Source: Bullera alba | Taxonomy: Eukaryota > Basidiomycota > Tremellomycetes > Tremellales > Bulleraceae | Direction: 5' to 3' | DNA: 64,000 nt | Assembly: GCA_001600095.1 (NCBI GenBank) | Contig: BCIX01000006.1 | Coordinates: forward strand, 372,001-436,000 | Part shown: piece by piece, positions 1-64,000 of the stretch | How the letters are laid out: the number at the start of each line of letters is the position of its first letter | Numbering within the stretch: position 1 is the first letter of the stretch | Notes under the pieces: model-generated | What the model saw: only the letters and a program-made list of their open reading frames with translations | Databases searched by the model: none | What the model was told of the DNA's origin: nothing | Translations under genes and position numbers: made by a program

Positions 1-1217
1 AGGGCGAGACATGAGGCTCAGAGGAGGAATGTGGATGACAGTTTGACGAGCAGGGGAGGGGTATTGAATGATTGGAATCCGGAACAAATGGGCAAAGAGG
101 ATCAGCAGAGTAATCCAGGAGCCGTGTTCGCCAACCCATTCAGCATAACGCCCTCGAATCGCTCAACCCCGTCATCAACGTCATCAACGGCTTCGACAGA
201 AGCGCCATCCAATGCTTCCTCCTCTCTCTCCGACATTTTCAACTCGATGCTTCCTTCCTCCTCCTCATACACCGTCCCTCTTCCTCCCTCACTGCAGTCT
301 TCACCTCTGGCCTCGCTGTACAGCTCGCCCGGAACGCCCGAGATTCTCTCGACGCAAAGACGCCTAGCGAGCATCACCGAGATGATCCACGTTGCTTCGT
401 TATTACACGACGACGTAATTGACAACTCGGCATTACGGCGGAACCTGCCCTCTGCCCCATCCGCCTTTGGCTCAAAATTGTCTATCCTCTCTGGCGACTT
501 TTTGCTCGGTCGGGCATCTGTCGCCCTCTCGCGGCTTGGCTCGAATGAGGTCGTAGAGCTATTGGCGACGGTCATCGCCAATCTGGTGGAAGGAGAGGTT
601 CTGCAATTACGAGCGACGTCGAGCAACGAGTCCACAATCGAGTGGGATCGGATGTTTGAGGAGTACATGAGGAAGACCTACTTGAAGACAGCCAGTCTCA
701 TGTCGAAGTCATGTAGGGCGGCGGTAATCCTCGGTGGATGCGGAAGAGACATTGAGAGCGAATGGGTCAAGGATGTGGCGTATGGATATGGAAGGAACTT
801 GGGCATTGCGTTCCAGGTGAGCATTCCGATCCTGCGGTCTCTGCTCAATACGGAAGACGGGCCTTACTGACCCTTCACTAGCTTGTGGACGACGCACTTG
901 ACTTTATCCCCGCTTCCGACATGGGCAAACCCTCCGACGGAGCCGACCTATCACTCGGTCTCGCTACCGCACCCGCCTTGTTCGCCTACAAGCAGAACCC
1001 GGCCTTGGGCCCTTTGATCTTGCGGAAGTTCGAGGGTGAAGGGGATGTTCAAGCTGCCAAGAAGATGATCATGGAGTCTGATGGTGTGAAGGAGACGATA
1101 AACCTTGCAAAGAAATTTGCAAACTCGGCAAAGGACTTGATAGAGCTATTACCAGAGAGCGAGGCTAGAGGGGCGTTGGTCGGCCTCACGAAGAAGGTTG
1201 TGGAAAGAGTGAAGTAG
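1..1217 (+). CDS. COQ1: Polyprenyl (hexaprenyl/decaprenyl-type) diphosphate synthase, 5' partial
   Basis: Trans-prenyltransferase that makes the isoprenoid tail of ubiquinone, expected in mitochondria. Exons are <1..816 and 882..1217, with intron 817..881 (GTGAGC...CTAG, phase 0). Both aspartate-rich motifs of the family are visible: DDVID at 409..423, after the hallmark ITEMIHVASLLH, and DDALD at 888..902. The frame is open to base 1, so the start lies left of the window; at least 383 residues are present. A Ser/Thr/Pro-rich stretch of about 75 residues (roughly 120..350) precedes the first motif and looks like an insertion relative to most COQ1 proteins. The tail length made cannot be told from sequence. 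The gene is convergent with the lyase gene that follows. Confidence 0.93.
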
Positions 1218-1571
1218 GAAGTTCAACGAGTCAGGTTGTTGGGATTGCTGGAGATCATGTGCGGGCTGCAAGTCGACAGCGGAAGATCGAAGGTCGTTGG
1301 TCACCTTGTGAAGCCCTTGATGGCTGTAGACATCAGACATAGATGGATGGGCGGATTTGCTTACAGCACATCTCTACCACACATGCATTGCGGATACACA
1401 TTCCGTCGCGCCTCCGACATGCTGGAATCCTCAATGATGCATCGAGCAGAGATACAAACGGTCGCCAATCAATGACGACCGGGAGGATAGAAGAGGAAGG
1501 ATCGCTGATCCCACTATAACCATATTGACCAGATGAAAATCACAAGTGTGTACAGTCCGAACGTGAGTGCC
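1218..1571. other. Convergent 3' spacer
   Basis: Spacer between the converging COQ1 and lyase genes. I see no coding signal, only presumed 3' UTRs. Confidence 0.6.
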
Positions 1572-2959
1572 TCACGACAGCACGGCCATGGACCAATCCT
1601 TAAACCAAGCGCTCTGGTCTTTGGGTGATGCCCAAGAGGCGTCGCTTCCGCCCTTCGGTAATGTCAGCAGGCTGCAATTTCGGAGGAATGGTATAACCGT
1701 CACTCACAAAGAAGGTCTGGGCCATGATACCGTAGATCTTGGTCTGGGCATTGACAGAGATCATAAGGCTGTCGATTTTGAGGACGCTCTGACCATTGAC
1801 AAATAGTTCTTGCTCGCCATTGGCCACGTTGGCATCGTTCAACTTGAGCCTCATGGCGACAGTGGTCCATTCGCCAGTGGGGAACGTGAAAGCTCCTCGT
1901 CCGATCGAGTCACCAAACGTAGTGTCGCATTTGGACATTGGGCCAGTGCTGCAGTATCCCGAGTTGCCGTAGACTGCCGTCGGGTAGTAGTTGTACAGCT
2001 CTCCCATACCATTTGTCCTCCACATCAGTCGAGCAGAGAAGCATTCGTCTCGGCTGTCCTGTCGACCGCCGGAACACGACTTTGCCGTTTCGAGGGATGT
2101 ACCACCGTAAACACCGGGGAGTTTGCCGCCCTTGACAAAGTCAAAGCCAGACTCAAAGAAGACCGAGTAGGAGAACATGACTTCCTTGGCGCCTTGGACG
2201 TAAACGCCGTCCTTGTCGCCGGCAGAGTAGAACGAGTATCCGTGTCCAGGGGCGGCTAGCTTGACTGTTCCAGCAGGGTAGTTTGCAACGAGAGCATTGG
2301 AGCCATCTGGGGCGTTTCCTTGCGAGGGGAGTTTACCAGCAGTAAGGGGCTTGAGCGCGTCGTCGACTAAGTCGGATATCAGCAATGTATCATCTCGATC
2401 TTGAAGCCTACTCACACGACATTGCGCCGTCAGAGGTAGTCCAGTCGGCTGATCCCTTGCCAGCAGGGAACAGTCGGCCGAGAAGACCGGAGAGGAGCCC
2501 GCCGCCCGAGTTGGACGACTGTGATGGGCTGGGAGAAGCCGCCGCTGAACTTGGCTGCGTCCACGCAGTGGTTGCGGGAGCATCGGCGATAGAAGTCGTA
2601 GAGGCCTGTTGAGCCACCGATGAGGAAGCAGCAGTTGGCTTAGCGTGGTTGTTGTCGCCAATCGCGGTGGTTGAGCTCGAGTTTGGGACGAGCACCGGTG
2701 ATTGAGCTTTACACGACCTTTTCTTCTCCTTGTTTTCCTTCTTCCTCCTGACCTTGCTCATGCTGGCAATGGCCTCGACGGCCTCGGCATGGGACGGTGA
2801 TCTGGAGTCATGTCGCTCGGCGTAGAGAACGGCGATTTCTCGCTCGGTTGGTGGTCCCGCGAGATGTGGGTGGTGTCGAACGACGGGGCCTCGAGAGTGT
2901 GGCTGAGCGAGAACCTCGCCGAGCAGTGGCAGCGCAAAGAGGAGAGTAGATGCGAGCAT
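1572..2959 (-). CDS. Secreted polysaccharide lyase, PL14-like domain
   Basis: Predicted extracellular enzyme of the fungal PL14-like (alginate/glucuronan lyase-type) group; the substrate cannot be assigned. Exons in transcript order are 2959..2416, 2366..1708 and 1652..1572, giving 427 residues. An N-terminal signal peptide is clear (MLASTLLFALPLLGEVLAQ). Residues about 45-165 are a Ser/Ala/Pro-rich linker with a basic KVRRKKENKEKK patch. The C-terminal domain shows the family blocks GGKLPGVYGGTS, CFSARLMWRTNGMGELY, SIGRGAFTFPTGEWTTVAMR and MAQTFFGGSDASWASP, the last restored only by splicing out 1653..1707. The first intron joins at phase 1. The upstream spacer is shared with the divergent A1 gene. 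Confidence 0.85.
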
Positions 2960-3745
2960 TGCGCGTAATGAGTATGATTGAGAGTTGTGAGGAAGGATGT
3001 TTGTATTGATCAGACAGGACGTAGAATCACAGATTCAACGGTTCGTCGGACAAAGGGAGGGTTTGAGGGTTGAGTCGATTGATCTATCTTCTTGGAAAGA
3101 GTGTGGTGGTCACTGAGTCTACTGCCAGAGTATCCGAGCGCCGAGGGAGATAGGTCGAGGGTGTGAGGAGGTGCAAAGCTGAGTCGTGAATGGGATGCGA
3201 GGATGAAGGAGGTTCCAAGACGCGTTCTGTTCTATCTTTGGGTGTGCGCAAAAGGGAGGGGAGTGTGCTCTGCTAAATTTGATTCCGCTCTCTCCTACCG
3301 CTGACGTTTCAGAAGATGGCTGGTCGTTCTTTTTCTTCTTTCACCGTCGCCTCTTTGTTCGTCCAAGCCGCATGCAGCAACTCGGACCAGCGACGCATAA
3401 GACGACCACTGCTACCGCCACGAAAGGTGTGGTTCGCTGCTCCGCGAGCTTTGACCAAAGGTGTGGCGCCGACGCACAGTTCACCACAGTCAACGCCATC
3501 CTTTCGCTTCGATCAGCTATCGCCTCGAAAGGAGCAACCGCTGTACGACTACATTGGTCTCCGCTTCTGCCCGTGATATGGTGCAGACACTACTGAAGTC
3601 AAGTATAGAGGTCGTGTGGATGTTCTGCTCTCTCTCTCATCTGATGGAACGGAGCGGTGACGATACCCGATACCACTCAGACACCTTGGCCCATCACAAC
3701 TTGGCACCATCCGTCGATCTTCCACCTAACGAGTCGACTCGCAAA
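2960..3745. other. Divergent promoter region between lyase and A1
   Basis: About 790 bp with no supported gene. Open frames here, including the upstream extension of the A1 frame from 3461, lack paralogue support. Presumably it holds promoters for both flanking genes; I saw no clear TATA box. Confidence 0.5.
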
Positions 3746-4579
3746 ATGACGTCCGGGCGACGGACTTCCGTACGCACATTAGGACACCCTAAGAGCGAGC
3801 TAGAGCAGCTCGTCAAGCACATCCCTTTCGAGTTCCAGGTAACCTACCACCCCGATGCAAGCGAGAGGTTCGCATCAACTCTATCATCTCGCCGCAAGGA
3901 TGATATGGCCAATTACTGGGACAGACTATCCCCATGGTCAAAGAGTATTGTCGACGAGGATCGTCACAGTGTCTTGCTCAAGGTAGCCACGAGGGCTAAA
4001 CACAAGGATAGCACTAAGCATTCTGCATTAGCTGATACAAATGCAGATGACGGCGATGTGCCCGCTGATTACACCTGGTCTATCACTTTCACCCCTCCCA
4101 GATACGGCAACCATGACAGCGACTTAGCTCGCTTCTTGGCTAGTCATCAGGAGGATCATGTCGTTTTCGCGGATTGGTATGACTCCCGCTCAGAAATCGT
4201 CACCGACGTGAGCGGAGAGATCAGCGATGAGGTATCCGAGGAAGGCATGGTCCGAGTACGGCCTCAACCGAAATCGCTGGGTCCCAGACAGTCTTGGACA
4301 GCGTGCTGGATGGAGACCCCTCCCGGAACTTGGCTCGCGTACTCTATCGACTCGGAAACCGGCAGACAAAACACAACTAGCGAGTTTGACCAGTTGGATT
4401 TTCCTGCAGAATGTTACATCCGCCTTACCGCGTCCACCGCCTCTGAAGCAGAATATCAAATGGGTACTTTGGCGCCTCCGCAGGATACTGTCTCACTCAT
4501 GAGGGGGATACGGTCGAGAAGCGAAGTCGGGCTTCCGGCGATAGAAGAGGAAGATCCTTCGGATGATACGGTGTGCTGA
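3746..4579 (+). CDS. Tandem family A member A1, unknown function
   Basis: I do not recognise this protein from any described family. It is 277 residues if started at the ATG at 3746 (context CAAAATG); the frame stays open upstream to 3461, so a longer form is possible. It shares the array core: YTWSITFTPP (strand ending in Pro), a polar helix DSDLARFLASHQ, HVVFADWYD, then PPGTWLAYS and AECYIRLT near the end. Its closest match by eye is A9 (YSWSVSITP, VPGIWSAAS, AECHVRLT), so the two ends of the array resemble each other. There is no signal peptide or membrane segment and no intron. The protein is acidic and hydrophilic. Confidence 0.75.
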   Translation: MTSGRRTSVRTLGHPKSELEQLVKHIPFEFQVTYHPDASERFASTLSSRRKDDMANYWDRLSPWSKSIVDEDRHSVLLKVATRAKHKDSTKHSALADTNADDGDVPADYTWSITFTPPRYGNHDSDLARFLASHQEDHVVFADWYDSRSEIVTDVSGEISDEVSEEGMVRVRPQPKSLGPRQSWTACWMETPPGTWLAYSIDSETGRQNTTSEFDQLDFPAECYIRLTASTASEAEYQMGTLAPPQDTVSLMRGIRSRSEVGLPAIEEEDPSDDTVC

Positions 4580-4964
4580 ATTTTACTGACTCTCTCGCTT
4601 TATCTGGTCTTTCATTCTGAGCAAACCCTGTGCCGTGGTTTCACATGCATCGTGCAGTCGACGGCCTCTGATCAATGCTGATCCTTCCGCGTGCAAACGT
4701 CGCTGCAGATGATCGTCATCAGACGTTCAGATTCACAGCTTTGTCCACCATCGACCTAAGCCTCGATCCTCACGCCGCGCCTTTGACTCGAACGATCCTG
4801 TCGCTATCTGTCAGCTCACCTCGCCATCGCGTCACGCCCAAGCCAATAGCTCCTCCGCTCTCATCTCTCGCCTACTGGACTATCTGCCCGAGAGCCCTGC
4901 TTCGTCGCCTTCCCTTCTCACCCTCTTCCCTTCGCGGGAGGTTGGCGCTAGGAGTGAGGTATCG

Positions 4965-4980
4965 GTGTAACGCGTTACAC
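4965..4980. promoter_or_regulatory. Perfect 16-bp palindrome upstream of A2
   Basis: GTGTAACGCGTTACAC is perfectly self-complementary and lies 279 bp before the A2 start. Its centre, ACGCGT, equals the MCB core bound by MBF-type cell-cycle factors in yeasts; use of that site here is inference only. A diverged copy occurs at the matching place before A3. Confidence 0.5.
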
Positions 4981-5160
4981 GGTACACCCGATAGCTTCGA
5001 CGGACACCTCGTTTTCCACGCCACCCCGAGCTGGAACGCGACTGACGCTGGAAGGACACGCCGGGTGGACCAGACCACGTAGTGACACAAAGGGTCTGAA
5101 AATTTCAATAGACTTCCTCTTTCAGGCTCTTGGGGAAGACCGCCGAGGACTCGCGAGGCA

Positions 5161-5166
5161 TATAAC
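5161..5166 (+). promoter_or_regulatory. TATA box of A2
   Basis: TATAAC lies 98 bp before the A2 ATG, exactly the spacing of the matching TATAAC before A3. Confidence 0.55.
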
Positions 5167-5258
5167 GGCTTTCCTCGCTGCCTATCAAAGTCCCCGACCT
5201 ACGAGTAAGTCTTACTATATTCCCTCTATCGTCTGCCCCTACATCAAACCCACTCGCC

Positions 5259-5861
5259 ATGCCCCTCATTCAACTAGATGTCAATTCGGGGGAGTTGACC
5301 GAAGTGCCCATCACGGAGATTGCGATCCACCCTGCGGCAACCAGGTCGGCTCAACACATGACCGAGCCTGGGACTTGGTACCCCTTCGAAACACTCAGGT
5401 TCTCGTACGATGGATCTCGACCGACCAGAACTGACTCTATCGACAAGGAGGATGAGAAGAGGGAGGTTCCAGATTGGGACAAGAAATCCCGCCGAACGTT
5501 TGTTCTCGACGATGTCAAACCGATGCACAGAGGGAAACAATTCCCTGGATCACCGATCAGAGTCGTGACGGTCACTCCGCCTCAGTGGTGCAACGAGACC
5601 ACCAAGGAAAGCGAAATGTTTGAACAAGAGGAGGAAGGTGTACACCTCACTTTCACTCCAGATGACCCCGACGATGTGACCAACATCTTGCTCAAGCTTG
5701 CAGAAGAGACCTCGACTGCAAGTTGTGACCTAAGTGTCGGTGATGTCCTCGGCATATGGCGCATGTCTAACTTTCCCGACTCTGACGATCCGGATGAGGC
5801 GCAAGAAGTGGAAGGTCGGGCATACTTCTACGGCCGCACCGAGACACCTACAGTGATCTAA
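5259..5861 (+). CDS. Tandem family A member A2, unknown function
   Basis: Intronless gene for 200 residues, no known domain recognised. It starts MPLIQLDVNSGELTEVPITE. The middle carries a charged segment (DKEDEKREVPDWDKKSRR) and then the family core: RVVTVTPPQW (strand ending in Pro), a helix, GVHLTFTPDDPDD, DVLGIWRMSN in the place of the G-T-W block, and a terminal strand GRAYFYG. It is the near-duplicate of A3. By hand alignment I count about 12 differences in the first 111 residues but about 34 in the last 89. The start is supported by the identical MPLIQLD start of A3. No targeting signal is seen. Confidence 0.8.
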   Translation: MPLIQLDVNSGELTEVPITEIAIHPAATRSAQHMTEPGTWYPFETLRFSYDGSRPTRTDSIDKEDEKREVPDWDKKSRRTFVLDDVKPMHRGKQFPGSPIRVVTVTPPQWCNETTKESEMFEQEEEGVHLTFTPDDPDDVTNILLKLAEETSTASCDLSVGDVLGIWRMSNFPDSDDPDEAQEVEGRAYFYGRTETPTVI

Positions 5862-6367
5862 ATGACGATCTGGACTTGGAAGCGTCGACACTTCAGCGGA
5901 GAATGGGTAGTGGTCAATGGTGCATTATTGATGAGTTATGAATGATGATGAGATGACTTGTTTTGTGATGGCGCTGACCACCTATCCAAGATCAAGATGC
6001 CGAGTTACTGACAGCGATCTGGTCTTGCTGCGAGACTGAGAACTGCAACTCACCATCGCCTCATCACGTCTTTCCAAGAGATCAAAGCTCAAACGCTGTG
6101 TCTCTTCGCCTTCTGCTTAACGTGATCATGCTCAGGCCTGATAAGCTCTTCCACTGTTGACCTGTCTGCTCGAGCCTTACGCCGCACCTCTTACCCGTAC
6201 GATCGTTTGGCCATCCATCTCACGTCGCCGTTCTCGCTCGTCCAAGCCAACAACCCCTCCGCTTCCCGCCCTCGCCCTCCTGGCCTATCTCGCCCAGAGT
6301 CTTTCCTCAGTAGCCTCGCTCCCCGCCCTTCTTTTCTTGCGTTGACGACGCTGGGAGCTGAGTGCTC

Positions 6368-6383
6368 GTGTAACACGTTACAT
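6368..6383. promoter_or_regulatory. Diverged copy of the A2 palindrome
   Basis: GTGTAACACGTTACAT differs from the perfect palindrome before A2 at two positions and sits 301 bp before the A3 start. The central ACGCGT is lost. Confidence 0.4.
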
Positions 6384-6585
6384 ATTTTAGCAATGGCTTC
6401 GCTGAATGCCCATCACCCTCCTTTCACATGCCACGAACGAAAGGGTGAGAGCGGTGTGCGCCAGAAGGTCGCGACCCGAGCTAGGTGGGCAAGACCATGC
6501 ACATTTACAAAGGGTGTCAGAACCTCAGCTCACTGTCTCTCGCAGACCTCTGTCTCAGGGAAGGCGGTCGAGGCCTCGCGGGGGA

Positions 6586-6591
6586 TATAAC
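6586..6591 (+). promoter_or_regulatory. TATA box of A3
   Basis: TATAAC 98 bp before the A3 ATG, same spacing and flanks (CGCG upstream) as for A2. Confidence 0.55.
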
Positions 6592-6683
6592 CGCTCTTCT
6601 CGCCGCCGAGAGGTCACTCAAGCCATCGATACAGAAATTACTCTTTTAGTCTATCGTCTACTCCTACTCGAAAACCATTCGCC

Positions 6684-7286
6684 ATGCCTCTCATTCAACT
6701 TGATGACAATTCGGAAACATGGACCGAAATGCCCATCACGGAGATTGCTATTCACCCTGCGGCATCCAGGTCGGCTCAGCACATGACCGAGCCTGGGACT
6801 TGGTACCCCTTCGAACCACTCAGGTTCTCATACGATGGATCTCGACCGACCAGAACTGACTCTATCGACAAGGAGGATGAGAAGAGGGATGTTCCAGACT
6901 GGGACAAGAAATCCCGACGAACGTTTGTTCTCGAAGATGTCAAATTGGTGCACAGAGGGAAACAATTCCCTGGGTCACCAATCACCGTCGTGACGGTCAC
7001 TCCGCCTCAGTGGTGCCAGGAAAGCACCGAGGAATGCGAAATGTTCCAAAACGACGAACCAGGTATAACCCTCACTTTCACGCCAACTTCCCCGAAAGAT
7101 GTGATCAGCACACTGCTCAAACTCGCACAAGAGACGTCGGCTGCGAACTGCAACCTGAGCGTCGGAGAGGTCTTCGGCACGTGGCATATGTCTAACTTTC
7201 CTGGCTCTAATGACCCGAACGAGGTGGAAGAAGCGGGAGGCTCGGCATACTTTTACGGTCGTACCGAGACGCCTGCATCGATCTGA
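6684..7286 (+). CDS. Tandem family A member A3, unknown function
   Basis: Intronless, 200 residues, same length as A2. Start MPLIQLDDNSETWTEMPITE; core TVVTVTPPQW, GITLTFTPTSPKD, VFGTWHMSN, SAYFYG. A3 keeps the G-T-W residues where A2 has G-I-W, so the A3 form is nearer the array consensus. Up to the codons for PPQWC the two genes are nearly identical in DNA, and beyond that point they diverge sharply while the stop codon and 3' flank remain alignable. This looks like gene conversion of the 5' part after an older duplication. Function unknown. Confidence 0.8.
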   Translation: MPLIQLDDNSETWTEMPITEIAIHPAASRSAQHMTEPGTWYPFEPLRFSYDGSRPTRTDSIDKEDEKRDVPDWDKKSRRTFVLEDVKLVHRGKQFPGSPITVVTVTPPQWCQESTEECEMFQNDEPGITLTFTPTSPKDVISTLLKLAQETSAANCNLSVGEVFGTWHMSNFPGSNDPNEVEEAGGSAYFYGRTETPASI

Positions 7287-8155
7287 GCGGCGATCTGGGG
7301 ATGAAAATGTTGACAGTTCAGCGGAAGATGAGTACGAGTAGTGTTTAGGGGCGCAGGAGGGTGGATAATGAAAAATGAACGATGATTGATGATGATGAGA
7401 CGACTCGCCTGTGGATGGCGCTGACCACCTACTGAACATCAAGACGCCGAGTCAATCTTACTGATAGCGATCTGGTATCGTCGATCAGTAACACTACTCC
7501 CCATCATACCATCGGCCCTCGGGTGAGCGTCTGTCCAAGATCTCAAACGCTAAGCTAAAAGTTGACTCAAGTTCGACTAATTCACCCTCCCTTTCCCCCG
7601 CTCCGCATGATCTCCCCTTGACTACCACCTGATGGCTCGTCGCTCACCGCCTGGCATTTGCTACATGTCACACATTGATCAATTCACACCTTTGTCAGAG
7701 ATCCCGGGTGGAGACGGCCAGCGAGATGAAACGGTGCAGAGCTCAGTCCACGCTTCTGCCTCCGAGAGACCAAAGGACGGTCGGACCAGACGTGTTTCAC
7801 CAACAGAGTGATAAGAGAGCAGCTGCTTCATTCCTCGGTCGGACGTCTCTCAGCTGAGCTTTGTCGAACTCCAGAAGATCACCCTTTCTTCGACTTGACT
7901 CTTGAAACTTCTGTACACTCAGCTCAACTGCTACGAGCCCGCCCGTGTAGTGCACTCACTCTACATGCGAAAATCCCCGGACATTCAAGTGGATATAAAA
8001 CCAAACTTGCCGGCTTGGTAATCGCTGATTCTTCCTATGCCTGCTTTAGGAATCTATATCTGTCTCACAGCCACCGTACCGCTGATCTTTTCGCCTACAC
8101 GCTGCACATCAGTCATTACACTGTTGCACTCCGCCAGCCATGCTCGACAATCGAC
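7287..8155. other. Spacer between A3 and A4
   Basis: Non-coding. The A4 frame is open upstream to 7808, but the residues there have no paralogue counterpart and a TATA box lies inside that stretch. Confidence 0.55.
7994..8000 (+). promoter_or_regulatory. TATA box of A4
   Basis: TATAAAA 162 bp before the chosen A4 start. It argues against the longer open frame that begins upstream of it. Confidence 0.45.
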
Positions 8156-8890
8156 ATGACTGAGAGCATCGCATCCGCCGGCGCTGAAGGGGATCCCGAT
8201 TCGTATGACGAGATCGCCAGGATGTTCGCGGGCGATGACTTGACCGAACAACCACCAGTCGACTCCAATTCACTCGAGGTCGGCATGTCGACCCTCACTC
8301 AAGACGGATTCCCGACGCTCAACTTCAACGGGGCCATCATCATGTTCCACAACCCACCGTCCTCCCTTGCCTCTGAAGAAGAAGAAGAAGGAGAAGCGGA
8401 CATGAGTGACTGGGACTTCCAATCTCCCTGGGCTTGCAGGGTCAATCTACTCCATGACGGCTCTACAGCACTGGACTTCTCCCTTCGGCGCTTGGGTACA
8501 ATCACGCTCACTCCTCAACCACCCAGCGAGCGAACGTCCGACGAAAGTCACTTCTTCGAGGCTCTTGACTCCTGCCATGCGTTGACCTTCCTGCCTACGG
8601 ACTGGCAAACTGTACAGTCAGCCTTGAAAGATTTCGCCAATGACCACACCAGAGACGACTTCAACCCATCAGACGTTTCCGGTACCTGGTACAAGTGGCG
8701 TCAGGACACTGGTCAGGAGTACGAGGAGCTGGAAGCTGACGCTGAGATCCACTTCCGCCCTGACGAGTCTGGCGAGCAGACTTCCCGTAAACGTGCTCAT
8801 TCCTCTCCACCCCTTCAGGAGGCTGAGACAGGGGACCGGGTCAAGAGGATGAGACTTGGGTCAGAGGAGTCAGAAGACCAAAGGGCTTGA
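8156..8890 (+). CDS. Tandem family A member A4, unknown function
   Basis: Intronless, 244 residues from the ATG at 8156 (MTESIASAGAEGDPDSYDE). A Glu run (SEEEEEGEADMSDWD) is followed by the family core: RRLGTITLTPQPP, a helix with SHFFEALDSC, HALTFLPTDW, DVSGTWYKWR and DAEIHFRPD. Unlike A2/A3 it carries a basic C-terminal tail (RKRAHSSPP ... RVKRMRLG) resembling a bipartite nuclear localisation signal; A7 has a similar tail. Nuclear location is inference. The aromatic and Pro landmarks match A1, A7 and A9 better than A5/A6. Confidence 0.75.
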   Translation: MTESIASAGAEGDPDSYDEIARMFAGDDLTEQPPVDSNSLEVGMSTLTQDGFPTLNFNGAIIMFHNPPSSLASEEEEEGEADMSDWDFQSPWACRVNLLHDGSTALDFSLRRLGTITLTPQPPSERTSDESHFFEALDSCHALTFLPTDWQTVQSALKDFANDHTRDDFNPSDVSGTWYKWRQDTGQEYEELEADAEIHFRPDESGEQTSRKRAHSSPPLQEAETGDRVKRMRLGSEESEDQRA

Positions 8891-8918
8891 CCTGTAGATA
8901 GTCAGTACTATCATGGTG

Positions 8919-8962
8919 GCAGTCTAGCAGTCTAGCAGTCTAGCAGTCTAGCAGTCTAGCAG
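8919..8962. repeat. 8-bp minisatellite-like tandem repeat
   Basis: The unit GCAGTCTA is repeated about 5.5 times without mismatch, starting about 30 bp after the A4 stop codon, so it lies in or near its 3' UTR. Confidence 0.95.
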
Positions 8963-9108
8963 AGTGCGATGGAAATGGTGTGGGCAGTGGGAGGCGAGGA
9001 TTCAAGCTCCAAGCTTCAAGTGACGAGTGAACGGCTTGAGCGGAGGGGTCGACGACTGGTCAAGGCTGAAGTTATGAGGGAGGGGAAAGCCGATCTGATT
9101 CTGAGGTC

Positions 9109-9124
9109 CTCGTTTGACGTCATG
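9109..9124. promoter_or_regulatory. TGACGTCA (CRE-like) site upstream of A5
   Basis: CTCGTTTGACGTCATG contains the 8-bp palindrome TGACGTCA at 9115..9122. The identical 16-mer occurs upstream of A6. TGACGTCA is the classical CRE/ATF bZIP site; use of it here is inference. Confidence 0.5.
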
Positions 9125-9677
9125 AGCGCTACAGCGCTACGTCATTCCTCCTCATGGATCCTGAGCGCTGAGCTGTGAAGCTAAAGGACTGCAGCGGTCT
9201 TCTTTCACGAGTTCAGCTCGGGATCCGAGTGGGGCTAGCGACCGGACTCCACTGAAAGGAGAGCACACTGGTTTGTGACGTGTGTCACATTGCCATTGTC
9301 TAACGTGTCTGAAGGATCATGACCTCCTACGCGCCTTCCTACGCAATGAGAAGAGACGAAGGGAGCAAGGGTTTAAGGAGCGCGCACGGGCAGAGGCTGA
9401 CTCCCTGAGTCCCTGCGCTGCCTGCGACTCCGAGAGCACAACCTTTCAAGGTGCTAGGGAGTGGGGAGTAGGGACAAAGGCAGAATGAGAGTCAAGTTTC
9501 GTCTCTGAGAGAGGTGAGCACTGGGGCATATACGTCACTGACTGGTGCATAAGAGCTTGGGGTAGGGTCACTCACAGACATTTCTTCCCCATCCACTCGG
9601 TGCCGATTCAGCCAGACTTGACATCCTTGCCTATTCACTCGACGACGGAAGCACGTATCTCGACGCATCAAACGAAC

Positions 9678-10349
9678 ATGGCAAGCCCCACGCCAAGCAA
9701 TGAAGACACAGAAGTTTGGACTGACTATGATCGTCATGACCCCGAGGGGGGTCTCGAGACTCTCGACGACCTGTTTGCGACTGACCAAGGCTACGATAAG
9801 TGGGTTGTCCTCAATGGGACTAAGAAGGAGAAGGAGAACATCATGGAATATCGAAGGAACCCGGAGATTGGGACCGTCGACCTCGAAGACCCGTCAGCTC
9901 CCCAATGGGTTGCCGAGCTGACGCCTTGTCTACACGAACAAACGGAGGCACAGGTAAAGTTCTTCCTGGACTGTACCTTAGCCGAGACGGAGCATGTCAT
10001 CTTCCAGCCGACCGGGCGTTCCGACATCGCTTGGACTGGCCGAGGTCTTATCGGCTCTCACCTGACTTTGAGCAGACTCGCCGCTTCAAGTCCAACCAAG
10101 GTCTCCCATGGAACAGAGGAGGGCGAAGCTCGAGACACGTACACCTATACTCTGGGGGCGATTTCCGTTGCGGGTACGTGGATGGTCGCAAAGCGGGAGT
10201 GGGACGAAGGGCAGGAGAGATATATGTACGAGCCTGTCTTCCCAGACCTGAACACCGAGGGGTCAGCCGAATTCAACCTCAGTCTCATTGTGAAGGACAA
10301 GGAGGCATTTGAGCGAGCTCTTCACACCGAAAAGGAGACCGAGGCTTAG
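9678..10349 (+). CDS. Tandem family A member A5, unknown function
   Basis: Intronless, 223 residues, start MASPTPSNEDTEVWTDYDRH at 9678. It contains a block shared with A6 near the N-terminus (LDDLFATDQGYDKWVVLNGT) and the family core in the order QWVAELTP, helix QVKFFLDCTLAE, HVIFQPTGRSDIAWTGRG, YTYTLGAISVAGTWMVAKRE and AEFNLSLIV, ending in a charged helix KEAFERALHTEKE. A5 and A6 form the second clear recent pair of the array. No signal peptide, no membrane segment. Function unknown. Confidence 0.8.
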   Translation: MASPTPSNEDTEVWTDYDRHDPEGGLETLDDLFATDQGYDKWVVLNGTKKEKENIMEYRRNPEIGTVDLEDPSAPQWVAELTPCLHEQTEAQVKFFLDCTLAETEHVIFQPTGRSDIAWTGRGLIGSHLTLSRLAASSPTKVSHGTEEGEARDTYTYTLGAISVAGTWMVAKREWDEGQERYMYEPVFPDLNTEGSAEFNLSLIVKDKEAFERALHTEKETEA

Positions 10350-11362
10350 TGAATCGCCCAGAGGTGGGCTGGTCAGTAAAGACTAGAGACCGCAGATGGC
10401 TTCTTTATGGACCTGAACGTTAACGAGAGAGATGGAGAGTCGAGAGTGAAACGATGGACATGCAAACCTGCCTGAAAATTGACACTGACATCAGACACAC
10501 TGACTCAGTGGCAGTACTGCCTCTTGAAGACTGGAGTTGACAATTTGACAGTTGACATCACACTATTGACTACTGGTGTTTCCCGGGTCGTACCGTCAAT
10601 CGTGAGCCAAGCACCACGCTGAGTGTCAGACCTGTGCTGACTGTACCTCTCCGAATTGAGATTCAGAAATCTGGCCATGGTCCACCATAGCCGGTGCTGC
10701 CAGCTGGGTAGCGTATAGCGTGTACAGGCTGACTGCTGAGCGGCCGAAGCCAAACCAAAGTCCCCAGAGTGCTCGATCTCAAATTCGATCACTTCGAAAA
10801 GGACCTCGATCATCAAGCCAGGTTCCGGCCGGTACAGACCTTTGCGAGGTAACTCGGGAAGGCGATAGACAGATGAGGGCTCGATGAGTCAGCGAGTCCG
10901 GCTTCTCGTTTGACGTCATGGGAACGAAGGCGAGCAACGTTCTTTTGACTTGGTGGCCTTGAGGCTCGGGCCAAGGCGGCAACCTGAAGAGGCTGAATGG
11001 AGAGGCGGAGGGACTTGACGTCGAAACGTTCACATGTTCCCATGCACTACGGCCGAAGGCGAGAAGGTGAACGGCGAAGAAGTCATAAGACACCCTCGAT
11101 TGCTGCTGTCAGAAGGCCGCGGAGAAGATCCTTTGGAGACGAAGACGCCTGACGCATAGGAACATGTCAGAGATCACATTTTTCGGATGGGTTTCGAGTT
11201 CGACTTTCGCCGTTGGTGGACACATCGGATGTGTATAAGATGTTATGTTCGCGTGGACTGGAACCCATTTTCTTCCACCACACGACAAATAGCACCCACC
11301 CAGCCAAACGCCCTAGCACAGAGCTAACAAACCCGAACGCAGAGAAGGCAGCATCGACCAAT
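10350..11362. other. Spacer between A5 and A6
   Basis: About 1 kb, non-coding, with the second copy of the TGACGTCA-containing 16-mer. No other feature seen. Confidence 0.55.
10905..10920. promoter_or_regulatory. TGACGTCA (CRE-like) site upstream of A6
   Basis: CTCGTTTGACGTCATG, identical over 16 bp to the site before A5; palindrome at 10911..10918, about 450 bp before the A6 start. Confidence 0.5.
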
Positions 11363-12004
11363 ATGTCAGCCTATGACCTTGAGAAAGCTCGAGTGACCGT
11401 GGACGACCTCTTTGCAACCCTCGACGGCTACGACGACTATGTGGTCCTCAAAGCGACTGATGCGGAGACCATGAGCGGACTCACTGAATACCGAAGGGAG
11501 GCCGAGGCCGACATGTGGCCAATCAGCTCGGAGCCAGGCTGTCCACAATGGGAGGCAGATCTGATGCCTCGTGACCCCAGCCAAATGAGCGCCAAACAAG
11601 CTCAGCTACAGACGCAGTTCTTCCAGGATCGAACATCGGCCGAGGCGCTCTATGTCATTTTCCAGCCCACCGGGCGATCTGATGTGTCGTGGAAGGGGCG
11701 AGATCTTCTCGGCACTGATCTGACTTTGAGCAAAGTTGTTGGCGAAGGCCCTACTGCAGAGTCTCGCGACACGATTGACGGCGAGGACCGACCCATTTAC
11801 ACTTACACTCTGGGGCCAATCTCCGTGGAGGGTACGTGGATGGTCGCAGAAAGAAAGCCAGACGACGAGGGAAACTTCTACTTTGAGCCTTGCATGGAAG
11901 ACTGCGACGTCAAGGGGGCCGCCGAGTCCAACCTCAATCTGATCGTGGCGGACCAGAAGGCGTTCGAACAAGCTCTTAGAGCTGAGAAGGAATCTAGCTC
12001 CTAG
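11363..12004 (+). CDS. Tandem family A member A6, unknown function
   Basis: Intronless, 213 residues from ATG 11363 (MSAYDLEKARVTVDDLFATL); a TATAAG lies 129 bp upstream. The frame is open further upstream, but A5 aligns only from here. Core: DDLFATLDGYDDYVVLKATD, CPQWEADLMP, helix QLQTQFFQDRTSAE, YVIFQPTGRSDVSWKGRD, YTYTLGPISVEGTWMVAER, AESNLNLIV and a terminal charged helix (KAFEQALRAEKE). It is about half identical to A5 by eye, with the best match in the FQPTGRSD and GTWMVA blocks. Function unknown. Confidence 0.8.
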   Translation: MSAYDLEKARVTVDDLFATLDGYDDYVVLKATDAETMSGLTEYRREAEADMWPISSEPGCPQWEADLMPRDPSQMSAKQAQLQTQFFQDRTSAEALYVIFQPTGRSDVSWKGRDLLGTDLTLSKVVGEGPTAESRDTIDGEDRPIYTYTLGPISVEGTWMVAERKPDDEGNFYFEPCMEDCDVKGAAESNLNLIVADQKAFEQALRAEKESSS

Positions 12005-12894
12005 TGATCCGCCTAGGGGAGGACGGAGGCCCGGAGGAGGGTTCATCATGAGACATGGTAGCTTCGGGCTAGGGAACGCAGGAGAGGATTTGCTCATTTG
12101 TCGCTATGAGTAATTGAGATGAGGATCGGGGATATAGATAGGGGACGAGTGCGACTGGCCGAGGCAGAGGGATGCATCAGTGAAAACTTGACATCGGGGG
12201 CAATGGGACTACGCAGCTGTTCCGGCCCGCGCCAAGAAGAAAAGATGCTGGGGAATCTCAGCTGAGCCTCAGAATCAGATTCACTTGAAATCTGTCGTGT
12301 CACTCGTGATCCACGCCCGTTGCCTAATAGTAGAATCGAACAGGAGACCAACACGTAGTGATTCTCTTGGAGTAACGGTGACCACTGGGTGTCGCAGCTT
12401 TGGTTGAGTTGAGCAGAAGAGAGACCGTATTTGCAGGTAGACTCGACATGAGTATTGACGATGAGGTAGGAATCGGGCGGTTGAGGCAGCGGGCTGTGGG
12501 ATGCATTGGTGGAATTGGAAATTGACTCCAAAGCCATGCGGCATACAAGAGCGCGTGGTGTCCACCTCAGCGGGGTGCTGATCGACCTGATCAGTGAGAA
12601 AGCAGCCGCAACCAAGCTCCCAGTGTGGCATAACAGTCCAAGCGTTCCTCCACCGCCGCGTTTCATCGGATCATTCGAATGACCATATGGCAAAGGATGT
12701 CTGAGACTTGGCTTGAGATCTCCGTGATTCTGACGCGCATCGATGACGACGTTGGCGAGGTTGAACCCTTCATGACTTTGTGGATCAAAGGAGACGTGAA
12801 GTGCAGCATGTCAGTGAATCAAGTATAAAACTCTTGAAAGATTCGCCGTCAAGGAGAGCTGCTGAACACCACTCACTCATCCTCATTCGACAGA
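12005..12894. other. Spacer between A6 and A7
   Basis: Non-coding as far as I can see. A long minus-strand frame here (12094..12693) lacks family motifs or protein-like composition and was rejected. Confidence 0.5.
12824..12830 (+). promoter_or_regulatory. TATA box of A7
   Basis: TATAAAA 71 bp before the A7 ATG. Confidence 0.5.
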
Positions 12895-13755
12895 ATGTCA
12901 GACTCCACAGCCACTGCTGCCGTTGTTCCCTCCATCGGCGATCTATATTCCTGCGCCGACGCACTCTTCGATGTCCCTGATCACAAGATCCACTTGCCAT
13001 ACCATGCGGTTGTCGCCCAAGCCGACGAAGAGGAAAGCCAGTCGGTCGGGTCGTTCGGATCCATTTCCGAGCCCGGAGACATGTACAATGTCCATCGGGG
13101 TGCCAAATACTCTGTGAACGGGGAGATCAGTGATAACGCTGAATCCAACTTCAGGGTCGGTCAGCCCAACTGCACTTGGAAAGTCACGATCACTCCCCGA
13201 TCCGGAGACTCTCAATCCAAGGATGAAAAGGCGTTCTTTGATGCCGCCGGAGATCGGGAGCTTCTATTCAGTCCTGCCGTGTCCGAAGGCTGGAACGGCT
13301 CGGAGCCGTTTGCAGGCTTGACCATGAACGACTTCCAGCCCCGTCCAATGGAAGATGGGTACGTGACAGATTACCGCGAGGACAGTGCCGGCTTGGAGGA
13401 AGACAACACCGAAAATCAAGAGGCTACCAACGAGGACCTCTACAACCCTTACCAATCAGGGTATACCACGGTGAGGACAGAAGAGATCGTCGGCCGTTGG
13501 GGAGTGACAGGTGGTACCGTAGTGTGCGATGGCGCGGCCAATCTGCACGCTAGACTCAGCGTTTTAGGTCCTTCTGTACCGCTCCTCGAACGGTCCACCT
13601 CGACGTCCAACATGCCCAAAAGGGCTCTCGGGGGATCTGAATCCCCGGAGAACGAGCCCCGCCCCCAGGCGAAGCAGCAGAGGATCACCGACGACGATGA
13701 CGGGTCTACTTTGAAGCTGCCTGAGATGAGGGGGACAAACTCACTCCTGGGCTAG
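12895..13755 (+). CDS. Tandem family A member A7, unknown function
   Basis: Intronless, 286 residues (start MSDSTATAAVVPSIGDLYSC). Core: CTWKVTITPRSGDSQSKDEK (strand, Pro, then the Gln-Ser-Lys helix start also found in A9), helix AFFDAAGD, RELLFSPAVSEGW, a long acidic insertion (EEDNTENQEATNEDLY), EEIVGRWGVTG in place of the G-T-W block, and AANLHARLSV. After the core comes a Ser/Pro-rich tail with basic clusters (MPKRALGGSESP, KQQRI) like A4. The G-R-W variant and the long insertion make it one of the more diverged members. Function unknown. Confidence 0.75.
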   Translation: MSDSTATAAVVPSIGDLYSCADALFDVPDHKIHLPYHAVVAQADEEESQSVGSFGSISEPGDMYNVHRGAKYSVNGEISDNAESNFRVGQPNCTWKVTITPRSGDSQSKDEKAFFDAAGDRELLFSPAVSEGWNGSEPFAGLTMNDFQPRPMEDGYVTDYREDSAGLEEDNTENQEATNEDLYNPYQSGYTTVRTEEIVGRWGVTGGTVVCDGAANLHARLSVLGPSVPLLERSTSTSNMPKRALGGSESPENEPRPQAKQQRITDDDDGSTLKLPEMRGTNSLLG

Positions 13756-15237
13756 CGATGCTGAGGGAGGACCAGTCTAGACCATGGTAGTCGAGCGGGG
13801 AGGCCTAAGATCAAGATGCATGATCTCTCTTGTCTGATAACCCGAAACCGTCCATCTTCGCGTAGGTACAGAGGCGTCTGGCCGCAGCTTCGCAGTGATC
13901 GCAAGCTGTGGCGTCGTTCGTCAGGGATAGAGCACTTCAGTTGGATACAGTATTCGATGTTGACCGCGCCTCCAGATGAAGCTCGTCGTCCACGCGTCCA
14001 CGGCTGGGACAATGTGAAAGCGACTCACCTCTCCGAGGCTCTCTCCCGATTATCGGCCATCGTGTTCAGCGATCCTCAGGTCCTGACTGGTGGGCGTCTC
14101 GGGATCAGCGGCCTCCCTTGATGCGAGCCCGTGTGCTGTCCAATTCTGTCCAACACCAAGTAAGGGTCACAAGTATACACAATACAGTACACATTGTTCC
14201 AGCGTTAGTCCCAGCTTCAAATCAGTTTCCTGGTCTCCTACGACCTACGGCCGTATGTAGGCCCGCACTCGATCGATCGGCTTCCTGCAACTTGCGCGTA
14301 CACGGTCGACGCAATAAGTAGAACTCTTCCCTCTGCGACGGGGTCTTGCCGAGGTCTTGCGACTCTGCGCAAACTCTGCGAGGGTCTCGTTGATACCCAT
14401 TTGATACCTATTACTCCTGTTGCTCCAACCTCATCCTAACTACCACGAGCTGGCGACGTCACGGACCGTTGGACGCTTGAATATCATCGCTCACTACCTC
14501 CGGCTGTTATCATTCTGGTCACAGCCTCGCGAACGCTTCTCTTTCCGTTGGGAATTCGAAGAGGAGAAAGACAGCTGGACGGCCTAAGCTTCGAGGATAC
14601 GAAGCTGACGGGTCCGCGGCCATGCAGATTTCTCACAAGTCTGGGGATCACGATAGTCCCCCATGGTGAGCTTCGCACCTGGAACGATGAAACATAGGAT
14701 CCACGGAGGCTGGGCCTGGAGGACCACCACGTGTTCGCAGCTTCACGTGAATGAGAACCGTGCAGACTCGGAGTGTATCAGTGAGTTGCGATGTGCGGTC
14801 TGCGCAGTTCACTGCAGATACATATTTTTCTTCTCGTCCCAGATTGATGCTCTTCTAGATCAGCTCATTTGTTCCGGCGAGCGTCACTTGCAATCCATGT
14901 CCAGTATCAGTCTCCCGGCCCTCGTGTTATTTGGTATTGTCGAGGTGTGAGAGCACTCTCTGCTCGCCATTTAGATTGCGGGAGTAGGCGTGAGCTGGAC
15001 ACCTCGTCAACTTTCAATATCTGACGACCTTATCTTACCATTGCGCTCACCTCCCTTGATGACATATTCTTCATCCGTAGTCCGCCTACGCTATCGGCCT
15101 TCCACGGACATCAGCTAGAACAAGGGTTCGAAGATAAGAAATGTGGAGCGATACTTATATAGGGCATGTTGTTGCCACCACCTGGCTCCTCCCACATACC
15201 CTTCGTGATTCGTACGCTAACGCACTGAGAGCTAACA
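13756..15237. other. 1.5-kb spacer between A7 and A8
   Basis: No supported gene. The frames here are short and carry none of the family landmarks. The gap is about twice the usual A-array spacing, so a lost copy could lie here, but I find no recognisable remnant. Confidence 0.45.
15156..15162 (+). promoter_or_regulatory. TATA box of A8
   Basis: TATATAG 82 bp before the A8 ATG. Confidence 0.45.
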
Positions 15238-16176
15238 ATGACAGACACCACGCCTGCATTATCCAACATGGGCGAGCAAGACAAGCAGACTACGATCCTT
15301 TTGCGAACGCAAACACTAGCCAATACCGAGTTGGCAACTGCCTTCAATGATCTAGTCCCCCTGGGCTCCGGCTGGGCCGTCGACTATAGTGACCGCCTAA
15401 AGTCATTCCAAGGGACAACAACTTCGAAGAAGAGGGTGGGCCGTATGGCAAGTGAAAAGATGGACGTGGTTCTACCCCGAACTTTGACATCCAAAGACTG
15501 GGACGGGATGTACGCTTGGTACTTGACAGTCAACTTGCCCCGACAGAGATCCGATACTTTCAACCAGAACCTCCGGGAGACCGCTCGCGAAGGGGCCAGT
15601 GTTATTTTCGAGCCAAATTCCGATGCCTGGACGAAATACGACGAGTTTACGGATCAGATAGTCACCGACGAGTCGAACGTATCGGCTGAACCGGCCAATG
15701 CCCAGAGTAAGCTCAACCTGGACTACTGTATCTACGACATGGGTCAACAAGACGAGAAAACCGGACGAGTCACTCGAAGTTGGCCTGTGACGCTATCTGG
15801 GACTTGGGTCGAGGCCGCAAAGCTCAAACCCGCGGACGAAGGCGATGTCGAGATCAAGGAGGATTCGGACATGTCGAAGGTCAGCCTTGGAGAAGAGGAC
15901 ACACCTACTGATCACGAAGCCCTGGTGCGCATTTCTCTCGTGGCGATGAAAGCGCCCAAGGAGATCAGCGATGCAGTGTCCGAGAGGAACGCAACGCTCG
16001 CAGCCGTCAGAGCTGCGGTTGCAGGGAGCGAATCGACTCCATCTAGTCCCGCTAGTGCCCCTACCACCCGAGCCCCTGCTAGGTCCCGGGCAGCACTGCT
16101 GGCAAGAATGTCGACCAGAGGGAGCTCGCTCAGAAATACGACGAGTATCGATGATGAGGAAAACACCGAGACTTGA
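15238..16176 (+). CDS. Tandem family A member A8, unknown function
   Basis: Intronless, 312 residues, the longest member. Start MTDTTPALSNMGEQDKQTTI. Core: YAWYLTVNLPRQRSDTFNQN (the strand ends in L-P instead of T-P), helix NLRETAREG, ASVIFEPNSDAWTKYDEF, WPVTLSGTWVEAAKL and HEALVRISLVAM. A Ser/Ala/Arg-rich tail of about 70 residues (SPASAPTTRAPARSRAALLA) follows the core, ending in an acidic stretch. The tail looks disordered. No targeting signal or membrane helix. Function unknown. Confidence 0.75.
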   Translation: MTDTTPALSNMGEQDKQTTILLRTQTLANTELATAFNDLVPLGSGWAVDYSDRLKSFQGTTTSKKRVGRMASEKMDVVLPRTLTSKDWDGMYAWYLTVNLPRQRSDTFNQNLRETAREGASVIFEPNSDAWTKYDEFTDQIVTDESNVSAEPANAQSKLNLDYCIYDMGQQDEKTGRVTRSWPVTLSGTWVEAAKLKPADEGDVEIKEDSDMSKVSLGEEDTPTDHEALVRISLVAMKAPKEISDAVSERNATLAAVRAAVAGSESTPSSPASAPTTRAPARSRAALLARMSTRGSSLRNTTSIDDEENTET

Positions 16177-16670
16177 GCTGGGTAAGTCATTTCTCTGAAT
16201 TGATAATTCCTCGGTCTTACGTTTCTACGAGGATGAGCATGGATGTCGTTCACATGCATCAGCCGGAGCTGCATCCTGTTCTTGGCTTGTCTAAGATATT
16301 GGAACCCATAGTGCTGTGATCTGAGATAACTCCTTCGCCTTCTTCCCGCGCAACCTCAGCTCGCAGTATTGGTGGTTGATACGCGTATCGGTGTATGACG
16401 CACGTTTAGCAATCCTTTGTCTTGTCAGGCGTTTCAGTGAAAGCATCCAAGAGGTCATTTACCCCGTGTATCGTACAGACTTAGTCTAGATATCAGCATT
16501 AGAAGTCTGGCTCGCTAAATTCGATCGTTACACCTCATGGCTCTTGAGTCATCACACCCGAGTCGAAGATACTTAGAGCTCCGAGACCGGATCAAAGTTC
16601 AAACACTACTCAACTCATCCACTGAACAGCCCTTATCCCTCGAATTCCCTCCTGTTCAACTCACTAAAAG
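16177..16670. other. Spacer between A8 and A9
   Basis: Non-coding; nothing recognised. Confidence 0.5.
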
Positions 16671-17435
16671 ATGTACGTACGCACTGCTCAGACTGCCGAA
16701 CGCGACATTGATGATAAGAGCGATCATCTCTTTGCGACGGATTCCCAAGATCGATTTACGGTGTCCTTCGATCCCGTCAGAGCGAGTCGCGCCGCCTGGT
16801 TGACCGAAGACGAACTCAATGAGGATCTGGATGTCTACTCGCCATGGCTATACACCTCCTCGTGCACCTACAATGGGCATCAGAGTCACAACTTAAACCC
16901 ACTCCACCCAACATTGGATCACGATGCGATCGCATCAACTCCGTACTCCTGGTCCGTCTCTATCACCCCCGCAATCCCCAACGGGCAGTCAAAAGAACTG
17001 AGAGACTTGCTTGAGTCTGCGGAAGGCAATTCGGATGTCAAATTCCTCCCGGAAGACTGGAACGACATTAAAGACTTCACCATGATGCCTGACCTAAGCG
17101 AACAGAATCTTTCTTCGACAAATGGACAAAACGGTGAAAAAAGGCGGTACGGGGTGTTCAAAGTCCACTCTGATCCAGGTAAAGCGACTAGGTCTGTGGC
17201 CTGGACCCAGATCGTACCTGGCATTTGGTCAGCAGCCTCTGATATCAATGGCGACCACTCTGTCAAAGACGATGCAGAATGTCACGTCCGACTGACAGTT
17301 CCTGACACCGACACGGCAGGTCAGTCGCCGCGATCGCCGACGTCGATGAAGAGTTACAGACACAGGCAGAACTCCAGGAAGGACTCCTTGGTTCCCACAC
17401 TTTGTTCATCACCAATCGAGGAGCTGAGCGAGTAG
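16671..17435 (+). CDS. Tandem family A member A9, unknown function
   Basis: Intronless, 254 residues, last gene of the array and convergent with ATM1. Start MYVRTAQTAERDIDDKSDHL. It has an N-terminal DHLFATDSQDRF that recalls the DDLFAT block of A5/A6. Core: YSWSVSITPAIPNGQSKEL, helix RDLLESAEG, DVKFLPEDWNDIKDF, WTQIVPGIWSAASD, AECHVRLTVP, then a Ser/Arg-rich tail. It links the A1-like and A5/A6-like members, supporting common descent of all nine. Function unknown. Confidence 0.78.
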   Translation: MYVRTAQTAERDIDDKSDHLFATDSQDRFTVSFDPVRASRAAWLTEDELNEDLDVYSPWLYTSSCTYNGHQSHNLNPLHPTLDHDAIASTPYSWSVSITPAIPNGQSKELRDLLESAEGNSDVKFLPEDWNDIKDFTMMPDLSEQNLSSTNGQNGEKRRYGVFKVHSDPGKATRSVAWTQIVPGIWSAASDINGDHSVKDDAECHVRLTVPDTDTAGQSPRSPTSMKSYRHRQNSRKDSLVPTLCSSPIEELSE

Positions 17436-17581
17436 GCCGCCAAGTGTAGTCAGCAGCACCGCGGCGAGATGAGCGTGTACTGGGACATGGTCTGAGCATG
17501 CATTGATGCAATCACATCGTTCACACAATATGGAGTTGTGCTGTTGGCCGGATGATGGGTGTTTTGGTGACTCTATTCCTT

Positions 17582-20158
17582 CTATTTGGTGATTTTGCTC
17601 CCACTAACGTTGACGACCTCTGCGCCCTCCTGCGCCACCACTTGCGTACTCTCCGTCAACTGAGCCTCCCATAGATGCCTGTAGACACCGCCCGAGATTG
17701 CCATGAGCTGCTCATGGGTGCCTTGCTCCGCCACCTGGCCATCTCGTAGCACAATGATGAGGTCTAGCCATAGTCAGCCAAACCCTCAATCGCGAAATTT
17801 ACAGCCGACTCACCGGCATCTGAGATAGTCCTCAGCCTGTGCGCAATGAATACGCTCGTCTTGCCGCCCCCCACCAGTGCCTCATTGATGTTCCTCATCA
17901 ACTCGGTCTCGGTGTACACATCCAAAGCACTGGTAGCCTCATCGAAGAACAGGATATCCGGGTTCTTCAACAACAGTCTAGCCACCGCCAAGCGTTGTTT
18001 CTCCCCGCCAGAAATCATCAATCCCCTCTCTCCGACCTTGGTGTGATATTTGTCAGGTAGCCGATCGATCGTCTTGTCCACTTGGGCTTTTCGAGCCGCT
18101 TCATAGACCTCTTCGTCGGTAGCTTGGAGGTTGCCGTATCGGATATTGTGGAGTATATCCGCGTGGAAGAGAGGCGTATCCTGCGGCACTACACCGATGG
18201 CCGTTCGGAGAGACGATAGTTGGACATCTTTGATATCTTGTCCGTCTATTAGGATCCGACCAGAGTTCGAGTCGTAAAACCGGAATAGCAGTCTGAATAC
18301 TGTGGACTTTCCGCATCCGGAAGGACCGACTATGGCGACTTTGTGACCGGCGGGTATGGTGAAAGAGAGGTTCTGGAAGATGGGCCTAGCGGGGTGATAG
18401 CCGAAAGAGACATTCTCAAACTTGATCTCTCCGCCCTTTAGCCTCAGCGGCTTAGACGTTGGTTTGTCCTGATATCTAGCTCAGCTTTTTCCCAATTTGA
18501 GGACGATTATAGACTTACCGCAACAGCAGCTGACACTGACTGGAGGTTGAACATGACCTCCATATCGATCAAACTCTGTCGAAGCTCTCGATATACCGTT
18601 CCAAGGAAGTTGAGTGGTAGAGATAACTGGAACACCAGCTGGTTGACCATAACCAAGTCGCCAACGGTCATTGTACCTGCTCAATCAGCTCACGGCCAAG
18701 AGGGCGACTCACCATTTATGACCCCTTGGGCCGCGAGAAGCATCATCATGGTCAATGCACTGGAGAAGATGAAGTTTTGACCCGAGTTGAGCATAGCCAA
18801 ACTAGTTGCGATCTTGACGGAAGCCTTCTCGTACGTCTGCAGAGTAGCGTCGTACTGCGCGACTTCGTATTTTTCGTTGTTGAACGCCTTGGGTCGTATG
18901 AGCTGGAGTTGGACATTGGGAGACATACCTTGACGGCCTCATAATTGATCAATGAGTCGACTGCGACAGTTGCGCCTTTGTTATCCGCGGCGTTGGCGTC
19001 TTTCCGGAACTTGGTTCTGAGCAGAGTTAACAGGCCACATAGACATTCAAGCGAAGGTACTCACCTCCATGCTGTGGTCTGGACGGTGAACCAGGTATAG
19101 AGAGCCATCGTGGCGGCAGTGACTGCTGCAAAGTCCCAGCCGAATTTCCAGGTCTCCTCGTCAGTTCCATCCAGAAGTCGTCACTTACTAAGATGCCGCA
19201 AACCATCGTGATCTCTAGAGCGGTCGGGATGACATGAAACACGATAGACGAGAGGATGAAAGAGATGCCTCTGAAGAGTGGTCAGAGGTGCTGAGGAGCT
19301 GAAATGATGCCTGCTTACTTGGTTCCTCGGTCGATCGCCCGAGTCAGACCACCAGTCTGCCTCTCGAGGTGAAACTTCATGTCCATGCTGAGCAAATGGT
19401 CGAACGTTTCCCTTGCAACTTTCCGTATAGCATGCTGCGATATCGATGCGAAAAGAGCATTCCTCAATTCTCCAAACAGCGTCGTCAGGACTCTCGCAGC
19501 ACCGTCTGATGATCACAGTGGTCAGCCGACGACTACTTCGGATATCGGACACCGGGGACTCACATCCGGCAATGGCCGTGCCGGCAAGTACCCAGACCGT
19601 AGTACTGGATGTGATTGGGACGTTCAAGCTGTCCACAATATCTTTGAAGAAGAATGGCACTTGGACATTGAGCACTTTCCCCCCGACCAGCAGTGCCAAC
19701 GCCCCGAGCACCCGTATCTTCGTTTTGGGCGAGTTGCGCGGCCATATATTCTCGGCTAGCTTCATGATGATCCGCCAATCGGTCTGTGCTTGCGACTTCT
19801 CCGACTTGGTCACTGTAACCTGATGAGGGTCCAGAGTCGGCGACGTAGCTGGCGCGTTGTCGCCGGACTGCGCAGCATGCTGAGGCGTTGACCGGTGAGC
19901 AGATGAAGAGAAGAGGCGTTTGGCTGTTGACCTTGAGATTGCTGTAGCTTGACTGCAGCAAGGATAGGTGATTCTCGACCGGGGGGTGATGTCTTTTGTC
20001 GGAAATGACGCCTGTCGACTCGTCGAGACCCTCATCAACGCCGTCAGTCGGGAAGGACCAGCGACAGAGCAGGCCGACCAAGCGTGTAGACCGGTGGTGA
20101 GCTGCTTGAAGACCGTCATACTGACTTCCAGCTGCCGGAGAGCTCCCTCAGCCTTCAA
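17582..20158 (-). CDS. ATM1: Mitochondrial ABC half-transporter Atm1
   Basis: Inner-membrane ABC half-transporter that exports the glutathione-linked sulfur species needed for cytosolic Fe-S cluster assembly. Nine exons in transcript order: 20158..19564, 19505..19319, 19270..19189, 19156..19065, 19016..18929, 18887..18713, 18676..18519, 18468..17814, 17763..17582; 737 residues with consistent phases. The N-terminus is Arg/Ser-rich ([15 protein letters not shown]), fitting a mitochondrial presequence. The family block [20 protein letters not shown] precedes the membrane domain; the nucleotide-binding domain has Walker [10 protein letters not shown], the signature [16 protein letters not shown] and Walker [15 protein letters not shown] second Met (MTVFKQL, 20119) is an alternative start. 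It shares a divergent promoter with the zinc-cluster gene. Confidence 0.95.
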
Positions 20159-20686
20159 GCACCACCAGATTCGATGATCCAGCTATCCCCTTTTCCGTCG
20201 TTGTCGTCGTCGTCGTCGTTTGCTTCGCTAGATGTTGTTCTGATGTGCTTGCTCATCGCCGAGATCTTCAGAGTGGACACGCTGCCCGAGTGACAACATA
20301 TGGCGAACTCAGGCACGAACGTCCCACGTGGGATTCGCCACCCGACTGCCCCGGATGGAGGTCGTTGCCACTTGTCGGAGTTATAGGATATCCGATTTAA
20401 CGCCGCCGGTTTTGAATGGCTGCCGGTGAATTGCCGATTAGTCCACCTCGCATTGTTGTCAACGTCGACGAGGCAATATCGAGCATAGCGAGGACCAAGG
20501 CAGCGACAGCACTGCGTCAACCGCCGGAAAAGAGTCGGACGCTATCTAGGAGGAGGATCAAACCAAAAACAGAGCCATTCTATCAACGCATCGCGGCAAA
20601 TCAAGCTTGCACGACTCATTCACGACGCTGCTCTCGTAACTCTGATCCGCCAATTGGATCAACGTCAATTCAACTTTAGCGGGAGA
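20159..20686. other. Divergent promoter ATM1 / zinc-cluster regulator
   Basis: About 530 bp, non-coding, with a short GTC/TCG trinucleotide run near 20200. No TATA box recognised. Confidence 0.5.
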
Positions 20687-23600
20687 ATGAAGCGCAACTG
20701 GGAGCCATCATCTAGTTCCTCTCATAGCGGTCAAGACGAGTCTTCGTGGGTCCACATGCCTCAACATCCTTACGCGACCGCCTATCAATCGATACCCAAC
20801 CCATTCGAGCCATCACCCCTGTCATACGAAGGCAGCTCGAGAGGGGACAAGAGGCCAAGAACGAGTGATACGAATGCCGGAGATGGCATGAATGGCAGTG
20901 ATGGGGGAAGCGACGATGATGAAGATGACGACGAGGATGATGACGAAAATGGAGGCAGTGGAAAGGGAACGCCGAGGGCAGGGAAGGCGGCCAAGGGAAG
21001 AGGGAAAGATCAGCCAAAAGTCAAATTGACCAGAGGATCTAGAGCCTGTATAGCGTAAGCTCTGTTTCTTTGTGAATCTCGTCGTATCTAACAGTCTGGC
21101 AGATGCCGGAAGATCAAAATGAGGTGTATCCCAGATGAGACGAGTGGCCCGGGCGGACCATGCAAGGTAGGTGTGGGAGGCAAAGCTGTGATGAGTTGTT
21201 ACCAACATCCGGCATCTTAGAGGTGTAAGTCTGGTGGTCATGAGTGCATATTTGAAGAGTCAAATCGAGGAAAGCGGAGCACAAGGAAGAATGAAGCTCT
21301 TGCTGCCAGAGTGAGCAAGATGGAAGCAGCGTTGAAGGGTATAGGATCTGTGAGTTGGCCTTGACACTGGTCGTGTCTCCGTGTGCCCTTTCTAATCATT
21401 TTAGGCTCTGAGCAATCTTGACCAACAATCACTAAACTCCTTCTCTACTGCCTTGCACGGTTCGATATCCGATCCGGACATCATCAACGTAATCACCTCC
21501 CATACATCGCCATCCGCTGTTCCCACTCTCGCTGTCGCTATGAACCGAGCACCGTACAATGCTGCTTCAGACGCATTTGGCCCTTCACCGCACTATGACG
21601 GAGAGATGCGAGGGGAAGATTCCGCTCATCACATACATCAATCTCAGCCCCCTCTGTCGCCCCGGCTTCACTCGCTGCCCGACAATGTGCTCTCGCCGCT
21701 GGGTCTACTCGCCGAGGCGAGTTTACAGAACACTGATGGGAAGAAGGGAGGCCAATTTGGCAAGCTTGGTCATCGGCCTAGACCTCTGAGCATGAATGGT
21801 AGAGCACTGGGTGGACATAGGAACGGAAATTCCCTGTCGACGAACAGCTATAGGATGGCCACAAGCGATGTTAGGGGTGGGGATATCGAAGATGCCGCGG
21901 TCGTGGAAACTATGGGACAGGGGGTTGCCTCGCAGGACTACTTCAGGCCAGGTGAGTGTCGAGAGTATCAATCGACTGCTGTACCGGACTGACTCTCTTC
22001 TCAGGGGCTACCGTTGCACCATATGCCAGCCAAAGTGACGATCGAGTGAGTGTCACGTGAATGACTACACCTTCGTTGGACTGATCATACTAGATACCTG
22101 AACTCCTGACTATTACTACCCGAGAGGAGATTGAGGATTTATTCACCATATTCTTCGATCACAGTGAGCATTCTATCAAATCGCGACACATGACCTTGCT
22201 GACGAGATCAGTGGGACCGCATGTGCCTATACTCTATCGAGAGTTTCACACACCCGAACTCGTCCTTCAGCGGTCTCAGTTCCTCTGCACAGTGTGGGTC
22301 ATCATAGAACCACCCTCGCTGACCCGAGCAGTATCTGCGCTATTGCAGCTAGACACTACACCAAGCGAAATGACCTTCACGCTCGACTATCGTCCTATGG
22401 CAAGCGATTGGCCTTTGAGGTGCCATCCAGAGGATATAAGAGTGTGGAGGTGGTGCAGGCGTACTTGTTGCTTTCGTTATGGACGCTGGGACCGGAAAAG
22501 ACCTTTGAGCAGGACAGGACGTGGATGATGCTGGGTGAGTCGAGCGGAGATAATCACGTCGCCTGAGCTCATTATGTTGCAGGAATGGCCATTAGGATGG
22601 CTACGGATCTGAATCTGCATCGAAAGAGTATCATGTCAGGTCTGGACACTGAAGAAGGCCACGCTCGAGATTTAGAGGTGAGTGTTGACCCTACGAGATC
22701 CGAGGAACAACTGGCTCATTCCAAGCAGATCATCAACCGAGAACGGTGCTGGCTACACTGCTTCATTCTGGACAGATCGCTCTCGGCGCAGATGGGGAAA
22801 CCCTATACACTTCGCGAAGATTTCATCATTCGGCATGCTTGCGAGTCTACTTGGCACGACCAGCGATTCTCCCTGCCGTCGGATAAAGCGATGGCGGCGT
22901 ATGTCGTTCTGCAGCAGATCATGAGTCGAGCCATCGATTCCATCTACTCTTCCACGACGACCATCTCGGGCTTGAGACAGGATTGCGATTGTGAGTCTCC
23001 ACATTGATCACCTTGTCCAAAGCCGATTCTTATCCCATCTCAGACATGGTGATTGTTCGATCGGCATACGAAGAGCTTCGGCGGTGGCTCCACGATGTGA
23101 GTTTGACAGAAATTCATGGTGATCAGTCGCTAACGGCTAATAGGTGACGAAAGCGGTGGAGTGAGTATCGTGTTCCGAGGTCAACTCATCGCACTGATGC
23201 CAGCTACTCTAGTCCCTCGATGGGTGATTACATCATTCGAGCGCAATACTACTTCGCCTACCACTCGCTCGTGCTATACTCTTTCGGTCTGGAGAATGCT
23301 ATCGAGGTGGGCCCCGTGTTCTAGACTTCAGGTCTCATAAAATGCTCATCATTATGCCTATAGCGGGCCAAGATGGACATTTCGTTCTTCTTGACCAACG
23401 TGTTTGAATCGGCAATGGTGAGGCATACTCCAGTGTTCGAAGTGCATCGCTGATCACGACCCTGGTAGAGAGTCTGCGGCATGATGAAGGACGAGTTGTT
23501 GCCAAAGGGGTTCATCCCATATCTCCCCGACACTAGTTTCGTCATGTGCAGCTATGCTGTGAGTGGTGCAAATACACATCTGTCTTCGATTCGCTGACCT

Positions 23601-24465
23601 CACGCAGCTACTGTCTCTGTTGAAACTGCTCAAACCGGAGCTTCTGCCATATCACGATTCAGAAGAGGCCATCTTCAGGACTGTCGAGTAGGTTGCCAGT
23701 ACCAAATTCTCCTGTCGCAATGCTGACCTGGTCGATAGGGAGACTGCGGAGATTCTAGAGAACGGTGCCATCGACCCGTCCCACCAACCTGCCATCTACG
23801 CCGCATTCATCCGGGAGATCGTTCGCAAGACCAAGGAAGCGAGACTTCCCGATCCAGGAGCCGAGGCAAGCTCTGCTCAAGAGACGTCCGCGAATGGCAT
23901 CACCTTGGCTGGTGATCAAGGGGTTTACGATCCGCAACTCCTCAATGAGAACTGGAGCGGAGATCTGATGGAGGGGGTACAATTCGCCTTCGTGCCTCAA
24001 GGCGGCGACATGATGTGAGTCCAGTCTCTCACATCTCCTGCAATGCAATGCTGACTTTGTGGTAGGATCCTACCGTCGGCAGCAGGACCTTCGGAGTCGA
24101 TACAAAATTCCCCGCAGCATCACTACGCTGCGCCTCCGGCCAACACCAGCGCAACGCCACAAGCAACTTCTCAGGCGGGATGGGCAGAGTATCTCCCCAC
24201 TTTCATGAGCACGGACGGTTTTGATGGTTGGGATGGGAGCATGTTATTGCCTGGCTTTGGCAGGAACCAAATCACGCTTGGAGGGGGTTTGCTGCATTCC
24301 CAATTCGGCAGTGGCATCATGTGAGTGGGCCTACAGGCTGGAACGGGCGACCGGGCGACTAAGGGAGAGGTACTGACTGTTCCTAGTACCCCGACGGTAC
24401 GGTCTCCGAACCAGAGTAGAGCAGCGAGTAGAATGGGTAGTCGAGCGCAGACACCAGCGAAGTAG
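20687..24465 (+). CDS. Fungal Zn2Cys6 transcription factor
   Basis: Nuclear regulator with an N-terminal binuclear zinc cluster and a fungal-specific transcription factor middle domain; target genes unknown. I resolve 19 exons: 20687..21054, 21103..21166, 21221..21349, 21405..21951, 22005..22045, 22094..22163, 22212..22293, 22332..22534, 22583..22677, 22729..22990, 23044..23096, 23144..23160, 23204..23306, 23364..23417, 23469..23558, 23608..23687, 23739..24014, 24066..24320, 24387..24465 (955 residues). The cluster CX2CX6CX11CX2CX6C (starting CIACRKIKMRC) spans introns 1 and 2 and follows an acidic run (SDDDEDDDEDDDENG). The middle domain shows AIRMATDLNLHRKS and NRERCWLHCFILDRS. Exon 12 is only 17 nt. 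Intron 22678..22728 is 51 nt with no in-frame stop, so it could be retained. Confidence 0.88.
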
Positions 24466-24754
24466 ACCCAGGCCAATCAGAAGGCACAGATGGTGTTGCC
24501 ATTTACCAGCCGGCCGGACACGTGGGAGGCCGGCGTAATGGAGGTGTCATGAGGAGACGTGGGCGGAACATGGGGAGGATGAGCTGGAACGCAAAAAATA
24601 GCCCTGAGGGGCGCTCAGGCGAGATCGACGATGGGGTTCGAAAACATCTATTCACTTGTATATTGCTTTGCTGCCGAGATGGATTGTATGCCTGTACATG
24701 TTTGATGTAAAGTAAGGTTACGAGTATGACTTGCCGAACTAGCGCCAAGTTAGT

Positions 24755-26783
24755 CTATAAGAAGGCAACCGCCCTTGGCAGTCTAAACGTCAGGCAGTAC
24801 ATGTCCTTATTGGGCGCCACCCTCCTGACCAGATGAAGGTTGTAACTATCGATCTGCGGGGTGACACTGTATCCCAGGGATTGACTCGCCCGCTGCATCC
24901 ATCAGTCATCTATACTATACGGTCGAGGGCGACTGACTGTACTCACCTCGCAAATGTCCTTTTGGGCTGCATCCGGGTCTAGCTCCCTCGTGAAGCAGTA
25001 TACGTGAACCAAAGGCAATCCCAGCGCTGACAACTTTTCCTCTAGCCCATCTTCACCCTTGATAGGATCAAGACAGCCCCGGAAAGCGTCGAGGAACGTG
25101 AGTGCCGAGTCGGGTAGATTCATGATGAAATGTTGAACCAATTGAGGTTCAAGCGCCTCCTTGTCTAAGGATAGCTGATCCAGAGCTGACGCGGTGGATG
25201 CAGAGGCATCCTTAGAGGCCTTTTGAGCTTGTCTTGCTGATCGAGCTTCCTTTTCGGCCTTTTTCCGCGAGGAAGGCGGTGTGTAAGGTGGGAAAGGGTG
25301 GTCCCATGCCATCCGGGCGGATTGCTGTATGAAGGCCTTACCGTCCAATCCCGTCACCCGCAGCGTCTTCTCGACCTGTCGTAAAGTCAGCTCCATCCAT
25401 AAGTCCTTGAACAACCTTTCAGGAAAGACCCACCTTATTCTTCAACCGGTTCTCCTGCTGCCACTTGACACTCTCCGGGTTTAGATCGTTACCCAGCACA
25501 AAAACGCCTTTCTTCGCTGCGGGCACGGCGAACGGCCCCACTCCGGCCATGACGTCGGCAACGACTTGTCCAGGTTGTAGAAGGGACACTAGACGAGTAT
25601 GCTCGTGTTGCAGTCGCGAATTCCAGTAGACCTTGCTGAAGTCGAAGGTGAAGTAGCATCCGGCCTCGTGCTAGTACGAGATTAGCAAATGGCCAGATGA
25701 TCATACGTCCCGTGCTCATTCGGAAGCCCTTACTCACTGCTGTAGTCACCAAATCATCCTCGCCGGCAATGACTTCCATGTCGAAATACCGATACTCGGC
25801 ATGTATAGAGTCCAGCTTGTTCACGACCGTCCGCAGCTGGGGGTTTTTCTAATGAAATGCGTCTGATCAGCTCTCGGCTCGTCCGCCCATTCGTGCTTGA
25901 CTCACATCTAGGAAAACCTGGCCTATCAGGCTCTTATAAGGTAGCCATTCTTCTCGAAGGTTGACATGGCCTAGAATAGGTCAGAACCTTTACCGCCAGC
26001 TGGAACAACAGAGAAAGCACCTATATGACCAGTTTGGGTGAATGAGCTCGGGGCAAAGTCGTCTCCTTCACCCATTGGCAGTATCGAGTTGAGAATTTCA
26101 GCTGAAAAATCGTCAGCTTGGGAACCACCGGTACTTGCGACACCCAAGGGGAGGTACTGACATGAGGTCCAGTGATCATAGTCGAGCTCTATTCTATCAG
26201 GCTCTGTGCCGAGACACTCTTGCTTTATGTATTCCCGCGTAACCTCCGGCAAATCCGCTAAGCAGTGTGGATCAGCAGGAGCAAGCGGACCGGATGTTGG
26301 TATGCGCACTCTCGGACTGCACCCGTAACCGCAGTAGCCTCACGGACGGATCAGAGTCGTCCGTTAGGATCGGTCTCGTCTTAGGCAGATCCATCAGAAA
26401 CCTGAGTCAGGTCAGCACCTCCACTGGCATTGCCGAGGCTATACTCACGGCTTGATCAACGGATGCGTTTTGATCACCGGCACTTTCCGAGCATCGATCC
26501 TGAGCGATATGATAGGATGAGTGACATTGAATGCCGACTTGTCGAGAGTTTGCATCCCTGATTGCGAAGGAAGCTTCATGATGTCGAGGAGGGAAGGAGC
26601 GGGCTTGATCTCCGAGCCGGACGCAGAGGAGGATGCCATGTTGGTCGGTCTGTACTTGTTTAGGCTGGATGTGAAAGATATATGTCTTGATGGAGCTATC
26701 GATTTCGGAGTTACTGTAATTTGTTTGAGAGCGAATGCCGTTCTTCTGATCATGAAGTTGGACGACTTTAGAAGAGACTTCAA
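24755..26783 (-). CDS. TRM5: tRNA (guanine-37-N1)-methyltransferase
   Basis: Makes m1G37 next to the anticodon, preventing frameshifting, using S-adenosylmethionine. Nine exons in transcript order: 26783..26449, 26401..26310, 26257..26162, 26101..26021, 25970..25906, 25848..25738, 25670..25434, 25375..24947, 24892..24755; 527 residues. Catalytic-domain blocks: [20 protein letters not shown] (SAM loop), [32 protein letters not shown], and the end block [17 protein letters not shown]. The first 48 residues are Ser/Lys/Arg-rich without acidic residues, like a mitochondrial presequence, and the next Met ([10 protein letters not shown], 26639) would start a cytosolic/nuclear form, as in dual-targeted yeast Trm5. 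A Lys/Ala-rich insertion ([20 protein letters not shown]) interrupts the catalytic domain. Confidence 0.92.
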
Positions 26784-27455
26784 CGAGCAGAGGAGAGAGA
26801 GGGGGTCGAGTCAAAACAGACAATCAGAGCCCCCGAAGATCCCAACTTTCTCGAACTGTTCATCCGGAGTTTATCCGGACTTCTATCTTATCTCGACTAG
26901 CTCGACTCTCGCGATCGATGCCCAACTCTGGTCTCTGTCACGGTGACTTTGGTCGACGGGGGACCGCTCTCTTCTTGTTCTCAGCCCGGCTTGTCATCAT
27001 CACGCAAATGTATCAAGTCAGTTCGAGACAGTCCACTCTCGCCAAGTGATCAGGGATTTCACGTCGTGACGAAGGTGATCGTGGTCCGGAATCCTGTATA
27101 CCACGTGCTGTGGGCGACTCGCTGTCAGCGCTGGTCCCGACCACGCAATACAGCGCAACGACAACGCCTTCCTCCAATGAAGACGCTCGGTATGTCAGTC
27201 TATGTCTACGACACTAGCAATGACGCCATTCGTGGTATCGCCAAATCGCCACATGGTCAAATCCCCGATGAAACTTTGATGCCCATATCATCATCATAAA
27301 GGACGATCTCACATTGGGAGTTTGAGATAAACGTTGAAACACTTTCAGCCGATAAAGGGTGCACAAGAGTCTGGTGAGGCGTCGATGGGTATATGACTGG
27401 CGGCTCCAGCAAGTCATGCCCCGCTCACTCTTCTCATTTTCCACTCCTTAGCAGA
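26784..27455. other. Divergent spacer TRM5 / C1
   Basis: About 670 bp without a supported gene; presumed promoters for both flanking genes. Confidence 0.5.
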
Positions 27456-28043
27456 ATGCCCTCGACTGCCAGCACCCCCGACTCGCAACTAGGTGACACT
27501 GAATGGAAGACTGGGGACATGGGCTCTCAGGCTGTCACCGCCCTGCTGATCTTCCACAATGGTCTCGTCTCCCGGCACGCAGACGAAGACGATCTGCGTT
27601 CGTACAACCGTCGCATGGGCAATTTCAAACAATCCATCATCACGACGACCGGGTCTGTGCAGGCGTTCGATAATCTGAGCGCCGCTTCCGATCACTGTCT
27701 CTCACAAGTCGATTTCACTACCGCCGACAAGGCGAGACATGTACTACGTACGGCATTAGATACCGCCTTGGAGGAGGACAATCTCGAGCAGTAAGTGGAC
27801 CGGGCAATCACGATCCGGACTGAGCGCAACACCCGCTGAGCTACTTGCAGATACCCAGGAGCGCTCATCACTGCTGCAGAGGAGTATGATGACTTGCGAA
27901 AAGATATGGCGAGGTCTCACCGGGAAAACGAAGTGCTACGGACTCTCAATACGAGCTTGAGGTCCGAGGTTGAAAGTCTTCAAGCCGACAAAGCTCGTCT
28001 GGAGGGCGATCTGGCCAGATTGACCTCCGATTGGGACCCCTAG
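27456..28043 (+). CDS. Unknown helical protein with C-terminal coiled coil (C1)
   Basis: Not recognised. Exons 27456..27790 and 27851..28043 (phase 2 junction), 175 residues, start MPSTASTPDSQLGDTEWKTG. The N-terminal half is predicted helical (VTALLIFHNGLVSRHADEDD); the second exon encodes a heptad-rich coiled coil (HRENEVLRTLNTSLRSEVES and onward). The gene at 50165..50881 has the same layout: a helical domain with LRILHDALIRGRNVDDE at the matching place, a phase-2 intron at the same relative position, then a coiled coil. I infer a distant paralogue pair; a database search would be needed to confirm. No targeting signal. Confidence 0.65.
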
Positions 28044-28522
28044 GAGCTTTTCTGATGACGAGAGTCATGTGCTATGATTTATCGTATCATCTCGGGTCCA
28101 ACGGACCGATATGCCTGTCCGACGCACCGGCTCTGAATGAGTGAAGCATCAAATATCCTGCCTATGCTACCCAAACCTCCTAAGCCTGAAAACGTGTCGG
28201 CTCCATCTGGCAGCTCCCCCGTCGAGCGAATGAGATTCCAGCTATTCGTTTTGACAAGTCTAACGGGGTTCTGACATAAAGGTTGTTAGATGTCTGCTGA
28301 CGCGTGCCAACTCTGGCCGGTCCTTTGAGAGCTAGGTATCACGCCTTTCATCTAGTAGCTGAGCAGCCTCGCCTTAGCTTCATCAGCCCCGTTTATAGGA
28401 CTCACGTTTCCCTAGATCCCTACGTGCTCAACTTACACTTGTACCGCTTGAGAAACCAGCGCAACAGACCAATACTGGTCTAACTCGTTTGTCAACTTTG
28501 ACTCTCACAAACCACCAACACA
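28044..28522. other. Spacer between C1 and C2
   Basis: No gene or repeat recognised. Confidence 0.5.
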
Positions 28523-28935
28523 ATGACCAGCACCGTAGACACCGTGAAGTCCAGTCTCGATGCGGTGACGACCGAACTGGCACTCACACTTCCATACGGT
28601 CCAACGCTCAACGCTTTCCGCGACTTTGACGGCGGCTTCAACGAGGACGACATAGAGACTTCGGAGGATTTGGCCCAGTTCAAGACCCTGGCGGTAGACT
28701 CGAAGCTACCTTTCGCTGAGCATGTGTACACCATCAGTCAAAAACGATTCGATGTCAAAAGTAAAGGCACAATAACAGAATCCGAGTGAGTAGATGAATC
28801 AGCAGTTGCAGGATGTCTTGTCGATATGCTGGGTCGCTGATGATACGCAGGCTCGTCGGAATCATCGCCAATCTCAGCGCAGTATGCGTGCAAATGAGCA
28901 AGCGGGCCTACGCCTCCGACGAAGCGGAAGAGTGA
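28523..28935 (+). CDS. Small unknown protein (C2)
   Basis: Not recognised. Exons 28523..28785 and 28851..28935 give 115 residues, start MTSTVDTVKSSLDAVTTELA, acidic end YASDEAEE. It follows C1 on the same strand and has one phase-2 intron at the same relative place, before a short helix (LVGIIANLSAVCVQMSKRAY). It may be a shortened relative of C1 and of the gene at 50165..50881, but the sequence match is weak. The start codon follows an A/C-rich leader (CACCAACACAATG), good context for fungi. Confidence 0.6.
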
Positions 28936-29169
28936 CGTAGGGCCTAGTTCCAAGGGGAGTCGCGGTTGGTGAAGCCTAGACCTAGATCGAAAAGCAGGAT
29001 TGGTGCGATTAGATATTGCAAGATGCAACGGAGAAAACTGGACCGGATATGTTCAGATCGTATGGCTCTCCCTGGGATGAGTGAATCATCAGTCCCGAGG
29101 AAGGACATCGTCCCTGAAAGTGGTAGATCAAATCAAGTTTGCATCTAAATCGACTGGGTGATCAATCGC

Positions 29170-30552
29170 TTAAGCGCCCTTGACGAACTCCTCTCCCTTT
29201 TTGATGTTCTTTGGCAGCCTATGAGTCGGTCAGCCTGAATTCCGCGTATAGCCACGATGGACTCACTCAGCAAGGGCAGCCTTGAGGAGCTCCTGCTCCT
29301 CTCCGGAAGGCTCGCCGACTGGGTGGATCTTCTTGACACCGTCGGTACCGAGCTCGACGTTGGAAGCGAACCACTCGACACCCTCGGAGGCGTACAGAGG
29401 GGACTTGACGAAGGTTGGCTCGATGACACCAGACTCGCCGTTGAGAGCTCGGATGAGGGAGTTGGCGAATCGGGCACCGGCTGTAAGGGGTCAGGACGCT
29501 TCAGGATGGACAAGATGCCGACTCACCGTAACCCATGGAGAGGGTGGCGGATCCGGTACCGGCCTTGGCCTGGACGACCTCTGCGAGAAGTTAGCATACG
29601 GTATTGCCAGATCTTTCCGAAAGCACTCACCGTCACCACCGAACTGGATTCGCTTGACGAGAGCCTTGTACTCCTCGCCGGAGATGCTCTTGGACTGAGC
29701 GTTCTGGCTGAGCAGGGGGACAATGGTGACACCAGAGTGACCACCGACGACGGTCACGTTGATGTCCTTGGGGTCTCCGCCCTTGATCTCGCTAACGAAT
29801 CGGGAAGCTCGGACGACGTCGAGGGTGGTGACACCGAAGAGTCTCTTCTCGTCAAAGACACCGGCCTTCTTGAGGACCTCGGCGAAGATGGGGACGGTCG
29901 AGTTGACTGGGTTGGAGATGATCAGGACGAAGGCCTTTGGCGAGTGCTCGGCCACGGCCTGGGCAAGGTCTCGGACGATCGAGGCGTTGGTGTTCTGTGA
30001 CACTCGTCAGCTCAATTCGACGGCAACAATTGCAGCTGAAACATACGAAGAGATCATCTCGGCTGCGATCGATGTCAGTCAATCGATCATGTGAGATATG
30101 TCATTCCACTCACGTCATTCCTGGCTTTCTTGGGACACCGGCGGGGATGATGACGAGCTCGGCACCGGTAAGAGCGCTCTTGATGCTAATAAAATGGGTC
30201 AGCGGACTCATCGACGATGGTCCACCACCACTCACTCGGCCTGCTCGTAACCCTTGACCTCGGAGGCAGTGTTGACGTGGGAGATATCGGCAGCGACACC
30301 TGGGGCGCCTCGGATATCGTATAGGGAGAGACCGGTAACGAGAGGGTCGGCCTTGAGGAGGAGCGACATGGGCTGACCGATACCACCTATGACACGGGGT
30401 CAGAGGGTGTCCTCGTGTCCGTCTTTTTCTCCGATCGGTTATGACTCACCGGCAGCACCGAGGACGGCTACTTTCCTCTCAGCTCGGACAGAGCTGGAGA
30501 AGCTCCTCTTGGCGAGGAGCGAGGTTTGCCTGGCAACAGATCGGGAGAACAT
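29170..30552 (-). CDS. Malate dehydrogenase, mitochondrial
   Basis: NAD-dependent malate dehydrogenase of the citric acid cycle. Eight exons in transcript order: 30552..30450, 30386..30236, 30185..30114, 30062..30047, 29994..29631, 29580..29527, 29480..29267, 29218..29170; 340 residues. The N-terminus [20 protein letters not shown] is a typical mitochondrial presequence, followed by the Rossmann loop [12 protein letters not shown]. Other landmarks: [30 protein letters not shown] and the catalytic His in [13 protein letters not shown]. Exon 4 is only 16 nt and encodes the RDDLF of the conserved PGMTRDDLF. Isoform choice (mitochondrial) rests on the presequence. Confidence 0.95.
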
Positions 30553-31573
30553 TGTGTGTGTTTTGGGGCTGTATGCAAGGAGTAGGTATGAGTTGGAGAA
30601 TGACCTGGGGGTGGTGGTGTCGAATACCCAAATGCTCTCCTCGGTCGGCCGGTTCGGACACTCGCGGAGAACGGAGTTATTTCAAATGTGGCAGTGGGAA
30701 CAAGGTGGGGGAAGGTCCCGATCCTGTCATCAATCTGCTCAACATCAAGCAGCTCGACGTCGAGTCGTAGCTCAGCGCTCTCGTTCGCACTCTGTCTGGG
30801 CGTCAACGGCCAGGCGTATCGGGTCGATCAAGTTCCGTACTCGAATACTACCAGCAATCCAACAAATGTGGCATTACTCGCTCTCGCTGAGTCCCCCTTC
30901 GACTTGGCTCCACACTTTTCGACAACGGTATCGCGATGCTTGTCAACAAAGGCTTTGCCATCTAGGTACCTTGAGCCACAGACCTCAGCTCAGTGCGATC
31001 TAAGTGAAGCACACATTTTTTCTCGACCTTGATAGCAGATCCGATAAGCTTTACCCACCTGCCCCAGATAGACAAGGTATGTCCCCTCTCCCTGAATCAT
31101 CAAGACGACGAAATCGTCCCGACTCCCGCCGATATATGGTCAAGCACCTCAGGCATAACGACAGCAGATGGTTAGGTGGTTCCGACTTGGAGCACTGTCA
31201 AAGGAAACGATTCGATAACGTACCACGAGCGATACAGGCCGGTGGGTGTACTCTCACGGCGGCATGTTCAAGAGAGCACCGGATGCTTCGTACTGTGTCC
31301 GACTCTACGACATAGGTCTCCCAGTCAATCGTGGGAACGCTGGCACGCCTCAATCGACACCGGTCAAACAATCTCGCCGTGCTCGGGCGAAAGCAAACTC
31401 CATCACGGTCCCGACGAGCCAGAAGAAGATGAGGAGGATCACCCCTAAAACCCATGACCCCGTTGCCTTCGCCAGTACAAAAACTACATAATCTAGGACA
31501 CAAGGTGCATCGGGTTTCCTCGGTAAACAACAGCACAGGTCTGCCCCTACAACGGCAGTACATACCCCGCCTT

Positions 31574-31591
31574 CCCCCCCCCCCCCCCCCC
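31574..31591. repeat. C18 homopolymer
   Basis: Eighteen consecutive C residues on the plus strand. Length is likely variable between isolates and error-prone in sequencing. Confidence 0.9.
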
Positions 31592-31711
31592 TCTCGGCCT
31601 CCTAGCGCGGTACAGCGTTCCTTGAATTGGTTCACAATGGCGTTGCACACCGTCTAGTTATATGGAAAACCTTGGACCCTAATAGCAAGACACAACTCTT
31701 ACAAGTGATCC

Positions 31712-31862
31712 CAGCATTGGTAGAAGCGAACGCCAGGTTCTGGAACGACAGGCGGAGTCGCAGCCGGCTGGCAGGGGCCGTAAACGTAGCCATGGGCAAC
31801 GATCCCCGCTGCGACTCCGCCTGCCGAACCGTAAGCCCTGGCGTTAGCTTCTATCAATGCTG
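31712..31862. repeat. Imperfect inverted repeat, about 54-bp arms
   Basis: Left arm 31712..31763 and right arm 31809..31862 are reverse complements over CAGCATTG[G/A]TAGAAGC, AACGCCAGG and AGGCGGAGTCGCAG, with a poorly paired middle segment. The loop is about 45 nt. A transcript would fold into a long hairpin. It could be a MITE-like element remnant or a non-coding RNA; no protein frame uses it. Confidence 0.75.
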
Positions 31863-32140
31863 TGAGTCACTGTTCTGGAGACTTTGGCTTCCACTTCTGT
31901 CAACGAGGTGAGTCGCTTGCATGGGTGACCTATTGATGGTGTTGACAATGTGATTACTGGTGTGCCGGGTGTCCAAATGCCTCCTTCTTGCCTGTGTTCA
32001 CTACTGTGGACGCGTATGAGTACGGCCAGCATTTACTCCTGGTTCACGACCTGTTCGGCTTCATTAATATTGAACGCGAGGCAGCCAGAAATAGTTACAA
32101 TCGCGTGCTCGTATCACTATACAACTATGGTATGCATTCA

Positions 32141-33121
32141 TCACCCAGTGAGAACCTCTAGCAGCCTTGAAGCTAGTCCAGCAGTCAACCAACCAGCTAA
32201 TACGATGGTCGTGGTCTCGTACGGCCTTGTAGGTAGCAATACGCGCAGACCGAACCCGGCACTCATCCCTCCGAGCAGCTTAGTCCCTGCCCATATCCTA
32301 TCGACGGAATACCAAATTTCGTTGGCGATAGCTTCATACTGAACCAACCAAGGAAAATGATTTGCGAGCCAGCCTGGTAGGGCGGTCGAGACGTTGATCA
32401 GGGTTGCTGAAGAGGAAGGGATCCGATCCTGGGTGTACCATATGGACAGGAACAACTGAAGTAGCAGCGGGAGTAGCGAGGTGTATAGCAATGTCAATGT
32501 CACCAGTAGAGGACTAGGGATAGTCAGTCCAGGGTAGTCACATGGACAAGGCCTCACTGGAAGTTGTCCTGTCTCCCATCTACCGTTTCTGACGGTCGTG
32601 TATTTGGGTACCAGTTTCTCCACCGAAGTACCGCTAGCACAAGGCATAGTGTTACAACATGCTGCGCGACTGTCTCCGTTATCACCACCAAAACTATAGA
32701 GCAGATCTTGCTGATTGATACCGAGTGATTGGATTGATGTACCGGGAGCAGCCTGACCACTGCCTCCGCTATGACCATCAGAGTCACCAGTCGCAGTGCA
32801 TCGTAATCTAAGCGTTGAACCCTGAGGGTTTCCTTCGTCAACGGTGAAGCAGGTTTTGTCGTAGTTGTCAACGGCTCTGAGCCACGGTTGAACAGGAGAT
32901 GGAGGAACACCCTCGGTTTGAGCAGGATCAGATCAAGCACCAGTATCAACGGGGGATGCTCTATGAGCGGGTCCAGAAACTCGTTGCATCGAGGCTATAG
33001 GTCGTCAGCACGTGTTAGGTGAACGTTCGCTCACACATGCCGCTAGACGTATGTTCGACTTTGTCTTGTATGTCGTGTACAGGTGCTCTGCCGGATGCAC
33101 GCATTGGACGCAGACGGGCAT
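32141..33121 (-). CDS. ARV1: ARV1 family sterol/lipid homeostasis membrane protein
   Basis: ER membrane protein of the ARV1 family, linked to sterol distribution and GPI/sphingolipid handling. Exons in transcript order 33121..33035, 32994..32612 and 32513..32141, about 280 residues. The N-terminal zinc ribbon is intact (CVQC at residues 4-7, C-P-R-C at 29-32), then the hallmark LILVLDLILLKPRVFLHLLF and further hydrophobic segments (LLVTLTLLYTSLLPLLLQLF). The last intron is uncertain: I chose a single intron 32514..32611 that keeps frame; a 15-nt exon inside it would also keep frame. It shares a 342-bp divergent promoter with the stress-protein gene. Confidence 0.85.
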
Positions 33122-33463
33122 CTAGGATGAGGGGACGAACAGATGACAGGACAGACAAGGAGAACCCTAATTCCGACTGCCGCTCGACTGCGGCTGACCG
33201 CTCAAAGCACGCTCTCCGATCGAGCCCGAGGGGAAGATCGTCGTTTCGACATCAACGACGATAGCGTCCAACAACGTGCGTGGTGGTGATCTTCAACTCT
33301 GAGAAGCTACTATCAAGCGTTGCAAAGCATAGATACAACGGCACCACTATTCCAAAGTCGACCACCTACTCTCCCCCGTCGTAATCACCGCACAACTGCG
33401 TCACCGTAGTCACCGGAATTCAATCTCTTGGCAGTCGATCAATTAGTAGGCCTAGTTTCAACA
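33122..33463. other. Divergent promoter ARV1 / USP gene
   Basis: Non-coding, 342 bp; no TATA box recognised. Confidence 0.5.
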
Positions 33464-34755
33464 ATGTCCCTTCGACCTTCTCTAGTCAAGAGCAACTCTT
33501 CACCAGCTCAATCAACAAACAGTATCCAGTTTGCCGACCAAGCACACACCCATACCCCATCCACGACCACTCATCCAGGCATGACGACCCACCTCAGCTC
33601 ACAATCCCTCAACCCGTCCCAATCGTCATCACGTATCTCGATTCAGCTCCCGGATTCCAGCCGATCATCAGACATGACTCGACTGCCCTCTGCCATGTCC
33701 AACCATCACAGCGGAGCTGGGTTCCCACGCACGAGAACCAGCTCGAGTGGCCAGGGCACAGGTGAAGGCAGTGGGAGATACAGGAGGAAAGTCGGTTTCG
33801 AGGCCTTTGAAGCCGGTCCAGCGGCCTTGTTTGCATACACCTGCGCAGTTAGTCCCACCTATCCTTATTGTTTCTTGAGTGAGCTGACCCTCTCTAGGCC
33901 AAGAGCGAGGGATACAAACGATCAAGGAATACGCGAGTCTTCGCTGTCGCAGTATCCGCCGATGAGTCGGGCGAAGATGCGTTGGACTGGCTGATGTCGG
34001 AGTTGGTCGAAGATGGAGACGAGATTGTCGCCATCAGAGTCATAGACATCGATGAGGATGGTAGGTTCTGCATCGGCGTCTCATCTTCTCGCTGACCATC
34101 TTAAAGAGCGAGCCAAGCCTGATCATCAGGATGAATTCAGAGAGGACGCTCATAACCTGCTCCGCAATGTTTTGGAGAAGAACAACGAGGCCGAGGACCG
34201 AAGGGTGAGGCTCTCGCCTTACCGAGTATGTATTCAGCTGACGTAGCTCAGATCTCGGTCATCGTCGAGTTCATCGGAGGCAAGATTACCGACATGCTGC
34301 TCAAGATGATATCGCTTTACAGGCCAGACTGTAAGTCATCCACACAAGACAAAGTCGCCAATCTGACATTCCGCAGCTCTCATTGTTGGAACCAAGGGCA
34401 CGAGGTCGAAGCTACAGACATGGGGCAAAGCCCTCGGCGGTGAGGTCTGCTCCTTCCAGCCCTAGTACCAGGCTGATAGTAGAAACAGCACCCGGTATGG
34501 GCTCAGTCTCGCGGTTTGCCGTATCTCACTCGCCCGTCCCCGTCATTGTCGTCAGGTAGGTCTCGGCACTCCTTTCTCTCGCCCAAGATGATGCTGACTC
34601 CACCCAGGCCTGAGCGAAAGGTGAAGAAGACTTTGGCCAAGCGACAGAACAACCCCAAGCGAGGACAATACGCCGCATTGCTGGGCAACGAGGGCCTGAG
34701 CTTGTCTAGGAGTAGGAGTAGAGGTAGTATCGGTGGAATGAGCGACAAGGAGTAA
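33464..34755 (+). CDS. Universal stress protein (UspA) domain protein
   Basis: Cytosolic protein with one UspA-type nucleotide-binding alpha/beta domain; role in stress is known only for the family. Seven exons: 33464..33847, 33898..34060, 34107..34204, 34252..34330, 34377..34439, 34489..34555, 34608..34755; 333 residues. Residues 1-105 are Ser/Thr/His-rich and disordered. The Usp domain begins near RVFAVAVSADESGEDALDWL and ends VPVIVVRP, with the Gly-rich ATP-binding segment (IVGTKGTRSKLQ ... GSVSRFAVSHSPVPVIVV). The C-terminus is basic then Ser/Arg-rich (LSRSRSRGSIGG). The start is the first ATG; an upstream TTG in frame is ignored. Confidence 0.88.
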
Positions 34756-34963
34756 AGGGGACTGATCTCCAGCTCCAGGAAGGACTATGCGTTGTGAGTG
34801 GTCGATCAGATCGAGTGACCGTTACGACCTCGCTGTGAATACTCATACATACATCTTTGGTTTAGGTACATCCATAGGCTTGTGTATACATCTAAAATTG
34901 CCGAATGTCCTCGTATCCGCCTCGCAAGCTGCACTAGCAAGTACTCCCCCTCTGCGACCCCGC

Positions 34964-36639
34964 TCACCAGCGTCCTCTATCTGGACTATTTCGCTCAGTC
35001 TTGACCGAAGGTAAGGGCATGGTAGCATATGTCGCGCCCGCAGGTGGTCGCGTGACCCCTCTCGATGGTCCGCCGGGATCTGATCTAGACGGACTTGGAC
35101 CTAGCGGAGCGGCGTCCGGTAAGTACGCCGGTCCGGGCAAACCTCTGGCTTGAGCTTCTGCCATTCTGGCATCTGCTTCGGCTCGCTGGATCGCTGATTG
35201 CTGCTCCACCTTGACTGCCCGTCGACGATTTTGGAACTGACGATATCATCAGCCAATGTCATCTAGCAAGATCTGGCCACACTCACCCAGATTTGGATAC
35301 TGCGACTGGTCATCCCGAGGCGTCGAGCCAATTCGTCTCGCTCTTCGGTACTGGGATACGATGTCCGTTCGAATACTTCCGTCAACACATCCAGCTGTAT
35401 ATCATCTGCTGGGGGGAGAGTCAGCAACCGATATCAAAGCCCAACCTCATCTACGACTTTCGACTTACCCCTCTTCCGTGGGGCTTTGAAGCTTGGGCTG
35501 CCTACACTCGATGGACTGCTGAATGTTCTTTCAAGGGCGACGCCAGCGGCATATGGCGCACCGAGGTGATTGTGTGGTATACCATGGGGATGTGCCGAGA
35601 CCGTCGACTGCATGCCCCCGGCTGAGAAGTACCTCGGGTCGACCTGGGAGGCGTACGGGTGGATCGAGAGTTTGGGCCTCATCATGGAATACGTGGCTTC
35701 TGGATGACCGTGAGATGCCACCCGGCCTAGATGAGGCCCTCCAGTGGGGTACATAGGGCGCTGTGAGTTATGCTCGCTCTGACCCGCGACTTGATGACCC
35801 TGGGTGGTCTGAACGTATTGGACATATTGATTCGGCGCACCTGGCTGACCTACACCTTGCTGATACTGCTGTTGTGCACCTGGGGGTAGGTGTGACGCTT
35901 GCCGGTACTGATCTGCAGGTCCCGGCCATCTCAACTGCGCACGATCCGTGACCGTAATGGGAGTCGGATAAAAGTCTTTGGTGCTTTGGTGCTGGTATAC
36001 CGCCGGCAAACGGGTTTTCGGTGGTGGAGGCGATCTCAACGCAAAGTTGGCTAAACTACCCTCGACTGGATCCGCCGTTCTTGGACTGATCGGCGCGCGA
36101 ACACCGTCCACCTCTTCGGTCAAGATGGGAGGAGTAGAAACGGCGAATCTGGCTGCAGAGGCGGTATCCAATCGAGACAACGTTGGCGGAGGGGGCGACC
36201 TATATACCACTGGAAGTCTTGCTTGCCTCGGCGACAAAGTGGGATTTGGAGAGCCGGTGGTCACGGCAGATACTGGGAAATCGGTGATTTTGGTGGCAGA
36301 AGTGGCATCGGCCGGGACGCCGGTAGAATTCGCTGACAAAGGAGCGTTAGCAATGATTTTGGGCCTTTGGTGGAAATGAAACAATGGATGAATCGGACAA
36401 AGGAACATTGCGTACTCACTCGATACTACAGGTGCTGGCACAGCTGTTGGCGACCGAGGCTTAGGACTGGATCCGAGTTCGCCTCTGGGGACGATGCGCT
36501 CGGGGGACGGAGACGGTGATAGCATGGTGGTATGCCATGTGGATTGTGCGCGGACAGGCTGTTGTTGGTCTGGCTGGACGGTTGGTGAGAGCGATTGATT
36601 TGACGTACTAGTAAGTTCTACACCTTGTTGTTTCGACAT
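34964..36639 (-). CDS. Homeodomain transcription factor
   Basis: Sequence-specific DNA-binding protein with one homeodomain. Exons in transcript order 36639..36416, 36364..35469, 35408..35287, 35236..34964; 504 residues. The first intron (36365..36415, 51 nt) has no stop in frame and could be coding; its product would be unusually hydrophobic (FLCPIHPLFHFHQR), so I treat it as an intron. Homeodomain from RKRGADDIQLDVLTEVFER to helix 3 MTSRSIQIWFQNRRRAVK, with the canonical W-F-x-N residues; an intron splits Trp from Phe of WFQN. The long N-terminal part is Ser/Pro/Gln-rich. I see no sign of a mating-type locus (no pheromone or STE3-like gene nearby). Confidence 0.9.
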
Positions 36640-38102
36640 TGCTGACGTATCGATCGTTTAGATCTCAATTGTATGGTTGGGCAGCGTTTATTGGATCCAA
36701 TGGATGGCTCTTTGGCGTTTATTCACCACACGACTTGATTAAATCCTTTTCACAGTTGACCACGGCTGTCGACAAAGTGTGGGACCTTGCGAGTGAACAA
36801 ACGAGGTGTGTGAACAAAATCACAAGATCACCTGGCCGGGTAGACCGATAACAACTGATAAAGCAAAGTGTTAAAGCCCCCGTGAGACAAACCGACAAAC
36901 TGAAACCGGTACCCACGACTGCCCTTGCCGACCTGGAGGACAAAGGATTTCGGGTATCCAAAGGGAAGGCAAAACAAGGGGTGGGAAAATGCCCCGGATC
37001 CTAAGGGGTGGTGTGCAGTCGGAAGTTTGGACCCGGTCTGGGCGGTGTCTTCACTGTCGGATGGCGGATGAGATGCTCTACTTGGCCAACATAGCAAGAG
37101 CTTTCAGCTAGAGGCAGTCTGTGATGGTGAGCAGTCACCGCCCAGGCGCTTGCGGTCGCCGCGACGGACTGGCGATACTGACTTGACTTGACAGTTGTTT
37201 CTCCCCCACTCTTTGCGGCCTGAGATCCGTTCGGAATCGACTCCGTGCGCCAGCGTGGGACCTGTAAGCAGGTACAGAGGATCGACATGCTACTACACGT
37301 GTGAACTGGCCGTACCTATGACACTGATGATCACCTCGGGACAAGGGTGAAGGTCGCGAAAGGAGTCGTGGGAACGTGAGAATATAACCAGAGGGAGGCG
37401 TTTCACGGTGCCAAATTGTCAGTGTTGTTTGGCATGTACTCACGGCCAGTGTCGATCACTGATGCCACCGCAGCCAAGACCCTGCTCGGAGTCAGATGGG
37501 GAGACGACGGCGCTTTGCGCTTCAGTATACACTCATATCACATCTGGAAGGTGATCGAGCGAAGGCTAAAGAAGCCTTCTGATATGATTACTGATGTCGC
37601 CTTAGGTCTTCTACATGGGCTCATGCACGAAGTACGAGCTTCAAGTTTGGGGGCCATTCATCAGCGAACGATACCACTTACTCTACTCTTCCACTCCAGC
37701 TATGGGACGAAGCCGCCCGGTGACGTATTCGAAACAATAACTCACGGGTATGTTGTATCAACTCCTCTCACACTGCAACGCGAAGGCTGGAGACCCCTCG
37801 TGCAACATCATTTGGGACGTCATCTAGCCATAGGGAAGGCTAGATCGATGGGGAGTCGGGGCACAAAGGATCATCATGTCCAAACATGCTTCACAGACCA
37901 TGATATGTCCTTCTCATCGAATTGCTCGTATCTCCGCTGGCGATGCCACTCGCTGCTCCGTATGTTAGGGGTGGATGGGGCCAAACCCCATTTGATCTCT
38001 TTTCCCCAACAACAGCTCACTACACATCACGAATACATATCTCGCCAGCGCTCCATTGTCAAGCTTCCAAACCTCACTCAATATCTCTTGCCACCTCTCG
38101 CA
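36640..38102. other. 1.5-kb spacer before P1
   Basis: No supported gene. The P1 frame runs open upstream to 37416, but that extension has no counterpart in P2-P4 and no convincing composition. Confidence 0.45.
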
Positions 38103-38408
38103 ATGACCAGTAGTACTGCATCAGCTGCGCGTAGTACTCCATCAGCTGTACGTACCCGGGAGCAACTGACCTCGGACTTCAAAGATGTGGACGGGTTGCC
38201 CGAAGGAGGTGAAGATAACGTCGACAAGCCTGCCCTTGCCCATCTTCTCCTTCAGGAAATGTCCCACGCATCAACGGAACAAGGACGAAAGTTCACCAAG
38301 GGGTCGGTCGACAAACTCTGCTCGATGTGGGGTGCGACCAACCTGAGTGAGGTGGATGGAGTCGGCAACATCAACATTTCAGACGACGGCGAGGCAATTG
38401 ACGGTTGA
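38103..38408 (+). CDS. Small tandem family P member P1, unknown function
   Basis: Intronless, 101 residues, start MTSSTASAARSTPSAVRTRE. The most diverged of four small paralogues. Alignment landmarks with P2-P4: the Ser/Thr/Ala start, the helix LLLQEMSHAS, GRKFTKGSV (compare GRTFTKASV in P4) and the end NINISDDGEAI (compare DITISDKGEDI in P4). Hydrophilic and acidic, no signal peptide, no Cys pattern. Function unknown. The start at 38103 is chosen because all four paralogues begin with this Ser/Thr/Ala block. Confidence 0.7.
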   Translation: MTSSTASAARSTPSAVRTREQLTSDFKDVDGLPEGGEDNVDKPALAHLLLQEMSHASTEQGRKFTKGSVDKLCSMWGATNLSEVDGVGNINISDDGEAIDG

Positions 38409-39572
38409 GCGCTGAACGTCGGACGTTGGTTGCTCAACCTTGGACGTTGAGAGCCGTGGCTCGAGAAGCGGTGTTCAGAAAGTTCGGGGAAAGATGACCA
38501 GCGTAGTTACACCCGTAGAGCAGAACGTGGCTGGAGGATATCACATATGACGAGATGCGAAACCTGAGACCTGACGATGTAGTCGCTGATAGTAATATGG
38601 TATACAACGGGTTGACGAACGACTTACGCCGCGACTATCTACGTTGGTGTTCGCAAGATCTGCAAGCATCCTACGTTTTTACATGGAAGGATCTCAGTGG
38701 ACCACGAGAGTGAACGTCATTAGTGCCCTTTGCGATTCCATCAAGGCTCATGGGTACAGATCATTGGGTCTCAATCCTTTTGACTCTCTTCATCGATCTT
38801 TCACGGTGCACAGAGCCCTACCAGTGACCACCACCCGATCTTGCCGGGGTCACTCGTTGTCCGATGTCCATACCTAGATATCCTGAGAGTTCTAGCACCC
38901 GAACCCCAAGCTTTCGTGTTCAGTTTGCCCATCACAAATGGCTCGCTCCACTGACGTCTATCAGTGAGCGAAACAACCAGCGTATCAGCTTTGGCCCTCA
39001 GTCGCAAGACCCTCCTTCGCTGATTAAGTCCTACTCCTCGAGTCCTCGAGCGTCATAGAGACTGACACCTTCTAGTACCCATCCAGCTCATGACACACTG
39101 AGTGACTGAATTTGAAACCCCAGCTGGACAATCGTAACACATATGCTGAGACGACAAAGTAGGCGATCCTTAGAGTAGCAGGAGGTAGATGATGCGCAAA
39201 TCAATCAGGAAGACCAGGCAAGACGCCAAACGCCCTACAGATTGATTAATACACGAAATCAGCTTTCATTTGGGGCTCTCGGCAAAGGAGTGACTGTTCA
39301 CCGTCGATGACGCGCTATGTGATGGCCTTCTATAGTCAGACTATGCAGTGAGTTGTGGAGCTCGGATGCTACTGCGAGGGCGTGTACGTAGAGCTCAGTA
39401 CTCATAGACAACGTTCAAAGCTCGAACCGATCCCCATTCTCAGAGCAGCGAGTTGAAAGTTCACACACTAGTCACATCACACTCACTACACATACAGCTA
39501 TCACTTGCTGACAATCGACCCCAACATTTCTCCTTCAAGTCACCAACAACCCTTAGCACCAATCTAGCAGTC
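38409..39572. other. Spacer between P1 and P2
   Basis: About 1.2 kb; no gene or repeat recognised. Confidence 0.5.
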
Positions 39573-39836
39573 ATGAGCAACGTTTCGAACGCAGCAACCA
39601 CGGAGGAGATGAGGGAGATGTATCGTACCGCCGCGAAAGGCTCCATGGGCTCCGATCAAACTGTCAAAGCGGCCGAGGAGCTTCACCAAAACATGGCCAT
39701 CGCGTCCATCGACGGTCGATCGTTCCAACAATCGTCTGTGACAAATGTCAGAATTATGTCAGAGCGCACAGGAAGAGAGTATGGCAATGATATTACTGTT
39801 GCCCCAGACGGCGAGGATATCCATACTTTGACCTAG
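39573..39836 (+). CDS. Small tandem family P member P2, unknown function
   Basis: Intronless, 87 residues, start MSNVSNAATTEEMREMYRTA. Very close to P4: both contain AAKGSMGS, KAAEEL, GR[ST]F, SVTNVR and MSERTG, and both end in a strand ending GEDI. Predicted fold is two helices (EEMREMYRTAAKG, KAAEELHQNMAIAS) followed by two short strands (SVTNVRIMSE, DITVA). The leader upstream is A/C-rich. No known domain recognised. Confidence 0.75.
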   Translation: MSNVSNAATTEEMREMYRTAAKGSMGSDQTVKAAEELHQNMAIASIDGRSFQQSSVTNVRIMSERTGREYGNDITVAPDGEDIHTLT

Positions 39837-40507
39837 CAGTCCATGACTCCATCGACAGGTATATGCGAGCCTTGCGAGTGTTGCGAGGGCTCAATGGATG
39901 TTTCTCGGCGAGCGGAGGTTGCATTCAGTATTATAGGAATTGGGATATAGCAATGAGTAACCAATTTCAGACGCGAGGAGGTCACGGGTGCGTTACTGTT
40001 CCCGGCAACAAGGTTTCAAGTCTTCAAGATACGTGTCGACGAACTTGACGTACTTGACTCCTGGTCCCCAGACCGCTTTTCGACTGACTGACACTTAGTA
40101 GTTCCATGAGCTGTTTCTCTCCACCCCTAATCTTTGTACCGAACTGGGTGTTATACTACGATATCAATGGAGACTGGTCTGAGCAACCAGCGAACCGAAA
40201 AGTGGTGAGCAGTAAGTGATCTTCATAGGGAATAAGTACGGACGTCGGTCTTTCCGCGAGCTCTCCGGAAGCGTTAGTGAATTTCAAATTTCTTCAGCGC
40301 AGGATCGATCGAACATCGAGGACCGCAGATTGATGCTCTTGAGTTACAAGTGCACCAATCTCACCTCGACGTATGGCAATCTCGGCATTCCATCCGGCTC
40401 CAACGCCACCTACGTGCTGCGACCACATCTGGAACGATCCTTCGACACAGAGTGACAGAAGACACATGACGCGCAGACCGGCGGAAGGGCCGATGTGAAA
40501 TTGTCAA

Positions 40508-40528
40508 AGTCGAAAGTCGAAAGTCGAA
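40508..40528. repeat. 7-bp tandem repeat (AGTCGAA x3)
   Basis: Three perfect AGTCGAA units about 510 bp before the P3 start. Confidence 0.85.
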
Positions 40529-40537
40529 ACGCATCGA

Positions 40538-40786
40538 CCACTCGATCCGTTCACGACTTGCGACTGTGGACAACCATAGCACCAAGACAAGGGCCTATTG
40601 GCAAAGGATGGACCCTACATGAATGATGACGCACCAGAGGAGGGCCTTCGATCGAGTGGTCTCAAGTGCTCAATGTCCAATCACACGCCCCACGTCTCAT
40701 GTGGTTACGGTCAATCGAAGTCTCGATAAACCACGTCGACTTCGACCGTCTTTGACGCATCGAATTAGGGCCTTCAATCGAGTGGT
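40538..40786. repeat. Three ATCGAGTGGT motifs upstream of P3
   Basis: ATCGAGTGGT occurs on the minus strand at 40538..40547 and on the plus strand at 40651..40660 and 40777..40786. The two plus copies lie in a longer direct repeat of about 37 bp (TGACGCA ... AGGGCCTTC), 126 bp apart. Could be regulatory or a duplication remnant. Confidence 0.6.
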
Positions 40787-41037
40787 GTCTTTGGGTCGTA
40801 TATTGGTACATCCTCTGTGCAGGCTACAAGGTGATCGAGGTAGGATCACTTCAAGTCCAAGTAGCCTTCGAGTATCGAGCCTACAAGTAGACTAAATCGC
40901 GAACCATGTTGGCCTTACCTCCAACTTCATACCTAACCCGTTATTCAAGACCACTTGCCCAATCACACTCAAAGGCTCATTATACCCCATTGCAATCACG
41001 TGCTCTCTTCAGAAGCCCAAATTTACCTTACCACGGC

Positions 41038-41313
41038 ATGAGCTCTACCGCATCTACCACAGGCACAATGTCCCATGAGGAGATGGTCAAAGCTTACAAG
41101 GCTACAAAGGATCTCACCATGAATGACCCCGGGCGAGAGATTATAGCCGACGATCTACACTCAGAGATGGTGCTCGCCTCCTCTGAAGGCCGATCCTTCC
41201 ACCCGACCACAGTGTGGAACGTACGGGTGATGTCGGGTTTGTCTGAGGACGACGGTCACATCGCCCAGAGTAATGACGGCGAGATCTTGCACGGGAACGG
41301 AGCTGGGTATTAG
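41038..41313 (+). CDS. Small tandem family P member P3, unknown function
   Basis: Intronless, 91 residues, start MSSTASTTGTMSHEEMVKAY. Shares with P2/P4 the Ser/Thr start, an acidic first helix, LHSEMVLASSEGRSF (compare LHQNMAIASIDGRSF in P2), VWNVRVMS (compare VTNVRIMS) and the end NDGEIL. The frame is open upstream, but only this Met aligns with the paralogues. Diverged to about the same degree from P2 and P4. Function unknown. Confidence 0.72.
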   Translation: MSSTASTTGTMSHEEMVKAYKATKDLTMNDPGREIIADDLHSEMVLASSEGRSFHPTTVWNVRVMSGLSEDDGHIAQSNDGEILHGNGAGY

Positions 41314-41992
41314 GGTAGTGGCGGCAACGGGAAACAGTGGGAGTTGGGAGGTCGGAGACAATTGACCCGCAGAGCATTCACGCAGTTATCTCAGGCAATT
41401 ACGAAAGCGTGAGGGGCTTATGGACTCGGGTAGGGACGAGGTCATGCTTGAAATGCTAGTGTGGATGAGACCAGAATCACCGATCCATCATAAGACGCCT
41501 CGCTGCAAACACGAGTGGACGGTTCCCATGTGACTCTTGCTACTCTACCGCTATCAGTGCTGATTGCTCAGTATCTGATCCGGCCACCTGTGAACGGCTT
41601 GGAAGCTACGGGAGGCTATGGGTGAGTCGTCGTACGCGTCTCATCTGACCAATTTAGCAACACCTTCGATCGAAGCCGTGGCCCCGTGTCGTCTCTGTGA
41701 CAAACTGCTTGAATTAGAAGACCACGCATAGGGGATACTATCTTACCTCTCACGCGTTTTATACACTCACTCGAGCACCCTTTGAGTTGGAGTCCCAACT
41801 GAATAAGGGAGGGCTGGAAGGCCAGACACATAACGCGATATAGTCATCGCAAATACGCCCCCTGCTACTTGGCCCCTTGGTATAAAGCAGCGTGTCGCCG
41901 TGTTCACATATGCCCCTGCAATCCCAAACCTCATCACTACTCTCATCACTGAATCCAAAGACCAGAACCACTCACACATCCCTCTGACAGTT
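41314..41992. other. Spacer between P3 and P4
   Basis: Non-coding; contains the P4 TATA box. Confidence 0.5.
41881..41887 (+). promoter_or_regulatory. TATA box of P4
   Basis: TATAAAG 112 bp before the P4 ATG. Confidence 0.45.
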
Positions 41993-42259
41993 ATGAGCAG
42001 CACTTCATCCGCAGCAAGCACAGAGCAGATGAAGGAGATGTACAAAAAGGCTGCGAAAGGCTCCATGGGCTCGGAGGAGACTATCAAAGCCGCTGAAGAG
42101 CTTTATATTAACATGACCGTCGCTTCGATTTACGGCCGAACATTCACCAAAGCGTCTGTCACCAATGTGAGGCTCATGTCAGAGCGAACGGGTCAAGAGC
42201 ACAATGATGATATCACCATATCCGACAAAGGGGAGGATATCCAAGCCACATTTGAATGA
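41993..42259 (+). CDS. Small tandem family P member P4, unknown function
   Basis: Intronless, 88 residues, start MSSTSSAASTEQMKEMYKKA. The nearest relative is P2, with long identical blocks (AAKGSMGS, SVTNVR, MSERTG). The two are separated by the more diverged P3, so either P2/P4 duplicated over P3 or gene conversion keeps them alike. The protein is small, acidic, without membrane segment or signal. Convergent with the small membrane protein gene on the other strand. Confidence 0.75.
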   Translation: MSSTSSAASTEQMKEMYKKAAKGSMGSEETIKAAEELYINMTVASIYGRTFTKASVTNVRLMSERTGQEHNDDITISDKGEDIQATFE

Positions 42260-42564
42260 GTAGTTCATCGACATTGACGGACTGCGTAATGGGGAGAGTA
42301 CGTTTCGAAAGCAGGTCGCCGTCAGTAGGTTGAGTGGTGGTTATTGCTCGATGCAAGGTGTGCACGATACTGTACATGTGTGTTTGCAGTTGCCGCCGAG
42401 GCATCACAATCCGTGCAGCGTGTCGACCTTTGGTCCTCCCTACGAGTGTCTTCCTTCTATTCCGCACTCGACAGTCATTCACCCTTCTCGTTCCCCCATG
42501 CGGCTAGCCGTGTTTATGTGCTCATTCCTCGCTCTTCCAACTGATGTTGAGCCCTTCCTCTTGA
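42260..42564. other. Convergent spacer P4 / TM1
   Basis: About 305 bp; 3' flanks of two converging genes, nothing else seen. Confidence 0.5.
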
Positions 42565-42867
42565 TTACCCCTTGTCGCCTTCTTTGTTTGTGATGGCGAT
42601 GATGCCATTTCGTCGTTTTGTCCATTGCCAGATGGCCAATCCCGCCGCAATCGCGACGAGCGCAGTAGTGACTAGAAAGACTCCGTGAGCATCCCTCCCC
42701 CGACTCGCTGCCACATCCCTGACGGTAAGACTACGAGAGCACTTACCTATGAGTGCAATCAGTCCGTTCTCCGGGATCATCGTCTCGCCTTTCTCTATTG
42801 CGGCATTGACAGCTTGGTCATACCCGCTCTGTGCGGAATCGAGTGCTGTGCTCACTGCCTCAGACAT
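42565..42867 (-). CDS. Small single-pass membrane protein TM1
   Basis: Not a recognised family. Exons in transcript order 42867..42747 and 42680..42565 give 78 residues, start MSEAVSTALDSAQSGYDQAV. Splicing out 42681..42746 joins ENGLIALI to VFLVTTALVAIAAGLAIWQW, making one continuous hydrophobic segment; the unspliced frame is also open but breaks the segment with polar residues. A short basic tail (TKRRNG) follows, so the topology is probably N-out/C-in. The neighbouring gene TM2 has the same layout and the intron at the same codon (ATA G | TC). Confidence 0.68.
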   Translation of the reverse strand: MSEAVSTALDSAQSGYDQAVNAAIEKGETMIPENGLIALIGKCSRSLTVRDVAASRGRDAHGVFLVTTALVAIAAGLAIWQWTKRRNGIIAITNKEGDKG

Positions 42868-43486
42868 GGCGTCGTAGTGTGATGAGACGAGGCGAGCTAC
42901 TTGTAGCTGCTTTCGACCATATAGTCACAGGAGTCGATACGACCACTCCCAAGACGCCGACCGGCGATCCGTAATCTTGGGCGTCCTTTGCTGGTAAGGG
43001 GTGATCCGGGGGTATGACCGTGAAAGGAGGAGGTAATATGCGTGTGTTGGATAAGAGATGATCGGCAGGGTAGTCACAGGGCTCGTTAGTATTGGGAGAA
43101 TTGGCGAAGCTGAATCTACGGAGCTGTGTGGCGCGCTGACGAGGCTAGGTTCAGCTGTAGCCACGATCTATCCGACGATGAGTCCGTCTCTGGCGCTCAA
43201 GCTCAGTATGATCTGTTCGTTTAGTACAATGCATTGACAGTCGCGTCAAATCAGTACAGTGCTCTACAGACCAAGCCTTAGTGCATTCATCAGTGATCCA
43301 TCAGTCAAGTACAGTATGAGTAGTCCAGTATTCTCTCCAGCTCGCAGTCGGCTCCATAATGTGACACGATTTATCCGATATCAGTGCTCGCTGTCAGTCT
43401 GGTTGAGTTAGAGGCCCATAGTCCTTCTCCGCCGTCTGCACTCCCTCGTCTTCTGCTCCACAGTGTCCAGCTCCCTCCTCGCTAGC
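42868..43486. other. Spacer between TM1 and TM2
   Basis: About 620 bp; presumed TM1 promoter and TM2 3' flank. No gene supported. Confidence 0.45.
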
Positions 43487-43746
43487 TCACTCCTCGCCGC
43501 CCTTCTTCCTCTGTTTCTTTACAGCCCCGAGCTTTGATATCTCCGCACGCTGGCAGCAGATCATTATGCTAAACACGATCAGGATCACGAAACTGATAGA
43601 CAAGATGACTAAGCCAGCAATCAGCACGTCTCTCATGCCGATGTATAATGCTCAGACATACCTATACAGGCGAGTGCTTTGGGCTCTTTCAGGGGGACGG
43701 GGTCGGTGATGGCTCTTTCGGAAATAGCTCTCTCGGTGACGGTCAT
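43487..43746 (-). CDS. Small single-pass membrane protein TM2
   Basis: Exons in transcript order 43746..43662 and 43608..43487 give 68 residues; each exon is too short to stand out alone. N-terminus MTVTERAISERAITDPVPLK, then one membrane segment (LACIVILSISFVILIVFSIM), then a basic tail (KKQRKKGGEE). The intron begins after ATA G and resumes with TC, precisely as in TM1, at the start of the membrane segment. I infer that TM1 and TM2 are diverged tandem duplicates. Function unknown. Confidence 0.65.
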
Positions 43747-44408
43747 TGTAGTGATAGTGTCGAGCTTGACAAAGTGTGGGCTCGAACTGAAAGTAGATAG
43801 GATGGAGATCGCTGCTATTGGGTATCACCATCCCGGACAGATATCAAGTTTCATCAGTCCCTCTCTTTTCGGCCTCTCTTTTCGGCAGTGTCCACAAAGG
43901 ATAATTGAGAGGAGGCAGAAAGGAGGCCGATGATCACTAGGAATCGAGTTTCATCCCCGAATTGCAATTTTATTTAGACTGGAGACCATTCCGTTCCAGA
44001 TGGGTCAGTTGGACGAAGGGATGGAGGCATCACGGTGTACTGTACACCTCGGGGTCGAGTTGAACACTCACAATATACATCTAGGGGTATGTGCACAACA
44101 AGAGAAATGAGATTGGGGATGGATAAAGGTGTCAACAGGATTGAAAGAAAGGCTACAGGGGTACTCGGCGTACGTTGTGTGGCGTATGAGCATCGGTTGC
44201 GGACGGGAATGCTGTCGCGGTGTGAAAGTCTCGTCAAAGAGTCGAGATGTTTGAGGGCGATCTGTGGGATGGGTGTGTATGCTGAAGCTGACTCCTCGAA
44301 GTTAGGTGCGTAGCAGTGGACATGTTGCAAGGAGTGGCTCGAGTGAAGTAGGTGAAGGCGAGAGCGAACTTGATAGCCGAAGTGAGCGGGCCCATTGGGC
44401 CTCGGTGT
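43747..44408. other. Spacer between TM2 and the Yippee gene
   Basis: About 660 bp, no gene supported. Confidence 0.45.
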
Positions 44409-45073
44409 CTACACCATCGCCCTGAGCTCTCTGACTGGCAGCTCCTCTATCCTGGGCTTATTCGGCATATTCTTCGGTTCTGGCTTCTCCGTTATCAACT
44501 CCCGCTCCAGGATGAACCGGCCTTCCTTGTACTTCTGATCTTGCTCATATGCGAAGTCCTAAAACCGGGCGAACCGAGCGCAGCGAGGAAGTGGTGACAA
44601 GAGCGTAGAAGTAGTGCGAATAGGGATATGAAGTAAATGGATATCAAGAGCGCATAACTCAAGGTCAGTAAGATGCAGGCAAGCACGGATCTGAGCATAG
44701 ATCGCACTCACGTATTTCCACCCTATGCACGTGTGGCAAACGGCGCAGAAGAGGTCACGGACGGTATGTCTCCCTGTCCTCATCTCACGTTCTTCTGGGT
44801 CTCCAGTGGTGACGTTGACCCTAGATCATTCTCAGTACTCATCGAACGACTTCCGAGAAATGAAGACTGAAAGACTCACGCATGGTGTATGAGAAGCGCT
44901 CGGCCGTGCTGACCTGTGAACGACTAGATACGAGCTAAGCACATGCCTGAAGTCGGATAAAGGGACATACTCACCCTTGAGACGATACTCTCCAGTACGG
45001 CGAGGTGATTACCGCATTGCTTGCAGCAGAAGACCGATTCTCCAGCTAGATAGATCCTGAATTGTCGGCCCAT
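44409..45073 (-). CDS. Yippee-like zinc-binding protein
   Basis: Small conserved eukaryotic zinc-binding protein (YPEL/Mis18-like fold), molecular role poorly known. Four exons in transcript order 45073..44975, 44908..44880, 44820..44712, 44558..44409; 128 residues. Start MGRQFRIYLAGESVFCCKQC with the first CxxC, second pair in DLFCAVCHTCIGWKY, then the family signature YKEGRFILEREL, and a C-terminal extension (EKPEPKNMPNKPRIEELPV) longer than usual. The block after SIVSR is 3-5 residues shorter than in typical members; the acceptor at 44909 is the only one that keeps frame. The third intron is 153 nt and unusually long for this window. Confidence 0.88.
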
Positions 45074-48072
45074 CGCTCTCGCTCAGATCATCCGGTAACG
45101 TGGGGAAAGAGGGGAGTGAGTGTTGGTGGGTGTAGTAATCGCTGTCCTATACTGGCTGCAGAGCTGCAGCCGAAGCGCAGACCGGACGGAGCGCGCTGGA
45201 TGTTATGGTGCCTCGAGATGAGCTGTTGTATGGGGTACAGATAGATGATGAGGAGAGGTAGTGATGCCTTCGCCGCCGCCACCATCGAGTGGATGATGAC
45301 CGGGTTAGTGCAGCCGGAGGATCCCGTGTCACACATGGTCTCCCACGGTATCGCCACCTCGAACCTCGGATTCCCTTGAATTTCGAGTTGAGTCTTGACC
45401 TTGAGCTGTCCTCGGATCAACCTGGACCAGATCTAAGCGTGACGCCCCGCCGCCGGCGACACAGCCGGTGGTGTGTCGACCTCGACCGAGTCTGGACTTT
45501 CGCCTGTATGACACGCTGTCTCAAATACAAGCCCCGCCTCGACTCACACCCTCCACTCCTCGCGAGCTTGATACAGAGAACTCGAGCCGATCGTGTGTGA
45601 ACACTCGCTTTGGGCGGGAATTAGACACAGGTGTTAGAATAGTAAGTACGTTTCTGTTTCTGGACACCCTCTTACCGTCCTCTTCTTTGGCGATATCCAG
45701 AGATCTTTCCGCAACCGGAGCCGAATTGGAATGCGTTCACGATCCATCACCTACCGAAGGCACCAGTCCACCCACTTCCCGCTCGATCGAGGAGGATGTT
45801 CTCGAGGAGCCATGGCTTCGGAGCGATGTCCGTATGGAAGCCAAGCTGCACACGGATCGATCAGAAGGATGCCTGGACATTGCTCGGACCCGGCGCTGTA
45901 CACCAACCAAAGTCAGAAGCTCAAACGAGGATGGTCAACCCGACTTTGGTCCGAAATGCTGCTCCAACACCGCGGGCAGAACGTCGAATACACCAGGGGC
46001 AACATGCTGGTCGATTCCTCTCCCTGGAGGTGGGGGTTGAGAGTTCCACGAAAGGTCCAGCATCGGATACCTGCGATAACCAATCGGCGATATGTACAAC
46101 GATCAAGCACCTCATGGGGAGGACAACGACGTAGCTGGCACGTTAAACGACGTGGGCATAGGAAACCGACCATCGACACGTCGACGTAAATCCAAAGCCC
46201 TAGAACTCCCCCTTATGACGATCGACGCGGGAGAAGTCCTCCAGAGACAGGAGATCCGTCTTCAAAAACATCAGACCCAACTCCAAGAGACAAGAGGCAG
46301 GGTGGGTCATCCGCGGACATCCGATCGGACACAAGCAGAAGGTCCGCCGCCAGGGGGAGACAAGCTAGGCGATACCCATCCACTCCGACCGAGGGTCTCG
46401 ATTCCTATTTGGAGCTTGGAGTCCGCCTCCACCCATCTTGGTCGCCTCTGCGCTCGATATTGCTCTCGACACAAGACGACATCTTGGATCCTCGGGGGCT
46501 GAAACAAGGACCTTGTGTTCTAAGAGGACGTACATCCATCTAGGTCCTTCCACATCCACACTTCACCGGGTAGGCAGGCGATTGTCAAAACCTTAGGTCG
46601 AGAATGAAAACGCCAATACAGTGACCATGTCGATCACTTCTTTCTCCGCGCTCAACCTACAGGCTGGCCACCATCTCCGACCCGACATCCATTTAACAAA
46701 TCGATCAGATCTACTGCCACCTTTGGCCTGGCTCGCTCATGGTGCAAGCCATATCTGGCTAGGTCACGTCCTATCCCACTATTACTCCATCAAATACGCT
46801 GGAGGCCCTGTCCCTGATGCCTTCTTGCCCATTACCGCTGAGACAGCGTCTCCGATCTGAGTCACGCTCCCAGTGTCGGTGACTCTTCCGCCCACGCCAA
46901 TGCCAGGAAGCGGTCCATAACGACTACGCAACCAGCAGAAGGACATCCCGCCTTCTTCCCAGCTTCCGGTGTTGCTGCTCCAGAGCAAGATCGGCTATCT
47001 GGCCAGGTGACCGTCAGGACGATAACCCAAGATGGACCTATCAACCCGGTGATCTGCTCACAAACGACGGCGAGGAAGTCCCGCCAGACAATAGTATGAT
47101 CGATCGTCCATCTCAGTAGTCTCCGCTCGTACCGCCTATGTGGGCAGCCGATTCTGGCTCACCACAACCAATCATGGCCAGATTCACGAGAATAGACCAA
47201 ACGTAGCAGAAGACCGACGCAGAAGGGAAGATCCGCACAAACCGCTGAGTCGCCTCGCTTGTAGGCGGAATGGCGACCGCATGGAGTTTCTGGGAGGTGG
47301 GGGACGGGAGGAATTCTATCTTCTGCGCCTCCTCGTAAGGCTTCCGAAGTGGGTCACTCTGCAACGCCAAATGGTCGACACGACATCTCTGTCACGCCTA
47401 GGGGATCTGCCTAATGGTCAAGACCCGGCTCCCGACGCCCTTCTCCAAATTGAAGAACTCGAGATTGTCGTTGGTTCTGCCGCCAAGGGAACGCTGCTTG
47501 ACTGGGCAACGAGGGGTAACGCGACGCTCCAGGACACCGTCGCTGCCCCTGAGCTTGAACCTCACGGGAATGCTCAACTGCGACCTAGCGTTCACACCTC
47601 CGAGTGCGCTCGTTCAACACCTTCCGGTCCGGCTCTTCGATAACAACCACATCTCGATCCAGTTCCGGTGCTTTAGCAAGTATTCGAGTTCTCCGATACG
47701 TACGGGCTGGGAGGAAGCTCCCCATGTCGACACCCTGGAACCGCGGAGATCGGTCCGACGCGAAGCTCAGCTCCGGACGTGGGTACCGAGAGTATGCTCG
47801 GTCTGTGGACAATGGCGGTTCAGGCGAGGTGCTGCCGCTCGGGTCGAGGAAGTCGGCACAGATTCGTCATCTCTGCTTCATGTCGCCGAGGTTTCCGACT
47901 GAGACCTTTCGGTAGCACGATGTTGCGACAACCCGGTTGGTCCCTTCTTCCCAGGAGGATTCAATACTTAACGAACTCGCCGGACCCGTCAACACTTGGC
48001 TCTTTTGTCGGCCCCCTAGCTACACGAGGGGAAGGTGTTCCCACTTTGCCTTGGTTCTGGATCGGGTACGCC

Positions 48073-48073
48073 N
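48073..48073. other. Ambiguous base (N)
   Basis: Only undetermined base in the window; it falls in an open frame of the gene-poor tract. Confidence 0.99.
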
Positions 48074-49076
48074 CGAAGGCCCGACTGAGGAGGTTCGTTC
48101 ATGGTACCATTCCAACGTCATCAATGCATACGACTGCCTGTTCGGACCACCAGTCCTCCAGGCATGCATGGCCATGGTCATGCCCTCCTATTTCGCCCTT
48201 CTGGACTCCCTATGCGTGGGCAGACCCGGCGATCCCAAGACGGTCCCTTACGAAGAGTTCAACCGTATGACGCTTGTTTATCTCGACGATTATGACCACC
48301 CGGAAGCTATGATGTCGTCACCGCGTGGAAGAGTCTTGTCCATATCTCAACAGGCCCGTCCGGCGACTTTCGACACTGGCAGTCACGACGGTTTCTTGAG
48401 GGGAAGGCATCCGATGGGTCACGGCTCATGGCCTCCGAGCGATGGTGATGCCAAACGAGGCAACGTCGAGCCCCTGATCCCGATGTTCAAGGATCAAGAC
48501 CAGAGGCTCTGTCACCGGACCGGAAGCGATTGCTCCGAACGGCAGCTCCTTAGGCCAATGGACCACGAGTCAATGTAAAGTGGAGGACTTCGATTTGACG
48601 TCGAAAGTGGAGAGGCGGAAGAACGCCGAACCTTGGTCACTACATCGCCGTGCACCTCAAGTGTTGAAGACTCAAGGCCGGGATGCACTTTGCGACGATG
48701 CGTCGCCTTCCTCTTTGCCGTTACCCTTGATGTTTCTCCATTAGGGCTTGAATGAGAGAGGCCTAGAGCTCGGCGACGCCCATCTCGAAACATGGCGATC
48801 TGGCTCAGCTGGTCCTATCGGATCTGCATCACACCAAAAGGGCGTCTATCTGGCTACCTCGTGTACCGTCGCGGGACAATTGCCAACTACCAACAACGTG
48901 AGCTATCCCGACAATCTCGTCCGCAAAGACCATCAAGGAGAACGTCCCGACTTGCACTGGATGGGCGGTAGCCGGTGGAATGGAAACCGACAGCCGAACC
49001 AGGAAGGCGGGGGAAAGTCAAGTGGCTACCTCGGCTCGAGCCACATCCCCACGGACATGGACTACAAGCATATAGG

Positions 49077-49219
49077 GGTTGGAACGTCACGTTCATTCGG
49101 AATCCACGGTGCTTCGGGCTTCTTGCAATCTTACGAATTACGAGTACACCCGGGAAGGGGATGGAATGTCACGTTTATTCGAAGTCGACGGTGCTTTGGA
49201 CTTTTTGTGAGATACGCGA
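49077..49219. repeat. Diverged direct repeat, period 82 bp
   Basis: GGTTGGAACGTCACGTTCAT (from 49077) and GGATGGAATGTCACGTTTAT (from 49159) start two units of about 60 bp. Most differences are C-to-T or G-to-A in the second unit. Confidence 0.7.
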
Positions 49220-50164
49220 GGCCTCAAATCGACTGGTTATTGATTGTGGGTAGACGTGATCGGTGAGCCCACCCCATTGCTGCAATCCGCTCTACCTTGT
49301 GTGGACCGGTATAGCCGCTCCAGTCTCTGGATCAAGAGGGACACTTCATTCCGGTCAAAAAGACCTGCGCCATCCTCCACACCTCGGAAACCCCTTTCCA
49401 TACGTCATCCACTCTACTATAGCCTAGGTTATCGCTTGGGATTTCATGATGCTGGGCGTAAGGAACGCGACGTATATGTGGTCCCTGTGACTTGTTTTGG
49501 AAGGCAAGGTGGCCGCCCTCATCTTGGTGTCGGGGTGATCCGCGATGAGGTATCTCTTCCTTCACCAGCGTTCGCCTTGAGTGCTTCCCCGCCTTCACCA
49601 CTGGACGCCTTGGTTATTCCCCGTCGCCGGCGGTGCAGCATGTTCGGTAGACGGTTCATGCTTCGATCAAAGATGTCAAACAGTCACCTGCGGGACATCG
49701 TCAAGACGGACCTAATGGACAGTGCTCTTGCCAAACTCAACGCCCTCAACACATTGACCTCAGCGTCTTCTTGAAGAGACGGGTGACACTGGGCCATTCC
49801 TTAAGGCAACTGGACTTTCGCACCAAAGGAAAGCAGTGGAGCGAGTTACTTAATGCAGCCTCTTGATGGAGTCCGAGATATTGTGGCCCGGTCAAGCGGC
49901 TGGCTTAAGTATCTCGCTCACCTGCTCGTCTGAGCTGGTCACAGCGGACAGCGGCGACTTGCGACTCAAGCTCGTGAGACAGATCTGCGTGGGCGCAGAT
50001 TCTTCGTGAGTATAGGTACCACTCTCACTCTCGCTCTATGTCTTGGCAGTCCGCCACCCCGCTGACCTTCTACCAGCTGCCATACCTCATTTCATGCTAC
50101 CTACTAGACATACGCGAGCGGCTAGAGCTGAAGACCAAACCGATATAGGCTGACCCCCAATCGG

Positions 50165-50881
50165 CTACTCGACTATCACACGTCCCCGCTTGCACAACTG
50201 CCTCGCCTCCAACTCGGTGATCGTGCTTTGAGCACTCTCCAACTCGGTCTTCAACCCCTTCACCTGGGTAGCCGCCTGCTTCAAAGCCGTTTGACTGGTT
50301 TCATACTTCTTCCGCCAATGGTCACAGTCCGTACTCAGCTGGGCGTAATCCCTGCTGACCAATTTCAGCACGTCGAGCAAACTACAAATCCGGGCAGGTT
50401 ATATGTCAGCTATCCATCGTTCTGCCCCTTGAACCCATCAACACACTCACTCTTCGGCGGTCAAAGCGGCTTCAGATGCTGCTTGTCCAAGCCATGTCCC
50501 AGCACTGGCCACTGTGGCCTTGCGTGCTGGAGACAGGGTCGACACGAACGACTCTTTGCTCGCCATACTGGTCAAAGCCTCCACGGCGTCCTTCGCTTCT
50601 TGACTCCCTCTGTCCTTGGACCACGAGAAGGCTTTATTGGTTAAGACATCGAACGGCCCCTTTGCAGACAGAGCAGTCTCGTCGTCGACGTTCCTTCCCC
50701 TGATCAGGGCGTCGTGCAGGATTCGCAAACTGGCCTTGGCAATAGCACTGCTGGCCTGCTCGGTAAATGCGTCCTCGTCGGAAAATTGCTCGACCTGTGA
50801 GTCAGTTTCTTCGCCGGTGAAAGTTGTGTCCGTGGTGAGAGCGCTAGGAGCAGTAGCCAAGACGCTGGTGATGTCAGCCAT
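50165..50881 (-). CDS. Unknown helical protein with C-terminal coiled coil (C3)
   Basis: Not recognised. Exons in transcript order 50881..50451 and 50381..50165 (phase 2) give 215 residues, start MADITSVLATAPSALTTDTT. An acidic N-terminus is followed by a helical region (SLRILHDALIRGRNVDDETA) and, in exon 2, a coiled coil (SQTALKQAATQVKGLKTELE). The same architecture, intron position and phase occur in C1 at 27456..28043. A TATATAA lies about 60 bp before the start. It borders the gene-poor tract and is the last gene before the conserved block on the right. Confidence 0.68.
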
Positions 50882-51249
50882 GGTGTATGGTGCGAGTGGA
50901 AGAAACAGCGGCCAAAAGCGGTGGCGAGGGAGACAACTTATATACCAACTGAAGAGCTGGCCTGCTTGACCCCTTGAAACGCTCGCTGAGCTAAACACAG
51001 ACCGATCAGGCAGCTTATGAAGCCTCCTTTCAGCTCTCAACACCCAACCAATGTCTTCTAATGCCGTCTGACACCCGTTTGACAGCTCTTTCAGCACCAT
51101 CGGCCAACATGCTGCAATCGATTACCGCGGATCGCACCAGATAGCCAGAGCGCTCTTTGTCGATGAGTCGTAATGCATCTTACTAAATCCATTCCAGTCA
51201 GATTGTCCTCAAAATCGTGCTATCGTGATGTACGTGACTAATGCTATCC
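50882..51249. other. Spacer C3 promoter / F-box gene 3' flank
   Basis: About 370 bp; only the TATA box of C3 recognised. Confidence 0.5.
50937..50944 (-). promoter_or_regulatory. TATA box of C3
   Basis: Minus-strand GTATATAAG about 60 bp upstream of the C3 ATG. Confidence 0.45.
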
Positions 51250-53323
51250 CTAGTCGATCCACTCAAAGCCCAATCCGCTGCGCTTCGCTTCTGAGCTATT
51301 ACCCCCTCCACCTCTCAACTCCAGCCACGGGGCAATCACCTCCAAATCCTCAAACCCGAGGCTGACATACATCCCCGTCGGCCCAAGATCAGGCTCGTAC
51401 CCCTCTGCATACTTGGCCGTGGAGCCCTGCGGACGCGCTTGTTCCCTATCCGGGGGATGCACCTGTGCAATCACCCTGTACCGCTAGTCAGCTACTATGC
51501 TCGGAGCGGGGACTAATGGACTTACAAGACCGGCCCGACCCAACGCTTGAAGGACCTCTCTTGGGGATCCCATTCGGCCATTTTGATCCCATCAGGCCAA
51601 TATTCCTCCTTTGCGGACCACACCGCCCCGATCCCCTCGTCCTCAATTTCCTCGTGAAGATCTCGCCTGTCTTTCCGCCGTTCCACCATGGCGGGGTGGT
51701 TGGACTCGGCCACCTCGTCGCTAGTGCTGCCGGTGGGGTAATTCGGATAATCGACAAATGCCTCAGCCGGCTGAGGCACCCTGAGCCGAGGGTAGGGTAT
51801 ACGCGGGCGAGGAGGCGGTGTCTGAGGAGGCGTTGGCGGGATGTGGACTTTGGGGTATTCCACCTCGTGATCGTAGGCGTGGTCTTCGGGAACAGGGATG
51901 AAAGTCTGGTCTTTTGGCGTCGAGGTCGCTTGGACTGGTTGCTGGACCGATGATGACGCTCTATCCTGCACTTGAGCCGGGTCGACTTGGGAGGTGGATT
52001 GCGATCCCGACCGAGTCCGACCGAATGAAAATGTCCTTCGCCTTGCACCATCTCCATCACCACTATCTCTGCTTCTCACAGCGGTCAGACGAGCGCCCAG
52101 CCGAGAAGACCCTTGGTCCTGGCTCTCTGATGTAGACGACGCTCTCTTGTTCCTCCCCGGCAGGACTTTTGCGAATGTCGACAGGATCGATGGACTAGTT
52201 GGCGGGATGCTGTATGATGCCGAACTTGAGTCGCCGAGACCATAAGTGGTGTTTTCGGGACCCGAAGTGGAGAGACTGCGCACGAGGGGAAAGTATGCTT
52301 CGTTGGTAGTGACAGATGGGACCACTGCTCCAGTGACCGTTCGGCTGTGTGATGGTCGGGGGGTGAAATCGAATCGCACGGCCGGAGTGGCGGGTGGACT
52401 GGGTCGATGGGGAATGGTATTACGGAGTAGAGGTGGATGTAATAGTAGGTGTGCGTTGGGATTGACAAAGATGGATGGCTCGGAGCTGAGCACGCCGACG
52501 ACCAAGATCCTCACGTCGTTGAGGTGTAACAGGACTCGTACAGTCGTCCGCTGCGAGGAAAAGTTGTTCTGCGACCTGAGAGAGTTAATCAGACACGTAT
52601 GTCACAGTCGAGTACGATCACTGACTTCAATTCATCGTAGATCTCGTATGGATCAAAGTTCCGAGCATAAATCCGATTGATACTGGCCGATCCATTCCTA
52701 TGTAGGGTTACAAAGCGCTGAGACAGGATCAGCTGCATTCTACCAAGATCCGACACAGGTCGCCCACCGTCCATGGCTCGTCGTGCGCGCATCCCGTATT
52801 GCGATGTTCGAGCCTCTGTAGCAATCTGCCCAGTGTCAACGATGCCCACGACTACTTCAAACTTACCTCAAGAACACCGACCGCCAAGAATCCTTCGTGG
52901 CTTTATACCTCTTCCAAGAGGGCAGAAACCGTCTCTCGAATGCCTCTTTCCACAATGAATCCTTCCAGCGCGGTATCTCCAGTCTCTCCAGTATCCACCT
53001 CGGCCTCGCCCTGACCAAAATGTCCAGAAACATCCCGTCACTGTTGTTGGGGAGGTACAATGGCATGGAAGGGAGTTTCGCCATAAGATCGGGATACCCA
53101 GCGCTCTGCGTCATGATCCCTCGGACGGTCGATGGTATTGGCGATGAATGCGATTTCGCCAATGACAATAGTAGAGGGTGTACAGAGAACAAGCGGATTT
53201 GCTCCTCGAGAGGCAGATAGCTGCAGCATGAACGGTCAGCACAGACACGATAGTAGTTTTGCCTCGCCACACTCACCCCGCGATCTGACCTAGGAGATCC
53301 TCAGGCAGATCGAGTAGAGACAT
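51250..53323 (-). CDS. F-box protein, 608 residues
   Basis: Probable SCF ubiquitin-ligase substrate adaptor; substrate unknown. Six exons in transcript order: 53323..53277, 53220..52867, 52825..52768, 52717..52626, 52575..51526, 51475..51250. The F-box is at the extreme N-terminus (MSLLDLPEDLLGQIAGYLPL) and is split by intron 1. It is followed by ARPRWILERLEIPRWKDSLW, a Cys/Trp block (HRNTGCAHDEPWT), FVTLHRNGSASINRIYARNF, a Ser/Pro-rich disordered region, and a conserved-looking acidic C-terminus. Intron 3 uses a GTGGGC donor; with it the frame runs cleanly from EPWT to RFVTLHRNG, while the unspliced frame hits a stop. Divergent from PAM17. Confidence 0.78.
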
Positions 53324-53767
53324 CTTGTAGATTGAATCTTGGACCATCTGACGTCCCTGCGAAGCGGTCGTGTCGTTGATAGAATCGTCAGGTTCGCATT
53401 CTTGATCCTTCCAGTCCAACAGGCCTCGGCGTGCGTTCGGATCAGTCGATGTCGAGCACTGCTATCGACGCTGTCAACTGAACTAAAGTAGCGTTCTCGT
53501 CAGCTCGCAAGTCGACTCTCATCGGGTCATCACCGTGCCGGCAATTGCCAATCCCATGTGGGGTCCCCGTTCTTCATTCGCCACCCGTCGCGTGGTTTTG
53601 ATCCCGTGCTCACATCCTCCATGACGAAAATGGTCAACCTCAAGACGATCTACTGGTCAAGGTCCATGCAAAGTCCAAACTACGCACGCAAGGTATCCAC
53701 TCATCTGAACGCCAGAATAACTCGTGATCGACACGCAGTGTACTCTATACTCCGGTGTCAACCACCA
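53324..53767. other. Divergent promoter F-box gene / PAM17
   Basis: About 440 bp. The PAM17 frame is open upstream of its chosen start, but that extension is not presequence-like. Confidence 0.5.
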
Positions 53768-54904
53768 ATGTCCCGCTCAATCATCACGCAGTCCGCCAGA
53801 GCGGCCACTCGAAACAATGTCATCCGAACAACCGCTCTCGCACGACCATTCTCCAGCACAAGCACACTCGCCTCGGACCCAAACTTCCAGCATCCTACTT
53901 CTTTCGCTTCAGGCTCTAGCAAACCCTCGCAATCGCCCTCTGGACCGGTGATGCCATGGTCGGAGTACCTCTCGTACCGCAAGTCCAAGAGGATATGGAC
54001 GACCGCGGCTTCTGTTCCCTCAACTCTCACGGGTTTGGGCCTTGGTGCGGCATACTTCGCCAGTATAGAGGCGGATCCGACGCAATTGATCTTCGGACTG
54101 GAGCCAATGTGAGTCGGCTCAGAGATTGCTGTGTTTTCGTACGGGATCGTATGCTGACAACCCTCGAAGGCTTGTGTATGGAGGTGCAACGTGAGATTGG
54201 CCTTGGCTCTGTCTAATTGTGTACTGATGATATGTGATCCACTGATAGATTCGCTTGCATGGGTGAGTGTATGATTCTCCCAACCTACGTTCAGCTTTCC
54301 AAATATTCTCGACTGGCACAAAGCTGATCCCCCGATTCTAGCCCTCGGATATCTGCTCGGACCGACCCTCGGCTCGTCACTATTCGCCCTAGCTCATCCA
54401 AAGCTGCATAAAGGCAACCCATCGCCGATCGAGCTTATGGACAGGGAGTTCTTCCGCAGGATAGCCAAGAACAGAGGAGACCCTAGGTTCCAGAGCGTGC
54501 AGAACCCCGCGCCAGACTTTTACGGCGAGAAAGTGAGTAGCTGCGAACCGGGCAGGTTCATATGCTGATAGACTTCGCTTCTCCTATTGTCGTTCCTCGC
54601 CAACTTTGCGGGCATACACCAACTTTGTCATTATCTCGACCGAATGCTCATTCGCCATATCTCGTACCTCGACATGCCTTCTGCGTTGGTCTTTCACGAT
54701 CTGGCCTATCATCCTCCTCGGACCCATGATCACCGCTTCGCCCGTTGCGTATTACTCCCGCCTCTTTTCGATGTGCTCCAACGGTCATGAACACCGCGAT
54801 TCACCCTCCAGATCGTCTCGATACCGACTTATAGAAGATGGCTGCGAGATCAGGCTGTTTACAAGCGCAAAGCGCAGCATGGAGTGCCCGCCGAGGAGCA
54901 GTAG
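53768..54904 (+). CDS. PAM17: Presequence translocase motor subunit Pam17
   Basis: Mitochondrial inner-membrane protein of the import motor that works with TIM23 and mtHsp70. Five exons: 53768..54108, 54170..54190, 54249..54262, 54342..54532, 54812..54904; 219 residues. The N-terminus (MSRSIITQSARAATRNNVIR) is a typical presequence. Family blocks: PWSEYLSYRKSKRIW, the first membrane segment with TGLGLGAAYFASIEADP, the second ALGYLLGPTLGSSLFAL, then DREFFRRIAKNRGDPRFQSV, NPAPDFYGEK and YRRWLRDQAVYKRKAQ. Exons 2 and 3 are only 21 and 14 nt, and the last intron is 279 nt, long for this window. Confidence 0.92.
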
Positions 54905-55268
54905 GAGGATCGAACGTGCTGCCCGATTATGTATCTGCTAGCTCCAATAGGCTCAAACGGGCCGAGTAGTGGTCGAGTTGATCATGCACAAGTGCCGGTT
55001 AACGATGAAACGTCGATCGCCGAGTGCGAGTTCACTGATTTTGACCAAGTGTTTGATCCCGCGTGGCGACCAAATGCTTGTGTTGTGATTGGCTGGTCGG
55101 AGCAAGCCGGAAGTATTTGTTGCGAATTTGTCCGCCTTTTGAATACGCGGTGACCACAAGGTCGAAGATCGATCGAGCTGGAGTGGAGAGCGTTAGTGGT
55201 GGTGTCAACTGTTCATATAGCATCGAGATCTACAACCCATCTCACAACACTCAACTTACCTTGCCACC
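54905..55268. other. Spacer PAM17 / SDH2
   Basis: About 360 bp; SDH2 promoter region, no TATA box recognised. Confidence 0.5.
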
Positions 55269-56527
55269 ATGTTCAGACCAACCGCTCTCAGAACGCTCGC
55301 CTCGACATCGCGACAACAGGTCAATGTCGCATCTGTCGCCGCGAGGACATTCTCCTCTTCGTCCACCGCGGCTTTCGCCCAGCCGACCGAGGGCGCTCCT
55401 AGTGCAGGAAAAGCCCCGCAGATGAAGGAGTTCAAGATCTACCGATGGGTGAGTGCCCGTCCGATCAGCTTGGTGCTTGGGGACGCGGAAAGGATGGCTG
55501 TAGGGTGAGAGCTGACTGTGTTTATTTCTCTTGTTTCTTATTCGTCGCCTGTACGACTCACTCGATACCACCAATATTGGCACATTAGAACCCAGACACA
55601 CCGGCCGAGAAGCCAACATTACAGTCCTACCACGTGGATCTGTCCCAATGTGGTCCTATGATGCTAGATGCCTTGGTAGGTTGCTCGATCACCACAATCG
55701 CCATAATACCCTGTGGCTGACATCCTATCGCTTTTCAGATTAAGATCAAGAACGAAGTCGACCCCACGTTGACATTCAGAAGATCTTGCCGGGAGGGTAT
55801 CTGCGGCTCATGCGCCATGAACATTGACGGAGTCAACACTCTCGCCTGTCTCTGCCGAATTCCAAAGGACAACGCGTCCGCTAGCAAGATCTACCCCCTG
55901 CCACATAGTGAGTTCACCACAACGAAATGAACACGATTGGCCAGGGCTAACGCGACACAGTGTACATTGTCAAAGACCTCGTTCCCGATCTCACCCACTT
56001 CTACAAGCAGTACAAGTCGATCGAGCCATTCTTGAAGAACGACAACCCCCCTGCTCAGGGAGAGTTCCTCCAGTCGACCGAGGACCGAAAGAAGTTGGAC
56101 GGAATGTACGAGTGTATCCTCTGTGCCTGCTGTTCGACCTCGTGCCCAAGTGTGAGTGTCGCCGAACAAAACTGAATTTTCGCCTCTGACTCTCCTTAGT
56201 ACTGGTGGAACTCGGATCAGTACCTAGGTCCTGCTGTGCTCATGCAGGCGTACAGGTGGATGGCCGACTCTAGAGTGAGTAGCTACCAAAAACTCGAGAA
56301 CGTCTAGCTAATCATCTTCGCAGGACTCGTACGGCGCGCAGCGAAAGGAGAAGATGCAGAACTCGATGTCGCTGTATCGATGCCACACCATCTTCAACGT
56401 GAGTCCAGCTAGCCAGCTGATTGGTATCTCTGAGCTGACGCATTGACAGTGCTCGCGAACATGCCCCAAGGGTCTCAACCCAGCCATGGCTATTGCCAAG
56501 ATGAAGCTCGAGATGGCGACTCAGTAA
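55269..56527 (+). CDS. SDH2: Succinate dehydrogenase iron-sulfur subunit
   Basis: Iron-sulfur subunit of respiratory complex II, passing electrons from succinate to ubiquinone at the inner membrane. Seven exons: 55269..55448, 55589..55675, 55739..55907, 55961..56151, 56200..56274, 56324..56398, 56450..56527; 284 residues. Presequence [20 protein letters not shown]; [2Fe-2S] motif [16 protein letters not shown] with a further Cys in NTLACLC; [4Fe-4S]/[3Fe-4S] motifs [17 protein letters not shown] and [15 protein letters not shown]. All cluster-binding Cys are present. Shares no obvious control element with the other complex or TCA gene (MDH) in the window. Confidence 0.97.
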
Positions 56528-56860
56528 TCAGTCCCTATCGGCCCAAGCGAAAAGAGTGGAAGAAGCAGAGTCTGCCCCAAGTCCCTCGCGTAGGGTCTGG
56601 GTGTAGCAGTGTAATTGGCGAGACGATCGCCGTAGCGTTTCCTGACAATCATGTCTGTATGCATATTTAGCAAACATTGCAGTGCAGTGGGCAGTGGCTG
56701 AGTCTGGTGCAAGCTCTAGATTACTACGTTGTCAGATCGTCAAGTCTATACTCCGCCTCAAGTGTCCGTACTCCTAACTAGTTCTGCGAGGGCGCCAGTA
56801 GCGCACGTCTCGAGGTGTGGTGTCCTATGTGACACTTGCCTAACTCTCTTGATGGACCTC
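56528..56860. other. Convergent spacer SDH2 / CHK1
   Basis: About 330 bp of 3' flank; nothing recognised. Confidence 0.5.
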
Positions 56861-58958
<2,098 letters not shown>

Positions 58959-59247
58959 GGCGGTGTCGTCGTTATGTACCCGATGTACGAACAAGGTGCA
59001 AACAAGATGGAAGACGAGGGCTCAAAGACAAAGTCAAAAGTCCGGTCAACTCATGTCGGTCGCGTCGGGTGGCGTGGCGCGTGGAAACATGAAGCAGATT
59101 ACGTAAACCCCGCGCTTGGACCGCCTGCTTTCGAGTCGAGCCAAAGTCGGGCACCGGGCCTCGGAGCATGTGTCCATGCGCATACTGTGGTCTTCGCACA
59201 TGATATCAACTAAGTACTGAGGCAACATTAGCATACCGACATCGACA

Positions 59248-59856
59248 ATGGCGGGCGTAGAGCAGAAGGACAAGAAGGGCAAGACTCGACTGGCCATAGA
59301 GATCAGACGAATCCCTGCCTCTTTCACCATCCCCCTTCGACACAGAGTCCTCTGGCCGTCCCTAGCCCCGGAATCACAATTACTGCCTTATGACCATCTC
59401 GACTCGACCATCCATCTCGGCGGGTTCATCTCTTCCTCCAACGACCCTGACCCATCAGCCTCATCACACCTGGAAGCGCAGTATCTACCCGCCGCCGAAC
59501 AGCTTCCAGTTGCCATCCTGACGCTCACCGTCGAGCAGATATCGCCAGCGGTGCACCTCTCCCCAGAACAAAGTCTCGCTGGACGACAGATCCAACTCCA
59601 CAAGTTCGCCGTCTTGCCTGAATTACAGGGCCAAGGGGTCGGAAGGCAGATGTATAGGGCGGCAGAAAAGCTATTAGAGGCTGAAAGCCACAGGACAGGG
59701 ACACTGCTGCATTTCGATGCGAGGAGGAATCAGAGGGAGACGTATTTGGCCTTTGGGGCGGAACTCCTTGACGAGACGGTGTTTGTGAAGCGGGGTCCAA
59801 CGGGCGATGGACCGGAGATTGAGCATGTCAGGATGGGCAAACTACTCCGGTCGTGA
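59248..59856 (+). CDS. GNAT-family N-acetyltransferase
   Basis: Predicted acetyl-CoA-dependent acetyltransferase; substrate unknown. Single exon, 202 residues, one of few intronless genes outside the two arrays. Start MAGVEQKDKKGKTRLAIEIR. Acetyl-CoA-binding motif A is clear: LHKFAVLPELQGQGVGRQMY (Q-x-x-G-x-G), followed by a helix (AAEKLLEAES) and the motif-B-like strand LLHFDARRNQRETYLAFGAE. The N-terminal half includes FTIPLRHRVLWPS, resembling small bacterial-type GNAT proteins (YitJ/ElaA-like). It lies 289 bp from the divergently transcribed CHK1 start. Confidence 0.85.
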   Translation: MAGVEQKDKKGKTRLAIEIRRIPASFTIPLRHRVLWPSLAPESQLLPYDHLDSTIHLGGFISSSNDPDPSASSHLEAQYLPAAEQLPVAILTLTVEQISPAVHLSPEQSLAGRQIQLHKFAVLPELQGQGVGRQMYRAAEKLLEAESHRTGTLLHFDARRNQRETYLAFGAELLDETVFVKRGPTGDGPEIEHVRMGKLLRS

Positions 59857-60195
59857 GATTGGGCCGGTGGGCGGAGTGGGGAGTGGAAGTGGGGATCGTT
59901 TCTGGGCATTCATCAAAAGCATGCACTTATCCTGCAGCCCTACGGCTACAACTCAGGCCACCTTGGAAAGCAATGTGGAGCAGGAGCTTTCAAAGTAAAG
60001 TGGTGTACTAGCCATATCAGACTCTGGCCGGCCGGATCCCTTAGTGCCGATCCAGTCAAGAATACATGTTGCTCATGTAGCGCTACGCAGAGTACCTAGC
60101 AATGCCGAGCTCTCGTACTCCGTGCCTTCTACCCCCGAAGACTTCCGCACCGAGATACCGAGATGATCTAATATTTATGGCGCAAGACGAGAGGC
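59857..60195. other. Convergent spacer GNAT / F-box gene
   Basis: About 340 bp of 3' flank, nothing recognised. Confidence 0.5.
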
Positions 60196-62863
60196 TCAGA
60201 AGTCGCTCACTTCCAGCTCGATCGCCTCTTCGGCCTCTTCATCCTCGTCGTCCCCGCCCTCCGGCCAGCTGTCCTGCTGTCAACTCGTCAGCGCGATTCA
60301 AATCCCAGCATTCCGTCTCCTCGACTATCACAAATCTGTTCCTCTTCGCAAAAGTCCGAACACAACCAAAAGCCGATCCCGAACTTGTCACTCACCAAGA
60401 CACCGATGATCCTCTCCCCGTCGATGAGCACTGTATCGGCAATCGTCTCCCTCTCGGCGTATAAATAGGGCAATTTCGACCCCGTGAAGATTTGCGACAT
60501 GAGCGGCAGCTCATCTGCAAGGTGCGTCTCCTCCGTCACCAGGACTATGCCATTTCGATCCCCGGACAAGGGCTGCAATAGCGGATTATCAGGCGTGGCT
60601 TGATCTCCGGTCTTGTCGCCATCTATCGACGCAGGGCGGCGGAATAGGTTGCTCATTCGGCGGGTATACGATTGTCTCTGTGGCGACGTGCTCCCTGTAT
60701 TGGCGGTAGTGGGGGTGTTTGGGCCGAGTGGAATTGTGGGATCGACAAGGGGAATAATGTCGTATTTCCGATCGCAAATCTCTTTCCGGACTCTCAAGGG
60801 GTCAAAGTCGTACAGCCGGATGAACGCCTCTGGCAAGTCACTTTCCTCGTCGTCCTCGTCGTCCTCGTCGTCGTATTCCAATCTCGTGGTCACATAGCGA
60901 TTCTGATAGACATAACATACCCAAGCTACAATGCCCATCAGCCACACCTAACAGCGCTCACACCTGACTTACAGCTCTGCCTGAGATTCGGACCGAATAG
61001 CCTGACATGATGCCGAATAGTGTCCCAGGCAATCACCGGCGCCTGCCTCGGGAACACTTGAGATTGAATCGCCGCCATTGACATCAAGCAGAAGCTCGAG
61101 AGGTATTCCTTCATCACCAACATGACATAGTGTGGGTTCACCATCACATCTGGCATTTGGCACAGAAACTCCACTACCACCACCCCACTCGTGGGCTCCG
61201 GCACAAATTGCTGCAACCCCGTGACGCCAAGTGGATGCGTAGGCAGGGTCCTGCGTGGCGGAGGGTCGGCTCTGATGATGAGTCTGGGTGGAGGGATGTT
61301 ACGACCTAGATTGGTGTAGAATTCAGGTAAGTCGAGGGTAGCGACGTGCGTTCCTGCGTGGGGCGGGGGTACGGGGGCGGACGAGCCGGGGGTAGGAGTC
61401 GAAATGGTGGATAATGGCGGAAAGGCGTATAATCGCAGCTCGTGCCGGAAAATCAGGTCATCGCCGTTTTCCAATTGGTGCTGAATGTCGGAATCGGGGT
61501 CCACGCCGCTGACGACGGCTGGAATGACCAATGAACTGGGGGATAACAGGATGAACGATTCAAAGGTCATATTGCGTTGCGCTTTCAGCGTCTACAAGGT
61601 CAGCAATTGTGCTTTCGCGCAGACTCACCATTGCGTGATGTCCCGTTGTCCACTGCCACCCGAGGATTGAATCCACCGGTCCGTCAAACGAATTGTTCAG
61701 CATGACAAAAAGGCCATCGTCGCAGATTTGAAAGTTGAGAGTGACTCTAGGCCGGGCCAACGTTTCGGGCCACTTGAGCACAGGCACTTTCGCCCGAGGA
61801 TGGGGTTCAAACGTGGAAAGCGTCACCAGGTGGATATACATCGAGTGCGCTCGCTGCTGGTCCGTCCTAAGCCGTCATCAGCATCTTCCTTGTGACCATC
61901 GAGCTCTTTGCTCACTTGACTTCGACCAGGACTAGCAGGTCCTGCCCTGGATCCACGGCAAACTCCCTGATAGTGAATGGGAACGATTTGAGGGTCCTCA
62001 CTTCAGCGGCGGCCTCGCTCTCTGTCGTTTCTTCAATCTCCTCGGGTTCGCCATCGGGTCCAAGGGCAGCTTCACTTCTCCTGCGCTTGCGCCTCAACGT
62101 CTCCAGACTGTCCCTGACTCGAGCGGGCAGATCTCCCACCGCATTCCCCCCGTCGACTCGAATATTGTCATCGTCCTCATCCTCAAACGCATCTGAATCC
62201 ATGCGCCCAGTGGCCGGCTCGATATCCTCCCAGTCGTTCAATTGACGCAGATCGTATATCGCGACTTGATTACTGCTCAATCCCGTGGTCAATCCCCTGC
62301 TGACTCCACGGAGCAACACCCCTTCCAGGTATTCATACAAGTTTCCCTCTTTCTCCTCGAATTTGACCCGATGCTGGGATTTCGGCGCTATATTTCGGAA
62401 CCGAGTCAATCGCTCTCTCAAAGTATTGAGCAACTGCGCCGTAGATGGTGGCACGAGATTAATGTTGGTTGACGGTTGAAGGATGTTGGTATTGAGGATC
62501 AAGGAGTTGCACAAGAGCAAATGATGGAGGGCGATTGATGAATTGGCATTACAGAGCTCGTTTATCGCTTTACACAGCTACCACAAGAGCTGTCAGCATG
62601 TCGGCGTGGGCGTATCTCTTGGAAGCTAGACTCACTCTGAAGCATCGCGTTAAGGACGTTCGGTCCAACAGCGTCATGACCTTGACCAAGGCCTCCTCGG
62701 GTAGCTCGACCAATCGATTCTTCCCATCCGGACAGGGAACTTCATATGGCTGGATCTTGCGAGGCGGCGGGTCGATCGGGTCTCGCGAAGCCGGCGGTCT
62801 TGGAGGCTGAGCGGTCGCTTTCGATCCCTTGGACCGACTCAGCAGGATCTCGATCATGTTCAT
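60196..62863 (-). CDS. Large F-box protein, 785 residues
   Basis: Probable SCF adaptor of a basidiomycete-type F-box group; substrate unknown. Six exons in transcript order: 62863..62636, 62577..61916, 61866..61629, 61591..60973, 60925..60396, 60276..60196. F-box near residues 50-85 (NRLVELPEEALVKVMTLLDR, then CFRLCKAINELC across intron 1). A beta-rich central region follows, interrupted by an acidic/basic insertion (DSDAFEDEDDDN, RRKRRRSEA). A second acidic run (EYDDEDDEDDEESDLPEA) and a C-terminal acidic tail (EGGDDEDEEAEEA) are striking. Intron 60926..60972 restores RQSSWVCYVYQNRYV; the unspliced frame ends at once. Confidence 0.8.
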
Positions 62864-63019
62864 GTTGGGCAGATGTTGGTGAGAAGAGTTGAAGTTGAAC
62901 GATGACGATGGATATCGTGGGTCCGTAATCAGAGTTCGAGCATTGGATTGGCGTCTGGCGACCTCGCTTTCGGCTTCAGGCCGGGTGGCAAAACTTTGAG
63001 TGCACCCACCCTGGCTGCG

Positions 63020-64000
63020 TCATGTGCAGCAACACCACACGAGCATGTCCAGTATCGTGCTGTACATCATCTCAAGGGCTACAGGTCCTGATACATCAAG
63101 GTAAAGCTACAACAGTCCATGCCAATTCGTATCACGCTTTCATCACCACTATACGCCGTGTCAGTATTGTCAATGGGGCCAATCGACCACTCACATATGT
63201 CTCATCCCGATAATCCACTATGGCCGGCAAATTCTTCTCCTTCCGCTTGACCTTTTCCGCTGCCCACTTTTCGAACCTACCAATGCTTGTATCAGCAATG
63301 AGTCCTCTGTCGTAAGTCTCGACTCACCACTTCTTCATCTTCGCTCGACTGTATCAACCCATCAGCACCTCACAGACTGAAACCGAGGTCATAACGCACC
63401 TCTTCTCATTACCGACGTTGACCGTGGCTATCATTTTCATCTCCGGTCCACAGGGCAGTGACAGGGCGAAACATGTCAATTCGAAGAACGACGAGTGTTC
63501 AGAGTACGGCACTCCTATCAATACTTATCAGCATCTCCACCTGGCATCCAAGAGAATTGGCACCCACCATACATCATGAACTGGCGACAACTCCCCCTCA
63601 TGGGCTTCAAGCTCGCGTCGGTGAAGACGCGCGATTGGTCACGCCGGATCACCATGTTGATGTCTGGTAGTGTCTCTGTGCCCGCGGGCGGGCTGTATGA
63701 CCAGCCTGTTGGTCGAAATCCAATGATCCGGTCGAAATGGGGGTGCAGGCGGGCCAGGTAGGGCTGTAGAGCATCTAATTGTATATTGCCCAGCGGTAAC
63801 AAATGGACTTGGCACTGTTCGCAGGTCAGCTCGACCATCCTCGACCATCCAGCGTTGGTTAATATGGCTCACGGCAATTGGATCAGTGTCCATCATCGAG
63901 TGCAGCTCTTCATCAGTCTGGCACAGCAGAATGCCCCGTTTTCTGGGATCGCAATATATCCTCGATCCCAACGCCTTTGCCACAGCTACATTCACGCTCA
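63020..64000 (-). CDS. PSO2: DNA cross-link repair nuclease SNM1/PSO2, 3' part
   Basis: C-terminal part of a beta-CASP metallo-beta-lactamase nuclease for interstrand cross-link repair (DRMBL domain). The 5' part lies right of the window. Exons in transcript order: >64000..63873, 63814..63568, 63514..63400, 63348..63328 (21 nt), 63276..63195, then possibly 63106..63020. Landmarks: KALGSRIYCDPRKRGILLCQ, IIGFRPTGWSYSPPAGTETL, the signature VPYSEHSSFFELTCFALSLP and RAKMKKWFEKWAAEKVKRKE. The end is uncertain: either the last exon listed is used or translation runs on past 63195 to a stop 19 codons later. Head-to-tail with the F-box gene. Confidence 0.87.

What the first reader, a model, noticed from the sequence alone, without database searches (positions are those of the whole stretch)
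3746..17435. Nine-gene tandem array of an apparently undescribed protein family (A1-A9)
Nine consecutive, same-strand, intronless genes encode proteins I cannot place in any known family, yet all share the same ordered landmarks: a strand W-x-[VIL]-x-[ILV]-x-P (YTWSITFTP, CTWKVTITP, YSWSVSITP), a short helix, a strand [VIL]-x-F-x-P, a G-[TIR]-W block (VSGTW, VAGTW, VPGIW, IVGRW) and a final alternating strand (AECHVRLT, AEFNLSLI). Pairwise similarity ranges from near identity (A2/A3) through clear pairs (A5/A6) to motif-only, which indicates birth-and-death expansion. No signal peptides or membrane segments are seen; A4 and A7 carry basic tails.
Basis: partly seen in the sequence, partly recalled or inferred. 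Interest (0 to 1): 0.85.

Follow-up and report, generated by a model that had tools for sequence, protein, structure and literature searches.

The report
Orphan nine-gene tandem family in yeast
Nine neighbouring genes in a fungal genome encode one fast-changing family of proteins that we could not match to any known family or fold, so it is a real but functionally unexplained gene cluster.

Summary
Nine same-strand, apparently single-exon genes (window 3746-17435) form one paralogous family. Profiles built without a gene's own group recover each of the nine above 292 background ORFs, using the core alone. All genome hits with E below 0.01 lie in this array. No Pfam or NCBIfam model, PDB sequence or fold matches convincingly. 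Elsewhere only 11 close metagenomic relatives were found. Corrections: A2/A3 are 77% identical, not near-identical; the quoted strand motif is literal only in A7 and A9; A6 probably starts at 11363. New here: six of nine genes have a TATA sequence at the promoter position (0 of 27 spacer pieces do); A2/A3 and A5/A6 show purifying selection, A2/A3 with a gene-conversion-like tract; one relative looks mosaic. AlphaFold models are only moderately confident and identify no fold. Best reading: a lineage-restricted set of soluble, intracellular proteins with an alpha/beta core, diversifying by duplication and conversion. A partner- or ligand-binding, inducible role is inferred, not shown. Such orphan families are common in fungi (recalled), so interest is moderate.

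The parts
3746..4579 (+). A1, 277 aa; core plus C-terminal tail (an upstream in-frame ATG at 3578 is possible)
   Evidence: ORF; leave-one-out 17.1 bits core-only, 31.0 full length
5259..5861 (+). A2, 200 aa
   Evidence: ORF; 77% to A3; 18.2 bits core-only with its group left out
6684..7286 (+). A3, 200 aa
   Evidence: ORF; 9.1 bits core-only with its group left out; 7.6 full length, below best shuffle 7.9
8156..8890 (+). A4, 244 aa; basic tail after the core
   Evidence: ORF; 24.4 bits; genome search links it to A2/A3
9678..10349 (+). A5, 223 aa; modelled
   Evidence: ORF; 18.8 bits; model
11363..12004 (+). A6, 213 aa from the likely start (ATG-initiated ORF from 11240)
   Evidence: relative P0006 starts at this Met; 46-50% to A5; 9.8 bits, 1 of 500 shuffles reaches it
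12895..13755 (+). A7, 286 aa; basic tail after the core
   Evidence: ORF; 16.0 bits
15238..16176 (+). A8, 312 aa; the longest, with tail
   Evidence: ORF; 14.7 bits
16671..17435 (+). A9, 254 aa; modelled; tail conserved in relatives
   Evidence: ORF; 30.7 bits; relatives 71% and 67-68%; tail 34/43 and 31/43 identical
5161..5165 (+). TATA sequence, 98 nt before the A2 start
6586..6590 (+). TATA sequence, 98 nt before the A3 start
7994..8000 (+). TATA sequence, 162 nt before the A4 start
11234..11238 (+). TATA sequence, 129 nt before the likely A6 start
12824..12830 (+). TATA sequence, 71 nt before the A7 start
15156..15162 (+). TATA sequence, 82 nt before the A8 start
9115..9122 (.). TGACGTCA (CRE-like, name recalled) 563 nt before A5
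   Evidence: only two copies in the window; shared 16-nt context CTCGTTTGACGTCATG
10911..10918 (.). TGACGTCA (CRE-like, name recalled) 452 nt before A6
5334..5483 (+). A2 codons 26-75, the low-divergence tract shared with A3 6759-6908 (possible gene conversion)
   Evidence: pS 0.12 and 0.07 here against 0.36 in codons 1-25 and 0.25-0.54 in the 3' half; small counts, not tested for significance

Best explanation
Shown: nine tandem paralogues, single-locus as far as tested, with a common core of about 92-145 residues and variable N-terminal parts and C-terminal tails. The A2/A3 and A5/A6 comparisons show purifying selection. Six of the nine genes have a TATA sequence at the promoter position. 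Inferred: the proteins are soluble cytosolic or nuclear proteins, each induced from its own promoter under particular conditions. They use the conserved alpha/beta core as a scaffold and the variable segments to bind different partners or ligands. Copies are renewed by tandem duplication and gene conversion, as in stress or conflict gene families. A4 and A7 would act in the nucleus through their basic tails.
For: Family. Single locus: all nine genes used as queries; every hit below E 0.01 lies in the array; a profile scan of the window plus 100 kb of flanks finds only the nine (next E 0.13). Selection: dN/dS 0.36 for A2/A3 and 0.43 for A5/A6, the latter with dS near 1. Conversion: dS 0.21 in A2/A3 codons 1-100 against 0.57 in codons 101-200; relative P0012 is identical to P0008 at 26 of 61 aligned residues in its first part and 63 of 74 in its last. 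TATA: 6 of 9 promoter windows, 0 of 27 non-overlapping spacer pieces, 1 of 9 on the opposite strand. Soluble and acidic. Variable strand-helix-strand segment, conserved GTW block: A9 against P0002 and P0003, 19/36 and 22/36 identical at residues 92-127, 34/39 and 35/39 at 173-211.
Against: No expression data, no recognised fold, no partner and no ligand. dN/dS below 1 in the two pairs tested gives no sign of positive selection averaged over the genes. TATA sequences are a weak basis for inducibility (link recalled), and A1, A5 and A9 lack one. Nuclear targeting rests on reading the tails by eye. Apart from TATA, no upstream 8-10-mer is shared by more of the nine than in random sets of window pieces. 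The genome searches are insensitive: the A1 and A9 queries found none of the other eight members at E up to 10, so dispersed distant members could be missed.
Confidence: 0.35

Rival explanations
1. The array is a polymorphic self/non-self or conflict locus (allorecognition, toxin-antidote or anti-parasite), whose copies differ between strains because diversity is selected.
For: P0001 (one substitution from A9) and P0011 (78% to A6) each list one contig with longest length 36,113 bases, so one near-relative may carry an almost unchanged A9 beside a very different A6-type gene. The A2-type relative P0012 looks mosaic.
Against: That contig could not be read; that both lie on the same contig is inferred from its length; P0011 may simply be another paralogue. 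dN/dS is below 1 in both pairs. No Pfam domain was found.
Confidence: 0.2
2. The family is a highly diverged branch of a known ligand-binding or scaffold fold that these tools cannot recognise, with an ordinary housekeeping or metabolic role.
For: Models are only pLDDT 52.5 and 66.5, so a known fold can be missed; the strand-helix-strand-helix then sheet order is common (recalled).
Confidence: 0.35
3. The genes are unconventionally secreted effectors acting on other organisms.
For: Small, fast-evolving, clustered, apparently single-exon genes.
Against: No signal peptide by hydropathy, few cysteines (1-3 each), strongly acidic; basic tails on A4 and A7.
Confidence: 0.07
4. The ORFs derive from a virus or mobile element.
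For: Apparently single-exon, clustered, no distant cellular relatives found.
Against: No relative in IMG/VR for A9, the only member scanned; no convincing PHROGs match (best E 0.019, each hit in 1 of 19 members); no viral fold match with E at or below 0.001 for the A5 model.
Confidence: 0.03

Closest known systems
Lineage-restricted, fast-evolving tandem gene families of fungi (general kind; recalled)
   Same: Head-to-tail paralogues at one locus, wide divergence range, recombination between neighbours, no recognised domain.
   Different: Soluble, acidic, without the signal peptides or membrane segments usual in effector or surface families (recalled); function unknown.
Pfam DUF6109 (PF19604)
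   Same: Weak hit of A5 only, residues 122-177 (E 0.0033, 16.5 bits).
   Different: Below its cut-off of 25 bits, 56 of 671 profile positions, and only 1 of 19 members scanned matches; treated as chance.
wtf poison-antidote drivers of Schizosaccharomyces (recalled)
   Same: Multicopy, fast-evolving, recombining family with mosaic members.
   Different: wtf proteins are recalled to be membrane proteins from intron-containing genes; these are soluble by hydropathy and apparently single-exon. No sequence test was made.

Membership tests
One paralogous family A1-A9 | Each member recovered by a profile of the other groups above background and shuffles | tested here: met
   core-only: nine of nine above 292 background ORFs; 0 of 500 shuffles reach the score, except 1 of 500 for A6. 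full length: A3 just below the best shuffle, the other eight above.
One paralogous family A1-A9 | Common three-dimensional fold | tested here: inconclusive
   A9 and A5 models place the landmarks on the same order of elements, but confidence is low to medium and the input alignments overlap; seven members not modelled.
Any Pfam or NCBIfam family | Score above curated cut-off | tested here: not met
   Searches (nine members, Pfam; 19 sequences; A6 represented by its near-identical relative P0006): no member reaches a cut-off. Weak Pfam hits: DUF6109 (A5), Pyocin_S (A3; 1 of 19), GYD (long form of A6).
Any PHROGs family | Strong or consistent hits across members | tested here: not met
   four families, each in 1 of 19 members, best E 0.019.
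Known solved fold | Significant structural match covering the core | tested here: inconclusive
Secreted effector family | Signal peptide | tested here: not met
   Hydropathy only.
Allorecognition or conflict locus | High allelic or copy-number diversity between strains under balancing selection | not testable with these tools
   Only an indirect hint from the shared contig length of P0001 and P0011.

The most novel reading that the evidence does not exclude
The array is a previously undescribed protein fold serving as a strain-variable recognition or conflict locus of a tremellomycete yeast. A conserved scaffold (FxP, GTW, final strand) carries a recombining, variable strand-helix-strand segment and tails that determine specificity, and haplotypes differ in copy content.
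Probability: 0.12. Interest if true: 0.75.

Novelty: new member of a known kind. Interest (0 to 1): 0.4.

Why it matters
It defines a testable orphan protein family with a robust core signature, nine natural variants at one locus and close relatives in metagenomes. If the locus varies between strains as the contig hint suggests, it would be an entry point to recognition or conflict biology in basidiomycete yeasts, where few such loci are known (recalled). If not, it is still a compact case of orphan-gene birth, tandem expansion and gene conversion.

Tried and rejected
Dispersed members: a strand-motif DNA pattern gave 16 places genome-wide against 5 for the reversed control; only A7 and A9 lie in family-like frames. 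The pattern catches 2 of 9 known members, so it is insensitive. The five non-array hits with A4, A7 and A8 (E 0.2-10) get no hit from the family profile at E up to 20.

Fold: Foldseek against PDB for both models and against viral models for A5, and VIA-align for A5, gave no usable match. Top rows (YceI-like, Cyt1A, volvatoxin, tRNA synthetases, chemoreceptor domains) are scattered, with low TM-scores or Z, and were disregarded. VIA-align was not run for A9. PDB sequence profiles: nothing credible (best E 0.31, none up to E 10).

Shared upstream motif beyond TATA: none above random. The background rate mixes coding and non-coding DNA, so one search used spacer pieces. Third-position G+C is weak evidence of coding: frame +1 is nearly as high.

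A tremellomycete is likely because the only organism-named database hit of a window neighbour is a Saitozyma protein, 49% identical. Papers: four searches, titles and abstract beginnings of the listed rows only; none of the listed rows is about this array. No paper was opened, so no claim is made that the family is absent from print.

Full report
Setting. The window is C6:372001-436000 of a 19.4-Mb, seven-contig genome. The array lies between a polysaccharide lyase 14 gene (minus strand) and an ATM1-like ABC transporter gene (minus strand, in several frames, presumably exons; the ATM1 name is recalled), with a polyprenyl synthetase further left. A conserved neighbour, an acetyltransferase, has a 96% relative in a metagenome and a 49% relative in Saitozyma sp. 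JCM 24511, so a tremellomycete yeast is likely but not proven.

Observation. Nine open frames, all on the + strand, occupy 3746-17435 with spacers of about 0.5-1.5 kb. Each holds the set of landmarks in one frame. Their stop-to-stop frames (231-386 residues) exceed the longest (219) in 2000 shuffled 900-nt spacer sequences. Third-position G+C is 0.57-0.66, near the 0.63 of two conserved neighbours, but frame +1 is nearly as high (0.53-0.62), so this adds little.

Family test. Pairwise comparison links only some members (A2/A3 77%, A5/A6 46%, weak A4-A2/A3, A9-A1/A4/A7/A8, A6-A8). I therefore built profiles leaving out each of seven groups (nine window proteins, 12 database proteins). In full length the best member of every group scores above all 292 background ORFs and all shuffles; A3 (7.6 bits) and P0012 (2.8, also below background) fall below the best shuffle of their group (7.9), and P0009 (7.6) below 9.5 in its group. 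With cores only all nine window members score 9.1-30.7 bits against at most 6.0 for background; 0 of 500 own shuffles reach the score except 1 of 500 for A6. Among the relatives P0012 is weakest (3.9 bits, 8 of 500 shuffles, below the best background ORF at 5.4), then P0009 (1 of 500). The family is thus real, and the signal is in the core, not the tails.

Where else. With each of the nine as query, every match in the own genome with E below 0.01 lies in the array; the five others (E 0.2-10) are unsupported. These searches are insensitive: A1 and A9 as queries found no other member. A full profile over the window and 100 kb of flanks finds only the nine; the next hit has E 0.13. In the 5.8-billion-protein database A9 finds 3 proteins among 228 candidates and the nine-member profile 9 among 5333, at E up to 10. 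One of the 12 (P0004) is A5 itself; the other 11 are close, from one-substitution variants down to P0012, 62% to A3. The neighbour acetyltransferase used as control finds 7 among 308 at E up to 1e-5, one of them from a named tremellomycete, so the database holds some fungal proteins, but coverage is not known and the control is small. One viral scan with A9 found no relative.

Known families and folds. Pfam with 9 and then 19 sequences, NCBIfam and PHROGs with 19, and PDB sequences by profile give nothing above cut-off or consistent across members. AlphaFold models of A9 (17 sequences, pLDDT 52.5, pTM 0.51) and A5 (19 sequences, pLDDT 66.5, pTM 0.58) place the landmarks alike: strand (W..TP), helix, strand (FxP), helix, then strands including the GTW block and the final A-E strand; A5 adds a terminal helix. 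The two share alignment members, so they are not independent. No structural match is usable. The fold is unidentified; novelty of the fold is not shown.

Evolution. A2/A3 dN/dS is 0.36 and A5/A6 0.43: functional constraint, no sign of gene-wide positive selection; A5/A6 synonymous sites are near saturation. In A2/A3 dS is 0.21 in the first 100 codons and 0.57 in the last 100, lowest in codons 26-75 (three synonymous differences), which fits partial gene conversion; I did not test this against chance. P0012 matches P0008 at 26 of 61 aligned residues in its first part and 63 of 74 in its last, a mosaic pattern. P0001 (A9 with one substitution) and P0011 (78% to A6) each report one contig with longest length 36,113; if it is the same contig, one array carries a very different A6-type gene beside an unchanged A9. 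I could not read that contig. Among A9 relatives P0002 and P0003 the strand-helix-strand segment is variable (19/36, 22/36) and the GTW-to-end block conserved (34/39, 35/39), as is the tail (34/43, 31/43).

Promoters. A TATA sequence lies 71-162 nt before the start in 6 of 9 genes (A2, A3, A4, A6, A7, A8); none occurs in 27 non-overlapping spacer pieces of the same length, and the opposite strand of the promoter windows has it in 1 of 9. A1, A5 and A9 lack it. TGACGTCA occurs twice in the window, upstream of A5 and A6 in a shared 16-nt context, though the two 400-nt 5' flanks are otherwise diverged (164 of 359 aligned bases identical; context). Two copies of an 8-mer in 64 kb are not by themselves beyond chance.

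Mechanism. Shown: one family, single-locus as far as tested, soluble by hydropathy, TATA sequences before six of nine genes, constraint in two gene pairs. Indicated: exchange between copies. Inferred: conditional expression, partner or ligand binding by the variable parts on a fixed scaffold, nuclear action of A4 and A7. Confidence in the family is above 0.95; in the full mechanism about 0.35.

Verdict. A real orphan family and a sound first reading with corrected details. Orphan tandem families are a known kind (recalled), so the score is moderate; the hint of strain-variable content is the part most worth following.

Noticed in passing
window 8919-8962: Perfect tandem repeat of GCAGTCTA, 5.5 copies, just after the A4 stop codon.
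   Followed up: no
window 9115 and 10911: The only two TGACGTCA sites of the window lie upstream of A5 and A6 in a shared 16-nt context although the flanks are otherwise diverged.
   Followed up: partly
window 37380-38408 (+) and 50447-51121 (-): Two further long single frames (342 and 224 residues, stop to stop) without a Pfam match at E up to 0.001; neither is among the family-profile hits.
   Followed up: partly
C-terminal tails of A1, A8, A9 (ends of 3746-4579, 15238-16176, 16671-17435): Arginine/serine-rich stretch followed by I-[ED]-[ED] near the end in each; may be a shared short linear motif. Seen by eye in the alignment.
   Followed up: no
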